The notes under the pieces are model-generated. The model was not told the origin of the DNA. It was given only the letters and a program-made list of their open reading frames with translations, and made no database searches. Position numbers and translations under genes: made by a program. From positions 749,517-813,516 of the forward strand of contig NZ_FWWY01000001.1 in the NCBI RefSeq assembly GCF_900176145.1: a DNA stretch of 64,000 nucleotides. Direction: 5' to 3'. Source of the stretch: Sulfobacillus thermosulfidooxidans DSM 9293 (GTDB lineage: Bacteria; Bacillota; Sulfobacillia; Sulfobacillales; Sulfobacillaceae). Shown piece after piece: positions 1 to 64,000 of this stretch. Each line of letters begins with the position of its first letter. The stretch's first letter is position 1.

Positions 1-465
1 GTTGACCGGGCTCGCGAATTGTTACAGGCTTCCTTGAGTGTATTTGACCGCGTCCATTTCCAAGAAGGGCAGGCTGTCATCCTAGAATCCTTGCTGCGTA
101 TTCCCGGTTCAGACAAAATGCTGGATCAATACGCACATCGCGTATTGGCAGCACCTGATGGGTGGCCATGGGAAGACACGAAAATCTTTGCATTACGAGC
201 ATTAGCCCGCCGAGCGGTGGCTCATGCCGATTACGAACAAGCCAAAGAATATTTGAGTCAAGCCCTTGCCATGAGCCCCGTGAGTAAGCAACGCGATTTG
301 GAATGTGAATATTACATTGTGCAAAGTCACCTCGGTGACCCCAATGCGTTGAACCAATTATGGAAGCACTTAACCGACCCGGCCTATGATTCTTCAGAAC
401 CGCGGAAATTCACGCCCCGTCTTCCGGTCATTTCAGCACCTGAAGTGGTTGGCGCGGTTAATTAG
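1..465 (+). CDS. TPR-like helical repeat protein, 3' fragment
   Basis: The frame is open from the first base of the window, so the start lies upstream and only the last 154 or so residues are seen. The visible part is alpha-helical. A stretch with ALARRAVAHADYEQAKEYLSQALA has the spacing of a tetratricopeptide repeat, which usually mediates protein-protein contacts. No catalytic motif or membrane segment is visible. It could be the C-terminal helical domain of a regulator or of a larger TPR protein. The gene ends just before a strong bidirectional hairpin and converges on rpsI. The fold assignment is moderate; the function is unknown. Confidence 0.55.
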   Translation, partial: VDRARELLQASLSVFDRVHFQEGQAVILESLLRIPGSDKMLDQYAHRVLAAPDGWPWEDTKIFALRALARRAVAHADYEQAKEYLSQALAMSPVSKQRDLECEYYIVQSHLGDPNALNQLWKHLTDPAYDSSEPRKFTPRLPVISAPEVVGAVN

Positions 466-475
466 ATCCGACATC

Positions 476-511
476 AAAAATACAGCCTCAGCACGTGGAG
501 GCTGTATTTTT
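476..511. terminator. Bidirectional intrinsic terminator
   Basis: A perfect 14-bp stem (arms 476-489 and 498-511) closes an 8-nt loop and carries an A-run on the left and a T-run on the right, so it can act on both strands. It lies 11 bp after the stop of the TPR-like gene and separates it from rpsI coming the other way. Confidence 0.85.
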
Positions 512-544
512 ATATTGGCGACTGCCAATTAGCCCGCAAAAATA

Positions 545-566
545 AAAAAGCCCAAATGGGCTTTTT
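545..566 (-). terminator. rpsI terminator
   Basis: A short stem, AAAAAGCCC against GGGCTTTTT with a 4-nt loop, overlaps the rpsI stop codon and gives a U-run on the minus transcript. It probably ends the rplM-rpsI message. Confidence 0.7.
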
Positions 567-957
567 ACCGTTTAGAGAATTGAGGAGCTTTACGAGCCTT
601 TTTGAGTCCGTATTTACGTCGCTCTTTCATTCGCGAGTCCCGCTTTAAAAAGCCTCGTTGTTTTAAAGGAATACGGAAGTTGCTGTCCACCGCTAGCAAT
701 GCCCGCGCAATACCATGACGTACCGCACCAGCTTGACCGGATACACCGCCACCTTCAACACGCACTAATACGTCAAAACGGCCCTGAAGATCCACGGAAT
801 TTAATGGGGCCATGACCATTGTTTGCAAGGTGCGAAGGGGAAAATATTCCTCAAACGGACGTCCATTGATCAATACACGTCCAGTTCCAGGAACCAGCCT
901 CACCCGTGCAATGGCATTTTTGCGGCGTCCCGTTCCCCAAAATTGTGCAACTGCCAT
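565..957 (-). CDS. rpsI: 30S ribosomal protein S9
   Basis: A 130-residue S9 of normal length. The N-terminal region has the [14 protein letters not shown] signature, and the C-terminus is the basic tail ending in SKR that reaches the P-site tRNA in the small subunit. The stop codon of rplM overlaps its start by one base, so the two are translationally coupled. The order rplM then rpsI is universal in bacteria. The two are driven by a promoter at 1446-1474. Confidence 0.98.
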
Positions 958-1391
958 TAGATTTTAACCTCCCATACTTGCGGCTGCTGGGCACTGTGTG
1001 GATGTTCCGCATTCGGATATACTTTTAGTTTCCGAAACATGGCGCGTCCTAACCGATTATGCGGCAACATTCCCCGGATAGCCTTTTCCACTGCAAAAGT
1101 TGGCTTCTTCTTCATCAATTGACGATAAACCGTACGTTTTAATCCGCCGAAATATCCCGAATGATGGAAGTAAATTTTTTGATCGAGTTTACGTCCCGTC
1201 AATACAACATCGGCCGCATTAACAATAATTACGTAATCACCGGTATCCACATGAGGAGTATACGTGGGCTTGTGCTTGCCACGGAGAATCGTTGCTGCAG
1301 CGGTAGCAACACGCCCCAGCGGTAATCCAGCAGCATCAATCACATACCACGTACGCTGAACATCTTGGGACCGGGCCATATAAGTGGACAT
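957..1391 (-). CDS. rplM: 50S ribosomal protein L13
   Basis: L13 binds 23S rRNA early in large-subunit assembly. I start it at the ATG at 1391, giving 144 residues, because a strong ribosome-binding site (AGGAGG, about 1398-1403) lies just upstream; the longer open frame to 1433 has no such site. Conserved motifs seen are WYVIDAAG near the N-terminus, GDYVIIVNA, and MLPHNRLGR. In Bacillus rplM directly follows truA; here about 8 kb of other genes lie between them. Confidence 0.97.
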
Positions 1392-1439
1392 GAAATTACC
1401 TCCTACCTTGTGTGCCGGCGACGCTGCCGACAACCGAAC
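1392..1439 (-). promoter_or_regulatory. rplM leader hairpin (L13 leader candidate)
   Basis: The predicted rplM leader folds into a 7-bp stem (TGTCGGC against GCCGGCA) with a 6-nt loop, about 1408-1431, placed just before the ribosome-binding site. Low-GC Gram-positive bacteria have a known L13 autoregulatory leader at this place. Structure is seen; regulation by L13 is inferred. Confidence 0.45.
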
Positions 1440-1445
1440 ATTAGT

Positions 1446-1474
1446 ATTTTACGAGCATGGACATCGAATGTCAA
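1446..1474 (-). promoter_or_regulatory. rplM-rpsI promoter
   Basis: On the minus strand TTGACA (1469-1474) is separated by 17 bp from TAAAAT (1446-1451). This is a perfect -35 and near-perfect -10 for the housekeeping sigma factor. Transcription should start near 1439. It explains how rplM-rpsI are expressed although separated from the alpha operon. Confidence 0.85.
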
Positions 1475-1972
1475 GAAATTTGGTGCCTCTGCATATCATT
1501 GGCACCATAGAAATGGGAATCATCTTAAGTTTTTTCTTTAAAAATCCTAGTTTTTTGCGAGTTTACTATTATGCAAACAAAATATCGTTTACAGTATAAT
1601 AAGGACACTAATCATATATTTATCACTCAAATAGTCGTTATCGCCACCGTTTAAATCCGAAACATCGAGGTATTTCTACCACTGGCACACCGTTAAGCAT
1701 TTTAGCATAGGAGTCGAAAAATAGGTAGACTGTCGTCAAAGACCTTGGGGACTTTTCGGCTGATGATTCTCGATGTTTTATGGTATCAACCTATTGGTTT
1801 TGTGAATACCATTGTCAATGAGTTGGTAGAAGGGTTCGTGTTCATATCTTCTCACGGTAAATCTTCGTAGACATCATGCTGATAGATTCACATCATTAAA
1901 CCGCTCTAGACTTTATGAATACGGGCATTATCGTAATAGGCGCCGATGTAGTGAAGGAGGGAGCGAGAGCTT
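1475..1972. other. Intergenic region with a distant 10-bp inverted repeat
   Basis: About 500 bp without a convincing gene, between two divergent units. AAACATCGAG (1660-1669) recurs as its exact reverse complement at 1769-1778. I see no terminator, no tRNA and no clear promoter for the downstream zinc-finger gene. It may hold the regulatory region of that gene or decayed sequence. Confidence 0.4.
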
Positions 1973-2398
1973 ATGCGCAAACCACTACAAACCTATTATC
2001 TCCGGAAGTTAATTAACACCCTGGTAGATGCCACTTTAACCAGTCCCAGTTTAGCAGAAATGGTGCATCACCATTTGCAAGTTGAGTGGATTCGGGGTCA
2101 GATGCTGTCCCAGTATCGGGTTTTTGATTCCCGCGGAGAGGTATACTGGGAACTCAGTGTCATCGATGCACACGGGTATACTGATATGCTCTACCAACAA
2201 GGCTCGGCCCTTCTCACCATTGCCATTAATGGGGCATTGGTCACTCCCAAAGATGAAGAACGTGCCAAAGAGCTATTCCCCAATCGTGCGTTTAGGACTT
2301 GCCCCTATTGTCACCAGCGCTTTCATTCCTGGCTAGAATACTATGGCCACTACAAGTTGGACCATCTATTGGATCATCAAAGTTTACGCGCCATTTAA
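1973..2398 (+). CDS. Small protein with C-terminal C2H2 zinc finger
   Basis: A 141-residue protein with a strong ribosome-binding site (AAGGAGGGAG) before the ATG. The C-terminal part contains two cysteines in CPYC, 12 residues, a histidine, 4 residues and a histidine. This is the classical C-x2-C-x12-H-x4-H spacing of a C2H2 zinc finger, rare outside eukaryotes and the Ros/MucR family. The first 105 residues show no motif I recognise and do not resemble Ros. A nucleic-acid-binding role is inferred from the finger only. The gene stands alone on the plus strand, upstream of a methyltransferase gene. Confidence 0.7.
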   Translation: MRKPLQTYYLRKLINTLVDATLTSPSLAEMVHHHLQVEWIRGQMLSQYRVFDSRGEVYWELSVIDAHGYTDMLYQQGSALLTIAINGALVTPKDEERAKELFPNRAFRTCPYCHQRFHSWLEYYGHYKLDHLLDHQSLRAI

Positions 2399-2584
2399 GT
2401 CGTTAATCTTTGCCCCAAGCTCGCAAACACGCTATGCTAACGCCAGCGGGTACCTATCAAAAGAGCCGTCTTTTCATAAAATTCTTTCTCTGAGGAAAGG
2501 CGTCGGGAACATTTCCCCATGTGTCGTGATCTTTTCCTCACGATGATCTCTAGGTGTCCAATTTACAATTTGAGGTGTGCCCCA

Positions 2585-3433
2585 GTGAGTTTTTCCTTTG
2601 TGGATTGGGTTGATTCATTATGCTGGAACCTTTTGAACGACATGCCGGGAAATGAAAAGTGGTTGTTACGTCAAACTATTTATACAGCGGTGTCAAGACG
2701 GCAAGTCATTCCCACCCTTCCTTTTAAATCTGGACAAACCATCGCCGATTTCGGAACGGGTTACGGTGTGATGGCCATAGAAATGGCTCAGGCTCTAGGA
2801 GTTCAGGTTATAGGGGTTGATATTGATGACACAGTCCTCAATTACGCCCGGACTCTTAGCCAAGCCATCTATGGAACCCAAGCTCCAGTTGAATTTATCC
2901 ACGCAAACGTTTATCATCTTCCCTTTGCAGATCAGTCATTAGACGGGATTACCGCTCGCTTTCTTTTTCAACACCTTAATGAACCGCAGCGTGTCGCTCA
3001 CGAAGCCTTTCGCGTACTCAAACCATCGGCCATTATGGTTATCGAAGACATCGATGATGGTCTCATTCTTGAATACCCGTCTCTCCCCCCATCTTGGCAG
3101 CATGTTATGAACGCATTTCGGACTTTACAAGCACGCCACGGTGGCGACCGCGAAGTGGGCCGGAAACTGCCTTTTTACCTTCACCAGGCGGGATTAGTCG
3201 TCGACGCAGTGCAAATCCATCCCCTGGCACAGTTTTCCGCGCAAAATCCGCATGATTTGAGTTACCAATTCGAGCGAGAACGCATCGAACAGGTATTGCC
3301 CGAGCTCTATAAAGAGCACTTGCTGAGCCCAGATCAATGGCAGTCCGCCCTTAAAGACTTGATGGCTGTTGAGGGGAAATGGATGCTTCAAAGTGCATCA
3401 ACCTTGCGAATTATCGCCCATCGCCCTGGTTAA
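2585..3433 (+). CDS. Class I SAM-dependent methyltransferase
   Basis: A Rossmann-fold methyltransferase of 282 residues from the GTG at 2585, chosen because GAGGTG lies 7 nt upstream; the longer frame from 2519 has no ribosome-binding site. Motif I is ADFGTGYGVMAIEMA, followed by the acidic motif II VIGVDID and motif IV region GITARFLFQHLNEP. This is the UbiE/Methyltransf_11 pattern. The substrate cannot be told. The 3' end overlaps the convergent epimerase-like gene by 4 bp. Confidence 0.8.
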   Translation: MSFSFVDWVDSLCWNLLNDMPGNEKWLLRQTIYTAVSRRQVIPTLPFKSGQTIADFGTGYGVMAIEMAQALGVQVIGVDIDDTVLNYARTLSQAIYGTQAPVEFIHANVYHLPFADQSLDGITARFLFQHLNEPQRVAHEAFRVLKPSAIMVIEDIDDGLILEYPSLPPSWQHVMNAFRTLQARHGGDREVGRKLPFYLHQAGLVVDAVQIHPLAQFSAQNPHDLSYQFERERIEQVLPELYKEHLLSPDQWQSALKDLMAVEGKWMLQSASTLRIIAHRPG

Positions 3434-4290
3434 AAATCTGTGCCTAAGGGCGTAGGATGGGCGATAATTTGATGCCAGCGGGTATCCTCTGTCACATTGG
3501 GCTCATTTAACATGAATAATTGATCTACCGTAACGGGAAAACCGGGAAGATTTTGCCCAAGACGGGCTGCCGCAAATAATAGGGGCAGAGGCACGTGAAA
3601 TAAGGGCAGATGCTCCCGTCCTATAGTTTTGGCCACATGACGATATAAATCATTCAAGGTAAATACTGTGGGTCCCCCAATTTCCCAAGTTTCTCCTCCG
3701 TATTGGGGCAAATCGACCAGACGGGCGATTAATTCAGCAACATCGTGACGCGCTACGGGCTGCAGTAATGTGTCCCCACTGCCAGGGACAGGAACCACCG
3801 GCCAATGGCACTGTGTCTTGAGCATTTGAAAAAAGGGAGCGCCTCCCCCAAAGAGCAAGGACGGGCGCAAAATGATGGCATCCACGCCCTGCTGCCGGAT
3901 GTATTGTTCGGCTTTCCACTTACTCTGATGATACCGACTCCGGGCATTTTCTCGCGTCCCCAGTGCCGACATATGAATGAGCCGTGGCACCCCATTTTGT
4001 CTCATGGCGTCCACAAGTCGCTTGGTGACTTGGTAATGCATGACATCAAAGGTGATGCCCTGGCTAAGTTTTTCCTCAATGATCCCCACAAGGTGAATGA
4101 CCACGTCGATTCCCTGCATTACAGCCGTGAGATCGACCTGGCGAATATCCCCTGACACAAATTGAACACCAGAAGCCAGGTTCGACGGATGGCGGGCAAG
4201 GACGCTGATTTCATGATGATGCCGTAATAAGGCTTGTTGCACGGCCTGACCCACATATCCTGTACCACCCGTGACGAATACCCGCATCAC
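3430..4290 (-). CDS. NAD(P)-binding epimerase-like protein (NDUFA9/NmrA type)
   Basis: An atypical short-chain dehydrogenase of 286 residues with the N-terminal dinucleotide motif TGGTGYVG. The catalytic Tyr-x3-Lys of the extended SDR family appears as YHQSK near residue 122. Members with this pattern include NDUFA9-like chaperones and quinone- or carotenoid-linked reductases; the substrate is unknown. The start is GTG at 4290 or the adjacent ATG at 4287; a GGAGGC ribosome-binding site lies at about 4298-4303. It is the last gene of the marR efflux operon, so a role linked to the exported compound is possible but not shown. Confidence 0.75.
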   Translation of the reverse strand: MMRVFVTGGTGYVGQAVQQALLRHHHEISVLARHPSNLASGVQFVSGDIRQVDLTAVMQGIDVVIHLVGIIEEKLSQGITFDVMHYQVTKRLVDAMRQNGVPRLIHMSALGTRENARSRYHQSKWKAEQYIRQQGVDAIILRPSLLFGGGAPFFQMLKTQCHWPVVPVPGSGDTLLQPVARHDVAELIARLVDLPQYGGETWEIGGPTVFTLNDLYRHVAKTIGREHLPLFHVPLPLLFAAARLGQNLPGFPVTVDQLFMLNEPNVTEDTRWHQIIAHPTPLGTDF

Positions 4291-4300
4291 CTATGAGCCT

Positions 4301-4331
4301 CCTTTTACCGTTTATTATAGACGGTAAAAGG
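4301..4331 (-). promoter_or_regulatory. Hairpin covering a ribosome-binding site
   Basis: CCTTTTACCGT (4301-4311) and ACGGTAAAAGG (4321-4331) are perfect complements around a 9-nt loop. On the minus transcript the second arm runs into the GGAGG of the epimerase-like gene and no U-run follows. It is better read as a translational or RNA-processing element than as a terminator. Confidence 0.5.
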
Positions 4332-4337
4332 ATCGGT

Positions 4338-5033
4338 TTAATGCACAGTAATACGAACCTCAGCATTTTCTCCTGGTAACAATGTGTATCCGGCAGCATC
4401 AATGGATAGCTCGACCGGAATGCGTTGTGTCACTTTTGTGTACGTGCCCGACGTCGCAGCGGTCGGAATAAGAGAAAAGAAGGATTGAGTTGTCGGTTGA
4501 ATTGCTTCGACGGTCCCTGAGAACGCAACACCCGGATGTGCATCCACGTAAATGGTGGCACTTTGGCCCACCGACACATTCCGAATTTTACTTTCAGGGA
4601 TGTTGGCAATGACCATGACATGAGATAGTTGGACCAGAGTAACAAGCGGCGTCCCGGCGCTAACCATTTGCCCATCATGGACCGCTAAATTGGCCACGAC
4701 CCCGTTCACTGGGGCAACAATATTCACTGTGGTCGAAGTGGGTGATGACGTCGCACTCTTTCCCTTTCCCGTTTGAGATGCTGAGGTCGTCACCGTGGTG
4801 AGTTCTTGACCAATCACTTGTCCTTGGGTCACATGTTGCCCTAAACTGACCGACAAGTTTTCTATAGTGCCCGGGGTTACAGCAGCAATAGGAATGCTGG
4901 GAGCCGAGATGGAGGCATCTTGGGTGGACACGTAATCATAATTCTGAGTCCAGTAGTATGCCACCACTCCCCCAATCAAAATTAACGCCACAATGATTAA
5001 GATGTTAATCAGTATCAATCGACTCTGCTTCAC
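4338..5033 (-). CDS. HlyD/EmrA-type membrane fusion protein (second copy)
   Basis: An adaptor of 231 residues with one N-terminal membrane segment (residues about 7-29) and an extracellular biotinyl-lipoyl-like half motif (PGTIENLSVSLGQHVTQGQVIG) repeated later as VVANLAVHDGQMVSAGTPL. A Ser/Thr/Gly/Lys-rich linker separates the two half-motifs where longer EmrA proteins have a coiled-coil hairpin. In a Gram-positive cell it would sit outside the membrane and work with the DHA2 permease encoded just upstream. It is shorter than E. coli EmrA (about 390 residues) because the hairpin is missing. Confidence 0.85.
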   Translation of the reverse strand: MKQSRLILINILIIVALILIGGVVAYYWTQNYDYVSTQDASISAPSIPIAAVTPGTIENLSVSLGQHVTQGQVIGQELTTVTTSASQTGKGKSATSSPTSTTVNIVAPVNGVVANLAVHDGQMVSAGTPLVTLVQLSHVMVIANIPESKIRNVSVGQSATIYVDAHPGVAFSGTVEAIQPTTQSFFSLIPTAATSGTYTKVTQRIPVELSIDAAGYTLLPGENAEVRITVH

Positions 5034-5101
5034 CGATTTTCGCTCCTTTAATAACCTTTAATAGGCCAATCTCAAGTTCCCATGCATTTGGGGTCATCCC
5101 A

Positions 5102-6661
5102 TTAATCGACGATCATCTGGTTCGATGCACGTTGGTGACGATACGTTTTCAAAAACAAGGACAAAAAGGCGCCCAGAAGGGTAATGCCTGCTCCAAGCAC
5201 GAAAATATCGTCAATCCCCATGACAAACGCTTGCTGTTGAATTAAGTCATATAACTCTGTAGTGGTTAACGAAACACTTTGACCTAAGGCCATGCCGTGT
5301 TGGACCAAAAATCCTGTTAATTGATGCATAAATTGCACGGCTGGTTGAGAGGTAGGGGTATAAGACGCGGCAATGGTCGTGGCATGCAAGGTCGCCTGGG
5401 ATTGTAGCACTGCCGTCATAAATGCCAATCCAAAGGACCCGGCCACGCGTTGCATGATGTTGTTAATCGCCGAGCCGGTTCCGACAAGCTCTGTGGGCAC
5501 GGCGGACATCCCGGCTGTTGTCGCTGGCATCATCGCCATGCCCATTCCGATTCCCCGTAGGGTCAACCACAACACCACATCCGAGACCGGTGTCGTGGTT
5601 GACAACCGGTGCAATAAAAATGTGGTGTACGTCAAAATCAAGAGTCCGCCTAAGACCAACGGCCGCGCCCCGATTTTGTCGTAAAGCCTACCGGATATAG
5701 GCATCATAATCGCTGATGCTGCCGCGGCGGGCATCATCATTAATCCCGTTTTCAAAGCACCATATCCAACTACCGTCTGTAAGAACAAGGGAACATAAAA
5801 AACACCGGAATACATAGCGACCGTAATGATGATGACCAGTAAATTAGCCATCGCGAACGACCCATGGGCGAAAACCCGCAAATTTAATAATGGATGCTTC
5901 ACCGTAAGTTCCCATAAGGTAAACAGGACCAAGAACAACGTTGAGGCCACCAAAAGCAAAACAATCGGTTCCGAATTCCAGCCCCATGTCTGACCTTCTG
6001 ATAAGGCTAATAACAACCCGAATAATCCGGTTGCCGACAAGACAAATCCCACCATATCAAAGGGGCCCGTGTTCGAGGACGGAAACTTAGGCACATAGGC
6101 GAGCGCTAAAAACGCACCAAGAATCCCAATAGGAACATTAATATAAAAGATAAGACGCCAATCGACGTACTCCACTAACCAGCCGCCCAAGGTTGGACCA
6201 ATGGCCGGGGCAACAATAATGCCGAGCCCCCAAAATCCCATAGCTGTCCCGATGCTCTCCCGTGGAACCATTCGGTAGACCATGGACATGGTAATGGGCA
6301 TAATTAAACCGCCTCCGAGAGCCTGTAAAACACGAAACACCGTCAGAATCGATAGGCTCCATGAAAGTCCTGAAAGGGCTGAACCTACGGTAAAGATCAC
6401 GAGCGACAAAATATAAATACGGCGATAGCCAAACCGTTCTCCCAGATATCCGGCGAGGGGCACAACCACTCCTAAGGTCAACATGTAAATCGTGACAACC
6501 CACTGGACCTGGGCGGTATCGACCGAAAACACACTCTCCAGCTTGGGAATGGCAATATTGACAATGGAGGTATCCAATATGGCCATGAATCCTCCGGCAA
6601 TGAGAACGGCCAGGGCAACGCCCCATTTGTCGGTGATGGTTGATGCCTGTTGTTGGGCCAT
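5102..6661 (-). CDS. DHA2 family multidrug MFS transporter (EmrB/QacA type)
   Basis: A proton-driven drug exporter of 519 residues with about 14 hydrophobic segments. The loop after the second segment has motif A (GYLGERFGYRR). The fifth segment carries antiporter motif C (APAIGPTLGGW). The start is the ATG at 6661, with GAAGGGAG upstream; the longer open frame overlaps the adaptor gene before it and lacks a ribosome-binding site. It lies between two HlyD-like adaptor genes and under a MarR regulator, a typical efflux arrangement. The substrate is unknown. Confidence 0.93.
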   Translation of the reverse strand: MAQQQASTITDKWGVALAVLIAGGFMAILDTSIVNIAIPKLESVFSVDTAQVQWVVTIYMLTLGVVVPLAGYLGERFGYRRIYILSLVIFTVGSALSGLSWSLSILTVFRVLQALGGGLIMPITMSMVYRMVPRESIGTAMGFWGLGIIVAPAIGPTLGGWLVEYVDWRLIFYINVPIGILGAFLALAYVPKFPSSNTGPFDMVGFVLSATGLFGLLLALSEGQTWGWNSEPIVLLLVASTLFLVLFTLWELTVKHPLLNLRVFAHGSFAMANLLVIIITVAMYSGVFYVPLFLQTVVGYGALKTGLMMMPAAAASAIMMPISGRLYDKIGARPLVLGGLLILTYTTFLLHRLSTTTPVSDVVLWLTLRGIGMGMAMMPATTAGMSAVPTELVGTGSAINNIMQRVAGSFGLAFMTAVLQSQATLHATTIAASYTPTSQPAVQFMHQLTGFLVQHGMALGQSVSLTTTELYDLIQQQAFVMGIDDIFVLGAGITLLGAFLSLFLKTYRHQRASNQMIVD

Positions 6662-6698
6662 AGACTCCCTTCTTTCTTGTCTTTCGCGAGACGTCGTG

Positions 6699-7319
6699 TT
6701 AAATGTGAATACGCACCGATGCATTTTCCCCGGCGAGGAACTGATCGCTGCCAGGATTGACAGTAATCGTAACCGGTATCCACTGCCGTTCTTTAGAAAA
6801 GGTTCCAACTTGCAGTAAGGGTGACAACGTGCTTAAAGTCGCAGACCCGATATGAGTCACTCGACCAGTAAATGTCGTGCCTGGGTAAGCACTGAGGGTA
6901 ACGTCCACCGCTTGTCCAATGGCCACCTTGCGAGCGCGGGATTCCGGAATATCCGCCACAATTTGACTGTTCTGCAATTGGACAATGGCCATTAAATCCT
7001 CTTTGGGGTCAACACTAGCGCCTTTGGCTACAGCAATTGACCCCACAATGCCCCCCTTACGGGCATAGAGATCGTGCGTGTTGCCACTAGGGGTCGTTAC
7101 CTCGGCCAGCAAGGTGCCACGAGTGACGTGTTCTCCCGTGTGAACGAAGACGTGGGACACGGTCCCCAGGCTTGATGCCGGCACCCATACATAGGGTGCT
7201 GTCACATAGGCATAGGATGAATCGACATAATGGGCCTGATCATAAGCATCAAATCCGGCAATCGCACCCAATACGAGTACGCCCATGAGAGCCACCACTC
7301 CGAAAATCCACCTCGGCAT
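6699..7319 (-). CDS. HlyD/EmrA-type membrane fusion protein (first copy)
   Basis: A 206-residue adaptor starting at the ATG at 7319, preceded by AAGGAAGGTGAG. It has one N-terminal membrane segment (MPRWIFGVVALMGVLVLGAI) and the lipoyl-like motif with GTVSHVFVHTGEHVTRGTLL, then the barrel domain region IVADIPESRARKVAIGQ, which is also present in the second copy (IVANIPESKIRN there is near-identical). The two adaptors flanking one permease are clearly related but diverged, suggesting duplication. It starts 5 bp after the stop of the preceding gene. Confidence 0.87.
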   Translation of the reverse strand: MPRWIFGVVALMGVLVLGAIAGFDAYDQAHYVDSSYAYVTAPYVWVPASSLGTVSHVFVHTGEHVTRGTLLAEVTTPSGNTHDLYARKGGIVGSIAVAKGASVDPKEDLMAIVQLQNSQIVADIPESRARKVAIGQAVDVTLSAYPGTTFTGRVTHIGSATLSTLSPLLQVGTFSKERQWIPVTITVNPGSDQFLAGENASVRIHI

Positions 7320-7323
7320 TGAC

Positions 7324-8160
7324 TCACCTTCCTTCTGTTGTCTTGGCGTCGGAATGCTCCCATTGGCTGAGCAAACTGGCATATCCTAAGCGGAGTAATT
7401 CAATCTCTTCGAGCCGTTCCTCAACCGAAGTAATCCGTTCCAGTCTAATGCGCACATCAATGGTTTGCCGGTATGCGTCGTCTTCGATGCTTTTGGTGGG
7501 AACGCCATGACTCATTTCTTCCCAAAGAAGATCCGCTTCAGCGTTTAAATCCGCTAACCGTTCGGTCATGTCGTGTTCACTGAAAACGGTCCGATAGCGG
7601 TCTATATGGAAGACCGGGTCCTCGCCATTACTCCACGCTTCGTAGCCCTGGGCCAATATGGATAATTCCAGCAATCGGCGTATTTGCCTGGGACGCTCTC
7701 CTTGTCCACTAGCCTCGTCATTTCCCGCGTTTTTCATCACGATATCGGCCAGTTCCGCCGCCCGCGCTTGAATGTCTTTGGCCTTATAACGCCAACGTGT
7801 ACGCGAAACTTGCTCCCGTAAATACCCAATACGCTCGGGAAGACTGGTGCCGAGAGGGACTAATGCGCCCTCGGTAGAAGGCCGATATTCGGGCAACGAA
7901 TGAACCGAGGACATAGGCGCTGGCTCTTTGGGATCGTGATGGTGCTCAGCCGACGTGGGTGGAGTCCCATTATTCTCTCCCGACACGATTTCTAGCGCCC
8001 GGTTTCGACCCAGCAATACGGATAAAATGGCCGTTGTGAGTCCGAGTCCGATCAGACTAAGTCCCCATATCGCGCTGATAGAAGGTTCTGCAATCAATAA
8101 AAAGAGGCCTATGGCCACACTCACGACGGCTTCTATAAGACCTGCAACCAATAGTCCCAT
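7324..8160 (-). CDS. Membrane protein of unknown function in the efflux operon
   Basis: About 279 residues from the ATG at 8160, where GGGAG sits 9 nt upstream. A TTG start at 8301 would add 47 residues and is also possible. Two hydrophobic segments form the N-terminus (MGLLVAGLIEAVVSVAIGLF and the next one), followed by a long charged, mostly helical cytoplasmic region rich in Arg and Glu with the repeated theme RIGYLREQ and RLERITSVEERLEEIELL. No family is recognised. Its place between marR and the first adaptor suggests a partner or sensor for the pump, which is inference only. Confidence 0.6.
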   Translation of the reverse strand: MGLLVAGLIEAVVSVAIGLFLLIAEPSISAIWGLSLIGLGLTTAILSVLLGRNRALEIVSGENNGTPPTSAEHHHDPKEPAPMSSVHSLPEYRPSTEGALVPLGTSLPERIGYLREQVSRTRWRYKAKDIQARAAELADIVMKNAGNDEASGQGERPRQIRRLLELSILAQGYEAWSNGEDPVFHIDRYRTVFSEHDMTERLADLNAEADLLWEEMSHGVPTKSIEDDAYRQTIDVRIRLERITSVEERLEEIELLRLGYASLLSQWEHSDAKTTEGR

Positions 8161-8323
8161 AAGACTCGTCTCCCTTTGATTCTTAATCCCTACCCCAAAA
8201 TGCGTGATGGGCCGTCTTCCCCGAGCGAGCAGGGATAAAAGTCCGCTTAACCCTATCCCGCTTGGGGTCACGCGTGAAGGTTGGGAATTCAGTGTCGTCA
8301 ACCGGTCCTACCCTGTCTTCGTC

Positions 8324-8746
8324 TTACGAATCTTCTAAACGTTCAATGAGCGCTAACAACGTTTTTAAATCCTCTTCCGACATCCGCAAAAACAATTGAC
8401 GCAAAAATTCTCGCCGGTGTTGATGCAAATTTTCGACCTGCGCTCTGCCCGTCGGCGATAACCGGACCGTAACAACACGCCGGTCCAGTTCGGACCGCGA
8501 CCGGATCACCAGTTTTTGGTTCACTAATCGGTCAATCATAGCACTCGCACTCGCTAGGGATAATTCCAGTTCCTCCGCTATCTCCCCGACTGTCATGGGT
8601 TCAGAGTCAAATAACAACTTCAGCAAAGAATACTGTCCCAATGTGAGTGTTTCCTGAGACATGCGCTGACGCATACGACGACCGATTCGAGAAAAAATAT
8701 GGTCAAGTCTCTCGATATAGTAATCCCGGTCAGCCAAGTCCTTCAC
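8324..8746 (-). CDS. MarR family transcriptional regulator
   Basis: A 140-residue winged helix-turn-helix protein. The recognition region reads MTVGEIAEELELSLASASAMIDRLV and the wing has the conserved D-x-R signature (ELDRRVV). MarR proteins bind DNA as dimers and are released by small phenolic or drug-like ligands. The start is GTG at 8746 with only a weak AGAAG beside it. It is the first gene of the efflux operon and lies about 35 nt downstream of a promoter embedded in a dyad, so repression of its own operon is likely. Confidence 0.92.
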   Translation of the reverse strand: MKDLADRDYYIERLDHIFSRIGRRMRQRMSQETLTLGQYSLLKLLFDSEPMTVGEIAEELELSLASASAMIDRLVNQKLVIRSRSELDRRVVTVRLSPTGRAQVENLHQHRREFLRQLFLRMSEEDLKTLLALIERLEDS

Positions 8747-8787
8747 CTTCTTGATTATTCGTGATGTTGACTATTAACGATCTGTAA

Positions 8788-8816
8788 TCTTAGTACTAAC
8801 AACTTAAAAAGTCAAG
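8788..8816 (-). promoter_or_regulatory. Promoter of the marR efflux operon
   Basis: TTGACT (8811-8816) and TAAGAT (8788-8793) on the minus strand are exactly 17 bp apart. Transcription should begin about 8781. Confidence 0.8.
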
Positions 8817-8826
8817 TTAGCACTAC
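8793..8826. promoter_or_regulatory. Putative MarR operator dyad
   Basis: AGTACTAAC (8793-8801) and GTTAGCACT (8818-8826) are inverted copies with one mismatch, centred on the promoter spacer, and an inner AACTT/AAGTT pair extends the symmetry. A dimer bound here would cover both the -35 and the -10. The dyad is seen; binding by the neighbouring MarR is inferred. Confidence 0.65.
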
Positions 8827-8852
8827 CAATGAATTTTTAGAAATTTTTCCGG

Positions 8853-9764
8853 TTACCGCTTCACCAGATTTCGTGCAAAGAACAAAAGATTTGCCGGCCT
8901 TTCCGCAATACGGCGGAGATAATAGGCATACCAATCCCGTCCCCAAGGGACATAGACCCGGGTTTGATAGCCCTCGCGTGCGAGATCGCGGAGCACTGAA
9001 TATTTGACGCCATAAAGCATTTGGAATTCGAACTGGTCAGCAGCAATGTGATGATCTTTTACATATCGCAATACATGGCCAATAATGACCTCGTCATGTG
9101 TGGCGACAGCCGTATAATTTCCATGAGACAAACTATATTCGACCAGGCGTACATAATTGTCGTCGACATCGGGCTTTGACGGAAAGGCCACCGACACCGG
9201 TTCCATATATGCACCTTTGACAATTCGTAAGTTTCTACCGACACCGGATAATGTCTTCAAATCATCCATCGTCCGATAGAGATAGGCTTGCAATACGACC
9301 CCAACATTAGCGGGGTATTCCGACCAAATCTCTTGAAATAAATTAAGTGTATCCGTCGTAAACCGGGAATCCTCCATGTCGATACGCACAAAATTTCCAT
9401 AATCATGGGCTTTGGCGACAATTTGCCGGAGATTTTCCCGGGCCATGTCTACGGATAAATTTAGTCCCATCATGGTTAATTTGAGAGAAACATGGGACTG
9501 AACGCCTTCTTGGTGAATCACCTCAAGCATTCGCAGATAACTGTCACGCGCTTGTATCGCCTCTTCGGCTCGGGTTATGGATTCACCTAGATGATCTAAA
9601 GTGGCCCTAATTCCATCACGGTTCAAATCTTTGACCACTTTAATGGCGTCATCCAATTCTGATCCTGCGACAAAGCGACTGGCTCCCAAGCGCATGCCGT
9701 ATTGTTGCATAGCTTGTGAGACCAACCAATTATTGCCCACACCTAAAATAAGCTGCCTAAACAC
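8853..9764 (-). CDS. Proline dehydrogenase
   Basis: A monofunctional, FAD-dependent PRODH of 303 residues that oxidises proline to pyrroline-5-carboxylate at the membrane and passes electrons to quinone. The TIM-barrel motifs are clear: FVRIDMEDSRFT, LRIVKGAYMEP and EFQMLYGVK, with the C-terminal YLRRIAERP carrying substrate-binding arginines. The start is GTG at 9764 after AAGGAGGCG. Only 21 bp separate it from truA, so it is probably read through from the ribosomal and ecf unit. No P5C dehydrogenase gene is in the window. Confidence 0.93.
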   Translation of the reverse strand: MFRQLILGVGNNWLVSQAMQQYGMRLGASRFVAGSELDDAIKVVKDLNRDGIRATLDHLGESITRAEEAIQARDSYLRMLEVIHQEGVQSHVSLKLTMMGLNLSVDMARENLRQIVAKAHDYGNFVRIDMEDSRFTTDTLNLFQEIWSEYPANVGVVLQAYLYRTMDDLKTLSGVGRNLRIVKGAYMEPVSVAFPSKPDVDDNYVRLVEYSLSHGNYTAVATHDEVIIGHVLRYVKDHHIAADQFEFQMLYGVKYSVLRDLAREGYQTRVYVPWGRDWYAYYLRRIAERPANLLFFARNLVKR

Positions 9765-9785
9765 AAGACGCCTCCTTGTTCATCC

Positions 9786-10529
9786 TCATGTATTGTCATA
9801 GTCAATGCGTTCTAAGATTAAGCCTTTGGCAGGCGCAACAAACCCGACTTTTGTACTGCGCGGATGTTCAAGGCCGTGCTGAATCAAGGATATATCGCCC
9901 CGTTCCGCACAAAGAATCATAGCGCCAACCAGTCTGCGGACCATATGGTATAAGAATCCATCCGCACCAATATCATAGCGCCAAATATTGCCCTCGTCCT
10001 CCATCGTCCATTTACTTAAAAATACGTGCCGTATGGTCGTTTGGGCTGAAGACCCTTCTGAGCGAAAAGCCCAAAAATCATGCTGTCCCACGATTAAGCG
10101 CGCCGCCTGGTTAAGGGTTACCCACGATAAAGGACGTTCAATTATCGCGACATACCTGGCCGTTCCGGGCCATGGGACAGATGATCCCCGCCATATCCGG
10201 TAACTATAATATTTGGCTTGAGCATCATAGGTAGGCCGAAATGTATCGGGCACCCAATCAACGTGCCGAATGACCAAATCAGATGGCAGTCTTCGATTCA
10301 TCACGGCAACAATTTTTTCAACGGGTACCGCAACTCTTCCGGTCCACACCACAACTTGCCCTCGGGCATGGACCCCAGCGTCGGTTCGACTAGCGCCGTA
10401 AACCGTACCCGGGCCTAAGAGGTGTTGCAAATGATGTTCTAATTCGCCTTGCACGGTACGCCGGTTGGGTTGTTTTTGAAATCCCGCGAAATCTGTCCCG
10501 TCATAGGCGATAAAAAGCCGCAAATACAT
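9786..10529 (-). CDS. truA: tRNA pseudouridine(38-40) synthase
   Basis: TruA converts uridines 38 to 40 of the anticodon arm to pseudouridine. The 247-residue length is normal. The catalytic aspartate is D50 in ASRTDAGVHARGQ, and the N-terminal AYDGTDFAGFQ and later FLYHMVRRLVG motifs are present. It follows ecfT by one base, as in most Firmicutes, and the same transcript probably continues into the proline dehydrogenase gene. Confidence 0.97.
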   Translation of the reverse strand: MYLRLFIAYDGTDFAGFQKQPNRRTVQGELEHHLQHLLGPGTVYGASRTDAGVHARGQVVVWTGRVAVPVEKIVAVMNRRLPSDLVIRHVDWVPDTFRPTYDAQAKYYSYRIWRGSSVPWPGTARYVAIIERPLSWVTLNQAARLIVGQHDFWAFRSEGSSAQTTIRHVFLSKWTMEDEGNIWRYDIGADGFLYHMVRRLVGAMILCAERGDISLIQHGLEHPRSTKVGFVAPAKGLILERIDYDNT

Positions 10530-10530
10530 C

Positions 10531-11223
10531 TTAGATCAACACTTTCCACGTTATTAAGAAAATAACCCAGATTATCATACTGATTATTGTATCCCGTACC
10601 GTCCATGGTGCCACTTGAGGAATAAGATGAGGTCGCCACCCCCTGGCCCAAATGGATTCCGCAATATAATCACTCCGTAAGATACTGATCATAATCAGGG
10701 GTGTCAAAAACCGCAACCTATCCCTCCACTGACCTCTATCGCCGACTAACTGTCGCCGCATGCGGACGTCTGTTGTCACCCGTTTAGCACTCCGTCGCAA
10801 TTCGGGTATATAGCGCATGACCAGTAAGGCCATTAAGGCCATTTGGCCAATAAGGGGTTTCGGACCGATAAATCTTTTCAATGCGTGTTCTAGATAATGG
10901 ATGATGTGGACTGGTGGACGTAACTTCAGTATTGCAAGACTAAAGCTTAAGACAGCACCAAACCGTATACCATCCCAAAAGGCAGAGGGCCATGAGCTAT
11001 GAGGGTTGTTGATGAAAGCCAAGATAGCCCACAAAACGGCGCCTACCACAAGACCCCATTTTTCACGGTAACTCAAAGAAATTCGCAAACCATAATAACC
11101 TACCGTAAGCAGAACGATCTCCACGACCAGCAGCCAAAGTTGGTGGGTAGCAAAAAGGATGATAACGCCGAGTAATAGTGCTTGCAGCAGGACTAGTGGA
11201 TTTAAGGATGCTGCAATCGCCAT
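10531..11223 (-). CDS. ecfT: ECF transporter transmembrane subunit EcfT
   Basis: The T component couples two ATPases to exchangeable vitamin- or metal-binding S components. I use the ATG at 11223 (230 residues), which has GAGGTGG upstream and a hydrophobic N-terminus; the longer frame runs far into ecfA. About five membrane segments are visible, and a cytoplasmic coupling region contains VTTDVRMRRQLVGDR, a variant of the usual Ala-Arg-Gly signatures; WARGWRP appears nearer the end. The start overlaps the upstream ATPase gene by 22 bp. Confidence 0.88.
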   Translation of the reverse strand: MAIAASLNPLVLLQALLLGVIILFATHQLWLLVVEIVLLTVGYYGLRISLSYREKWGLVVGAVLWAILAFINNPHSSWPSAFWDGIRFGAVLSFSLAILKLRPPVHIIHYLEHALKRFIGPKPLIGQMALMALLVMRYIPELRRSAKRVTTDVRMRRQLVGDRGQWRDRLRFLTPLIMISILRSDYIAESIWARGWRPHLIPQVAPWTVRDTIISMIIWVIFLITWKVLI

Positions 11224-11972
11224 AATCTGACCACCTCTTCTCGCGCCCTTTGAGAATTGATCCATGCGCGTGGGGATACGGGCGCATGACGTGTCAGGAG
11301 ATCGCGCCATAACAGCTCCAAAGGATTCGTGGTGGGCAAAGAATGCGCATACCATAACTGACCGAGGTCGTCCGGTTGGGATTTTAAAACGTTCTCACAC
11401 CAAAATCCGCTGGCAATAAAGGACAACATCCACGGCCAATCATGACTGATAAGTAAGGTCAAACGAGCGAACTCCTGGCTTTTAAGCCACAAGGTTAATT
11501 CATTCTTCCACCATCCATCGAGTCCTTCTGTCGGTTCGTCTAACAATAAAATATCGGGGTCTAGCAGATCGTATATGGCTAAAATCACCCGTCGTTTCTG
11601 GCCTGTACTTAATGTCCACGGCGATTGATTCCACAAAGGCTTGAGATCCCAGCGCTTGATGACCGCATCGAGTTTGCTCATAAAAGTCGGGTCTTGTTGC
11701 GTGACGCGTTTAAAGGGCCACAGGACTTCTTCTTTGACTGTGGTCTCGGTTAATTGATGCTCTGGATGTTGCATGACATACCCGATGCGTGCGGTGTTCC
11801 TCGTCACCGATCCGGTTAGGGGTTTTAAGGCGCCCATTAAGAGCGAAAAAAATTGGCTCTTTCCAGAACCATTCGGGCCCACCACCGCGAATAAGCCTTT
11901 TTCTGGGGCAGACCACAAGGGTATGCGCAGTTGTGAATAGGGAAGAATGACATCATGGACTACGATCGCCAT
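11202..11972 (-). CDS. ECF transporter ATPase (second)
   Basis: An ABC ATPase of 256 residues. Walker A is GPNGSGKSQ, in which the residue after GKS is Gln instead of the usual Thr. The signature motif is LSTGQ, Walker B is ILLLDEP, and the switch histidine is in LISHDW. Sequence order suggests the EcfA2 role, paired with the ATPase encoded just upstream, with which it overlaps by 13 bp. Confidence 0.9.
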   Translation of the reverse strand: MAIVVHDVILPYSQLRIPLWSAPEKGLFAVVGPNGSGKSQFFSLLMGALKPLTGSVTRNTARIGYVMQHPEHQLTETTVKEEVLWPFKRVTQQDPTFMSKLDAVIKRWDLKPLWNQSPWTLSTGQKRRVILAIYDLLDPDILLLDEPTEGLDGWWKNELTLWLKSQEFARLTLLISHDWPWMLSFIASGFWCENVLKSQPDDLGQLWYAHSLPTTNPLELLWRDLLTRHAPVSPRAWINSQRAREEVVRLWRLQHP

Positions 11973-12736
11973 AAATATTGACTCACTTCTTTAATGTCCC
12001 ACATATCCAGATCTTGGCGGCCTGTCAAACTCTTCATCTCTTCCACAAACCCTCTCCACTCATCGGCCAGACGGGTCGCTAACGCCTGGTAGTTCATTTC
12101 ATGTACGGTTCCGTCCTCAATCCAAAGATAGCGATCTGCAAGCTGCGCCCACTGGGCATCATGGCTAATAATAAACAGTGTGAGCCCACGGCGTTTTACG
12201 TGGCGCAAGATATCAAAGATTTGTTGTTTTCCCCATCCGTCGAGCATTGTCTCGGGTTCATCGGCCACCACAATTCGGGCATTTTGGGCCAATATCCCGG
12301 CGACAGCAGCCCGGTGCAATTCGCCACCAGACAACGTCTCCGCAGCACGGTGGCGAAGACGTTCCAATTGTGTTGCCTCTAAGGCCCGGTTCGTCCGTTC
12401 CTGGGCTTCTTGGTGTGTCGACGCATGCCATAGTGCACTAAGCCCCACATCATCTTCTACGGTTATTCCAACCACTTGATGTTCTGGCTCTTGTTGCAAC
12501 CATCCGACATAATCACGAGGCCATTTGTCCCGCGGGGTCCCGTCCGCTAGTCTCAAGGTTCCACGAAACGGCGCAATAATACCCGCCATTACGCGCGCGA
12601 AGGTAGTTTTACCGCCACCATTCGGACCCGAAATAAAAACGCACTCACCCCCGCGAACCGTCAAGTCCACGGGGCCAAGTGCGTTGCTCTTTTGCGTATC
12701 ATATCGAACCACAACGTGGTCAAATATGACATCCAT
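11960..12736 (-). CDS. ECF transporter ATPase (first)
   Basis: An ABC ATPase of 258 residues with Walker A GPNGGGKTT, signature LSGGE, Walker B IVVADEP and switch region ISHDAQW. It begins right after rplQ, the normal Firmicutes location, and corresponds in position to EcfA1. The vitamin or metal transported depends on S components encoded elsewhere. Confidence 0.92.
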   Translation of the reverse strand: MDVIFDHVVVRYDTQKSNALGPVDLTVRGGECVFISGPNGGGKTTFARVMAGIIAPFRGTLRLADGTPRDKWPRDYVGWLQQEPEHQVVGITVEDDVGLSALWHASTHQEAQERTNRALEATQLERLRHRAAETLSGGELHRAAVAGILAQNARIVVADEPETMLDGWGKQQIFDILRHVKRRGLTLFIISHDAQWAQLADRYLWIEDGTVHEMNYQALATRLADEWRGFVEEMKSLTGRQDLDMWDIKEVSQYLWRS

Positions 12737-12741
12737 CGATG

Positions 12742-13086
12742 TTAAACCAATTCTAAAATTGCCATGGGTGCCGCATCGCCCCGGCGAAAACCCGTGCGCA
12801 TAATGCGGGTATAACCACCGGTGCGGTCCTGGTAGCGGGGGCCAATCGTGGTAAATAATTTGGTCACCACATCTTCATCCAATACATACGCGAGCGCTTG
12901 ACGACGGGCCGCCAAATCGCCCCGTTTGGCTAAGGTAATCATGTGCTCAACAACGCGGTTCACTTCTTTGGCCCGCGTTACGGTGGTTTCAATCCGTTCC
13001 TCGCGCAGAGTAGAAGTCACCAAATTACGGAGCATTGCCCGCCGGTGTCCACCAATGCGCCCTAGTTTCCGATGCATGCCTGGCAT
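12742..13086 (-). CDS. rplQ: 50S ribosomal protein L17
   Basis: 114 residues with the diagnostic MHRKLGR start region followed by [13 protein letters not shown]-like helices and a C-terminal [23 protein letters not shown]. It closes the ribosomal alpha operon after rpoA and sits 5 bp before the first ecf ATPase. Confidence 0.97.
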
Positions 13087-13107
13087 AAACCGTCTCCTCC
13101 ATAAGAC

Positions 13108-14055
13108 TTACTCATCAGATGGACGCAGGCCTAAACCTAACGCCACTAATTTTTCTTTAACCTCTTCTAAAGACTTCTTCCCCAAGTTGCGCACTTTCAT
13201 CATGTCTTCGTCCGACTTGTTGGTCAATTCTCCGACCGTGTTAATCCCTGCACGTTTGAGACAATTAAACGATCGCACCGACAGATCGAGCTCTTCGATG
13301 GGCATTTCTAACAGGCGATCTCGAGAATCCTCATCGCGTTGAACACCAATTTCTACACCCGAAACCGTATCGGTTAATTCGATAAACAAGCGTAAGTGAT
13401 CTGAAAGGATTTTAGCACCACGAGAGATGGCTTCTTCGGGGCTAAGGGACCCATCCGTCCACACTTCCAAGGTAAGACGGTCGTAGTCAGTAATGTGACC
13501 GACACGAGTATCTTCGACACGCCAGTTGACCTTAGTAACTGGGCTAAAAATCGAGTCGACGGGAATGACACCAATGGCTTGATCGGCACGTTTGTTCTTT
13601 TCAGCGGAAACATAGCCGCGCCCACGTTCGATGGTTAATTCCATTCGTAACGAGTGCCCTTCATCGACATAGGCGATGTGTTGATCGGGTTCTAAAATGT
13701 CTACATCGGCGTCCGCAATGATATCTCCTGCGACCACTTCTCCCGGTCCTTCTTTTTCAATACGAAGGATATGAGGTTCGTCAGACCACAATCGCAACGC
13801 TAAACGTTTCAAGTTCAATATGATGTCTGCGGTATCCTCAAGCACACCGGGAATCACAGAAAACTCATGCAGAACCCCGTCAATGCGCACGGACGTCACA
13901 GCGGTCCCCGGTAATGAGGACAGCAATATCCGCCGCAGTGAATTCCCGAGGGTTATTCCATAACCCCGGTTAAGCGGTTCGACCGTAAATGCTCCATATT
14001 TCGGATCCGACCCATCGTCAATCCGTCGAATTTCTGGTTTTTCAACCTCGGTCAT
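13108..14055 (-). CDS. rpoA: RNA polymerase alpha subunit
   Basis: The assembly platform of RNA polymerase. The ATG at 14055 gives 315 residues and the N-terminus [13 protein letters not shown], which aligns with other alphas; a TTG at 14073 would add six residues. The N-terminal domain has [20 protein letters not shown], and the C-terminal domain has [14 protein letters not shown] and the helix-hairpin-helix [15 protein letters not shown] that contacts UP elements. A short hairpin lies between the G-rich ribosome-binding site and this ATG, which could tune translation. Confidence 0.97.
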
Positions 14056-14056
14056 A

Positions 14057-14079
14057 TTTTCACTGCCCGCCAAAGGCAG
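14057..14079 (-). promoter_or_regulatory. Hairpin at the rpoA start
   Basis: GCCTGCC and GGCGGGC pair (one G-U) around a TTT loop between a GGGGGG tract and the rpoA ATG. It brings the G-rich tract closer to the start or masks it. Seen in sequence; its effect is inferred. Confidence 0.35.
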
Positions 14080-14106
14080 GCGTCCCCCCTTTCAGATCCC
14101 TATTGA

Positions 14107-14730
14107 CTAACGCGAGTAGTACTCAATAATGAGCTGCTCCTGAACGGGTGTATCAATCTCATCACGGTTTGGCAATCTTACCACGGTTCCACGCCATTGC
14201 TCCCGTTCAACTTCAAGCCACGCTGGTACTGTCCGTGCCGGGGCCTCCAACATCGCTTTAAACCGGGGTTTTTGGCGGCTTCCTTCGCGCACTTCGACGA
14301 CGTCACCGGGTTTAACCGAATATGACGGTATATTCACCCGCCGACCATTCACGGCGAAGTGATTGTGACGTACCAATTGACGGGCTTCGGCTCGTGACGA
14401 CGCAAACCCCATACGATACACCACATTATCCAAGCGACGCTCTAAAAGCTGAAGCAAAAGCTCACCAGTGACACCTTTCTTCGCCGAAGCTTTCTCGAAG
14501 TACCGTGAGAACTGACCCTCCATGATTCCATAGGTCCTACGAGCTTTTTGCTTTTCTCGTAGCTGTACCCCGTACTCAGAAAGTTTACGGCGTCCTTGGC
14601 CATGCTGCCCCGGGGGATACGCGCGTCGTGTCACCGGACATTTATCGGTGTAACACTTGTCCCCTTTTAGATATAATTTAACTCCTTCACGCCGGCACAA
14701 CCGGCAAACTGGTCCTGTATAACGTGCCAT
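14107..14730 (-). CDS. rpsD: 30S ribosomal protein S4
   Basis: A 207-residue primary 16S rRNA-binding protein. The N-terminus has C9, C12, C26 and C31, the zinc-binding (C+) form. The S4 RNA-binding domain includes [27 protein letters not shown]. It belongs to the alpha operon here, between rpsK and rpoA. Confidence 0.98.
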
Positions 14731-14754
14731 ATGGCCGCCTCCTTCCTTTCTTGT

Positions 14755-15150
14755 TTATACTCGTCGCCTTTTTGGCGGTCGGCACCCATTATGAGGAATA
14801 GGTGTGACATCTTTGATCATACTAACTTCAAGACCGGCGGCTTGAAGTGCTCGAATGGCTGCTTCACGTCCCGATCCCGGTCCTTTAACCAGAACCTCAA
14901 CTTCTTTCAGACCGTATTCCATCGCGGCCTTAGCAGCGGTTTCGGCGGCCATTTGAGCGGCAAACGGTGTGCTTTTCCGTGATCCCTTAAAGCCCGCTTG
15001 ACCTGATGATGCCCATGATAAGGCATTGCCTTGAGTATCTGTAATGGTGACAATAGTATTATTAAACGTCGACCGAATGTGGGCCGTTCCACGATCCACG
15101 TGGCGCCTGTCACGGCGACGGGTTTTAGTGCTACGACGACTGCCTGCCAT
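14755..15150 (-). CDS. rpsK: 30S ribosomal protein S11
   Basis: 131 residues. Contains the motif [26 protein letters not shown] and the C-terminal [18 protein letters not shown], typical of the platform protein S11. Neighbours are rpsM upstream and rpsD downstream. Confidence 0.98.
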
Positions 15151-15184
15151 ATTTCCTTGCGGTCCCTCCTAAGAAAATTATCGG

Positions 15185-15556
15185 TTACTTCTTGCGTTTC
15201 GCTCCGACGGTGCGACGCGGGCCTTTACGGGTGCGGGCATTGGTTTTAGTTCGTTGCCCTCGCACTGGTAATCCCCGGCGGTGACGAAGACCGCGGTAGG
15301 TACCAATGTCGATTAGCCGTTTGATGTTCATCTGAATTTCCCGGCGCAGATCCCCTTCCACACGGTATTCCCGGTCAACAAGTTCCCGAATGCGGGCTAC
15401 CTCGTCTTCCGTTAAATCGCGAACCCGCGTATCGGGGTCGACTTGTGTCTTAGCGAGAATTTTTCGCGATGCCGACCACCCAATGCCATAGATATACGGC
15501 AGTGCAGCCTCTATCCGCTTATCACGCGGTAAATCAATTCCTGCAATACGTGCCAC
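15185..15556 (-). CDS. rpsM: 30S ribosomal protein S13
   Basis: 123 residues. Starts [16 protein letters not shown] and contains the GIG turn ([14 protein letters not shown]) and the [20 protein letters not shown] tail that contacts the P-site tRNA and the L5 bridge. Confidence 0.98.
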
Positions 15557-15584
15557 CCTTAAGCTCCTCTCTTCTGTTTATTAC

Positions 15585-15698
15585 TTAGCCTTGTGCTTGT
15601 TTGTGCTTGGGATTTTCACAGATGACCAACACACGGCCATGCCGTTTAATCACTTTGCACTTTTCACAAATGGGCTTCACAGATGCTCGTACCTTCAT
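15585..15698 (-). CDS. rpmJ: 50S ribosomal protein L36
   Basis: A 37-residue protein read directly from the sequence between infA and rpsM. It begins [14 protein letters not shown] and ends [10 protein letters not shown]. Zinc ligands C11, C14, C27 and H32 are all present, so this is the C+ form. Length and position are exactly as in other Firmicutes. Confidence 0.97.
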
Positions 15699-15722
15699 CG
15701 CCGCACCTCCTTCGTGGTTCCA

Positions 15723-15941
15723 TCACTTGTACCGATAGGTGATTCGTCCGCGAGTCAGATCGTAGGGCGACAACTGGACCGTGACCTTATCCCCCGGCAA
15801 AATTTTGATAAAATGCATACGAATCTTGCCCGAGATGTGCGCCAGCACCTTATGACCATTCGCTAACTCAACACGAAACATCGCATTTGGCAATGGCTCA
15901 ATGACTGTTCCCTCGACCTCAATCGCGTCTTCTTTTGCCAC
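15723..15941 (-). CDS. infA: Translation initiation factor IF-1
   Basis: A 72-residue OB-fold protein that occupies the ribosomal A site during initiation. Contains [23 protein letters not shown] and ends RGRITYRYK. It follows map after a 105-bp gap, and rpmJ comes next. Confidence 0.98.
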
Positions 15942-16046
15942 AGCATTCCCTCCTTTTTTAGACTCCGCACCACTATTGCCCTATGTTTCCCAGTAAACTG
16001 GAAAACAAACCTGTTGAATGCATCCGATCTATTATAACGGAATTCG

Positions 16047-16799
16047 TCAATCAATTCGAGTCAATATTTCAGGACCGTGGTCCGTTATAAAAATCGTGTG
16101 TTCAAAATGCGCGGATAATGATCCATCGCGGGTAACCACGGTCCAGCCGTCATCTAACACATCGACATCGTAAGCACCGGCGTTGACCATCGGTTCGATA
16201 GCCAAAGCCAGGCCAGGTTTGAGCAAAATCCCGCGGCCAGCGGGTCCATAATTGGGAACTTGAGGATCTTCATGCATCTGGTGGCCAATACCGTGTCCCA
16301 CATAATCGCGGACAACCGAGAACCCATGCCGTTCCACATGCTCTTGAACTGCATGAGAAATGTCTCCTAAATGACCGCCCGGCTGTGCCGCTTGAATCCC
16401 CGCGTACAAGGATTCCTCCGTCACCCGAAGAAGCAAAGCCGCTCGGTCATCCGGTGGCTCACCAACAAACACCGACAGGGCCGCGTCTCCGACAAATGAA
16501 TCCATGACCGCACCTAAATCGAGACTGACGAGGTCATGTTCTTTTAACCGTCTCGCCCCGGGAATGCCGTGAACGACTTCATGATTGACTGACACACAGA
16601 CACTGGCAGGATAACCATGGTAACCTTTGAAGATGGGCACAGCACCTCGTGCTCGGATTTCCGAATCGGCGATGTGATCGAGTTCCTTGGTGGTAATGCC
16701 GGGACGGACAGCTTTTTTCAGGATCTGCAGGACTTCGGCCACCACGAGACCAGCCTTACGCATCTTTTCTTTATCCCGCATACTCTTGAGTTCAATCAT
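16047..16799 (-). CDS. map: Methionine aminopeptidase, type I
   Basis: Removes the initiator methionine from new proteins. The ATG at 16799 gives 251 residues and overlaps the end of adk by 8 bp. The metal ligands of the pita-bread fold are visible: D in SLDLGAV, D in VGDAALSVF, H in GHGIGHQMHEDP, E in AIEPMVN and E in HFEHTIFI. Confidence 0.97.
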   Translation of the reverse strand: MIELKSMRDKEKMRKAGLVVAEVLQILKKAVRPGITTKELDHIADSEIRARGAVPIFKGYHGYPASVCVSVNHEVVHGIPGARRLKEHDLVSLDLGAVMDSFVGDAALSVFVGEPPDDRAALLLRVTEESLYAGIQAAQPGGHLGDISHAVQEHVERHGFSVVRDYVGHGIGHQMHEDPQVPNYGPAGRGILLKPGLALAIEPMVNAGAYDVDVLDDGWTVVTRDGSLSAHFEHTIFITDHGPEILTRID

Positions 16800-17448
16800 G
16801 CTCTGCCCCCAGCCGGATAATGATATTTTGTGTGACCACATCAACCGGCTCGGTTCCATCAATCTTCACCAACAATCCTCGTTCACGATAAAAATCGATC
16901 AGGGGCGCAGTTTCTTCCATATAAACGTTAAGCCGCGTTTCTACGGTTTCGGGTTGGTCGTCCGGACGCTGTACCAACGTCCCACCACAGACCTCACATA
17001 CACCCTCCACTGCAGGGGGATCAAAGATTACATGGAACGTCGTGCCGCAGGTAGAGCACACCCGTCGTCCGACGAGGCGCTCTACTAATATGTCATGAGG
17101 CACGTCAATGTAAATGACTGCGGTGAGGCTTAATTGTCGCTCGGCAAGCATCCCAGCCAAGGCATCGGCTTGGTGAACATTCCTCGGGAACCCGTCAAGG
17201 ATGAAGCCATTGTGCGTGTCAGCTTGTTGCAAACGGTCGTCCACCATCGCTTCGGTAATGTCATCGGGTACCAGCCGACCTTCTGACATGTAACTCTGGG
17301 CTCGTTTTCCGAGTGGCGTTCCTTCACTTAAGTTGCGCCTGAAAATGTCCCCGGTGGATATATGCGGAATCGAATAGTATTCTGCCAGGCGCTTTGCCTG
17401 GGTACCTTTACCCGCCCCAGGTGCCCCTAACAGGACCAAGTTGATCAC
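16792..17448 (-). CDS. adk: Adenylate kinase
   Basis: Interconverts ATP plus AMP and two ADP. I start at the GTG at 17448 (218 residues), since GAGGTGG is placed just before it and the N-terminus then reads MINLVLLGAPGAGKGTQ. The P-loop is GAPGAGKGT. The LID carries four cysteines (CSTC and CEVC), the zinc-binding form typical of Gram-positive bacteria. The gene starts directly after secY in the spc operon. Confidence 0.97.
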   Translation of the reverse strand: MINLVLLGAPGAGKGTQAKRLAEYYSIPHISTGDIFRRNLSEGTPLGKRAQSYMSEGRLVPDDITEAMVDDRLQQADTHNGFILDGFPRNVHQADALAGMLAERQLSLTAVIYIDVPHDILVERLVGRRVCSTCGTTFHVIFDPPAVEGVCEVCGGTLVQRPDDQPETVETRLNVYMEETAPLIDFYRERGLLVKIDGTEPVDVVTQNIIIRLGAEHD

Positions 17449-17458
17449 CGGTACCACC

Positions 17459-18739
17459 TCATTTCATAAATCCCTGATATTGTTTCATCAGCATCTGCGC
17501 TTGCATCTGCTTCAATGTATCGAGCGCAACTCCTACAATAATCAACAATGAAGTTCCGCCAAAATACAGACCATTAACTCCCATGCCCATGGTAACGAAA
17601 CTCGGCAAGATGGCCACAATGCCTAGAAAAATCGCACCGATTAAGGTTAGGCGAGTACTTACCCGCCCCAAATATTCTGCAGTGGGTCGGCCGGGACGAA
17701 TTCCAGGAATATACCCTCCGCCTTTTTTAAGATTGTCAGCAACATCATCGACTTTAAACACCACTTGCGTGTAAAAGAAGGTGAACACGACAACCAGCAC
17801 GAACTCGGCCACAATATAAAGGGGTGAGGTGAATCCAAAATAGCGTTCTAGTTCGGACACCCAACCACCCTTAAAGAACTGCCCAATCGTGTAGGGAAGA
17901 ATCAACAGCGAAATCGCAAAAATAACCGGAATGACCCCTGCTTGGTTGACCCGGATAGGCAGATGCGTATTTTGCCCCTGGTACATCCGGCGCCCCACCA
18001 CACGTTTGGGATATTGCACCGGAATTTTCCTCTGACCCTCATTAACAAAAACCACTGCCGCAATGATAATGACGGCCACGATTAAGAAGATAATGATCTT
18101 AGGCCAGCTAATAATCCCGGCTTGAATGTACTTGTACAGTTGCTCGACACCAAACGGTAACCGGGAGATTATCCCGAAAAACACCAAAAGGGAAATGCCG
18201 TTTCCTATTCCCTTGTCAGTGATTTCTTCGCCCACCCACATCAAGATGGTGGACCCGGTCAACAGCAACAAGGCCGTCAGCAATAAACTGGCGATGGTGT
18301 GATGAATATAGGCAAATTCACCATTTGATGAGTAATTGTACAAATAGTAAGCAATGCCTAAAGACTGTAAGGCCCCGAGTCCCAGTGATAACCACCGGGT
18401 GACCTTCGTCATTTTTTTCTGACCCTCTTCGCCTTCCTTGGACCATTCTTCCACTGTGGGAATAACCACCGTCATCAATTGCATGATAATACTGGCATTA
18501 ATATACGGAATGATACTCAAGGCAAATATTGATAACGTGGCCGTCGCTCCACCCGAAAACAGGTTCAATAAAGCAAAAATGGTCGCCCCGTGTAAAAACA
18601 GGCTTTGAATGACGGATGCGTGGACGCCCGGGATTGGCACATGGGCGCCCACACGAAATACGACCAGCATCAAGAAGGTAAACAGTATACGCCTGTTCAA
18701 GTCTGACGCCCGGAACGCATTCATCATATTTTGTGCCAC
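17459..18739 (-). CDS. secY: Preprotein translocase channel subunit SecY
   Basis: A ten-segment membrane channel of 426 residues. Signatures include VFRVGAHVPIPGV at the N-terminus, the plug region after the first segment, and the loop GQRKIPVQYPKR that binds SecA and the ribosome. The start is GTG with GAGGTG upstream. It follows rplO directly. Confidence 0.98.
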   Translation of the reverse strand: MAQNMMNAFRASDLNRRILFTFLMLVVFRVGAHVPIPGVHASVIQSLFLHGATIFALLNLFSGGATATLSIFALSIIPYINASIIMQLMTVVIPTVEEWSKEGEEGQKKMTKVTRWLSLGLGALQSLGIAYYLYNYSSNGEFAYIHHTIASLLLTALLLLTGSTILMWVGEEITDKGIGNGISLLVFFGIISRLPFGVEQLYKYIQAGIISWPKIIIFLIVAVIIIAAVVFVNEGQRKIPVQYPKRVVGRRMYQGQNTHLPIRVNQAGVIPVIFAISLLILPYTIGQFFKGGWVSELERYFGFTSPLYIVAEFVLVVVFTFFYTQVVFKVDDVADNLKKGGGYIPGIRPGRPTAEYLGRVSTRLTLIGAIFLGIVAILPSFVTMGMGVNGLYFGGTSLLIIVGVALDTLKQMQAQMLMKQYQGFMK

Positions 18740-18740
18740 G

Positions 18741-19178
18741 TCAAATCACCTCGGCCCGTCCAGAAACCGCCTCGATCTTTTCCTTGGCCGACTTGGAAAA
18801 TGCATTCACCTGTACAGTCAAGGGACGGTCCAGTTCTCCCTCCCCTAAAATCTTAACGGGTAAATTGCGGCGTACGAGCCGGCGATTTTTCAGCAGATCA
18901 ATGGTAACCACTGTGTTGGGTTCGAATTGGTTCAAATCTCCAACATTCACCACTTCGTACTCAACGCGAAAGGGATTGACAAAGCCCCGCTTAGGTAAGC
19001 GCCGCTGTAAGGGCATCTGCCCTCCCTCAAAACCGGGGCGAATGCTTCCTCCGGACCGTGCCTTCTGACCTTTGTGACCGCGGCCCGCTGTCTTACCCAG
19101 TCCGGATCCCAATCCTCGTCCGCGCCGTGTCTTTTTTGTACGGCTGCCGGGGGCAGGCTGAATTTCATGTAGTCTCAT
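18741..19178 (-). CDS. rplO: 50S ribosomal protein L15
   Basis: 145 residues. The Gly/Arg-rich N-terminus with [20 protein letters not shown] and the middle [18 protein letters not shown] are diagnostic. Its start overlaps the rpmD stop by 4 bp. Confidence 0.97.
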
Positions 19179-19378
19179 TTAGTGGCCTCCTCTCCCTCTG
19201 GAATTTCTTCCACGCGCACGAGATGACGGATTTTGTGAATCATCCCCCGAATAGAGGGGTTATCATCAAACTCGACGGTCCGCCACATTTTGCGAAGACC
19301 TAACCGGCTCGCGGTATCTTTTTGATCTTTGGCGTAACCGATAGGGCTCTTCACCAACGTAATGCGTAATCTAGCCAT
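19175..19378 (-). CDS. rpmD: 50S ribosomal protein L30
   Basis: 67 residues, starting [15 protein letters not shown] and containing [16 protein letters not shown]. Overlaps rpsE by 8 bp upstream and rplO by 4 bp downstream, indicating tight coupling. Confidence 0.96.
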
Positions 19379-19904
19379 GGTGCGCCCCCCTTAAAACTTC
19401 TTGGACAGTACGGCCACGTAATTTGGCTACACGCTCCGCCTTCTTCAACTGCTTGAGTGCATCCATCGCGGCCGCCACCACGTTATTGGGATTTGAAGTA
19501 CCTAAGGACTTGGTTAACACATCCCGCACTCCAGCGGCTTCTAACACGGCACGGACAGGTCCTCCGGCAATCACTCCGGTACCCGGTCCAGCGGGTTTGA
19601 TTAACACCCGTCCTGCTCCAAATACTCCAGTGACTTGGTGTGGAATTGTGCTTCCCAACCGCGGCACGGTAATCATTGATTTTTTGGCATCCTCGACGCC
19701 CTTGCGAATGGCATCCGGAATTTCGGCAGCTTTACCTAATCCGACGCCAACCCGACCATTTTCATCGCCAACCACAACCAACGCGCTAAAGCTAAATCGC
19801 CGTCCACCTTTCACGACCTTGGCGACCCGGTTAATCGCAACCACTTTTTCCTTGAATTCGCTTGCGCCTCGGGTTTCTTGATTTTGGGCTGCTGGCCTTG
19901 CCAT
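19371..19904 (-). CDS. rpsE: 30S ribosomal protein S5
   Basis: 177 residues. The double-stranded RNA-binding-like N-domain has [18 protein letters not shown] and the C-domain has [23 protein letters not shown], both hallmarks of S5, a fidelity protein of the decoding region. Confidence 0.98.
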
Positions 19905-19921
19905 AACGTACCCCCTAATTC

Positions 19922-20287
19922 CTAAAATTCGAGTCCAGCTTCACGCGCCGCGTCAGCCAATGCTTGAACACGCCCGTGATAGCGGTACCCGCCGCGGTCA
20001 AAGACCACTTTTTTTACGCCATGAGCGATAGCACGTTCCGCAACCAACCGGCCCACTTCCCGTGCTTTGGCTACTGTCAACCGACCTTCCATGTTGTCAA
20101 AGACTTTTTCCAATGTAGATGCCGATGCAATCGTGTGTCCTTTGGTGTCATCGATTACCTGTGCGTAAATATGCAAATTGGAGCGGAAGACATTAAGGCG
20201 CGGTCTTTCAGGCGTTCCTTTAATCTTACTCCGTATACGCAGGTGCCGACGCTTCCGAGCCGCGTTCCTGTCAAAACGTGTATACAC
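19922..20287 (-). CDS. rplR: 50S ribosomal protein L18
   Basis: 121 residues. Contains [20 protein letters not shown] and the C-terminal [28 protein letters not shown], which bind 5S rRNA together with L5. Confidence 0.97.
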
Positions 20288-20297
20288 GTCTTATCCC

Positions 20298-20837
20298 TCA
20301 TTTCTTTCCAGTCTTACCAACCTTGCGAATAATCCGTTCACCTTGGTAGTGAATCCCTTTACCTTTGTAGGGCTCCGGTGGACGCACACTGCGAATCCGA
20401 GCGGCCGTCGCACCAACGGCTTCTTTGTCATAGCCCTTGACCACGATGTTGGTGGGGTTGGGCACTTCAAATTCGATACCCGCGGGCGGTTCAATGTTTA
20501 CCGGATGAGAAAACCCGACCGCTAGCACCAAGTTTGGGCCTTGCTTGGAAGCACGATATCCAACTCCGGCCATCTCCAAATTCCGTTGGAATCCTTGAGA
20601 TACACCTTCGACCATGTTTGCGACGAGCGTTCGCGACAATCCCCATTGCGCTCTGGCTACGGGACTGTCATCGACCGGAAGAACACGCAACTCATTGTTT
20701 TCCATGGTGACCGTCACTTCAGGGCGCAGGGTCCGCTCAAGCTCACCCTTGGGCCCTTTCACGTGCACCCTGGTTCCGTCGATGGTAACCGTCACACCGG
20801 CAGGAATGGGAATCGCTTTTTTACCTATCCGTGACAT
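20298..20837 (-). CDS. rplF: 50S ribosomal protein L6
   Basis: 179 residues. Begins [15 protein letters not shown]; the C-terminal signature is [16 protein letters not shown]6 lies near the factor-binding site beside the sarcin-ricin loop. Confidence 0.98.
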
Positions 20838-20864
20838 CCGGGATACTCCTCCTCATAATCTGCC

Positions 20865-21257
20865 TTACCACACGTAGCAGAGTACTTCTCCACCCACGTG
20901 GATCTCACGCGCTTGTTTTTCCGTCATCACGCCGCGTGACGTGGATAACACGGCAATACCCAGTCCGCCCAAGACACGGGGTAATTCATCGTGCCCCGCA
21001 TAGACACGCAGCCCCGGACGGCTAATCCGTTTTAGGCCGGAAATGACGCGCTCTCGGTTCGGTCCATATTTCAAATGGAGGCGAATCATCCCGTGCTTGC
21101 CGTCTTCAACCAATTCGTAATCACGAATGAATCCTTCTTGTTTCAGGATTTGTGCTAGAGCACGTTTTATCTTGGAATCGGGCACATCCACATGTTCGCG
21201 GTATACGACATTGGCGTTCCGAATTCGGGTTAACATATCTGCAATGGGATCAGTCAC
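20865..21257 (-). CDS. rpsH: 30S ribosomal protein S8
   Basis: 130 residues, with [15 protein letters not shown] at the start and the C-terminal [18 protein letters not shown], the strongest S8 signature. In E. coli S8 represses the spc operon; no clear S8-like site was sought successfully here. Confidence 0.98.
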
Positions 21258-21274
21258 TGCGATCCTCCTCTCAC

Positions 21275-21460
21275 TTACCAGCTGGCTTTACGTACACCGG
21301 GGATTTGTCCCTGGTGCGCTAATTGCCGAAAACACAAGCGGCATAATCCAAAGTCGCGAATATATCCATGCGGTCGTCCACAAACCTGGCAACGATGGTA
21401 TTTTCGTACTTTATACTTTGGTGTCCGTTTGGCCTTAGCAATGAGTGACTTTTTGGCCAT
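21275..21460 (-). CDS. rpsZ: 30S ribosomal protein S14, type Z
   Basis: The short zinc-binding S14 of 61 residues, with ligands C24, C27, C40 and C43 (CQVC and CRLC). This form is used by Gram-positive thermophiles and by Bacillus under zinc-replete conditions. It sits between rplE and rpsH as usual. Confidence 0.97.
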
Positions 21461-21470
21461 GTCATCCCTC

Positions 21471-22025
21471 CTAACGTTGTGGCGTGAACGGCATGCCGAG
21501 CAAAGTCAAAAGTTCTTTGGCTTCTTCATCGGTTTCTGCACTTGTGACAAGTGTCACATCCATGCCGCGCACTTTTTCGACCTTGTCATACTCGATTTCC
21601 GGGAAAATAATTTGTTCACGAATTCCTAAGGTATAGTTTCCACGACCATCAAATCCTTTGGTGGATACCCCACGAAAGTCGCGAACCCGGGGAAGCGCCA
21701 TGAAAAAGAGCTTCTCCACAAAATCATACATCCGTTGACCCCTAAGCGTCACTTTGGTCCCAATGGGCATTCCCTCTCGCACCTTGAAGGATGCGATCGA
21801 TTTACGAGCTCGCGTGACCAGCGGTTTCTGACCCGTGATCGTGGCCAAATCGTTGACGGCCGCCTCGAGCAATTTGGGATTGCCGATCGAATCTCCTACA
21901 CCCATATTGATGACCACTTTGACAAGCCTGGGCACGTTCATCGGGTTTTTGTATTTAAAGCGCTCCTGCAGTCGCGGTACGACTTCTTTTTCGTACCGTT
22001 CCTTGAGCTCCGACACCACAGCCAT
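21471..22025 (-). CDS. rplE: 50S ribosomal protein L5
   Basis: 184 residues from the ATG at 22025, preceded by a GGGGG tract; the open frame continues upstream without a better start. Motifs include [16 protein letters not shown] and [20 protein letters not shown]. Binds 5S rRNA. Confidence 0.97.
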
Positions 22026-22054
22026 TGTTAACCCCCTGTTCCTTGTCCCGCTCT

Positions 22055-22366
22055 TTAGTCGATCGCGGCACCGCACCGCTTGCATTGCCGAACTTTCTTA
22101 CCGTTATCCAAAAACTTGTGTCCAACTCTTGTGGCTTTTTTACAAGAGGGGCAAATGAGCATCACATTGGACACGTGTAAGGGAGCTTCCATCGCGATAA
22201 TGCCGCCCTGCGGATACTGCTGCGTTGGTTTTTGGTGTTTTTTGACCAAATTGATCTTCTCTACCACCACGCGATCTTCTTTGGGAATCGCACGGATTAT
22301 TTTGCCCTGCTTACCTTTATCCTTGCCGGCGAGCACCTTAACTAAGTCGCCTTTTTTTACGTGCAC
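22055..22366 (-). CDS. rplX: 50S ribosomal protein L24
   Basis: 103 residues with an N-terminal KOW motif ([17 protein letters not shown]). The C-terminal part carries C72, C75, C95 and C98 in CPSC and CKRC, the zinc-binding variant of L24. Confidence 0.97.
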
Positions 22367-22398
22367 CCTAGTCCCTCCTTCCGTTTCCGTCTGCTGAG

Positions 22399-22770
22399 TT
22401 ATAACACCTCAGGTGCTAGGGATATGATTTTCATAAAATCACGTTCGCGTAGTTCTCGCGCCACCGGTCCAAAAATACGGGTACCGCGGGGTTCTTTCTC
22501 GTCGCCCCGGAGAATAACCGCAGCGTTTTCATCAAACTTGATGTATGAGCCGTCACTGCGGCGCCGACCGGTCTTGGTACGAACAATCACGGCCTTAACG
22601 ACGTCGCCTTTTTTGACCACGCCCCCGGGCGTTGCTTCTTTAACAGAAGCCACAATCACGTCTCCAATGTTTCCGTAGCGCCGAAACGATCCTCCCAGTA
22701 CTCGAATGCACATAATCTCTTTGGCTCCGGTGTTGTCTGCAACCGTCAGACGTGTTTGCGGTTGTATCAT
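22399..22770 (-). CDS. rplN: 50S ribosomal protein L14
   Basis: 123 residues. Starts [22 protein letters not shown] and includes [12 protein letters not shown] and [15 protein letters not shown], all strongly conserved in L14. Confidence 0.98.
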
Positions 22771-22805
22771 GAGAATGTCCTCCTTTCCATCGATCCGCTA
22801 AATAC

Positions 22806-23075
22806 TTATTGGACTTCGTCAGCGCGCCGAATTATTTCAATGACACGCCAGCGTTTCTCTTTGGAAAGAGGTCGTGTCTCTTCGATCCGTACAATATCGC
22901 CCGTTCGGCACTGATTCTCTTCGTCGTGTGCTTTGTACCGCTTTGTCCGGCGCATTGTACGCCCATAAATGGGATGGCGCACCAGCGACTCTACGGCAAC
23001 TACCACCGTCTTATTCATTTTGTCGCTGACGACCGTTCCCTCGCGTACTTTTCTTTTACCCGTTGGTTGTTCCAT
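22806..23075 (-). CDS. rpsQ: 30S ribosomal protein S17
   Basis: 89 residues. The OB-fold signature [17 protein letters not shown] and [14 protein letters not shown] identify S17. Confidence 0.97.
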
Positions 23076-23090
23076 GTCGCTCTTGCCCTC

Positions 23091-23294
23091 CTATTTCGCG
23101 TCCTGCCGGAGCTCGCGCTCCCGCATGATGGTGTGTACCCTTGCGATATCTTTGCGTACCTGGCGAACGCGCATGGGATTCTCCAATTGGGCCGTGGCAA
23201 GTTGGAACCGAAGCCGGAAAAGCTCTTCTTTTAACGCTCGCAATTTAGCTTGTAGCTCTTCTTGACTGAGCTCTCGTATCTCCTTAGGCTTCAT
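23091..23294 (-). CDS. rpmC: 50S ribosomal protein L29
   Basis: A two-helix protein of 67 residues. I start at the ATG at 23294 ([10 protein letters not shown]), with GGGGGAG at good spacing; an ATG six bases earlier is too close to it. The start lies inside the end of rplP. L29 is at the nascent-chain exit. Confidence 0.95.
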
Positions 23295-23718
23295 GCGCAT
23301 TCTCCCCCGACTCCTCGCGTTTTACAAACCGCGTCTTGATAGGTAACTTGTGAGCAGCCAAACGCATCGCTTCACGAGCCACTTCCTCGGGTACACCGGC
23401 CAACTCAAACATGATCCGCTGAGGCTTGACGACTGCGACCCAGTATTCCACGTTCCCCTTACCACTACCTTGCCGAGTTTCGGCAGGTTTCTTCGTCACG
23501 GGTTTGTCTGGAAAAATCGTAATCCAGACTTTTCCTCCACGCCGAATGTACCGTGTCAAGGCCACACGAGCTGCTTCGATCTGCCGGTCTGTAATCCACG
23601 CCGGTTCTAAGGCTTGGAGGCCGTATTCACCAAATACAACTTTATTTCCCCGGTGCGCCGTACCCTTCATGCGGCCACGCTGCATTTTGCGATACTTGGT
23701 ACGCTTCGGTTGCAACAT
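23284..23718 (-). CDS. rplP: 50S ribosomal protein L16
   Basis: 144 residues. Has [19 protein letters not shown] and the C-terminal [15 protein letters not shown]16 helps position tRNA in the A and P sites. Confidence 0.98.
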
Positions 23719-23719
23719 T

Positions 23720-24397
23720 TTACTGACCTCCCTCTTGCGCTACCAGCACACGCTTTTTCGCCGCAGGCAAGACTTGGCCTTTAAAGATCCACACTTTAAC
23801 CCCAATGATGCCATAGGTTGTGTGCGCTTCAGCAAATCCATAGTCAATGTCTGCCCGTAACGTGTGAAGGGGAATGGATCCTTCCCATGCCCATTCACGG
23901 CGCGCTATCTCAGCTCCGCCAAGACGGCCGCTGACCATAATTTTGACTCCTTGAACCCCAGCTTGTCGCATCGTCCGTGTGATGGACTGTTTCATCGCGC
24001 GTTTAAACGCAATACGCCGCTCTAACTGACTGGCGACATTTTCCGCCACTAACTGAGCATCCGCATCAGGAGCCTTTACTTCGAGAATGTTGAGATTGAC
24101 GTTCTTGTTAGTAAGTTTTTCGAGGTCTTTCCGTAACGCTTCAACCCCGACTCCACCCTTACCGATCACCATTCCCGGTTTGCCGGTGTGGACCGTAACT
24201 TTGAGCTTATTCGCCGATCCCCGTTCGATCTCCACCCGCGCAATCCCAGCTGCGTGATGCCTCTTCTTGATGAAACGGCGGATGGCTAAATCCTCTCCTA
24301 ATAACTCAGGAGTCTCTTTCCGGTTGCCATACCAACGTGAATCCCAGTCCTTAACAATCCCAAGGCGTAGACCCTTTGGGTGAATTTTTTGCCCCAT
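23720..24397 (-). CDS. rpsC: 30S ribosomal protein S3
   Basis: 225 residues. The KH domain contains [20 protein letters not shown], and the C-domain has [20 protein letters not shown] and the IDYG motif. It forms part of the mRNA entry channel. Confidence 0.98.
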
Positions 24398-24406
24398 GGT
24401 TCCCTC

Positions 24407-24760
24407 CTAGCTGTTGTGCTTGGGTCGTAACACAACCGAAATGTGACTCGTCCGCTTAAAAATCGAAAATGCTTGACCTCGGCTTCGCGGATGAATCCGT
24501 TTAAGTGTTGGGCCGCCGTCAACCCACACAGCATGCACATATAAATCCCGTGGGTCCATGTCATAGTTGTGTTGGGCGTTAGCCACTGCACTCTTGAGCA
24601 ACTTGGCTACAACCGCCGAGGCCCGTTTGGGCGTGTGCCGCAAAATCGCCTCCGCGTCCCGAACATCCTTCCCCCGAATCAGGTCCACCACGATGCGAAC
24701 TTTCCGGGGTGCAATGCGGACATGGCGCACATGAGCGCGAGCTTCTGCTACGTCTGCCAT
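24407..24760 (-). CDS. rplV: 50S ribosomal protein L22
   Basis: 117 residues, with [12 protein letters not shown]-like N-terminus ([19 protein letters not shown]) and a beta-hairpin ending in [17 protein letters not shown]. The hairpin lines the exit tunnel. Confidence 0.97.
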
Positions 24761-24773
24761 TTATGCCATCTCC

Positions 24774-25058
24774 TTATTTCAAAGACGTGGACCGCTCGGT
24801 TTTGTCCCCATGACCCTTAAAGGTCCTGGTGGGAGCAAACTCGCCGAGTTTGTGTCCGACCATCTCTTCAGTGATATAAATTGGTACATGTCTGCGCCCA
24901 TCATGAATGCCAATGGTGTGACCAACCATGTCGGGAACGATAGTAGAGGCACGAGCCCAAGTCTTAATAACCCGCTTTTCGTTCTTGGCATTCATCGCGG
25001 CGATTTTTTTCATCAATTTCTCATCGACGTATGGACCCTTCTTGGTTGAACGACTCAT
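24774..25058 (-). CDS. rpsS: 30S ribosomal protein S19
   Basis: 94 residues. Starts [19 protein letters not shown] and contains [20 protein letters not shown] and [16 protein letters not shown], fully typical. Confidence 0.98.
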
Positions 25059-25061
25059 TCT

Positions 25062-25898
25062 CTACCTCCCTGCCTTCCGCCGACGCACGATCATCCGGTT
25101 CGATGCTTTGTGCTTCTTCCGTGTCTTCTTACCGAGAGCCGGTTTACCCCATGGTGTCATCGGGTGCTTGTGACCTACCGGAGCCTTCCCTTCACCACCA
25201 CCGTGGGGATGGTCGACCGGGTTCATAACGCTACCACGGACTGTTGGGCGCCATCCGAGATGACGATTTCGTCCGGCCTTGCCAATGACAATATTTTCGT
25301 GCTCGACATTTCCCACTTGACCAATCGTCGCCCGCGCCGTCACGGGAACGCGTCTAAGCTCCCCAGAGGGCAAGCGCAACAGGGCGTGTTTGCCTTCTTT
25401 AGCAGCCAACTGAGCCGAAGCCCCAGCCGATCGGGCAAGTTGCGCGCCTTTTCCAGGCACCAATTCGACATTGTGTACGATGGTTCCGACGGGCACATCC
25501 TGCAATTTTAACGCGTTTCCTGGTTTAATATCGGCTGTCGGACCCGATACCACCGTGTCTCCCACTTTTAACCCAACCGGAGCCAAGATGTAGGCCAAAG
25601 TGTCATCGGCATATTTCAGCAACGCTATCCGGGCTGTTCGAAACGGATCATATTCGATGGATTGAACCACCGCGGGAATACCTTCTTTGGTCCGTTTAAA
25701 ATCAATTTTCCGGTAGAGTCGTTTGGTACCACCGCCGCGGTGCCGAGTCGTAATACGACCATAGTTGTTTCGACCCGCCTTGCGGTGCATACCCACCACG
25801 AGACTTTTTTCCGGTTCGGTTTTCGTGATCTCCTCAAAGGTTGACACAGTCATATGCCGCACACCAGGAGACGTTGGTTTCATTTTTCGAACTGCCAC
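25062..25898 (-). CDS. rplB: 50S ribosomal protein L2
   Basis: 278 residues, starting at a GTG with AAGGAGG upstream. Contains [14 protein letters not shown] and the C-terminal [14 protein letters not shown], which includes the histidine important for peptidyl-transfer activity. Confidence 0.98.
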
Positions 25899-25916
25899 AA
25901 TCCAGCCTCCTTAATG

Positions 25917-26204
25917 TTAGACACCTTCAAAGATGTCAATGGATTCTCCAGGTGCTAACGTCACGATGGCTTTTTTCCGGCGTGTCGTCCGTCCAACCAC
26001 CATACCGCGGCGTTTTTCCTTGCTGGGCCGCCATAACGTGTTGACCTTGGTTACGTGCACCTTGAAGATTTCCTCAATCGCATTGCGAATCTCGACCTTA
26101 TTCGCCCTTGGCGACACCTCAAATGTATATTTGTTGAGTGCCATTTGATCTGTGCTAGCCTCGGTGACAATGGGACGAATAATCACATCGTAAGCTGATT
26201 TCAT
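25917..26204 (-). CDS. rplW: 50S ribosomal protein L23
   Basis: 95 residues with DVIIRPIVTEAS, YTFEVSPRANKVEI and VNTLWRPSKEKRRG. L23 docks trigger factor and SRP at the tunnel exit. Its start overlaps the rplD stop by 4 bp. Confidence 0.97.
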   Translation of the reverse strand: MKSAYDVIIRPIVTEASTDQMALNKYTFEVSPRANKVEIRNAIEEIFKVHVTKVNTLWRPSKEKRRGMVVGRTTRRKKAIVTLAPGESIDIFEGV

Positions 26205-26827
26205 CGCGCAAACACCTCTTCCACTCGTGCCACCGCGTCGGTATCGAGAACGACTTGGTGATACCGAAGCAAGCTGTACGCGTTCAAGTTATCCGTGGTA
26301 ATGGTGTGCACGTTCTTGAAATTCCGCGCGGACAACTTCCATGTTTCATTGGGCGACGCGGTAACGAATAACACATTGCGACCCAAATTCAAGTTATCCA
26401 AAGCCGCCAAAACGTGTTTTGTTTTGACTTCCGGCAACGTTAGTGCATTAACGACTTTCAACTCATCTGACGCCAGTTTGGCGCTTAATGCTTGACGCAA
26501 AGCCGCCCGTCGCATTTTTCGTGGGAACTTCACCGAAAAATCGCGGGGATGGGGTCCGAATACAACGCCCCCGTGCCGCCAATGTGGCGCCCGGGTTGTC
26601 CCGGCTCGGGCCCGACCGGTGCCCTTCTGCCGCCACGGTTTTCTTCCACCGCCACGCACTTCAGAACGTGTCTTGGTGTCGGCGGTACCCGCACGCTGAT
26701 TGGCTTGGAAGGCCACCACGGCCTGATGCAGCAACGCCTCATTTACCGGTGCGGCAAACACGGTGTCGGAGAGCTGCAGTTCACCGACGACCTGTCCTTG
26801 AAGGTCATATACATTCACAGTCGGCAT
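26201..26827 (-). CDS. rplD: 50S ribosomal protein L4
   Basis: 208 residues. The tunnel-lining loop is visible as [20 protein letters not shown] followed by [10 protein letters not shown]. In E. coli L4 represses the S10 operon; no equivalent leader is evident here because tuf directly precedes rpsJ. Confidence 0.97.
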
Positions 26828-26829
26828 GC

Positions 26830-27480
26830 CTACATCGCTCCTTTCCGATTTCGAACAGAATCCCGCACCATGACCAACGAGCCGCGAGGTCCTGGGACCG
26901 CACCGCGTACCAATAATAAGTTGCGGTCAGCATCGACACGCTCGACACGAAGCCGCAAGACCGTTACGCGTGCATGCCCTTTGTGTCCAGGCATTTTTCG
27001 TCCGGGATGCACCCGTCCGCCACCACCAGAGGTTCGGGCCGCTAAAGAACCGACACGACGGTGGTATTTCGAACCGTGTGAGGTCGGACCACGACGAAAT
27101 CCCCAGCGCTTAATGACCCCCGCAAAGCCCTTACCTTTGCTCGTTCCGGTCACGTCAACAATGTCTCCGGGACTGAACGCATCTTCCACTTTAATTACCG
27201 ATCCGGGCTCTAAATCTGTTGCTCCAGGCAACCGGAATTCACGCACGAATCTTACGGGTTCGACAGCAAGTTTCTCAAAATCCTTGCGCTGGGGCTGGGC
27301 CACTTTATGTGGCTTTATGGCTCCAACGCCGAGCTGCACTGCATCGTAACCATCTTTCGCTTGCGTGCGCAACCGTAAGACTTTGTTAGGCTCGGCGTGA
27401 ATCACCGTAACGGGCACGGCACGACCTTCGTCGTCAAACACTTGGGTCATGCCTACCTTAATGCCAATAATCCCTTTCAT
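26830..27480 (-). CDS. rplC: 50S ribosomal protein L3
   Basis: 216 residues. Begins MKGIIGIKVGMTQVFDDEGR and contains TSKGKGFAGVIKRWGF and GSLAARTSGGGGRVHPGRKM, the extension that approaches the peptidyl-transferase centre. Confidence 0.98.
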   Translation of the reverse strand: MKGIIGIKVGMTQVFDDEGRAVPVTVIHAEPNKVLRLRTQAKDGYDAVQLGVGAIKPHKVAQPQRKDFEKLAVEPVRFVREFRLPGATDLEPGSVIKVEDAFSPGDIVDVTGTSKGKGFAGVIKRWGFRRGPTSHGSKYHRRVGSLAARTSGGGGRVHPGRKMPGHKGHARVTVLRLRVERVDADRNLLLVRGAVPGPRGSLVMVRDSVRNRKGAM

Positions 27481-27493
27481 AACATCCTCCCGC

Positions 27494-27802
27494 CTACAGC
27501 TTTATCTCGATGTCCACCCCGGCCGGGAGATCCAGACGCATGAGCGCATTGACCGTTTTCTGACTGGGATCCATGATGTCGATCAAACGCTTGTGAATGC
27601 GACGCTCAAACTGTTCGCGAATGTCCTTCTCCCCGTTAGGTGCAGTCAGAACCGTGTACACCTTCTTCTCAGTGGGCAGCGGCACTGGGCCAGAGACTGC
27701 GGCGCCATTGCGCCGGGCAGTCTCCACAATTGTCGCTGCTGACTTATCCAACACTTCGTAATCGTAACCCTTCAGGCGAATCCGAATTTTTTGCTGGGCC
27801 AC
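27494..27802 (-). CDS. rpsJ: 30S ribosomal protein S10
   Basis: 102 residues, starting [19 protein letters not shown]. Contains [12 protein letters not shown] and the C-terminal [14 protein letters not shown]. It also acts with NusB in antitermination. The 18-bp gap from tuf leaves no room for a separate S10 promoter. Confidence 0.98.
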
Positions 27803-27820
27803 TGTCCGTTCCCCCTTGCT

Positions 27821-29023
27821 TTATGCCAATATTTGGGTCACTACACCAGCGCCCACAGTGCGTCCACCTTCACGAATAGCGAAACGCAGACCTTCTTCCA
27901 TAGCGATTGGCGCAATTAACTCGACTTCCATCTGGATGTTGTCTCCGGGCATCACCATTTCAACGCCTTCTGGGAGTTTGACGACACCGGTGACGTCCGT
28001 GGTCCGGAAGTAAAACTGCGGCCGGTATCCGTTGAAAAATGGGGTGTGACGGCCACCTTCTTCCTTGGTTAACACGTAAACCTCGGCTTTGTATTTGGTG
28101 TGAGGGTGGATGCTTCCGGGCTTGGCCAAAACCTGACCCCGTTCAACCTCATCTTTATCCACACCACGCAACAAACATCCGATGTTGTCTCCGGCCACAG
28201 CCTGGTCCAAGGTCTTGCGGAACATTTCGACGCCGGTCACAACCGTCTTCTTTGCTGTGTCCGTCAATCCGACGATTTCAACTTCTTCTCCAACCTTAAT
28301 GGTTCCCCGTTCCACACGACCGGTAACAACCGTTCCACGTCCGGTGATGGACATGGTGTCCTCAACAGGCATTAAGAAGGGTTTGTTGGTGTCGCGCTCG
28401 GGAGTGGGAATGTAGTCGTCAACAGCGTCCATCAAGTCCCAAATCTTACCGCACCATTCACAGTCGCGTTTTCCGCATCCGCATTCTAGGGCTTTTAAGG
28501 CGGATCCCGCTACGACGGGAATGTCATCTCCCGGGAATTCATAGCTGCTCAGGAGTTCCCGAACCTCGATCTCGACCAATTCCATCAACTCGGGGTCATC
28601 CACCATGTCGGCCTTGTTTAAGAACACAACAATGTTGGGCACACCGACCTGACGAGCTAAGAGAATGTGTTCACGGGTCTGAGGCATAGGACCGTCGGCA
28701 GCCGACACTACCAAAATGGCACCGTCCATCTGAGCCGCACCGGTAATCATGTTTTTCACGTAGTCAGCGTGTCCTGGGCAGTCCACGTGTGCATAGTGCC
28801 GCTTGTCGGTTTCATACTCGACGTGGGCTGTCGCGATCGTAATTCCGCGTTCACGCTCTTCAGGAGCCTTGTCAATTTGGTCATAGGCCGTAAATTCTGC
28901 CTGACCCTGGGTGGATAGGACGCGGGTAATAGCCGCCGTCAAAGTGGTCTTACCGTGGTCAACGTGACCAATTGTACCCACGTTAATGTGGGGCTTTGTG
29001 CGCTCGTACTTCTTCTTCGCCAT
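27821..29023 (-). CDS. tuf: Elongation factor Tu, with four-cysteine insertion
   Basis: A 400-residue GTPase that delivers aminoacyl-tRNA. G motifs: GHVDHGKT (19-26), DCPGH (81-85), NKAD (137-140) and SALKAL (174-179). Directly after SALKALE comes an insertion with C181, C183, C188 and C191 (C-x-C-x4-C-x2-C), the pattern of a small metal knuckle, absent from E. coli and Bacillus EF-Tu. Similar insertions occur, from memory, in some deep-branching Firmicutes. Domains 2 and 3 look normal and end [11 protein letters not shown]. It is the last gene of the str group and runs on into rpsJ. Confidence 0.98.
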
Positions 29024-29063
29024 TACTAAATCCTCCTTGAGTTATTTGGCATCCGCCATCTGT

Positions 29064-31139
29064 TTAGTGCCTCGACTTAATGACCTGCTCGGTCACATGC
29101 TTTGGAGCTTCTTCGTAATGAGAAAATTGCATGGTGTAGGTACCGCGCCCTTGAGACCGCGAGCGGAGATCCGTCGCGTAACCAAACATTTCGGCTAAGG
29201 GAACATAGCCACGGATGGCTTGCACACCACCGGGTCTAGGCTCCATCCCTTCAATGCGGCCCCGCCGCGAGTTGAGGTCTCCAATCACGTCCCCCATATA
29301 CTCGTCTGGCACCACAACTTCGACCGCCATGATTGGCTCTAAGAGCACAGGATTGGCTTTTTGAGCAGCCGCCTTAAATCCCATAGATCCAGCAATCTTG
29401 AATGCCATTTCGCTGGAGTCGACTTCGTGGTAGGAGCCGTCAAATAGTGTAACACGAACATCCAAGACAGGGTATCCGGCCAACACACCTGACTCCATCG
29501 CTTCTTTGACACCAGCTTCTACCGCAGGAATATATTCCTTGGGTACGACACCACCAACAATCTTATTGACAAACTCGAATCCTTGACCGGGCTCTAAGGG
29601 CTCCACTTTTAACCACACATGACCATATTGTCCACGACCACCGCTTTGCCGAATGAATTTTCCTTCGGCTTCGACGCTCTTTCGCAAGGTTTCTTTGTAC
29701 GCTACTTGGGGTTTACCCACATTGGCCTGCACTTTGAATTCGCGGAGTAGACGGTCCACGATAATTTCAAGATGCAGTTCGCCCATCCCAGCGATAATGG
29801 TTTGGCCCGTTTCTTGGTCCGTGTACATACGGAACGTTGGATCTTCTTCGGCGAGCTTGGATAAGGCAGTTCCCATTTTGTCCTGGTCGGCCTTGGTTTT
29901 GGGCTCGATGGCCACCGAAATAACCGGCTCGGGAAATACCATCGATTCTAAAAGAATCGGCTTTTGCTCATCCGACAAGGTGTCTCCCGTTGTGGTGTCC
30001 TTCAGTCCTACCGCCGCCGCAATATCTCCGGCGTACACGGTATCGATTTCTTCACGGTGATTCGCGTGCATTTGCAAAATACGACCAATTCGTTCCCTAC
30101 GTCCTTTGGTGACATTGTAGACGTACGATCCAGAGGTCAAGGTCCCGGAGTAGACCCGGAAGAATGCCAGTTTACCAACAAAGGGGTCGGACATGATTTT
30201 GAAGGCGAGACCCGAGAATGGAGCATCGTCTGAAACTTCGCGATAAATCTCTTCTCCCGTTGCCGGATCATGACCCCGAACGGCACCAATGTCTAAAGGA
30301 GACGGAAGATAATCTACGACCGCGTCCAACAGCGGCTGGACACCTTTATTCCGGTAAGACGAACCACACAATACAGGAACCAACTGACTGGAAAGGGTTC
30401 CTTTTCGAAGCGCCGCACGGATTTCTTCTTCCGTGAGCTCTTCACCCTCCAGATACTTTTCCATTAGAGCGTCATCCACATCGGCTACCGCTTCTAATAG
30501 CATTTGCCGACGCTCATTGCACACCTCTTGTAAATCCTCAGGAATATCGACATATTCCCCACGCGTCCCCAAGTCATCTTCATACAAATAGGCTTGCATC
30601 TTGATCAGGTCAACAATGCCTTTGAACTGATCTTCTGCTCCCCATGGCCACTGGATGGCCACGGGATTGGCCCCAAGACGCGTACGGATTTGGCTAACGG
30701 TGTTGGCGAAATCCGCTCCAATGATATCCATTTTGTTCACATAAGCGATGCGGGGCACATGGTACTTGTCTGCCTGTCGCCACACCGTTTCGGATTGCGG
30801 TTCAACACCACCCTTGGCATCAAAGACAGCAATGGCGCCGTCTAAAACGCGTAAGGATCGTTCCACTTCTACCGTAAAGTCCACGTGGCCGGGCGTGTCA
30901 ATAATGTTGATCCGGTGGTCCCGCCACGTCGTTGTGGTCGCAGCGGAGGTGATGGTAATTCCACGCTCCTGCTCTTGAACCATCCAGTCCATCGTGGCCG
31001 TTCCCTCGTGAACCTCACCGATTTTGTGGGTGCGGTGCGTATAAAACAAAATACGCTCAGTTGTGGTGGTCTTCCCCGCATCAATGTGGGCCATAATCCC
31101 GATATTTCGGGTTCGTTCCAAAGGAAACGCTCGAGCCAT
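29064..31139 (-). CDS. fusA: Elongation factor G
   Basis: The 691-residue translocase GTPase. [15 protein letters not shown] gives the P-loop, DTPGHVDF the G3 motif and NKMD the G4 motif. Domain IV has [15 protein letters not shown] and the C-terminus [22 protein letters not shown]. The position between rpsG and tuf is canonical. Confidence 0.98.
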
Positions 31140-31174
31140 AACTGGGAAACTCCCTTCTTACCTACTGACCTGCT

Positions 31175-31645
31175 TTACCAGCGATAATGCGCAAAGGCTT
31201 TATTAGCCTCGGCCATGCGGTGGGTTTCGTCACGTTTTTTCACGGCGCCACCACTGTTTTGGTACGCGTCCAATATTTCGTTGGCTAGGCGTTCTTCCAT
31301 CGTGCGTTCATGGCGTGCACGCGCATACTGAACTAACCAGCGAATAGCCAGCGACATGCGTCGCTGCGGGCGAACCTCAATAGGCACCTGGTAGGTGGCT
31401 CCACCAACACGTCGGGGACGAACCTCGAGAAGAGGCGTGACGTTTTTGATGGCTCCTTCAAAAACTTCCATCACATCTTTTTGACTTTTTTCGGCAATAA
31501 TATCGAATGCACGATACACAATGTGTTCGGCTAAACTTTTCTTGCCGCTCATCATCACTTTGTTAATAAGTGCTGCAACTTGCGGGCTGTTATAGACAGC
31601 GTCCGGCGCAATTTCGCGGACACCAGCCGCTCCACGTCTGGGCAT
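31175..31645 (-). CDS. rpsG: 30S ribosomal protein S7
   Basis: 156 residues. Starts MPRRGAAG and includes [18 protein letters not shown] and [18 protein letters not shown]7 organises the 30S head and in E. coli regulates the str operon. Confidence 0.98.
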
Positions 31646-31665
31646 GCTTTCCCTCCTTCTCCGCT

Positions 31666-32052
31666 TTACTTCTTGCCAGCTGGTTGATTCTTCTTGGCGC
31701 CGTATTTCGACCGGCCTTGCGCCCGTTTCTGAACGCCACCAGCGTCAAGAGTTCCCCGGATAACGTGATAACGCACTCCCGGCAAGTCCCGAACACGCCC
31801 TCCACGCACCAACACCACAGAGTGCTCTTGAAGGTTATGTCCGATTCCTGGAATATAGGCCGTGACTTCTTCCCCGTTCGTCAAACGAACACGAGCAACC
31901 TTTCGGAGTGCTGAGTTGGGTTTTTTCGGCGTTACTGTTTTCACACTGATACATACCCCACGCTTCTGCGGGTTTCCTCTCAGTGCAGGAGCTGCGGACT
32001 TTTTCGTTGTCTTTTTTCGTCCATGTCGTACCAGCTGATTGATTGTTGGCAC
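31666..32052 (-). CDS. rpsL: 30S ribosomal protein S12
   Basis: 128 residues from the GTG at 32052, preceded by AAGGAGGTGG; the longer open frame overlaps the L7Ae-like gene. The decoding-site loops [15 protein letters not shown] and [11 protein letters not shown] are intact, and the lysines at the classical streptomycin-resistance sites are wild type (PKKPNS and [12 protein letters not shown]). Confidence 0.98.
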
Positions 32053-32068
32053 CAGCCCCCACCTCCTT

Positions 32069-32335
32069 TCACGCAAATGACCTTTGCTCTGGCAGCAGCG
32101 CTGCGCATGCAGCACCCACTTCTATCCCGCATAACCGGCCCAGTTCGTCCATTGAACCCACGTATTCAATGGGTATATTTCGGGTTGTACTTTGGTTCAC
32201 GATTTCCTCGATGACCCGGGCTTCAGCGTCTTGAGCTATGTAGACGCACAGTACCGTTCCTTGAGCGATCTTTTTCAAAGTTTCCCGCATACCCACTACG
32301 CGGCGCCGACGATTTTTTAATGCGTCGATATCCAT
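32069..32335 (-). CDS. L7Ae-like ribosomal protein
   Basis: An 88-residue member of the L7Ae/L30e/S12e family that binds kink-turns, as Bacillus YbxF does. Visible elements are [23 protein letters not shown] and the strand plus helix [27 protein letters not shown]. It heads the str operon directly after its promoter, just as ybxF does in Bacillus. The usual loop residues fit kink-turn binding, but this is family knowledge. Confidence 0.9.
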
Positions 32336-32378
32336 TGGTCTGGCCTCCCGGCGCTTACAGGCTTAGACACACTTGGGT

Positions 32379-32407
32379 ATTTTATCACCGGAAAACGGGC
32401 GTGTCAA
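32379..32407 (-). promoter_or_regulatory. Promoter of the L7Ae-rpsL-rpsG-fusA-tuf unit
   Basis: TTGACA (32402-32407) and TAAAAT (32379-32384) lie 17 bp apart on the minus strand. The -35 sits in the loop and 3' arm of the rpoC terminator hairpin, and the terminator U-run is part of the promoter spacer. Confidence 0.88.
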
Positions 32408-32421
32408 TTGACACGCCCGTT
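32392..32421 (-). terminator. rpoBC terminator overlapping the str promoter
   Basis: AACGGGCGTGTC pairs with GACACGCCCGTT (12 bp, loop AATT), followed on the minus strand by TTTT. It begins 7 bp after the rpoC stop. Confidence 0.85.
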
Positions 32422-32428
32422 AGGAATC

Positions 32429-35400
32429 TTATTTAATCAACTCGTTCTCCACCGATTTATCGGCATTTTCATCGGCCCCGTGAATAATCACGTTGCGGTA
32501 CCGCGACATTCCCGTTCCAGCCGGAACTAACTTACCGATAATCACGTTTTCCTTGAGACCCAACAGCGGATCCCGTTTCGCCTTAATCGACGCTTCGGTT
32601 AAGACCCGAGTCGTTTCCTGGAAGGACGCTGCGGATAAGAAGGAATCCGTGGCCAACGACGCCTTGGTAATTCCTAATACGGTAGGTTTGGCCACTGCCG
32701 GGGTTCCTCCCCGCATCAACACTTCAGCATTTTGATCTTCAAACTCAAACCGGTCAACCAATGCGCCGGGCAGCAAGGAGGTGTCTCCAGCTTCCTCAAT
32801 CTTCACCTTACGCATCATCTGCCGCACCATAACTTCAATGTGCTTGTCGTTGATATCGACACCCTGCACCCGGTAAACACGCTGAACTTCCTGCAACAGG
32901 TAGTTTTGAACACCGGTCAAACCTAAAACCCGCAGCAAGTCATGAGGATTGACAGATCCTTCGGTGAGTTCTTCACCTGCTTCGATATGATCACCTTCGT
33001 GCACTTTAATCCGCGAACCAAAGGGAACCACATAGGATTGCGCTTCGTTGTCCTTGTCGCTAACAATCGTGATTTCGCGGCGTCCCTTGTTCTCTCCCAT
33101 GTGCACTGTTCCCGATATCTCCGCAATAATCGCTTGACCTTTGGGTTTACGTGCCTCAAAGAGCTCTTCGACACGGGGAAGACCTTGAGTGATGTCGTCT
33201 CCAGCCACTCCACCCATGTGGAACGTCCGCATTGTCAGCTGAGTACCGGGTTCACCAATACTTTGCGCGGCAATAATTCCCACCGCTTCTCCGACTTCCA
33301 CAATACCGCCCTTCGCCAAGTTTCGGCCATAACAAGCTACACAGACTCCGAAGCGGGATTGGCACGTCAGCACCGACCGGACCCGCAGTTCCGTAATGCC
33401 AGCATCGACAATCGCGCGAGCGGTATCTTCCACAAGGAGTTCATTGGCATGCGCAATAATCTCGCCAGTTTGAGGATGATAGACATCCTCGGGCACCACT
33501 CGTCCCACTAGGCGGTCATACAGACTTTCGATAACCTGGCCACCATCTTTAATTTCCCGGACTAAGGTTCCTTGCGTCGTTCCACAATCGACTTCACGGA
33601 CAATCACGTCCTGAGCGACATCGACCAATCGCCGGGTCAGATACCCTGAGTCTGCGGTACGTAAGGCCGTGTCCGCGAGTCCTTTTCTGGCACCGTGAGT
33701 CGACGTAAAATATTCCAGCACGGTCAATCCTTCGCGGAAATTGGCTCGGATGGGCAACTCAATGATCCGTCCTGATGGATCGGCCATTAATCCCCGCATG
33801 CCCGCTAACTGCGAAATCTGCTGCACATTACCACGGGCACCAGACGTCGCCATCATGTAGACCGAATTGTTGCGATCCAAAGTATCCATTAAGGCTTGCG
33901 TAACCCGTTCCTTGGCCCGAGTCCAAATCCCAATAACCCGTTCATAGCGCTCGTCAGCCGTGATCAAACCGCGGCGATACTGGCGGGTAACCTGCATAAC
34001 CTCTTGCTCGGCTTCTTGCAAAATCTGTTTCTTGGCTTCGGGAATGACGATGTCAGAGACGGAGATCGTCACGCCAGCCTTGGTCGCATATTGGAAACCT
34101 AATGCTTTAATGCGGTCAAGCGTCTGCGCGGTCACGTCATTACCGTACATCCGGAACATATCCGCCACGATCTTCGCCAATTGTTTTCGCCCAATGGTCT
34201 GATCGATAAACCGCAGCTCTTTCGGCAAGGCATCATTATAGAGAAACCGTCCTAAGGTAGAGGTGCGGCGTTCGCCATCATAGCGCATGGTAACCCGGGC
34301 ATGGAGATCCAAAACACCTTCCGCATACGCCATTTCACCTTCTTGAAGGTCGGCTAATACCATCCCTTCCCCTTTGGCGTTCTCTTTGTCCATCGTAAGA
34401 TAATACGAGCCCAATACCATGTCCTGAGTTGGGGTCACGACGGGCTGCCCATCTTTAGGATTCAAAATGTTTTGGGTTGATAGCATTAACACCCGCGCTT
34501 CAGACTGAGCTTCTGCCGACAGGGGCACGTGCACCGCCATCTGGTCTCCATCAAAGTCTGCGTTATAGGCCGTACAGACAAGCGGGTGAATCTGAATAGC
34601 CCGTCCTTCGACCAACACGGGCTCGAAGGCTTGAATCCCTAAACGGTGCAAGGTCGGTGCGCGGTTTAACAACACGGGATGTTCTTTGATCACATCTTCC
34701 AAAACATCCCATACTTCGGGACGCACACGTTCAACCATACGTTTTGCGGATTTAATGTTGTGAGCATACCCTTCGTTCACGAGCTTCTTCATGACAAAGG
34801 GTTTGAACAGTTCCAGGGCCATTTCTTTGGGCAATCCGCACTGATGCATTTTCAATTTCGGCCCGACCACAATCACGGAACGACCCGAGTAGTCAACACG
34901 TTTACCCAACAAGTTCTGACGAAATCGCCCTTGTTTTCCTTTCAGCATATCTGATAGCGATTTCAACGGACGATTACCAGGACCGGTCACGGGTCGGCCC
35001 CTGCGACCGTTATCAATAAGCGCGTCAACCGCTTCTTGTAACATCCGTTTCTCGTTGCGGACAATGATATCCGGTGCTCCTAAATCTAATAACCGTTTGA
35101 GGCGGTTATTGCGATTAATCACCCGCCGGTACAAATCATTGAGGTCAGACGTCGCGAATCGTCCTCCATCGAGTTGAACCATAGGACGCAGGTCAGGCGG
35201 AATCACCGGAATAACGTCCAAGATCATCCATTCTGGACGGTTTCCCGATTGCCGAAATGCTTCGACCACTTCCAGGCGCCTAATAGCCCGCACTCGGCGT
35301 TGACCGGACGAGCTATTTAACTCACCTCGGAGTTCTTGCGCCAGTTCTTCCAAATCGAGTTCCATCAATAACTCTTTAATGGCCTCGGCGCCCATGCCGG

Positions 35401-35902
35401 CACGGAAATGCCCACCATATTTCTCCCGGTATTCGCGGTACTCGGATTCCACTAATAACTGTTTTTTCATCAAGGGCGTAGTCCCGGGTTCAATTACCAC
35501 ATACGCAGCAAAATAAAGGACTTTTTCCAAGGCCCGGGGAGACATATCGAGAATTAATCCCATCCGGGAAGGAATTCCTTTGAAATACCAGATGTGCGAA
35601 ACCGGAGCCGCTAATTCAATGTGCCCCATGCGTTCACGGCGCACTTTGGACCGTGTTACTTCAACACCGCAGCGATCACAGACAACGCCTTTATAACGGA
35701 CGCGCTTGTACTTACCACAGTGACATTCCCAATCTTTTGTCGGTCCAAATATTTTTTCGCAGAACAACCCTTCGCGTTCGGGTTTTAAGGTGCGGTAATT
35801 GATTGTCTCCGGTTTCTTTACTTCGCCTTTAGACCATTCCCGGATTTGTTCCGGAGAGGCTAAAGCAATCCGCATGGAGTCAAAATGGTTAACGTCTAAC
35901 AT
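32429..35902 (-). CDS. rpoC: RNA polymerase beta-prime subunit
   Basis: 1157 residues. The N-terminal zinc site uses C60, C62, C75 and C78. The catalytic loop [12 protein letters not shown], binding the active-site magnesium, lies near residue 450. The second zinc-binding group includes [13 protein letters not shown], and the trigger-loop region has [17 protein letters not shown]. Length is that of a Gram-positive beta-prime without large insertions. It follows rpoB after 20 bp. Confidence 0.99.
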
Positions 35903-35922
35903 CGAATTGAATCCCTCCCGGA

Positions 35923-38900
35923 TTAGTAGTCCTCGCCGTCGTCGTCGCCATCAAGGTCATCAGTATCCTCGCTATCATCATCGATGGGCTCGTCAAACGA
36001 GGTGTCTTCCGATCCCCGGCGTAAAATGGCATACGCATTTTCCGCTTCCTGATCGAAATTCATCCCTCTGCCTGGCTCAAATTCTTCCGGCGAGCCGCCT
36101 TGGGTGTCTTCCATCAAGCGATGAAGTTCTTGACCTTCGGCCTCGTCAATGCCCTCAGGGAGCAGATCAAAGGTTCTCGCCTCGTTGGCTGGTTCATCGT
36201 CAAGCTCCCGAATCTCAATTTCTTCTTCATGCTCATTCAGAATCTTGACATCCAGTCCCAGCGACTGCAGTTCTTTAATCAGCACCTTAAACGACTCAGG
36301 CACTCCCGGCTCAGGGACATTTTCTCCTTTTACAATCGCTTCGTACGTTTTGACACGACCGACCACATCGTCAGACTTAACCGTAAGCAATTCTTGCAAG
36401 GTATAGGCCGCTCCATATGCTTCTAACGCCCAAACCTCCATCTCACCGAAGCGCTGACCGCCAAACTGCGCTTTTCCTCCCAAAGGTTGTTGGGTGACCA
36501 GTGAGTAAGGCCCGGTAGAACGTGCATGGATTTTGTCATCTACTAAGTGAGCCAGTTTCAGCATGTAAACAATCCCGACGGTCACTTCATTATCAAAGGG
36601 TTCTCCCGTTCGACCATCATAAAGAACGGTTTTCCCTGACGGAGGAAGATGCGCTTCTTCAAACATCCGGGTCAAGTCCTCTTCCCGGGCCCCATCAAAT
36701 ACCGGGGTCGCGACTTTAATCCCTAAGGCCTTAGCAGCCCATCCCAAATGGGTTTCCAGAACCTGTCCAATGTTCATGCGGCTCGGCACTCCCAAGGGAT
36801 TGAGAACAATTTCCACCGGAGTCCCATCGGGCAAGAACGGCATATCCTCTTCGGGCAAAATGCGTGAGATAACCCCTTTGTTCCCGTGACGGCCGGCCAT
36901 TTTGTCTCCCTCGGAGATCTTCCTCTTTTGCGCAATGTAAACTTGCACTAATTGATTGACTCCAGGAGACAATTCGTCACCTTGTTCACGTGTAAAGACC
37001 TTCACGTCCACAACGATTCCTGATTCGCCGTGAGGTACGCGCAATGAGGTATCACGCACTTCTCGAGCTTTTTCACCAAAAATGGCACGTAACAGCCGCT
37101 CTTCTGCGGTCAGTTCCGTTTCCCCCTTGGGAGTCACTTTGCCAACCAACACATCTCCTGGTCGCACTTCCGCCCCGATACGGATAATTCCCCGATCATC
37201 CAGGTCTTTGAGCACTTCTTCACCCACGTTAGGAATGTCCCGGGTAATTTCTTCGGGCCCCAGCTTGGTGTCTCTGGCGTCACATTCGTATTCCTCAATG
37301 TGGATGGACGTAAATACGTCTTCCTTGACGAGCTTCTCGCTAAGCAAGATAGCGTCTTCGTAGTTATACCCTTCCCATGGCATGAAGGCTACTAAGACGT
37401 TCCGACCTAATGCCAACTCTCCGTGATCAGTCGATGGACCGTCTGCGATAATTTGTCCAGCGTGGACGCGTTCTCCTTTACGGACAATGGGCTTTTGATT
37501 GATACATGTCCCCTGGTTGGACCGCGTAAATTTCAACAATTTGTAGGTGGACACGGTATGATCATCATTGCGTACGACAATCTTATCCGCTTGTACGCGG
37601 TCTACCACACCATCTTTTTCGCTAATACTGACAACACCTGAATCGCGCGCCGCTTTGGCTTCCATCCCTGTTCCCACGACCGGAGAATCTGTCACGAGCA
37701 AAGGTACCGCTTGACGCTGCATGTTGGCTCCCATGAGCGCACGGTTCGCATCATCATGCTCCAGGAAGGGGATCAAAGCGGTCGCAATCGAGACCACTTG
37801 TTTCGGCGACACATCCATATAGTCGACCCGATCAGGGGTTTCCTCTAAAATCTCATGGCGAGAACGCACTGTAACCCGGGGTGCCACGAAATGGCCATCC
37901 TCGGTCAGCGGTTCATTGGCCTGGGCAATAACCATGTCGTCTTCTTCATCCGCGGTCAGGTAGACAATTTCATTGGTGACGACTCCCCGTTCTTTATCCA
38001 CTTTCCGGTAAGGCGTCTCAATAAAACCGTATTCGTTAATCCGGGCAAAGGTGGACAACGAGCCAATCAGTCCAATATTAGGACCCTCAGGCGTTTCAAT
38101 CGGACACATCCGTCCATAGTGAGAGTGGTGCACGTCTCGTACTTCGAACCCTGCCCGTTCACGAGACAATCCCCCCGGTCCCAAAGCAGACAAGCGCCGT
38201 TTATGAGTCAATTCGGCTAAGGGATTGGTCTGGTCCATAAACTGTGAAAGTTGTGATGAGCCAAAGAATTCCTTCACAGCCGCTACGACTGGACGAATAT
38301 TGATAAGCGCTTGAGGCGTAATGGATTCGATATCTTGAATCGTCATCCGTTCCCGAACCACGCGCTCCATTCGGCTTAAACCGACTCGGAATTGGTTCTG
38401 CAACAATTCCCCAACCGACCTTAGACGGCGATTTCCTAAATGGTCGATGTCGTCAGTCGTACCAATGCCTTCAAAAAGATTGGTCAGGTAATTGAAACAG
38501 GCAATAATATCTTCCCGGGTTATGGTTTTTAAGCCCATGTCTGGTTGGCCATTTGAAACCACCATGACCTCTTCACCGTTGGGCAATGCAACCCGAATCG
38601 TCTTAATTTGCGCCTGATCTAAGGCTGACGCCTGGTCCCGGTCGATATGATCGCCTTCGCGAACCAAAATTTCGCCGGTTTCGGGGTGAACAACCGTCTC
38701 AAGAGCAGTCGTTCCCACAATGCGGCGCCGTAATGAAAGTTTCTTATTAAATTTGTAACGTCCTACACTCGCCAGATCATAACGTTTAGCATCAAAAAAC
38801 AGCGACTGTAGCAAACTTTGAGCACTTTCCACCGTCGGTGGCTCACCGGGACGCAACCGTTTGTAAATTTCAATGAGCGCTTCTTCTTGGGTCTTAGCCG

Positions 38901-39567
38901 CATCTTTGGATAGTGTCGTCCGAATGCGTTCATCATCCCCGACAGCTTCAAGAATTTGAGCATCGGTACCAAAGCCCAAAGCTCGCAGCAAGATCGTGGC
39001 AGGAAGTTTACGTGTCCGGTCAATGCGGACCGATAACACATCATTAGCGTCGGATTCAAACTCTAACCACGCGCCCCGATTAGGAATCATCGTTGCAAAG
39101 TACAGTTTTTTCCCAGAGGGATCGATTTGTTCGCCAAAATAGACTCCTGGCGAACGGACAAGCTGACTGACTATGACTCGTTCAGCACCATTAATGATAA
39201 AGGTGCCCTTGTCCGTCATCAGGGGAAAATCGCCCATAAAAACATCTTGTTCTTTGACTTCACCGGTCTCTTTATTGATCAGCCGCACACGCACGTGAAG
39301 CGGTGCCGCATAAGTGACGTCTCGAGCTTTACACTCCTCGACCGAATATTTTGGGGTCTTCAAATTGTAATCGACAAACTCTAAAATGAGGTTACCGGTA
39401 AAATCTTGGATAGGGGAGATATCCCGAAACATTTCGCGCAAACCTTCCCGCAAAAACCATTGATACGAGTTTTGCTGTATCTCAATCAGGTTGGGCATGT
39501 CAAGCACTTCATTAATACGTGCAAAGGACACCCGCTGCGGGTGCTCGGTTTGGAGAGGATAAGCCAT
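35923..39567 (-). CDS. rpoB: RNA polymerase beta subunit
   Basis: 1214 residues. The rifampicin region reads [42 protein letters not shown]; the serine, aspartate, histidine and arginine contact residues are the sensitive type. Later signatures are [16 protein letters not shown] and [13 protein letters not shown]. The protein ends in an acidic tail rich in Asp and Glu (about 25 residues). A dedicated promoter lies at 39675-39703. Confidence 0.99.
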
Positions 39568-39674
39568 TCACAGTCAGCTCCTTGTTCCTGATTTAAGTCC
39601 CAATAGGTGGCGCGAGTCGTGTTATGCGTCATCATCGTTGGTATGAATTGGCTTATAAAATATGGCAATTAAAA

Positions 39675-39703
39675 ATAATATCACAAGCCCACCCAAAGGT
39701 CAA
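39675..39703 (-). promoter_or_regulatory. rpoB promoter
   Basis: TTGACC (39698-39703), 17 bp, TATTAT (39675-39680) on the minus strand, with TGA immediately before the -10 (extended -10). It lies in the 187-bp gap between rplL and rpoB, where no terminator is visible, so rpoBC should be fed both from this promoter and by readthrough from rplJL. Confidence 0.8.
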
Positions 39704-39754
39704 CATAATCATTAACCTTAGGGAGGGCTATTTTACAGCCGACTCGTCGGAACC

Positions 39755-40141
39755 TTATTTGATCTGAGCAGTAGCTCCTGCTTCTTCCAATTTCGCTTTG
39801 GCTGCTTCGGCATCCGCTTTCGAAATCTTCTCCTTAACTGGCTTGGGTGCTCCATCCACAAGGGCTTTAGCTTCCGTCAGCGACAATCCTGTTAATTCGC
39901 GGACTGCCTTAATAACCTGGACTTTTTTGTCACCAGCCGAGGTTAGAATGACATCAAATTCGGTTTGCTCAGCTTCTTCTTGAGCTGGTGCTGCTGCTCC
40001 ACCCGCTGCCGGAGCTGCGGCAACAGCAACCGGAGCCGCTGCGGTTACACCGAATTCTTCTTCCAAGGCCTTCACTAACTGAGATAATTCTAACACATTC
40101 ATCTCTTTTACGCTTGCAATAATTTCTTCAACCTTCGCCAT
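39755..40141 (-). CDS. rplL: 50S ribosomal protein L7/L12
   Basis: 128 residues. N-terminal dimerisation helices, an Ala/Pro-rich hinge ([14 protein letters not shown]) and a C-terminal domain with [21 protein letters not shown], which recruits translation factors. Confidence 0.98.
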
Positions 40142-40169
40142 GATTTCATCCTCCTTGTTTCAGTAAGGC

Positions 40170-40691
40170 TTAAGCCTGTTCCTTTTGTTGCCGAATCTGA
40201 TCCAAAGCCCGTGCCAAATTGGTCAATGGCGCATTTAACACCCAAACCAATTGCTGAATAGGTGCATTTAATGTACCAACCAACTTGCCTAACAACACTT
40301 CGCGGGACGGCAGTTCAGCCAAATTCCGCACTTCTTGAGCCGCAATGGCACGTTTCCCCAAAATTCCGGCCTTAATCTCGATTTTGCGAAATTCGCGCGC
40401 TGCTTGTGTCATCAACTTTGCCGCAGCTACTGGATCATCATGAGAGAACGCCACGGCCGTTGGTCCCTCAAGATACGGTTCCAATCCTTCAATTCCCACT
40501 TCATCAGCCGCACGCTTAATGAGCGTATTTTTGATAACCCGGAGGGTTACGCCACCCTTACGTAAGTTCTCACGTAATTGATTGAGCTGTTGTACGGTTA
40601 ATCCGCGGTAATTGGCTAAAACCGCCGAGGACGAGCCTTCGAGTTCCTCACGCGTTTCTTCGATGATTTGAGCTTTTTGCGGTGTTGGCAT
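40170..40691 (-). CDS. rplJ: 50S ribosomal protein L10
   Basis: 173 residues from the ATG at 40691, preceded by AGGAGGTGAT. Contains SSAVLANYRGLTVQQLNQLR and the C-terminal helix that binds L12 dimers. A long structured leader precedes it. Confidence 0.97.
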   Translation of the reverse strand: MPTPQKAQIIEETREELEGSSSAVLANYRGLTVQQLNQLRENLRKGGVTLRVIKNTLIKRAADEVGIEGLEPYLEGPTAVAFSHDDPVAAAKLMTQAAREFRKIEIKAGILGKRAIAAQEVRNLAELPSREVLLGKLVGTLNAPIQQLVWVLNAPLTNLARALDQIRQQKEQA

Positions 40692-40831
40692 TCCATCACC
40701 TCCTAGCAAAAACTACAAAAAAATACCTCCACCCAAGAACGGTGAGAGGATCTGTTAACGAAACAAACATCTCCAAAATTCTACCTAAGTGGGAGTATTA
40801 AGCCGTAAAGGCACCCACTGTCTTGGGCTCG
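40692..40831 (-). promoter_or_regulatory. rplJ leader with attenuator (L10 leader)
   Basis: The predicted transcript has about 140 nt before rplJ. CCTC, one bulged T, CACC pairs with GGTGGAGG (40726-40749), followed on the minus strand by TATTTTTTT, a terminator-like attenuator. Upstream, CCCAAGACAGTGGG (40810s-40820s) repeats part of the attenuator sequence and may form the alternative fold. L10(L12)4 binding to rplJ leaders is well known; attenuation at this site is inferred. Confidence 0.65.
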
Positions 40832-40837
40832 CGAATC

Positions 40838-40866
40838 ACTGTATCATGAATAGGTCAGGAAATCAA
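40838..40866 (-). promoter_or_regulatory. rplJL promoter
   Basis: TTGATT (40861-40866), 17 bp, TACAGT (40838-40843) on the minus strand. Confidence 0.7.
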
Positions 40867-40989
40867 GGCAGTAAATAAAAGTCATGATACCGGCGACATT
40901 TCCTTGCTATCTTAACCGGATAACTCCAAACTACAGCCCTATCCAATTAAATCGCATTCTTTGACTATAATCGTCAATGAGCCCAGCTC

Positions 40990-41029
40990 GCCAAGAGGCG
41001 GTGGGCAATAATGCCCACCGCCTCTTGGC
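40990..41029 (-). repeat. 18-bp perfect hairpin without U-run
   Basis: Arms 40990-41007 and 41012-41029 pair perfectly around a 4-nt loop. It follows the stop of the 58-residue gene by 7 bp, but no T-run follows on either strand, so it is not a standard terminator. It could stabilise the 3' end of that mRNA or be a protein-binding palindrome. Confidence 0.6.
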
Positions 41030-41036
41030 CAGGAAG

Positions 41037-41213
41037 TTATATTTCGCGGCGGTCCACCATCGTATTAGCGCCTGTCACGACGCTTAATGTGATAATTCCC
41101 GTCGATACGAGCAACATGCCTTTGGTCAAGTAATGAAAGTGTTCCATCTTGCCTCCGGCAACGATCACCAGAATGGAAGCTAACGCAATACAGAGTTTAA
41201 TGAGGTTACGCAC
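41037..41213 (-). CDS. 58-residue membrane protein between rplA and rplJ
   Basis: Starts at the GTG at 41213 with AAGGAGGCGG upstream; the open frame to 41243 would place the ribosome-binding site inside the gene. Two hydrophobic segments are visible, IKLCIALASILVIVAGG and LLVSTGIITLSVVTGA, joined by a short loop with HFHY, so it is probably a small integral hairpin protein. It has its own promoter and a hairpin after it. No known family is recognised; L1 to L10 spacers normally hold no gene. Confidence 0.65.
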   Translation of the reverse strand: MRNLIKLCIALASILVIVAGGKMEHFHYLTKGMLLVSTGIITLSVVTGANTMVDRREI

Positions 41214-41348
41214 TTGGACCGCCTCCTTGAAGCATCGCTTCAATTGCCCAAACCAGATCCCTCTGCGTTAAGAAGAGCATGGTCTAGTGACCATGAACAA
41301 CGTTGAGAAGTTATGATGAAAATTCCGACTTTAGCTGTTGTACTTGAT

Positions 41349-41377
41349 ATTTTATCAAAACCGCGAAAGCAATGCAA
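41349..41377 (-). promoter_or_regulatory. Promoter of the 58-residue membrane protein gene
   Basis: TTGCAT (41372-41377), 17 bp, TAAAAT (41349-41354) on the minus strand, with TGA just before the -10. The -35 begins within the U-run of the rplA terminator. Transcription should start about 41342, giving a leader of about 130 nt. Confidence 0.78.
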
Positions 41378-41408
41378 AAAAGCTGTAGCGCAAAAACGCT
41401 ACAGCTTT
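41375..41408 (-). terminator. rplKA terminator
   Basis: A 12-bp stem, AAAGCTGTAGCG with CGCTACAGCTTT, loop of 6, followed on the minus strand by a T-run. It lies 12 bp beyond the rplA stop. Confidence 0.88.
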
Positions 41409-41419
41409 GATGAGAACAA

Positions 41420-42127
41420 TTAAACTGCTTGAACCGTACGCTGGGCTGACTGCGGATTCACATGAATTCCTGGACCCATCGTCGTCGAAATGGTAATGGA
41501 GCGTAAATACACTCCTTTGGCGGCAGCCGGACGCGCCTTATTGAGCGCATCCACCAAGGCGGCAAGATTTTCTTCAAGAGCTTCCACAGAAAAACTGGCC
41601 TTGCCAATGGGAGCGTGAACAATTCCCGCCTTTTCCGTACGAAATTCGATCTTACCAGCCTTGATTTCTTTAACGGCATTGGCCACATCAAAGGTCACGG
41701 TACCGGTTTTCGGGTTCGGCATAAGTCCTTTGGGTCCAAGAATCTTTCCTAGCCGCCCCACCAACGCCATCATATCGGGCGTAGCTACGGCGACATCGAA
41801 GTCTGTCCAACCGGACTGAATGCGTTCGGCCAGCTCTTCGGCTCCGACCACATCAGCCCCCGCCTCTTCAGCTTCCCGAGCCTTTTCTCCTTTAGCAAAG
41901 ACAACGACTTTTTGGGTTTTCCCAATACCATGCGGCAATACTACGGCTCCTCGCACGACCTGGTCCGAGTGCCTAGGGTCAACGCCCAAACGAATAGCCA
42001 CTTCAACTGTCTCATCAAATTTGGCCTTGGCTGTTTCTTTGGCCAATTGTACAGCATCCCGAGCATCGTAAAGACGTCCTTTTTCAACTTTCGCTGCCAA
42101 CTCGGAATAACGTTTTCCTGGCTTCAT
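41420..42127 (-). CDS. rplA: 50S ribosomal protein L1
   Basis: 235 residues. Contains [24 protein letters not shown] and [13 protein letters not shown], both diagnostic. L1 forms the mobile stalk at the E site and can repress its own mRNA. Confidence 0.98.
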
Positions 42128-42189
42128 TCTAAAACCTCCTTGTGGTTAAACGGTCCGATGACCTCCCACCAAGCTTTTCATCCACTTAA

Positions 42190-42615
42190 TTAGTCAACAA
42201 TATCGACACCCATGCTCCGGGCAGTTCCTTCAATCATACGCATGGCTGCTTCGATCGTCGTGGCGTTCAAGTCTGGCATTTTGGTTTCTGCGATTTCTCG
42301 CACTTTGTCACGTGTTAACGTCCCAACCTTTTTCGTGTTGGGATTTGACGATGCCGTTTCCAAACCCAAGGCTTTTTTAATTAACACAGAAGCTGGGGGT
42401 GTTTTGGTGACAAATGTAAATGACCGGTCTTCATAGACAGTAATTTCGACAGGGATGATCATCCCCACTTGTCCTTGCGTTCGCTCATTATAGTCTTTAA
42501 CAAAGGCCATAATGTTGACACCGTGTTGACCTAAAGCAGGACCAACAGGCGGTGCAGGCGTCGCTTTCCCCGCAGGAATCTGAAGTTTTATCACGGCACT
42601 AACTTTCTTTGGCAC
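42190..42615 (-). CDS. rplK: 50S ribosomal protein L11
   Basis: 141 residues with the proline-rich [22 protein letters not shown] and C-terminal [10 protein letters not shown]. Part of the GTPase-associated centre, needed for RelA activation. Confidence 0.98.
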
Positions 42616-42631
42616 TGTTTTCCCTCATTTC

Positions 42632-43162
42632 TTACTCCATTTCGGCGACTTGACCAAAATCCACCTCGAGAGGTGTTTCGCGTCCAAACATTGACACGGT
42701 CAAGCGCACCTTACCGCGATCCTGGAAAATTTCTTCGATGCGTCCTGAAAAACCTTCAAAGGGCCCTTCTCTGACGGTCACTTCTTGTCCAACCGCTAAA
42801 TTAATCTTAGGTAATTCCGGCACTCCGGATAGGTCGCTACCCAAGATCATATGCACCTCATGCTCTAAAAGAGGTATCGGTCTTGCACCCGAGCCGACAA
42901 AGCCCGTCACACCCGGTGTATTGCGCACCACATACCACGAGTCATCGGTCATAATCATTTCGACCATCACATAACCCGGAAAAACCTTCTTTTTGACAAG
43001 CTTCTTCTTGCCATCTTTAACTTCCAGTTCTTCTTCCATGGGCACAATGACTCGAAAGATCTTGTCTTCCATATTCATGGATTCCACACGTTTCTCGAGA
43101 TTGGCTTTGACCTTATTCTCATATCCCGAATACGTGTGAATCACATACCAGTTCTTCTCCAC
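42632..43162 (-). CDS. nusG: Transcription antitermination/pausing factor NusG
   Basis: 177 residues from the GTG at 43162, with GGAAGGCGG upstream; the open frame to 43186 would add eight residues. NGN domain: WYVIHTYSGYENKV and the region with FPGYVMVEM and WYVVRNTPGVTGFVGSG. KOW domain: VREGPFEGFSGRIEEI. It precedes rplK. Confidence 0.97.
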   Translation of the reverse strand: MEKNWYVIHTYSGYENKVKANLEKRVESMNMEDKIFRVIVPMEEELEVKDGKKKLVKKKVFPGYVMVEMIMTDDSWYVVRNTPGVTGFVGSGARPIPLLEHEVHMILGSDLSGVPELPKINLAVGQEVTVREGPFEGFSGRIEEIFQDRGKVRLTVSMFGRETPLEVDFGQVAEME

Positions 43163-43184
43163 TGTACCAGCCGCCTTCCCACAC

Positions 43185-43229
43185 AAAAAAATGCGCCAAG
43201 CCGGCGTCAGGGTAAGGCCTCCAAGGCGC
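43185..43229 (-). terminator. Possible attenuator between secE and nusG
   Basis: GCGCC (5' arm) and GGCGC (3' arm) close an imperfect hairpin followed by seven T on the minus strand, immediately before the nusG ribosome-binding site. Since secE and nusG should be cotranscribed, this fits an attenuator. The stem is short and interrupted, so confidence is moderate. Confidence 0.45.
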
Positions 43230-43234
43230 TTGTA

Positions 43235-43459
43235 CTAGCGAATGAAATTGAGCCCAAGATTAAATAGCGCATCTAGCCCTGAGATAATAAGCGCCACCAC
43301 TATTGAAAACGACACCACGAATCCTGTGTAGGACAAGGTTTGTCGCGGTGTTGGCCATACCACTTTCTTTAATTCAGATCGCACTTCCCGCAAATATTTT
43401 CGGGAACGGTCACGATTGGATACTGTGGCTTTGCCCTTAGCTTCCATCATTTTCCCCAT
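43235..43459 (-). CDS. secE: Preprotein translocase subunit SecE
   Basis: 74 residues with one C-terminal membrane segment and the conserved amphipathic motif LREVRSELKKVVWPTPRQTL that clamps SecY. The start is the ATG at 43459; an ATG at residue 4 or 5 is possible, and none has a strong ribosome-binding site, consistent with coupling to rpmG. Confidence 0.95.
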   Translation of the reverse strand: MGKMMEAKGKATVSNRDRSRKYLREVRSELKKVVWPTPRQTLSYTGFVVSFSIVVALIISGLDALFNLGLNFIR

Positions 43460-43476
43460 TTCTGTGAAACCAAAAC

Positions 43477-43626
43477 CTACCGAGTCTCACGGTGAATGGT
43501 ATGGGTGCGACACCACCGGCAATATTTGCGACGCTCAAGCCGGTTGGGATCATTTTTCTTGTTCTTTGTGGTCGTGTAATTGCGCCGTTTGCAATCTGAA
43601 CACGCCAAAGTAATAATTGTTCGCAT
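43477..43626 (-). CDS. rpmG: 50S ribosomal protein L33
   Basis: A 49-residue protein read from the sequence. It begins [12 protein letters not shown] and ends THTIHRETR, with zinc ligands C9, C12, C36 and C39 (C+ form). GGGAGG precedes the ATG. It heads the rpmG-secE-nusG unit. Confidence 0.96.
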
Positions 43627-43654
43627 GTTGCTTACCTCCCACTCATGCGCAAGG

Positions 43655-43683
43655 ATTTTATCATATCACCATGATGCTGTCAA
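43655..43683 (-). promoter_or_regulatory. rpmG-secE-nusG promoter
   Basis: TTGACA (43678-43683), 17 bp, TAAAAT (43655-43660) on the minus strand, plus an extended TGA. It lies at the edge of the accessory block. Confidence 0.88.
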
Positions 43684-43797
43684 TGAAATATGCCGCCGGC
43701 CTTCTTGGGTTGTAGGCCAAATTGAAAACACGTATGGTTGGCCGTTTTGTTCATTTAAACACATTACACACGAGGAATTTTCGATTGACGAACCTAA

Positions 43798-44064
43798 AAT
43801 GCGGCAGATCCACTTGGCAAAGTCTTGCGCGTCAATAATAACGACGTTGAAACAATGATCCACGTCGTAGCAAATATGATCCATACCGAATGGAAGGCGT
43901 TCACCGTCATGGCGAAATTCTATTGGAAGCCATACTTCTGGCATCGCGCATATTATGTCGGGAGCGTCGGTGAATCCTCGCTGGAGACGGTGAAACGTTA
44001 CGTCGAAGCCCAAGGGACGCAAGAAAAACCCCGCAAGGCGGCCAAGAGGCCGCCGCCCGCTTGA
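43798..44064 (+). pseudogene. IS200/IS605-type tnpA remnant (C-terminal part)
   Basis: About 88 codons, open after a stop at 43795. The last part, YFWHRAYYVGSVGESSLETVKRYVEAQ, matches the C-terminal end of Y1 HUH transposases, where a short FW-x-R-x-Y-x-V segment is followed by a helix with the ending YIEEQ-like. The HUH histidines and catalytic tyrosine region that should come before are missing, so it is dead. A strong hairpin follows at 44055-44103, as at the right end of such elements. No tnpB is nearby. Confidence 0.6.
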
Positions 44065-44103
44065 CCCCCTCTTGGCTATCGCCTAAGAAGGGGTCAAGCG
44101 GGC
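44055..44103. repeat. Right-end hairpin of the IS200/IS605-type remnant
   Basis: GCCCGCTTGACCCC (44055-44068) and its exact complement (44090-44103) enclose an inner CTTGGC/GCC-AAG pairing. Subterminal hairpins mark the ends of IS200/IS605 elements and are the substrate for TnpA. The last codons and the stop of the truncated MFS gene lie inside it. Confidence 0.6.
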
Positions 44104-44765
44104 ATTGTGTTCAACCGTGAAGATTCGTCGTATTGTCGTGGTTTCCCATGTCCAACACCACGGATTTTGTCCGTCAGCTTGGACAGGATTTTTTTATTAT
44201 AATCCTGTTGATTCACGCTCACGAGTGCCATGAGTCCCGCAGCCACAACGAAACTCATGGCGTCCACAGCAAATCCCAACCAAGCCCCTTGAGTCACGGT
44301 AAAAACACCGCCAATTATCGGACCGAGAATCCCGCTAAGCCCATAGCTTCCCAATATCCACGAATTCGCCGTATCGGTATCCGGTTTGTCTTGTACCCGC
44401 ATAACCAGTGAAAAAAATGCGGGTTCCACCGTGGCGCCCACTGCCCCAATAAGCACAACACAAATCAATGCAACCTTTGTCGAAAACTCACTCGGACGCA
44501 TCTCTGCATCCCATGCAAAAATCCCCGCCACCACGCCCAAGATCAAATTGGTGAGCACAAGGACACGCTTTCCGTTGTACCGATCTATGAGCGCACCCGA
44601 CCACATCTGCACGATGGCGCCAAACAACAGGCTCAAAAACTGAACCATGGCCAGGACCCTTACCGTTCCATAGCGCGTAACAAGAATCCAGTTCAAGGCT
44701 ACGCGATAAACGCCGTTGCCAATAGATGATACAAACTCACTCCCAATAAACGTTAAGAAATTCAC
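44094..44765 (-). pseudogene. Truncated MFS transporter
   Basis: The N-terminal 223 residues of a major facilitator, about six membrane segments. The motif A loop is SGALIDRYNGKRVLVLTN after segment 2, and GLSGILGPIIGG resembles the conserved region of segment 5. Transporters of this family have about 400 residues and 12 segments; this one stops in the central loop, with a charged tail whose last two codons and stop come from the IS hairpin. The start is GTG after GAGGAGAG. Loss of the second half suggests non-function as a normal transporter. Confidence 0.7.
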
Positions 44766-44793
44766 GGTCTCTCTCCTCGACCCATCCCCATAA

Positions 44794-44837
44794 AAATAGA
44801 GTCCTTCTTGTCGACACAGGCAAGAAGGACTCTATTT
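44794..44837. terminator. Bidirectional terminator after cbbX
   Basis: A perfect 17-bp stem, AAATAGAGTCCTTCTTG and its complement, loop of 10, with a T-run on the minus strand. It lies 8 bp after the cbbX stop. Confidence 0.85.
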
Positions 44838-44844
44838 CATCGCG

Positions 44845-45786
44845 TTAAGCTGAAACGTGATCTTGATCGGGTAATCCGGTAAAGACACGGCTTGCCAAAA
44901 TATCTTCGGCCTCAATCGTCATCAAGTCGTCTTTCGTCAGGCGACCACCTTTGGCAAATAAACGATTAGCTTGTCTTAATCGTGCGCGGTCCAGGGCATT
45001 ACGTACACTGCGAGCATTAGCGAAATTGGGCATCGCCATTCGACGGTCTAGATAGGAGCGGAAAGCCTCACGAGCTTCTTGACTTAACCGGTAATGCTGT
45101 TCCGCTAACATGAGTTCGGCAATGAGCAACAATTCATCTGCTGTATAATCAGGGAAATCAATATGATGGGCAATACGAGAACGCATTCCCGGATTGGATT
45201 TGAAGAAGCGATCCATCCGATCTTTATATCCGGCAAGAATCACGACCAAATCATCCCGCTGATTTTCCATCACCTGCAACAAAATTTCAATCGTTTCTTG
45301 CCCATAGTCGCGTTCGTTTTCCTCGCGGTATAGGTAATAGGCTTCATCAATAAATAACACGCCACCCATGGCACGTTTCAAGACTTCTTTGGTCTTAGGG
45401 GCTGTGTGACCGATATATTGCCCTACTAAGTCATCGCGGGTGACAGCCACCATATGGCCTTTGCGAACATATCCGAGCCGATGCAAAATTTCTGCCATCC
45501 GCATAGCCACGGTCGTTTTTCCGGTTCCCGGATTGCCTGTAAAGGACATGTGAAGAGACGGAGTTTGCGAGGACAATTCGAGTTGTTTTCTCATTTTATC
45601 AACCAGCAGTAGGGCCGCAATTTCGCGAATGCGGGTCTTAACAGGCTTTAATCCTATTAATTCACGGTCTAATTGAGCCAAAATGTCCATGACTTTGGAT
45701 TCCCCGAGGACCGTATCGAAATCCAAGAACGGTTCTTGTTGAATATTTGCGGCGTCTTGTGTCATGATTTTGTGCCGCCCGCCCAT
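44845..45786 (-). CDS. cbbX: CbbX-type AAA+ ATPase (red-type Rubisco activase)
   Basis: 313 residues. Walker A GNPGTGKT (84-91), Walker [13 protein letters not shown], and the distinctive [19 protein letters not shown] pore-loop region, sensor with [15 protein letters not shown] and arginine finger [17 protein letters not shown]. These match CbbX, which remodels inhibited Rubisco by pulling the large-subunit C-terminus. SpoVK is the nearest alternative but lacks this exact pore-loop region. The ATG at 45786 or at residue 8 (45765) may be used. The Rubisco genes are not in the window; rpe is next upstream. Confidence 0.88.
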
Positions 45787-45879
45787 TAAGGCACGGACGC
45801 GCTTCCCTCCCTTGCTAATAGTAACGTTTCCGTGGAATGACTGATGATGAGATAAATAGAGCTCTCACGCAGATTGCGA

Positions 45880-46569
45880 CTAATGGGTTTGCAATTGACG
45901 CATGCCATGCTCGGCTTGTTCACGAATTTGTGCAATCACATGTTTGCGGTCAGGCTGCCCAAAAATCGCACTGCCGACGACAAGAATTTCCGCGCCTGCT
46001 TGGCTTACTGCTTCTGCCGTGTTCTGATTGATGCCTCCATCGACCTCAATGAGAATCTGCGAATATCCGGAAGTGTCCAACAAATGTCGAAGATTTCGAA
46101 CTTTTTCTGTCATAAGAGGAATATATTTTTGCCCACCAAAACCCGGATTTACGGTCATTACGAGGACATAGTCCAAGTCCGGTAAGACATTTTCCACCAC
46201 CTGGATGGGTGTCGATGGCGTCAGGGCTAAACCCGCTTTTTTTCCAGCACTGCGGATCATGTCTAAGGCCCGTTGCACATGGGGTGTGGCCTCATAATGA
46301 ATCGATATGCTGTCGGCTCCTGCCTTTAAAAAATCGGGGATATATTGCTCTGGTTTCACAATCATGAGATGGACATCAAGATGTGCCGTTGTATCCTTGC
46401 GTAAAGACTCCACAACCACAGGACCCATGGTGATGTTGGGAACAAATTGGCCGTCCATCACATCGATATGAATCCAGTCCGCGCCGCCCGCTAGAACATC
46501 TTGTACTTCTCGGCCCAAATGAGCAAAATTCGCGGACAAAATAGATGGAGCAATTAGCGAATTCCTCAT
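45880..46569 (-). CDS. rpe: Ribulose-phosphate 3-epimerase
   Basis: A TIM-barrel epimerase of 229 residues that interconverts ribulose-5-phosphate and xylulose-5-phosphate. Signatures: APSILSANFAHLG, WIHIDVMDGQFVPNITMGP with the metal-binding His and Asp, VMTVNPGFGGQ and IEVDGGINQNT. The start is the ATG at 46569, with GGGGG upstream. It is 93 bp upstream of cbbX, fitting a role in the Calvin cycle beside the pentose-phosphate pathway. Confidence 0.95.
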   Translation of the reverse strand: MRNSLIAPSILSANFAHLGREVQDVLAGGADWIHIDVMDGQFVPNITMGPVVVESLRKDTTAHLDVHLMIVKPEQYIPDFLKAGADSISIHYEATPHVQRALDMIRSAGKKAGLALTPSTPIQVVENVLPDLDYVLVMTVNPGFGGQKYIPLMTEKVRNLRHLLDTSGYSQILIEVDGGINQNTAEAVSQAGAEILVVGSAIFGQPDRKHVIAQIREQAEHGMRQLQTH

Positions 46570-46869
46570 CATATCCCCCTTCTCACATAACAAAGCCACC
46601 CTACAGCGATGTAACCTTGTGAATTTTCTCACTAATTATCAAGTAAATTAGATCCGGTGTCAAGAGTTCTAGCGGTCAAATGTCATATCGACTTACCGAA
46701 CGCCCTCCCATTTCCCCTCAACGACGACGAAGTCTATTCATACCCTAAGACAAGTATATATGACCCAAAGGCCTCGCATGGTTATTTCGCGGTAACGCAG
46801 CATTTCTTTACCGGGGATCCGGTTGACGTGTCCACAAATTATATCCTCGTATAAGGAGGACAACGATCT

Positions 46870-47256
46870 ATGGCCTGGCTAATTCAACATTTTCATCCAG
46901 CGATAATCCATTTCCCCATTGTTTTGTTTCTCTTGACCGCGGTCGCCCGGAACTTTAGCAACCAGGTTCCGCCAAGCTTCATTCGCATGGGATTATTGCT
47001 TAGCATCATCTTTGGCTTACTTGCGATCGTTTCGGGTCTTGTGGCAGCGCAACCGCAATTAACTCCTCCCGATCGTCTGTTAACCTGGCATATGCGTTTA
47101 GCCAGTCTTTGGATGGGATGTGTGCTGTATCTTTACCTCACCCACGACCATGAACCCGATCCGGTGATCACCACAGTGATTTGGATCGCCGCGAGTCTTT
47201 TAATTGTCGCTATTGGTACTTTAGGTGGCTTAATGGTCTATGCTTTTGTCCGCTGA
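46870..47256 (+). CDS. DUF2231-like membrane protein
   Basis: 128 residues, four hydrophobic segments. Begins MAWLIQHFHPAIIHFPIVLFLLTAVAR; the H-PA-IHFPI signature is that of DUF2231 proteins, which may bind haem or copper through histidines and often occur beside cytochromes. A ribosome-binding site AAGGAGG precedes it. The 3' end overlaps the next convergent gene by 19 bp. Confidence 0.75.
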   Translation: MAWLIQHFHPAIIHFPIVLFLLTAVARNFSNQVPPSFIRMGLLLSIIFGLLAIVSGLVAAQPQLTPPDRLLTWHMRLASLWMGCVLYLYLTHDHEPDPVITTVIWIAASLLIVAIGTLGGLMVYAFVR

Positions 47257-47603
47257 CTTTTTTGATAAGCCCGGCCAAACAATGCGTCAGCTAAACCTAC
47301 TAAGACACCAATGGCAATCGAATCAAAAACATAAGCAAAAGTATGGACAATCGGGTAGACATAGTGAGTAAAGTAAATGCTGACCACGGTCGTTGTCACA
47401 ATAAACCCGATAAAACCACGACCGGGTGGAGAAATATATCCCCCAAACATTTCATCAACTAAATAGCCAATACCGGCGACAAACAGCGCAATGATGACGG
47501 CCTCGGACAAAGAGATGCCGGGAAACAAACTTAAGGTATAGCGAAAAATCTCTAATAACATTAAGGTCATAATGAAACGGGCTATGGCTCCCTTCCAATT
47601 CAT
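47238..47603 (-). CDS. Small membrane protein, DUF2512-like
   Basis: 121 residues with four hydrophobic segments, starting at the ATG at 47603 preceded by AAGGAGGG. The pattern, a first segment with LLEIFRYTLSLFPGISLSE and then GIGYLVDEMFGGYISPP, resembles Bacillus YndM (DUF2512), whose function is unknown. The family match is tentative. Confidence 0.55.
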   Translation of the reverse strand: MNWKGAIARFIMTLMLLEIFRYTLSLFPGISLSEAVIIALFVAGIGYLVDEMFGGYISPPGRGFIGFIVTTTVVSIYFTHYVYPIVHTFAYVFDSIAIGVLVGLADALFGRAYQKSQRTKA

Positions 47604-47789
47604 AAACGGTCCCTCCTTATCTTCTTGTAGATAGTGTGACTCTCTCATTCTTTCTTTATCCGGCTCCATGAGGTATAGCCAAAAAATTTTGCGGCACGCT
47701 ATTCCTACACCACAGATAGCAGGTTATTGCCTAAACCGCAGCCATTAGTCACCAACCCATTCAACCAAGAGAGGAGGCAAGGACCGATC

Positions 47790-48272
47790 ATGCTAAAAAG
47801 CCCCAAGACATGGATTGCTTTGATGGCATTCGTCACGTTCACCGCAGGATGTGGTCTTTATGGAGCAGGTGGACCCAACAACAATGTTCCTCGGGGAAAA
47901 GAAGGGCAACAACCCCAGGGTGTGACCGACGTGAATAATACCCGTAATCCCTTGTTGGATCACAAAACCAACCGGTCACGGGCTAAGAAAGTGTCGGCAG
48001 CCACCAAAACGCCGCAAAATCCTCAAGCCGTAAAAGCGGGTGCCATTGTCTTTCAAAGAGATTGCGCGTCTTGTCATGGACCCCAGGGTATTGGAACCAC
48101 CGGGGCTCCAAGACTAGCCGCTCCGAGTGGTGTGGTGTCCACCTTCGGGGATGTCGCCAAACTGAAGACCTTTATTGCCACACATATGCCGGCTAATCAT
48201 CCGGGAAGTCTGGATGCCAAAGACGCCACCACAGTATCACAATACGTTTGGCATATTGCTGAAGGCAAATAA
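47790..48272 (+). CDS. Lipoprotein cytochrome c, class I
   Basis: 160 residues. The N-terminus MLKSPKTWIALMAFVTFTAGC is a lipoprotein signal with a Cys at 21, so the protein is anchored outside the membrane. A Pro/Asn/Lys-rich linker leads to a small haem domain with CASCH and a probable axial methionine in THMPANHP. It could pass electrons to the terminal oxidase encoded nearby on the other strand. The start at 47790 has AAGGA 6 nt upstream. Confidence 0.88.
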   Translation: MLKSPKTWIALMAFVTFTAGCGLYGAGGPNNNVPRGKEGQQPQGVTDVNNTRNPLLDHKTNRSRAKKVSAATKTPQNPQAVKAGAIVFQRDCASCHGPQGIGTTGAPRLAAPSGVVSTFGDVAKLKTFIATHMPANHPGSLDAKDATTVSQYVWHIAEGK

Positions 48273-48287
48273 TCATTCCGCTATGCT

Positions 48288-48325
48288 AAAAGGCCCATTA
48301 CGCTAAAGCGTGTACGGGCCTTTTT
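48288..48325. terminator. Bidirectional terminator
   Basis: AAAAGGCCC and GGGCCTTTT enclose an inner ACGCT/AGCGT stem. It has T on both sides and serves the cytochrome c gene and the convergent membrane gene. Confidence 0.85.
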
Positions 48326-48327
48326 CT

Positions 48328-49176
48328 TTATCCCAATTGATTGATAAACAACGCCACAATGCCAACCAAATACGCCTGGTCAATGTGCTCTAACCATTTG
48401 AGATGAATAATGCGGCGAGGAAACGGCGTGATGAGACTAAGCCCGTTACTGATGAGATAGACGGCGCCTAACAGTAAACTTTCCAGCAAATACTCACGTT
48501 TCAAGGGATCCACATAATAAGGCAATAAACCCACGAGCGCGGTGAGAACTGACCACATTAACATGCGGGCTTTCAACCGCTCTTCTTCACGCGGAAAAGT
48601 TGTTTGGATTTTTTGGCAGTACTGGCTGTGCCACAGAAAATACATGTCGTGGATATAGGATTGTGCCCAAAGCCCCGGAATCACCAACAAAAGCAACATT
48701 TCCGCAAACCCTATATGATGACGTCCTATCATCAGACCTGCATAGGAGCTGACGATCCCAAGAAGACTCGCCGCAATGGCACCCCCGCGCCGCCGTCCCG
48801 GGTATCGCAGGGTAAGAATAGCCGTTATATTAAACATCCCTAAACTCAGCTGGGCCATCAAAGGACTCGAGGGCCACAAAGACAGCGTGGCCACAGCTTG
48901 TCCCCCGATGGCAATCGCCAAGAGTTTTCGTGGCAAAGGCGTATACGACGCTAACATCACTAATATCATGCTAACAAGAGATTCTGCCCAAGCCCACAAC
49001 ATGTTTGCCAGGGTAGGCCACCACCGGGACAACGGATAATGTCTTATGGCTATTAATACACTAATAGACCAAAGGACGGCGACAAATCCCCAAGAAAATC
49101 GTGTTAGCGGGGGTCTGTCGGGTCCTTGCGACCAGATCATCGGCGAGATTATCTGACGATTTTGCGAAATGTTCAC
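48328..49176 (-). CDS. Multi-pass membrane protein, last gene of the oxidase cluster
   Basis: 282 residues with about eight hydrophobic segments and no recognised domain. It sits where many oxidase operons have a CtaG-type copper chaperone, but I cannot see the histidine motifs of that family. Histidines occur as IGRHHIGF and YIHDMYFLWHSQY. It overlaps the preceding 69-codon gene by 4 bp (ATGA). A role in oxidase assembly is inference from position. Confidence 0.55.
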   Translation of the reverse strand: MNISQNRQIISPMIWSQGPDRPPLTRFSWGFVAVLWSISVLIAIRHYPLSRWWPTLANMLWAWAESLVSMILVMLASYTPLPRKLLAIAIGGQAVATLSLWPSSPLMAQLSLGMFNITAILTLRYPGRRRGGAIAASLLGIVSSYAGLMIGRHHIGFAEMLLLLVIPGLWAQSYIHDMYFLWHSQYCQKIQTTFPREEERLKARMLMWSVLTALVGLLPYYVDPLKREYLLESLLLGAVYLISNGLSLITPFPRRIIHLKWLEHIDQAYLVGIVALFINQLG

Positions 49177-49382
49177 GAGTTCGATCCCGGTTTATGTTTA
49201 TGTCCCGGGGGCTTTGGTTTCGGATCATCAAATTGATCATCGATACGCAAGGCCACTTTTCGAAACGATATAAGCAGGACAGTCATCACGATAATCTGAA
49301 AAAGCCACCAAAATGGATCCCACCAGTGTGCAATACCGGGACTATACGGTATCCGAATAGGTAGGTAAGGAAAAAATCCCAT
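49173..49382 (-). CDS. Small membrane protein of the oxidase cluster
   Basis: 69 residues with one membrane segment (WLFQIIVMTVLLISF) and a charged, Pro/His/Lys-rich tail (PKPKPPGHKHKPG). Coupled by overlap to the next gene and 32 bp after the subunit III gene. Small tails of this kind occur in oxidase accessory subunits; the family is not recognised. Confidence 0.55.
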   Translation of the reverse strand: MGFFPYLPIRIPYSPGIAHWWDPFWWLFQIIVMTVLLISFRKVALRIDDQFDDPKPKPPGHKHKPGSNS

Positions 49383-49414
49383 AGTACAACCTCCTCATCA
49401 ATGGGGATAGCGTC

Positions 49415-49960
49415 TTAAATCCAATACAGAAACAAATAGGACAACAAGCTGCCAACCATTTGAAAGATCCAAAAATATAAAGCAGCATCAGCATCCCAGT
49501 GATATTCATCGGTAAACTGAACCCGTGCCGCCCGAAAACTGATGGCAATTAAGACAAAAATGCCCACGAGTTCATAAAAACCGGAGACACCTGTTAAGGT
49601 AAAATACACCTCTCCATAACGGGTGCCCGGGGGAATAAACCGCGTCCCCCATTGATAAGCCAAGATAAACAGTTGCAAGCTCCCTAATACGGCCGCACGG
49701 CGAAATCCCTGAACCATGTCCATGAGTCGATTGTGACGGATAGCCACAACGGCCTGCCACGCGATAAGCCCTGATAACAAATCCAGCAGAATTTCAGCGG
49801 CCCCTAACCAGCCGTTAACTTTGGGACTGACATAATACCCATCAAACATGTACCAGTCCGCAAAGATTAGGATGAACGGCACCGATTGACTGACCAAAAA
49901 TATTCGCAATCCCCAACGGTACGCCGCTAATTCCCGATCTTTCACATACGTTGCTGCCAT
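49415..49960 (-). CDS. Haem-copper oxidase subunit III
   Basis: 181 residues with five hydrophobic segments. The C-terminal pattern HWDADAALYFWIFQMVGSLLSYLFLYWI corresponds to the last segment of CoxC/CyoC (HxxxxxxxxYWHFVDxVW), though the usual W-H-F-V-D is changed to W-I-F-Q-M. The middle EVYFTLTGVSGFYELVG matches the H-F-T-G-x-H-x-x-H region with its histidines lost. The order after subunit I supports the assignment. Confidence 0.8.
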   Translation of the reverse strand: MAATYVKDRELAAYRWGLRIFLVSQSVPFILIFADWYMFDGYYVSPKVNGWLGAAEILLDLLSGLIAWQAVVAIRHNRLMDMVQGFRRAAVLGSLQLFILAYQWGTRFIPPGTRYGEVYFTLTGVSGFYELVGIFVLIAISFRAARVQFTDEYHWDADAALYFWIFQMVGSLLSYLFLYWI

Positions 49961-49975
49961 AAAGGCTTCTCCTCC

Positions 49976-51847
49976 TTATTGTGATTCGGATGCATCCTTC
50001 ACCAAATATGCCGAGGGTTCGTCATGGTCATAGCGATAGAATCCCCGTACCACTTCGACTTCTCCGTCAAAGTTATTTTCGGGCGGCGGAGAGGTCGTCA
50101 ACCATTCCAGTGTCCGAGAATGCCAAGGATTTTCCGGGGCTTTAGGACCATTGCGCCAAGCCCAGATTATGTGAATCGCATGGGCAATAAAGCCTGCCCC
50201 GAGGAAGAAAGCAAAGAGAGAGACTTCGTAGTTCACCGGTTTTAAATACGGTGGATAAGCCGGTACCCAGCGGTTCATTCCGTCCAGTCCCAAAAGAAAC
50301 ATTTGACCAAACGTCCCATTGAACCCGATGAAAATCCAGATCGCTAACAGCTTGCCCCAGGTTTCGTTATACATGCGTCCAGAAAACTTCGGCAGCCAAT
50401 AATACATCGACGCAATCCATGTGAAAATCATGCCGCCAATGATGGTGTAATGGAAATGCGCGATAACAAAGAACGTATCGTGTACTTGCAAATTCACCGG
50501 CGGGTCTGCCAAATAAACTCCCGTCAATCCGCCAACCACGAAGTTGAACAAACTCATCAAAACCAACAGCGAAGGGGTAGTTAAACGCAGTCTAGCTTTC
50601 CATAATGTTCCAATTGCAGCCATAAACGAAAATCCGGTGGGAATAGAAATCATCTCGGTAAAGAACGCAAAGGGAAACATTTCACTGTTGCGCATATTGG
50701 TAAACATGTGGTGCGCCCAAACCAGCCCACTTAACATCATCACGAAAATCAACCCGATAATGGCCCAGTCCCGGGCAAATAAGTTTTTCTGCGCCATGAC
50801 CGGAATGATTTCGTTCCACATGGCAAAAGCCGGAAGCACGATAATGTAAACTTCAGGATGACCAAACAACCAGAACATGCTCAAGTAGGTTTCAGGACTG
50901 CCTAAAGCGTCCCAGAAGTGGAAAGGAATCAGCTTATCCAGTAACGCCATCACAAATGTCATTTCGATTTCCGGTTGCCAAATTAAATTGAGCAGGGAGA
51001 CCGTGAGAATACCCCACACAAACAAGGGCAAGCGGGCCCATGTCATTCCTTTCGCGCGGTGAAAGATAATCGTGGCAGACAAATTGACAGCCGATAAAAT
51101 CGTGGAAAAAGTCATCGCAAAGATCCCGAGATAGTAATACACCATACCGCCCGGATCTTGACTGGCTAGAGGCTCATATCCTCGCCACCCGGTATCCCAA
51201 TAGCCTAAGAGCGGACTAGCGATCAAGGTCAGAGCTCCGGCCGGTAAGAGCCAATGACCAATACCCGATAACCGGGAAAAGACAGTCCGTTTTGCGCCAA
51301 TCATTAGAGGCACAAAGTAATTGCCTAACCCCGAAATCATGGCCACAGTTCCTACCCCAAACATCATGAGCGATCCATGAATTCCGACCGCCGTCAAATA
51401 TTGGCCCACATAAGTAAAGAAATGCATGGACGGTTGCATCAGCTCATATCTCATAGCCATGGCATCAAGACCCGCAATCAGAAAGATTGAACTGGAGGAA
51501 AAGAGGTACTGAATGCCAATGACTTTATGATTGGTACTTAATCCAAAATACCGACGCCAATCTTTAGGCTCAACCCACGTGCTCGGAGAGCCAAATAGCG
51601 GCAAAATCATTTCTTCATAGCCGCCCACACCAAGGAGCCAACCTAATAACCCACCAACCCAACCGATCACTGCGGACGGCTCTGTCACTAAGGGATTTCC
51701 ACGGTAGGGATCAACCGCCACCGTAAAAAGGTCAAATACCACAAAACCTATCGTGGCCCAGATAAGCCCTCGTAACACAGGCGCCATCCGTAAGACTTTG
51801 GGTTGCGGATGGTTGCGAGGCTCGGCTTGTGCAATACGTTGTTCCAT
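49976..51847 (-). CDS. Haem-copper oxidase subunit I
   Basis: 623 residues from the ATG at 51847 (GGGAGG upstream). The haem and copper ligands are complete: low-spin haem His in GIHGSLMMF, His and Tyr in GHPEVY, the HH of VWAHHMF, and the two histidines of IAHFHY. Two proton-channel residues are not: where Paracoccus has PTGIKVF this has PTGFSF, giving Ser for the K-channel Lys; the D-channel Asp before the first haem ligand is also absent. The Glu of HPEVY is kept. An N-terminal extension of about 110 residues carries an extra hydrophobic segment. It is the catalytic subunit of a cytochrome c or cupredoxin oxidase. Confidence 0.95.
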   Translation of the reverse strand: MEQRIAQAEPRNHPQPKVLRMAPVLRGLIWATIGFVVFDLFTVAVDPYRGNPLVTEPSAVIGWVGGLLGWLLGVGGYEEMILPLFGSPSTWVEPKDWRRYFGLSTNHKVIGIQYLFSSSSIFLIAGLDAMAMRYELMQPSMHFFTYVGQYLTAVGIHGSLMMFGVGTVAMISGLGNYFVPLMIGAKRTVFSRLSGIGHWLLPAGALTLIASPLLGYWDTGWRGYEPLASQDPGGMVYYYLGIFAMTFSTILSAVNLSATIIFHRAKGMTWARLPLFVWGILTVSLLNLIWQPEIEMTFVMALLDKLIPFHFWDALGSPETYLSMFWLFGHPEVYIIVLPAFAMWNEIIPVMAQKNLFARDWAIIGLIFVMMLSGLVWAHHMFTNMRNSEMFPFAFFTEMISIPTGFSFMAAIGTLWKARLRLTTPSLLVLMSLFNFVVGGLTGVYLADPPVNLQVHDTFFVIAHFHYTIIGGMIFTWIASMYYWLPKFSGRMYNETWGKLLAIWIFIGFNGTFGQMFLLGLDGMNRWVPAYPPYLKPVNYEVSLFAFFLGAGFIAHAIHIIWAWRNGPKAPENPWHSRTLEWLTTSPPPENNFDGEVEVVRGFYRYDHDEPSAYLVKDASESQ

Positions 51848-51891
51848 TCTTCTTCCTCCCGTAAACAAGACCTAATCAATCATGTTGGTGT

Positions 51892-52704
51892 TTAAACGCC
51901 ACTCGCCTGGAGTTTCTTTTGATACGCAATCCACTGGGCAAACTGCTTTTGGGTCACCACGGAGACCGGCGCTTCCATATAGGGATGTCCGGGACCACAG
52001 ACCTCGGCACATTGCACCCGGACTAGGGGACTCGTCTTGAAATTGGCCACGTGATTGGGAACTAAAAATTCGGTGCGAGTTTCTCCGGGAATCACATCTT
52101 CTTTAATGCCAAACGCGGGAATCCAAAAACTATGGATCACGCCAGCGTAGACATCATAGGTATGGAAAGGGTCATAACTTCTTAAAAAGAACTCAACGGG
52201 CCGGTTCACCGGTAATTCCATTTCATCCAGGCCCTGGGCATTAACCGCTTGTTTAATCCCATATTGGGGATAGCTAAAAATCCATTCCCATTGTCTTGCT
52301 GTCACATTGACAATTAATGGATTCTGCTTTTTTTCTTGTCGCCAGTTGGTAAACATGGCTTCGAGGTCAACAGAGGTCGGATGCAGCCAGAACATAATAT
52401 TTAACAGAAAACTCGCGGCCACCCAGAAAAAGATGTACCATTTGTTACGCATGGCTTGCACCAAACTTGGTTTGGGTTCATTAGTGGGGGCCCGAAAACG
52501 AATTAACGTGTAAATGACCATCAAAGCCACAAAGATGAATATGGGCATCAGCCAAGAAGACAAAAAGTTAAAGGCGCTTAAAGCGATACTGCCCTGGTTG
52601 GATATGGTGTAATACATGGAATGGGCGCGAATAGATCGAAACCAGATTTCTCCCAGTGTCGTGAGGATTCCCCAAATCACGACGAAAACAATAGCATCTC
52701 CCAC
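51892..52704 (-). CDS. Haem-copper oxidase subunit II
   Basis: 270 residues from the GTG at 52704, after AAAGGAGGCAG. Three or so hydrophobic segments are followed by an extracellular cupredoxin domain. The CuA site is intact: a histidine in VIHSFWIPAFG and the motif CAEVCGPGHPYM giving two Cys, His and Met. It receives electrons from a soluble donor. It precedes subunit I by 44 bp. Confidence 0.95.
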   Translation of the reverse strand: MGDAIVFVVIWGILTTLGEIWFRSIRAHSMYYTISNQGSIALSAFNFLSSWLMPIFIFVALMVIYTLIRFRAPTNEPKPSLVQAMRNKWYIFFWVAASFLLNIMFWLHPTSVDLEAMFTNWRQEKKQNPLIVNVTARQWEWIFSYPQYGIKQAVNAQGLDEMELPVNRPVEFFLRSYDPFHTYDVYAGVIHSFWIPAFGIKEDVIPGETRTEFLVPNHVANFKTSPLVRVQCAEVCGPGHPYMEAPVSVVTQKQFAQWIAYQKKLQASGV

Positions 52705-52748
52705 CGTACTGCCTCCTTTCAACGCCGCACATGCGTGCTAACACGGTC

Positions 52749-53384
52749 TCATGCCGGCAGAATATTGATTAAACCCTGCATGCCATCACGGTAGTGAATG
52801 AACTCCTGGACAAAACACCCGAAGTGCCAAAGTCCTGGTTTGTTGGGCACCGTAAACGTTAATTTCAAACTGCCACCGGGTTGCAAAGTGGGACTAAAAT
52901 CGCCGCCCGTTGTAATTTGGTAAGGACCTTTCGGTCCCACATAGGTCACATGGGCCTTATTCGGAACAAAGTTGTCGATTTTATAGGGGTCACTCAAGGT
53001 CACATCAACGCCATCCCAAAAATCAATCGCCCAGGCATCGGCATCCATGTAGCCAAATCCTTGAAAATAATCCATATTCAGCTTTCGCCCGATGGTCCAT
53101 TCATGCCAATGGGTGTGACTTTGGTTTTGCAAAGTAACTTCAAGCTTGTCTCCTACTCGCCACGTCATATAGTTGGGAATGTAGTAATAATCGAATTGAT
53201 ATAGGTTGATTTTTCCTGAACTGACCGGGGATCCCACAAGATTTCGCGCCAAACTGACAATCTGCGGCTTGGCAAAGAGTGAAATTAACGCGGCTGCCGT
53301 GACTCCGACTCCGCCCCAAATCACTTGTCGTCTATTCCACTGTTGCTGCAAAATACCAGTGGGTTCGTGATTTTCCACATCCAT
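52749..53384 (-). CDS. Tat-exported cupredoxin
   Basis: 211 residues from the ATG at 53384. The N-terminus has twin arginines and a hydrophobic stretch (NRRQVIWGGVGVTAAAL), as in a Tat signal or a Tat-dependent anchor. The mature part is a beta-rich cupredoxin. Copper ligands visible are His in SHTHWHEW and the C-terminal loop FGCFVQEFIHYRDGM, that is Cys, six residues, His, four residues, Met. It is first, or second, in the oxidase operon and is a candidate electron donor like sulfocyanin or rusticyanin in iron-oxidising acidophiles. Confidence 0.82.
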   Translation of the reverse strand: MDVENHEPTGILQQQWNRRQVIWGGVGVTAAALISLFAKPQIVSLARNLVGSPVSSGKINLYQFDYYYIPNYMTWRVGDKLEVTLQNQSHTHWHEWTIGRKLNMDYFQGFGYMDADAWAIDFWDGVDVTLSDPYKIDNFVPNKAHVTYVGPKGPYQITTGGDFSPTLQPGGSLKLTFTVPNKPGLWHFGCFVQEFIHYRDGMQGLINILPA

Positions 53385-53451
53385 CACCTTTCCTTCGTGC
53401 CATACGAGCCCTTCAGACACACCTAAAACACAGTGTCTTAAAGGACTGCTG

Positions 53452-53757
53452 TTAATGCATTTGGGTTACCGCTAGGACCTGATCTGTCACCGGATCAACG
53501 ACGACTTGATAAAGATGCGTCCCTTTTTGGACTCCAATGGTAAAAAAGGTTCGCCCCTGGTGGTTCGTTGAAGGGACAAGACTCACCACGTGTCCTCCTT
53601 GGACGGCATAAGTGGCGGCACTATCGGCCCGAATAATAACCTTGGACTCCGAGGCTCGAACCGTAGTAGGAACATTGGCTGCTACAGCCTGGCTAGTCAT
53701 TCCCATCGCCATCAATGTCGCCATAACTCCGATGACTCGTCGTAATTTTCCTTTCAT
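53452..53757 (-). CDS. Exported PepSY-like protein
   Basis: 101 residues from the ATG at 53757 (AAAGGGAGGAG upstream). A signal peptide ends near SQAVAA. The rest is beta-rich; the C-terminal GTHLYQVVVDPVTDQVLAV has the pattern of a PepSY domain. Function unknown. It lies just upstream of the cupredoxin gene, so it probably opens the oxidase operon. Confidence 0.6.
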   Translation of the reverse strand: MKGKLRRVIGVMATLMAMGMTSQAVAANVPTTVRASESKVIIRADSAATYAVQGGHVVSLVPSTNHQGRTFFTIGVQKGTHLYQVVVDPVTDQVLAVTQMH

Positions 53758-53920
53758 AACATCTCCTCCCTTTTGCCAAGTTATTGATCCAATTTTTTCC
53801 GCCATTTCTCCCCCGCCTCCCCTACGTTTCCCAGCTGCCTTGGTCTCTTGTTGAAAGCATGAGTCGCCTTCCCACGAGGTGGTATGTGTGGAATTGATGA
53901 CTTCTATACTTTTTTGGCAA
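53758..53920 (-). promoter_or_regulatory. Region expected to hold the oxidase-cluster promoter
   Basis: The oxidase genes must be started here, after the methyltransferase terminator, but I see no good consensus promoter; only a weak TATAGA near the upstream edge. An alternative sigma factor or activator is possible. Confidence 0.25.
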
Positions 53921-53948
53921 TAAAAAAAAAGCCGCGCTAGCGGCTTAA
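53921..53948 (-). terminator. Terminator after the DNA methyltransferase gene
   Basis: AAGCCGC and GCGGCTT with a 4-nt loop, followed on the minus strand by nine T. Starts 12 bp after the stop. Confidence 0.92.
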
Positions 53949-53960
53949 TGCATATTGCCC

Positions 53961-54860
53961 TTATGTGAGGTTGGTGAGAGCTTTCATACGCTGACGCATA
54001 ATGGCCACGGCGTCAGGATTGTTGTCCCCGAGCCAAACCGGACGCTTTAGGGTCCAGGCCGCAACCCCGGTCGTTCCCGACCCGGCCATCAAATCGCCCA
54101 CCCAGTCCCCTGGTCGGGTTAAGAGCAACACCAATCTCTCTAATAATTGAAGAGGCTTTTGCGTCGGATAACCTGTACGTTCTTTCGCTGAGGTATTAAT
54201 AATAGGTATGTCCCAAACGCTATCTATCGCACGCCCTTTTTCGATCACATCATCCAGATAAATACGGTAAGCATGGGATTGTCCCTTCCCCTTATGTCCC
54301 CAAATCCATTCCCGCCCATCTAGATCCTTGTGGATTTGCTGTTTTTTCATACGCACATAATAGTCGCGGTCCCATGGATCATAGACAGGCATCATCCGCG
54401 ATTTCTCCGATTTAGCCCAAATTAAGAGCACATCATGCTTGCTATTGACGCGGTGTGAGGCCTTAATGCGGCGTCCGGTATAATGCCAAACGACTTCATT
54501 ACGAAAATTGTCATAACCCATGAACTCATCACCTAATACTTTCAGATAATGACTGGCATGATAGTCGCAGTGCAGTACAAAAAAGCCCGTGGGCGCTAAA
54601 AAGGGCATAATAAGAGCAAAATGCTGCCGAATGAAATCTAAATACACGGGCAAAGATGGCCAGCTGTCAGCAAATGATCCGCGAGGAGCCGTCTGTTGCC
54701 GGCCAGAAAAAAATGGAGGATCCCAATAAATCAGTTGAAACCGGCTAGCAAATCCATGAGCCGCGAGCCAATTTAATTGTTCTTTTGCAGAACCACGCAT
54801 AATCACATAAGGAGTTTGCTGATAAGAAGGATGGGAGGAGGTAATCCGATCGCTAAGCAC
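53961..54860 (-). CDS. Orphan DNA methyltransferase (beta-class, N4C or N6A)
   Basis: About 299 residues if the GTG at 54860 is used; a GTG at 54806 or an open frame to 55001 are alternatives, none with a clear ribosome-binding site. Motif IV (IYWDPPF) comes first and motif I (DLMAGSGTTG) last, with YPTQKPLQLLERL between, the order of beta-class enzymes such as Mod subunits and CcrM. The central part with RVNSKHDVLLIWAKS is the usual companion. No restriction gene is adjacent, so it may be regulatory. The 5' end overlaps the divergent DUF202 gene. Confidence 0.87.
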   Translation of the reverse strand: MLSDRITSSHPSYQQTPYVIMRGSAKEQLNWLAAHGFASRFQLIYWDPPFFSGRQQTAPRGSFADSWPSLPVYLDFIRQHFALIMPFLAPTGFFVLHCDYHASHYLKVLGDEFMGYDNFRNEVVWHYTGRRIKASHRVNSKHDVLLIWAKSEKSRMMPVYDPWDRDYYVRMKKQQIHKDLDGREWIWGHKGKGQSHAYRIYLDDVIEKGRAIDSVWDIPIINTSAKERTGYPTQKPLQLLERLVLLLTRPGDWVGDLMAGSGTTGVAAWTLKRPVWLGDNNPDAVAIMRQRMKALTNLT

Positions 54861-55199
54861 CCGGACCCGCGTGAAATACTGGCGAACGAGCGCACATTTT
54901 TGTCGTGGCTGCGTACAGGTATATCGCTGATGGCATTTGGATTTGTCGTTTCGAAATTTAACCTGTTTTTGCAAATTCGTGTTCACCGTCCAGCCGAACA
55001 TGGTATTTTAGGCCTTGTTCTCGTGGCCGGTGGAGTTATCATCATGATTTTTGCGACATGGCAATTTCGAAAGAACTTTTTGCGGTTACACCAAGGTAAT
55101 CCACTCACCGATATACGATTTTCTTTACTTACGGGGATTGTTATGATTCTTATTGGTGTGGGAGTTTTCATTTATTTAACCAACACATCAGGTAGTTGA
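54831..55199 (+). CDS. DUF202 membrane protein (YidH type)
   Basis: 122 residues with three membrane segments. The signature ANERTFLSWLRTGISLMAFG after the short N-terminus is diagnostic for DUF202. Function is unknown. The start is the ATG at 54831; a GGAGGAGGT stretch lies inside codons 2-4 and not upstream, so initiation may be unusual. Confidence 0.85.
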   Translation: MGGGNPIAKHPDPREILANERTFLSWLRTGISLMAFGFVVSKFNLFLQIRVHRPAEHGILGLVLVAGGVIIMIFATWQFRKNFLRLHQGNPLTDIRFSLLTGIVMILIGVGVFIYLTNTSGS

Positions 55200-55206
55200 C
55201 ATAAAA

Positions 55207-55282
<76 letters not shown>

Positions 55283-55284
55283 AA

Positions 55285-55361
<77 letters not shown>

Positions 55362-55362
55362 G

Positions 55363-55448
55363 TGGTGGATGGGGTTGGATTCGAACCAACGTAGGCGCTA
55401 GCCAGCGATTTTACAGACCGCCCCCTTTAACCACTCGGGCACCCATCC
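55363..55448 (-). tRNA. tRNA-Tyr (GTA)
   Basis: An 86-nt class II tRNA with a long variable arm, acceptor GGATGGG/CCCATCC, and anticodon loop CTGTAAA. The 3' CCA is encoded. Confidence 0.94.
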
Positions 55449-55502
55449 ATTAACCTATTAACTTGTTCGGCACCAGTCATTCATTTCGTCGGTGCCTTTA
55501 CT

Positions 55503-55531
55503 ATTTTACGGACCTCATCATGAAAATGCAA
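55503..55531 (-). promoter_or_regulatory. Promoter of the tRNA-Tyr-Met-Thr unit
   Basis: TTGCAT (55526-55531), 17 bp, TAAAAT (55503-55508) on the minus strand, about 50 bp before tRNA-Tyr. Confidence 0.78.
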
Positions 55532-55698
55532 GCCCTATTTGGTATGAGTTTTTTCCGCTGTAGCCGATTTCAGTCAATCTGCGGCGACTCCACAGCCGTT
55601 TGTCACGCAGATCCCAGAGGGTGAATGGGCCTCAATTATGGCGGAACAGGATGAATCGACGCCGAAGCAGCGGCCCGACGGGCCGTTCCGGGATTTCG

Positions 55699-57200
55699 AT
55701 GAATGGGGGTGGGGTTCACGACCCCACGAGGCGGCGCATCCGCTCCGGTTGCCGTTGCCGTATCCGCCCGAGCGCCATCGCCAACATCACGATGAGGGCC
55801 AACCCGCAGCGGAGTTGCATTTTCTTTAGCCCCCGAATGGTATGGAGTTCCAACCCGAACGACACATCCAACCGACTGTTCACCCGTTCCACCGCCGTGC
55901 GATGGGCATACTCGCGCTTCCATTGATAACTGGCCCGGTCCATGGGCGTAAAAATCCGCCGATCGGTCTGTAAGGGAATGCGCAGGCCCTGGACGACGGG
56001 GCAGGTGTCTTGACCCCGGCAGGACACGCCCGCAAAGCGGGCGGGGCACCGCTTTTTGAGACGTTGGCGCCTGACTTCGAATCCGCCGTTACTCATGGTG
56101 TGAACCTGACCCGTGACCGGATCCTGACAAAAGACGTCGCCACGATAATTGTAGGTCACCGTCGAATGGCCCGGTAGCACTCGCGTGGCATCCGGGTCCC
56201 GCCACATATTCCGGATATCGATCACCGGCTTAATCTGGTAGCTATCCCAGCAGGCGGCGATCAATTTGGTATCATCATAGCCCCGGTCGGCCGTTAAAAG
56301 GACGGCACGGGACAGCAGCACCCCGTGGCGATGGTGCAGATGATCCAACATGGGCATCGCCCGGGTCACATCGGACACCGACGCTTTCGTCACCTCCCAC
56401 GCCACCGGCAATTCGTACGTCGAATCCACCACCAGGTGCAGCTTATACCCGAACCACTTGACCACTTTGGTCCAGGTAGTCCCGTCCTCATGCACACCGC
56501 GGTATTCCTTCCGTCCAAAATCGGCATCGACGTCCCGGCGCCCATCGGCGGTGGGGTTTTTGGCGGGCCGCACGGCCCGCGACGAGATACCCTTGCTGTC
56601 CATGGCCAAGCGCTGACCGAAATTCGGGAGCACGGCGGCGAGGTCATCCACCAGCTGCTCAAACATCCCGTCCACGGTATCCTGTTCGGCCATCAGACGA
56701 TGCAGAAATCGGGTGTAGGCCGACGCGGGCGGGACGGCCGCGTTGCGGAACCCGCACAGCATGCGCAGTTGCGCATTGCGGGCCAGTTCTCGGCGAAGGC
56801 TCTCGATGCTGGGGTGTTGGAAAACCACCCCGGCCAACACCGAATTCCACATCGCCCGGACCGGGTACGCATTCCGCCCATGCCCACGGGCGGCTTCCAG
56901 GTGGGCCATGAGGGTTTCATCCGGGACCGTCTCGAGGACGAGCACGAGGCGTTCGAGGTCGCCTAATTCTTCGAGATCTTGCCACGAAAAGAGAGAAAGT
57001 TGTGGTATGATAGCCATACGGGAGAGCTCCTTTCGGAAAATTGTGGTTGGTACTTCAATTTTACCAGAGCTCGGCCCGTTTTTCTTAGGGTTTTGCGGGT
57101 TTCGGGGATCGCGGCACGGTGTGCCGCGGGTGGGGTCAAATCGGCCGCCGGCGGCCGACCGGGAACCGAAAAGCCGCATTCCTCCGTCCATGAATGGGGG
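55699..57200. mobile_element. GC-rich DDE insertion sequence, ends not certain
   Basis: A single transposase gene in a block much richer in GC than its neighbours. The 11-bp direct repeat ATGAATGGGGG occurs at 55699-55709 and 57190-57200 and could be a target duplication. Convincing terminal inverted repeats were not found; a perfect palindrome around 57141-57158 lies near the right end. Insertion is between tRNA-Tyr and a small membrane gene. Confidence 0.5.
55716..57017 (-). CDS. DDE transposase (IS1182/IS5-like)
   Basis: 433 residues from the ATG at 57017 (AAGGAG upstream). The N-terminal helical domain (DUF772-like) contains RELARNAQLRMLCGF. Catalytic residues in order: Asp in AMDSKGISS, Asp in LLTADRGYDD, and Glu in YAHRTAVERVNSRL. 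A cysteine-rich insertion (KRCPARFAGVSCRGQDTC) lies before the last motif. The frame is intact, so the element may still be mobile. GC content and codon choice differ strongly from neighbours, suggesting recent arrival. Confidence 0.9.
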   Translation of the reverse strand: MAIIPQLSLFSWQDLEELGDLERLVLVLETVPDETLMAHLEAARGHGRNAYPVRAMWNSVLAGVVFQHPSIESLRRELARNAQLRMLCGFRNAAVPPASAYTRFLHRLMAEQDTVDGMFEQLVDDLAAVLPNFGQRLAMDSKGISSRAVRPAKNPTADGRRDVDADFGRKEYRGVHEDGTTWTKVVKWFGYKLHLVVDSTYELPVAWEVTKASVSDVTRAMPMLDHLHHRHGVLLSRAVLLTADRGYDDTKLIAACWDSYQIKPVIDIRNMWRDPDATRVLPGHSTVTYNYRGDVFCQDPVTGQVHTMSNGGFEVRRQRLKKRCPARFAGVSCRGQDTCPVVQGLRIPLQTDRRIFTPMDRASYQWKREYAHRTAVERVNSRLDVSFGLELHTIRGLKKMQLRCGLALIVMLAMALGRIRQRQPERMRRLVGS

Positions 57201-57393
57201 AAATTCTTTATGAGCCTCTGCGAATCCCGCGCCCCTCTACGGTTTCAAGACAGCGCAAATGCCTCGGTATAAAAATTTGCCATAGTACTGTCCTCGGTTC
57301 CTTAGGGCCAATGAGAAGGAATGTCCCAACGCATGGCGAATTAATGGATGTGGCGGGATTGCTCCACGCCTTTTGCCATTAAGGAGGACTTTC
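57018..57393. other. IS right end and non-coding spacer
   Basis: Contains the transposase upstream region with a near-perfect palindrome TCGGCCGCCGGCGGCCGA near 57141, then about 190 bp of host-like sequence. No gene or clear promoter seen. Confidence 0.4.
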
Positions 57394-57798
57394 ATGAGCC
57401 GGTATTGGTTTTGGTATAAGTTTTGGCGTACCTGGATGTGGCTATTTTTTATCGCGCTTTCGGTTTTCCTCTTATTAGGTCTCATTATGGGCGCCTATTT
57501 ATTTCTCATGCAACGAAATCATTGGCAACCCTGTGATAATGCCCTCAAGATTCCTCAGGATTTTCGGAACCAGCTTGATCATTTTGCCGAGTCACAAGGT
57601 GGACAATTTGTGGGTTGTGAAGTCTATTGGGTGGAAAACGAACCCGAACGAAAACGCCAACGTCGTCGTGGTAACTATCGCTTTGGAATCCGGGTCAACA
57701 ATCGAACCATGTGGAGTTATTGGAGTCTGTTGCCTTCTGGCAGTTTTCGTCCCGAATCCCCCAAGGCCTATGCTATTTGGCGGTATTCCCGTCCCTAA
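57394..57798 (+). CDS. Single-pass membrane protein of unknown function
   Basis: 134 residues from the ATG at 57394, preceded by TTAAGGAGGA. One long N-terminal hydrophobic segment (about 12-40) is followed by an Arg-rich extracellular or cytoplasmic domain with RKRQRRRGNYRFGI and many aromatic residues. No family is recognised. It lies between tRNA genes and is not obviously linked to them. Confidence 0.55.
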   Translation: MSRYWFWYKFWRTWMWLFFIALSVFLLLGLIMGAYLFLMQRNHWQPCDNALKIPQDFRNQLDHFAESQGGQFVGCEVYWVENEPERKRQRRRGNYRFGIRVNNRTMWSYWSLLPSGSFRPESPKAYAIWRYSRP

Positions 57799-57981
57799 CT
57801 CATGATAGCATCAATATATGAGACATAGAATCATCATGCCGATACTCTCAGAGGACATATTCTTACCAGAGCTCTATCTAGGATGTGTGCGAAGCGGCCA
57901 TTCCCTCTCACGATGGAGTGGTTGCTTTGCTAAGGCTAAGGATGCTCTACAATGCCCACTATCACTATTTCTTTACAAAAT

Positions 57982-58010
57982 AAAAAACCTTCAAGTTAAT
58001 TCTTGAAAGT
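57982..58010 (-). terminator. tRNA-Thr(TGT) terminator
   Basis: ACTTTCAAG and CTTGAAGGT pair (one G-U), 6-nt loop, then a T-run on the minus strand, about 12 bp past the tRNA. Confidence 0.8.
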
Positions 58011-58022
58011 TATAGATTACGA

Positions 58023-58098
58023 TGGAGCTGGCGAAAGGACTTGAACCTTCAACCTACTGATTACAAATCAGTTGCTCTGCCAATTGAGCTACGCCAGC
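58023..58098 (-). tRNA. tRNA-Thr (TGT)
   Basis: 76 nt, acceptor GCTGGCG/CGCCAGC, anticodon loop TTTGTAA, T-loop TTCAAGT, encoded CCA. It is separated from the Tyr-Met-Thr group by the insertion sequence and the single-pass membrane gene. Confidence 0.95.
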
Positions 58099-58114
58099 AT
58101 TTTTAGCGTGTTTA

Positions 58115-58144
58115 ATATTATCATATGGTACCTTTGGATTTCAA
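58115..58144 (-). promoter_or_regulatory. tRNA-Thr(TGT) promoter
   Basis: TTGAAA (58139-58144), 18 bp, TAATAT (58115-58120) on the minus strand. Confidence 0.6.
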
Positions 58145-58352
58145 GTCCTTGGGCCACGCAGCAAAACTTGATGGTTTTTTGGGATCTCTGAAGAATTCCA
58201 AAAAAACGGGCGAGGTCATCAGTTTACTAGCCAATGGAGACAAGCCATTATTGTATCATAATGGGTAAGGTCTTTTTGATGAATACAGAACTCGTCGTCA
58301 GTATTCTGATCAGCTCAAACGGCATGACGGTATGGAGGAAGGAGTCCCTCTC

Positions 58353-59348
58353 GTGAAACAATCACCCGGACGCACTTCAAATTTTTCCAATGACGAAACA
58401 ATTCATGAAGAATTGCAGCCCGTTATTGATAATATCGAACGCGTCATTGTTGGGAAACGCAGCACGATTACCAAACTCTTGTGTGCCATGCTCGCACAAG
58501 GGCATGTGCTATTAGATGATGTACCAGGCGTCGGCAAAACCACTTTAGCCAAAGCCTTGGCGGCCACCTTAGATTTACATTATGCTCGCATTCAATTCAC
58601 CCCGGACTTATTACCCACGGATGTCACCGGAGTGAGTATTTATAATCCAGCCCAGGGTGCTTTTATTTTTCAACCGGGACCCGTTTTTACCAATCTCTTG
58701 TTGGCGGATGAAGTCAACCGGACCTCTCCGCGTACACAAAGTGCTTTATTAGAAGTGATGGAAGAGCGGCAAGTGACCGTGGATGGCGTTGCCCATCCCC
58801 TGGCCCCTCCTTTCATGGTGATTGCTACGGAAAATCCCATTGAATACGAAGGAACGTTTCCGCTTCCGGAAAGCCAATTAGATCGTTTTCTATTTCGTCT
58901 TAATCTGGGATATCCAACCATTGAAGAAGAAACACAAATGTTAGAACGTGTAACGCATAGCCATCCTCTTAGCACCATCCGTCCGGTGTTGTCACATGAG
59001 AGGGTTATGACACTCATGGAACACATACCGAATGTTTACCTATCGCCTTCGATTCGGCAATATATAGCCCAATTAGCCCTCAAAACCCGTGAGCATCCCC
59101 GGATTTATTTAGGCATGAGTCCTCGAGCCGCCATCGCTCTCCAACGGGCAGCTCAAGCATGGGCCTTTATCCACGGAAGGGAATTTGTGATCCCCGACGA
59201 TATCCGTGTCCTGTTTCCTGATATCATCGCACACCGCCTGATTCTTAAAGGAGGCAATCGCCACCAACAAACCACCGTTATCGAAGACCTCGTTCACGAT
59301 ATTCTTCAACAAGTACCCATTCCGGACCGCGAGCGTCGGGAACGATGA
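58353..59348 (+). CDS. MoxR family AAA+ ATPase
   Basis: 331 residues from the GTG at 58353, which has GGAAGGAG upstream; an ATG at 58332 is the alternative. Walker A is GVGKTT in DDVPGVGKTTLAKALA, Walker B is LLADEVNR, and sensor and lid regions are SQLDRFLFRL and TEN-P-I-EYEGTFPLPE. MoxR proteins act as chaperones with DUF58 or VWA partners, one of which is next. Confidence 0.93.
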   Translation: MKQSPGRTSNFSNDETIHEELQPVIDNIERVIVGKRSTITKLLCAMLAQGHVLLDDVPGVGKTTLAKALAATLDLHYARIQFTPDLLPTDVTGVSIYNPAQGAFIFQPGPVFTNLLLADEVNRTSPRTQSALLEVMEERQVTVDGVAHPLAPPFMVIATENPIEYEGTFPLPESQLDRFLFRLNLGYPTIEEETQMLERVTHSHPLSTIRPVLSHERVMTLMEHIPNVYLSPSIRQYIAQLALKTREHPRIYLGMSPRAAIALQRAAQAWAFIHGREFVIPDDIRVLFPDIIAHRLILKGGNRHQQTTVIEDLVHDILQQVPIPDRERRER

Positions 59349-60460
59349 AAAAGATATCGTGGCGTATTGTCGTGGTAATGGCGGCAATTGGGGCAGCATG
59401 GGCTTTTGCCTATTTTGAAGGGGGCTATTTAGCCTATCATATCTGGGATGCCACTCAATTATTAGCCGTCATAACGCTCATCCAAGTCTTATTCCCCTTA
59501 CATCGCGTCCGTATCGAACGGCACATTAGACCTAATCTAGCTACAGAAGGGGATAGTGTAACCATTGAGTTAAGGATCCAGGCAAACACGTGGTGGCCGT
59601 GGGCATGGGTCGCTGTCACGGATTCTTTGCCAGCAACTTTACATGCTGATCACGATCCCCATTTTGTTGTGGCTTTGTGGCCCAAACGAACTGTGACAGT
59701 GCGTTACCAATTGGCACACGTACCGCGCGGCATTTACACACTCAAGGCTCCTAGAATCGCGACCGGCGATGTGTTAGGGCTTTGGGAAAAGTCTCGACTT
59801 GCGACCAATGATCCCATGTCGATGATTATCTGGCCTCAGACCACAGCTTTAACACATCTGGGACATGTTTTTCAACAATGGGCCGGCAATACGGAAATGT
59901 CACGCCGCATCTCTGAAGATACCAGTTTGCTTTTAGGTATCCGCGATTATGTCAGTGGTGATCGGCTGGCTCAAATTCATTGGCGAACCACCGCCCGTAC
60001 CGGTCAGTTCAAGGTCAAACAATTTGAACCCACCACTCAGCCTCAAATCCGGATTATATTGGATGATATGCAGGCATTTCAGACGGAAAGAGAATGGGAG
60101 TTGGCTATACAGATTGCTGCGTCATTAACGGATGTCGCAGCGCGTTATACTCAGCCTCTAGGATTTCTTTGGGTTGGAGATGGGGACCAACGCATTGGCA
60201 TTGGTACAGGACGCACACATTACGAAACCATCCTCAATTACCTGGCTGCCCTGCCCCGTTTTCATCCCAATTCTTATAATTCTATGACATTTATTCCCGA
60301 CGATGCCATCCCTTTGTGGATTACGATGCGCGGAAATCATCCTGCCTTATCTGATGCCGGTCCCGTGATTCGCGTGGGCGAGGAATTAGACCAGCTCGAG
60401 GACTTGTCGTTCTATTTGGAACACCGCTTACATCGGCAGGCGTATGGTCTATCCCATTAG
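59345..60460 (+). CDS. DUF58 domain protein
   Basis: 371 residues, overlapping moxR by 4 bp (ATGA). Two N-terminal hydrophobic segments, a beta-rich domain, then the DUF58 core IRDYVSGDRLAQIHWRTTARTGQFKVKQFEP. Usually a membrane-bound partner of MoxR. Confidence 0.9.
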   Translation: MKKISWRIVVVMAAIGAAWAFAYFEGGYLAYHIWDATQLLAVITLIQVLFPLHRVRIERHIRPNLATEGDSVTIELRIQANTWWPWAWVAVTDSLPATLHADHDPHFVVALWPKRTVTVRYQLAHVPRGIYTLKAPRIATGDVLGLWEKSRLATNDPMSMIIWPQTTALTHLGHVFQQWAGNTEMSRRISEDTSLLLGIRDYVSGDRLAQIHWRTTARTGQFKVKQFEPTTQPQIRIILDDMQAFQTEREWELAIQIAASLTDVAARYTQPLGFLWVGDGDQRIGIGTGRTHYETILNYLAALPRFHPNSYNSMTFIPDDAIPLWITMRGNHPALSDAGPVIRVGEELDQLEDLSFYLEHRLHRQAYGLSH

Positions 60461-60486
60461 AAGAGTGGTGCGAAAGGAGGATCCAC

Positions 60487-62607
60487 GTGATATCCCATAA
60501 AAGTCAAATTGTATTACGAGGAATTTGGATGAGCGCGCTCTTTTGGCCTTATACGCATGGGGGCGGTTTTCATGATGCCGCCTTATTAGCCCTGACGCCC
60601 CTATGGTTATCGTTTGGGGATTTATGGTCCTCGTGGATTTTGCGCTGGACGACATGGATAGTCATGATGGTTGCCGAACTCACTCTCGAATGGGCATCAT
60701 TGCCTAGCTTACGCCATGTCTTTATCACCTTTTCGCGTTCGGTTCTGGTTTTGCACCAGTTGTCCTTCACTAATTGGAACCAAATCTCTGCCCATATTGC
60801 GACCCCTTTACTATTAATCGGGGCGCTTTTGGGTTGGCATGTGTTTCGTCAAGCCAATAACTCCCGGCGCATTGCAACCCTTTTGGTCATCGGTATTGCC
60901 GCTTTGGCGGTTAACCATGTGTTCTGGCAACTGCCCGCGGAACACCCCCTTTTTGCCTATGCGGCCATTGGCTTATTATTGTTGTCTTCTCACCATGTTT
61001 TAGCGCCGTTGTCCCGTCAGGGATCATCCAGCATCATGGCCAGTGTTGTTGCCGCTCTCACAATATTCGTGCCGTTGAGTTTAGGATGGGCTGGAACACC
61101 GCGTCCTGGTCATGCCAGTTTAGGGTTTTTAGGGGGAAATCTCCAAGACCTCCGATTTCTTACGGGCACAGGTGCCACAACTGGATATTCAGAAGGCATC
61201 AATCATATCGGACATTCGATTGTGCCCAATTATAATCCCGTGATGATTGTCCATTCAAAATCGCCGCATTATTGGCAAGCAGAGATTTTCAACACGTTTA
61301 CCGGCAAAGAATGGACTAATCCCGGATCCAATGCCGTGCAAATCACCCCCGAAGATTCAGGTATCCCGTTATTTAGCCTTCCCTTTGATACGTCTGAAGT
61401 CTCCACCACAACCGACACCATAACGTTTCAAGCGGTAAACGGCCATCCTTTTCGCACGCTGTTCTATCCCGGTGTCCCCTTATCCTTTGGTTATACGCCA
61501 TCATCCCTGGTGCTGTATCCTAATAAAGAACATTTTGTGTCAAACGCCATCTCTACGTACCGCGTCACCAGTATCATTCCCCATTTCAATGCCGCGTTAC
61601 TCAATCATGTCACCTTTGGAGAATATCCCACGCCGCCATTGTCTCAAGACTTACAAATTCCCAGTAATCTTTCCCCGCGAGTTGGTCAATTAGCCAATCA
61701 GATTACCCAACACGCTTCAGGGCCATGGCAAGCCGCTTTAGACATCAAACATTATCTCGACACGCATTATGGCTATTCGTTTCACGTCACCCCGACGCAA
61801 CACAATGTTGTGAACCATTTCTTGTTTAACGATAAAGTCGGGTATTGCGACCAATTTTCCACTGCGTTCATCATGATGGCGCGCAGCATTGGTATACCGG
61901 CCCGGTGGGTCGCGGGATATGCCCCAGGCCAGTATAACGCCCATGATCATGGCTATTTAGTCCGGGCCATCGATGCGCATTCATGGGCTCAAATTTACAT
62001 CGCACCCTTTGGCTGGATTCCCATTGATCCGACTCCTGGGTTTAACATTCCTGATCTGTCTGTTCCCAAAACCTCTTCATCATCATCGTCACAAACGTCC
62101 CTATCCATTCCAGTCACTTTGGCCGTGCCGAAAGTCCACTACAATCCGCCCCCCGGGGTCAGTGAGCACATACTCAAAACGCCTACGGCAAAAAGCGCCC
62201 ACCGGGTTCACCCTTCCCGTAGATTCTTGCCCGTGAGAAACATCTTGGGTTTCCTCCTTTTACCTCTGGTTATCCTCATAGCGGTGTTTGGCATCCGTAA
62301 ACGCAAATACTGGCTAGCACGCGAACCACAGTCCCAAGCGGTAAGTTTGTGGCGTCAAATCAAATGGTGGACCCACTTTAGGATGCGTGTCCCCACCAAG
62401 ACCCTCACACCGCGAGAATGGTTAGCTCTGTGGCAGGCTGAGATGACCAGCGATGTACGGGAAAGCCGGCAATTAGTTCAATATCTCGAGCGCGGCCTAT
62501 ATGGTCCCGACTCATGGTCCTTGGACGACGCTCACCAAGCGCAACATCTATGGAAGAGACTGCGCTTTGCCATTAAAAAGTCCTCCTCCAGATCACAAGC
62601 ATCATAA
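60487..62607 (+). CDS. Transglutaminase-like membrane protein (TgpA type)
   Basis: 706 residues, GTG start after AAAGGAGGATC. Five or more N-terminal hydrophobic segments, an extracellular transglutaminase-like domain with catalytic Cys in VGYCDQFSTAF, His in AIDAHSWAQIYI and Asp in WIPIDPTPG, then a single segment and a cytoplasmic tail. With moxR and DUF58 it forms the standard three-gene unit. Substrate unknown. Confidence 0.92.
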   Translation: MISHKSQIVLRGIWMSALFWPYTHGGGFHDAALLALTPLWLSFGDLWSSWILRWTTWIVMMVAELTLEWASLPSLRHVFITFSRSVLVLHQLSFTNWNQISAHIATPLLLIGALLGWHVFRQANNSRRIATLLVIGIAALAVNHVFWQLPAEHPLFAYAAIGLLLLSSHHVLAPLSRQGSSSIMASVVAALTIFVPLSLGWAGTPRPGHASLGFLGGNLQDLRFLTGTGATTGYSEGINHIGHSIVPNYNPVMIVHSKSPHYWQAEIFNTFTGKEWTNPGSNAVQITPEDSGIPLFSLPFDTSEVSTTTDTITFQAVNGHPFRTLFYPGVPLSFGYTPSSLVLYPNKEHFVSNAISTYRVTSIIPHFNAALLNHVTFGEYPTPPLSQDLQIPSNLSPRVGQLANQITQHASGPWQAALDIKHYLDTHYGYSFHVTPTQHNVVNHFLFNDKVGYCDQFSTAFIMMARSIGIPARWVAGYAPGQYNAHDHGYLVRAIDAHSWAQIYIAPFGWIPIDPTPGFNIPDLSVPKTSSSSSSQTSLSIPVTLAVPKVHYNPPPGVSEHILKTPTAKSAHRVHPSRRFLPVRNILGFLLLPLVILIAVFGIRKRKYWLAREPQSQAVSLWRQIKWWTHFRMRVPTKTLTPREWLALWQAEMTSDVRESRQLVQYLERGLYGPDSWSLDDAHQAQHLWKRLRFAIKKSSSRSQAS

Positions 62608-62611
62608 AAAG

Positions 62612-62643
62612 AAGACCAGCACCCTTTAGCGAGTGCTGGTCTT
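62612..62643. terminator. Bidirectional terminator
   Basis: AAGACCAGCAC pairs with GTGCTGGTCTT around a 10-nt loop, with A-rich and T-rich flanks. It ends the moxR operon and converging sigH. Confidence 0.88.
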
Positions 62644-62654
62644 TTTTCATCGCG

Positions 62655-63335
62655 TTACATATCCCGCGACGATGATGAAGGGAATAAGAGAACTTGCCGC
62701 CCATCTAAATACCGTTCTAATTTCCGTTTAACACGTTGTAATGCATTGTCTATGGATTTCACATGCCGTCTTAAATCCACAGCAATTTCCTGGTAGGACC
62801 GGCCGTCAAGATAGGCCATAAGAACTTTCCATTCCAGATCGCTTAAAATTTCACCCATTTTTTCTTCGATATCTCCGAATTCTTCCCGGTGAATAATCAT
62901 TTCTTCAGGATCTGCCACTTTGGCCGTGGATACAACATCATATAAGGTGCGGTCAGAATCTTCTTCATAAATCGGTTTGTTCAAAGACACGTACGAATTC
63001 AATGGAATGTGCTTCTGCCGTGTTGCCGTTTTAATGGCGGTAATTATTTGGCGGGTAATACATAATTCCGCAAATGCTCGAAAGGATGACAGCTTGTCAC
63101 TGCGAAAATCGCGAATGGCTTTATATAATCCAATCATGCCTTCTTGCACAATATCTTCACGGTCCGCCCCAATTAAGAAATATGAGCGAGCCTTGGCACG
63201 AACAAAATTCCGATATTTTTGAATCACATATTCGAGCGCATCCGCGCTGCCTTCGCGGGCATCTTGAACGATATCTTCATCGGTCATGTTATCAAAGCCG
63301 TTCGGCATTTCGTACGAGGGGCCTAACACACTCAC
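62655..63335 (-). CDS. sigH: RNA polymerase sigma factor SigH
   Basis: 226 residues, GTG start with GGAGG four bases before it. Region 2: EYVIQKYRNFVRAKARSYFLIGADREDIVQEGMIGLYKAIRDF. Region 4 ends SYQEIAVDLRRHVKSIDNALQRVKRKL. Matches the Spo0H type that controls the transition to sporulation or competence. In Bacillus it lies close to rpmG-secE; here about 19 kb intervene. Confidence 0.93.
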   Translation of the reverse strand: MSVLGPSYEMPNGFDNMTDEDIVQDAREGSADALEYVIQKYRNFVRAKARSYFLIGADREDIVQEGMIGLYKAIRDFRSDKLSSFRAFAELCITRQIITAIKTATRQKHIPLNSYVSLNKPIYEEDSDRTLYDVVSTAKVADPEEMIIHREEFGDIEEKMGEILSDLEWKVLMAYLDGRSYQEIAVDLRRHVKSIDNALQRVKRKLERYLDGRQVLLFPSSSSRDM

Positions 63336-63421
63336 ATCGCCTCCATCACCAAGGCCTAAAGAAATCAGAATATTCTATAACAATATGTTAAAGAAACTTC
63401 ACTTCGGCTAATGTCTGCCTC

Positions 63422-63451
63422 ATTATAGCGAGGCACGAAAATCGCCGTCAA
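63422..63451 (-). promoter_or_regulatory. sigH promoter
   Basis: TTGACG (63446-63451), 18 bp, TATAAT (63422-63427) on the minus strand. The -35 lies in the loop edge and arm of the preceding terminator. Transcription should start about 63415. Confidence 0.8.
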
Positions 63452-63466
63452 GTCTTCTGACGGCGA
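63438..63466 (-). terminator. rlmB terminator overlapping the sigH promoter
   Basis: TCGCCGTCA pairs with TGACGGCGA around a 7-nt loop, followed by TTTT on the minus strand; 52 bp beyond the rlmB stop. Confidence 0.75.
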
Positions 63467-63517
63467 AACGTGTAACTTTTGCGTTTTTTGTCCACATTCA
63501 TAAAAAATATGACACGA

Positions 63518-64000
63518 TTAGGGTGCTTGTCGCTGTCGTACCACTTCGAAAGCCAAGACCGCGCATGCGGTGGCCGCATTCAACGAGGCCACTTGGCCCA
63601 CCATGGGCAATCTCACGGTTTGATCACAGCGTTTTTTCACTAAGGGGCGAATCCCTTGCCCTTCGGCTCCGATTACGATCGCGGTGGGACCATGATAATT
63701 CGCCTGGGTGTACAAGATCTCACCTTGGGGATCCGCAGCATAAACAAAGATTCCCCACTTTTTGATGGTCTCAATGGTTTGCGCCAAGTTGGACACAACG
63801 GCCACAGGAACATATTCGGTAGCCCCGGCTGAGGCTTTACGCACGGCAGGCGTCAATGGTGCGCTATTACGGCTCGGCATAATCACCGCATCCGCTCCAG
63901 CGGCATTGGCCACACGAATAATAGCTCCCAAATTTTGTGGATCCTGAATTTGATCTAGCACAATCAAAAACGCGTCAAATCCCCGAGCCGTGACCAAAGC
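63518..64000 (-). CDS. rlmB: TrmH/SpoU family rRNA 2'-O-methyltransferase, 3' part
   Basis: The visible 160 residues are the SPOUT catalytic domain, with LDQIQDPQNLGAIIRVANAAGAD (motif 1), VIGAEGQGIRPLV (motif 2) and MVGQVASLNAATACAVLAFEVVRQR (motif 3, trefoil knot). The N-terminal substrate-binding domain lies beyond the window. The location before sigH fits rlmB, which methylates G2251 of 23S rRNA. The adjacent yacP, common in Firmicutes, is missing here. Confidence 0.9.
   Translation of the reverse strand, partial: ALVTARGFDAFLIVLDQIQDPQNLGAIIRVANAAGADAVIMPSRNSAPLTPAVRKASAGATEYVPVAVVSNLAQTIETIKKWGIFVYAADPQGEILYTQANYHGPTAIVIGAEGQGIRPLVKKRCDQTVRLPMVGQVASLNAATACAVLAFEVVRQRQAP

Follow-up and report, generated by a model that had tools for sequence, protein, structure and literature searches.

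In the canonical bacterial oxidases, the D path carries the pumped protons, and substrate protons are taken up via both the D and K paths (PMC6934443). Pumping becomes decoupled when Asp132, Asn121, or Asn139 is mutated (PMC4321873; PMC6934443), and a change of the Asp conserved at the A-propionate of haem a3 has the same effect (PMC4321873). How these oxidases couple O2 chemistry to pumping, and which of their parts are needed for it, is debated, mostly on the basis of crippled laboratory mutants. The R. sphaeroides laboratory mutants D132A and K362M are of this crippled kind. The aa3 oxidase of Acidianus ambivalens and the oxidase of Rhodothermus marinus have altered D and K residues and are reported to pump.

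Among iron oxidizers, one of the closest described systems is the AcoP-associated CoxBACD aa3 oxidase encoded by the rus operon of Acidithiobacillus ferrooxidans, which shares with the oxidase described here the AcoP-CoxB-CoxA-CoxC order, CuA, a role in downhill Fe(II) oxidation, and, in the proteobacterial relatives, two extra N-terminal helices. Binding of AcoP maintains the activity of the At. ferrooxidans oxidase, AcoP homologues beside oxidase genes have already been noted in Sulfobacillus, and the iron-oxidizer pathway has been called poorly energetic (PMC4059628). The deep-branching "2TM" COX1 clade (Degli Esposti et al. 2021, PMC8239418) likewise has two additional N-terminal transmembrane helices and a distribution among iron oxidizers; the archaeal COX1 tree of that article records K-channel variants and losses, and neither Sulfobacillus, nor lysine, nor a compensating Glu is mentioned in its main text. 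The 2TM iron-oxidizer clade and the K-channel losses in family A are therefore already published there, as is the AcoP link in PMC4059628. We found no prior account of a coordinated loss across both subunits, of the compensating Glu motif, of the Trp swap, or of the agreement between channel state and type of electron donor inside one genome, some of which the supplement of PMC8239418 may hold.

The oxidase genes lie in the window, the whole 64,000-nucleotide stretch of Sulfobacillus thermosulfidooxidans DSM 9293 DNA that was analysed; unlike At. ferrooxidans CoxBACD, this oxidase belongs to a Firmicute. Subunit I (COX1/CoxA; 49976–51868, minus strand; 630 aa; PF00115, E = 4.6e-111) starts at a TTG codon, and the start given in the original prediction (51847) is an internal ATG. 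Subunit II (COX2/CoxB; 51892–52722, minus strand; PF00116, E = 4.3e-9) contains the full CuA ligand motif (HSFWIPAFGIK and CAEVCGPGHPYM) expected of a cytochrome c oxidase, and a short subunit III (COX3/CoxC; 49415–49960, minus strand; PF00510, E = 4.4e-6) was also found. The gene upstream of subunit II encodes an AcoP-like membrane cupredoxin (52749–53420, minus strand), which matched the AcoP structure 7z3b (phmmer, E = 7.5e-23) and showed by alignment the copper loop C-x6-H-x4-M defined for AcoP (PMC4059628). A c-type cytochrome with a CASCH motif (47727–48272, plus strand; PF13442, E = 2.2e-8) is a divergent neighbour and a candidate electron donor; it corresponds by gene order to Sulth_0840, and the order of the c cytochrome and subunits III, I, and II is that of Sulth_0840–0845 of S. 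thermosulfidooxidans. Downstream of subunit III, a 282-aa membrane protein without a Pfam or NCBIfam match (48328–49176, minus strand) is a possible assembly factor. An ORF resembling an insertion-sequence transposase (55716–57191, minus strand) is located near the oxidase region. Subunit I is the catalytic subunit of a cytochrome c oxidase of the CuA type that belongs to the family A branch of acidophilic iron oxidizers and is encoded in an AcoP-CoxBAC operon.

The AlphaFold2 model of subunit I (pLDDT 84.9, pTM 0.89) had an R. sphaeroides oxidase as its top structural match (Z = 48.7, rmsd 2.0 Å over 496 residues), and the model placed two extra N-terminal transmembrane helices at residues 30–52 and 63–91, as described for the 2TM iron-oxidizer clade. 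The original prediction stated that all haem and copper ligands and the Glu and Tyr of HPEVY were present, and a codon-level check agreed, identifying H164, H337, H386, H387, H471, and H473 as the complete ligand set together with E339 and Y341. The oxygen chemistry site is intact. The six His ligands and the cross-link Tyr in helix VI are those of family A, and the Tyr lies in the helix VI HPEVY motif rather than in helix VII as in C-type (cbb3) enzymes. In the tree, subunit I was nested among A-type sequences, beside a cyanobacterial COX1 with weak support (87). For the A1 subtype of the Pereira classification, the Glu of HPEVY in which the D channel ends was present (E339), whereas the D-channel residues Asp124 and Asn131 (PMC3084760) were replaced by R194 and S201, and of the K-channel residues Lys354, Thr351, and Ser291, Thr alone was kept, with S414 and N352 at the other two positions; these correspond to positions 132 and 139 and positions 362, 359, and 299 in R. 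sphaeroides. The alternative K channel of B-type enzymes (Thr, Ser, and Tyr) was not present either, as the corresponding residues were Ser, Thr, and Asn. Canonical positions are hereafter numbered as in R. sphaeroides (Rs), via alignment to the PDB sequence. The window enzyme shares the fold, ligands, HPEVY motif, and CuA of the canonical A1 aa3 oxidases of R. sphaeroides and P. denitrificans, but lacks Asp132, Asn139, Lys362, Ser365, Trp366, and subunit II Glu101. The R. sphaeroides mutants D132A (3omi) and K362M (3om3) were among the top structural matches, and the window enzyme can be considered a natural counterpart of both.

The K-channel lysine had been predicted to be a serine, and Ser414 (50627–50629, minus strand; codon TCG) indeed occupies the Lys362 position. 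Lys was absent from this position in all 55 Firmicutes relatives, a set that comprised Sulfobacillus, Sulfoacidibacillus, Ferroacidibacillus, some Alicyclobacillus, and Bacillota MAGs and included the window protein and its paralogues; Ala was found in 42 of them, and Phe, Val, or Met in proteobacteria. The loss is thus more than a chance change in a single sequence. Alignment to R. sphaeroides further revealed Ser365 to Ala, Trp366 to Ala, and Ser299 to Asn in subunit I, while Thr359 and Tyr288 were kept. The loss of the Lys is backed by the loss of its partner Glu in subunit II: Ile97 (52432–52434, minus strand; codon ATC) replaces the K-channel entrance residue Glu101, and Ile, Val, or Thr was found there in 50 of 50 Firmicutes and four of four proteobacteria, compared with Glu in 11 of 11 canonical partners. 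The lining of the K channel includes positions 315, 356, 363, 365, and 366 (PMC10341450). Trp366 was present in all 36 sequences of the canonical comparison set, in which Lys362 was present by construction, and in none of the 62 Lys-less sequences, whereas Trp was found at position 315 in 53 of the 62 and in none of the 36. Ile/Val363 was replaced by Tyr or Phe in all Firmicutes and proteobacterial Lys-less sequences. With aromatics at these cavity-lining positions, the K channel looks re-packed, which goes beyond the loss of one lysine.

At the mouth of the D channel, Arg194 (51287–51289, minus strand; codon CGG) occupies the Asp132 position. The D-channel Asp was thus absent as originally predicted, but its place was mistaken: it belongs to the IGAxD motif, which follows the first haem ligand at a distance of about 30 residues, and does not lie 12 residues before that ligand. 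None of the 55 Firmicutes had Asp here, in contrast to 22 of the 22 non-clade sequences aligned; the residues found were Glu (18), Ser (16), Arg (6), Thr (6), Gly (5), Lys (2), Asn (1), and His (1). The S. thermotolerans orthologue (L007:6010–7881, 87% identical) carries Glu where the window protein has Arg, and the D-channel mouth therefore changes between close species. Ser201 (51266–51268, minus strand; codon TCG) replaces Asn139 of the "asparagine gate" and is Ser in 55 of 55 Firmicutes relatives. Subunit I retained Tyr33, Asn121, Ser200, Asn207, Glu286, Trp172, and Arg481, and the interior of the channel (Tyr33, Asn121, Ser200, Asn207, and Glu286) was almost fully conserved in Firmicutes, which argues that some use of the D path remains. 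The interior was further decayed in the four gammaproteobacterial relatives aligned. The window protein also has Trp in place of Arg482. Asp407 was replaced by Asn, as in 52 of the 55 Firmicutes; it is probably the equivalent of the decoupling A-propionate Asp mentioned above. R. sphaeroides Asp407 mutants still pump, and little weight was therefore placed on this change. The alignment revealed no shift of the Lys or Asp to neighbouring positions, with Glu at the Asp site in 18 of the 55 relatives, and no complete K or D pathway could be traced in the sequence of the window protein, so neither of the findings that would have contradicted the original prediction was obtained. A sequencing or frame artefact was ruled out, as the same change occurred in orthologues and paralogues. 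Two further candidate pathways were considered. Firmicutes lack the His456 and Gln471 equivalents of the H pathway, but canonical enzymes also vary at Gln471 and the picture in the proteobacterial relatives is different, so we make no claim about this pathway; a Ser/Asn ladder in helix IX was dropped as a new K channel because Asn390 is Thr in half of the canonical enzymes.

Two glutamates were gained. Glu405 in helix VIII (Rs Met353; 50654–50656, minus strand; codon GAG) is the Glu of a TExxSxPTG motif and a candidate compensating proton carrier. Glu was found at position 353 in all 62 Lys-less family A sequences (55 Firmicutes, four proteobacteria, and three Thermoplasmata) and in none of the 36 containing Lys, and Ser was found at position 356 in 62 of 62 and four of 36, respectively. 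Outside these sets, thaumarchaeal sequences with His at 362 had Leu at 353, and two divergent Thermoplasmata sequences with Thr at 362 had Phe at 353. Glu300 in helix V (Rs Val245; 50969–50971, minus strand; codon GAA) was Glu in 55 of 55 Firmicutes and three of three Thermoplasmata Lys-less sequences, but not in the proteobacterial ones. We infer a proton role for Glu405.

Lys and Asp were both absent in the four gammaproteobacterial relatives (41–44% identity), which formed one clade with the Firmicutes (support 100). The Thermoplasmata grouped apart on a long branch, and a single origin was not rejected (AU p = 0.465). With one or two origins, the association of Glu with Lys loss does not amount to 62 independent cases. 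The 839-aa Thermoplasmata COX1 proteins (L113, L114, and L119) keep Asp132 and Asn139, lack Lys362, have Glu in place of Asn207, and contain both the helix V and helix VIII glutamates, which is a different mix of channel changes. A search for plasmid-borne relatives gave no match of at least 60% identity (the matches listed had 36–40%), and a DNA pattern search across the phylum retrieved, among 299, no matching family besides the source genome's own.

The source genome contains six COX1 genes, of which five are channel-less; the operons of these five also encode an AcoP-like cupredoxin and a subunit II that bears CuA. In all five operons, the AcoP-like protein (52749–53420 in the window) has an N-terminal SRRQ or NRRQ segment followed by a hydrophobic stretch. 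The sixth COX1 (C1:1981743) has Asp132, Asn139, Lys362, and the subunit II Glu; its subunit II lacks the CuA motif, and it therefore looks like a quinol oxidase. Five Sulth COX1 locus tags were linear with genome position (r = 0.9997), and from gene order and position we infer that the window COX1 is Sulth_0844 and that Sulth_1932 is the channel-complete oxidase. In the available part of a bioleaching transcriptome study (PMC6315122), Sulth_0450, 0488, 0844, and 1514 were higher without a strong iron oxidizer, when S. thermosulfidooxidans oxidizes iron itself, and Sulth_1932 was approximately 10-fold higher with a strong iron oxidizer present, when sulfur genes also rose. These transcripts cover four of the five channel-less loci, C1:913941 being the fifth. 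The authors (Christel et al.) asked which structural differences lie behind the opposite regulation of the oxidases, and the proton channels are a concrete candidate answer. The channel-less clade offers natural enzymes with both input channels gone, beside a channel-complete oxidase in the same cell, and a testable bioenergetic rule in which the channels are kept with a quinol donor and lost with an iron donor.

The AcoP partner gene ties the operon to the Fe(II) chain. Alicyclobacillaceae are a family of acidophiles, and among 41 of their genomes, nine had the channel-less oxidase and nine had a strong rusticyanin-like match; seven had both, two had only the former, two had only the latter, and 30 had neither (Fisher p = 5e-5, kinship ignored). 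The rusticyanin-like cut-off (E < 1e-20, next match 2e-8) was set after the gap was seen, and the matches fall below the curated cut-off of the family. Acidophily alone as the cause is weakened by the presence of the oxidase in just nine of the 41 genomes; together with the channel-complete quinol oxidase in the same genome, this indicates that a steep pH gradient alone does not explain the loss. The co-occurrence with the rusticyanin-like protein favours iron oxidation over low pH as its correlate. The original prediction proposed that the enzyme takes protons by another path or does not pump fully, which could make sense in a cell facing a steep inward pH gradient. Its first part accords with our preferred reading; as for the reason, the electron donor is the better predictor.

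With pH 2 outside and pH 6.5 inside assumed, the drop from Fe(II) (0.77 V) to O2 was calculated to be approximately 0.33 V, while moving one charge per electron costs approximately 0.26 V and two cost 0.51 V (proton motive force of approximately 0.26 V). The drop covers one charge but not two; pumping from iron would therefore be unaffordable at full proton motive force, whereas the use of cytoplasmic protons would be affordable. In sequence, both channel inputs are dismantled. The best explanation, to which we assign a probability of roughly 55%, is an oxidase that pumps weakly or not at all, in keeping with the small energy drop between Fe(II) and O2. Electrons from Fe(II) would pass via a high-potential cytochrome c and/or AcoP to CuA, and O2 reduction would use about one cytoplasmic proton per electron with little or no extra pumping. 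Substrate protons may, on weaker grounds, travel through the surviving D-path interior to Glu339 and through a helix VIII relay of Glu405, Ser408, and Thr411 near CuB and the cross-linked Tyr. We put forward only tentatively the wider proposal that the oxidases of acidophilic iron oxidizers are a class uncoupled by nature. Both classical channels would have been taken apart across two subunits, a new relay around the invariant helix VIII Glu (TExxSxPTG) would have taken their place, and Glu gain and Lys loss would be linked to how little energy Fe(II) yields.

Normal pumping by a rerouted path, with other residues compensating for the lost Lys and Asp, is unlikely. The Acidianus and Rhodothermus oxidases, likened to the window enzyme by description, share altered D and K residues and are reported to pump, and the conserved D-channel interior and Glu286, the polar residues gained (Gln120, Glu300, Glu405, and Ser408), and the Glu at the D mouth in 18 of 55 relatives fit such a path. 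However, residues at the mouth vary without restriction (E, S, R, T, G, K, N, and H), the Asn139 position is uniformly Ser, the subunit II Glu is gone, and two charges per electron (approximately 0.5 V) exceed the 0.33 V drop. It is somewhat less probable still that the enzyme, like cNOR, takes its protons from the acidic exterior, with non-electrogenic turnover and a helix VIII Glu acting like that of nitric oxide reductase. Glu405 lies three residues (approximately one turn) before the site that the NOR motif HHx(Arom)(Arom)x17E predicts (PMC3084760), and a D132N oxidase was interpreted as turning over on protons leaking back via the exit path (PMC4321873); but the helix VIII register is not identical, such an enzyme would give up the sole energy conserved from iron, and Glu286 and much of the D interior are retained in Firmicutes.

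A lysine-free K channel of the B-type kind, in which Ser414, Thr411, and Asn352 stand for Lys, Thr, and Ser, is very doubtful. The window protein has a polar residue at each of these sites, and B-type K channels without Lys have been described (PMC3084760), but the Lys site is Ala in most Firmicutes relatives and Phe, Val, or Met in proteobacteria, Ile, Val, or Thr stands in for the entrance Glu of subunit II, and Trp315 and Phe/Tyr363 fill cavity-lining positions. Scarcely credible is a decaying or non-functional paralogue: although the window COX1 is the lowest-expressed among those listed in PMC6315122, its transcript is regulated 12-fold, the ORF is intact with all ligands kept, 87% identical orthologues occur in other Sulfobacillus, and the same losses are found in every channel-less paralogue, including highly expressed ones. 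Unlike the crippled R. sphaeroides mutants, the channel-less clade persists in nature.

Two further observations were made. In two proteobacterial operons (L122:3797–4468; also L123), the AcoP homologue no longer has its copper-binding Cys and His (CYTSFLQAGFQYMNNM), and a neighbour resembling rusticyanin (L122:9317–10090; also L123) seems to lack its ligands (YYYLSMQPGNAAGGQWG). Two nearly identical channel-less oxidase operons (L078:5732–10362 and L079:3466–8556) are located far apart in the genome; they are 96% identical overall, but along COX1 the identity ranges patchily from 1.00 to 0.83, a pattern suggestive of duplication and gene conversion.
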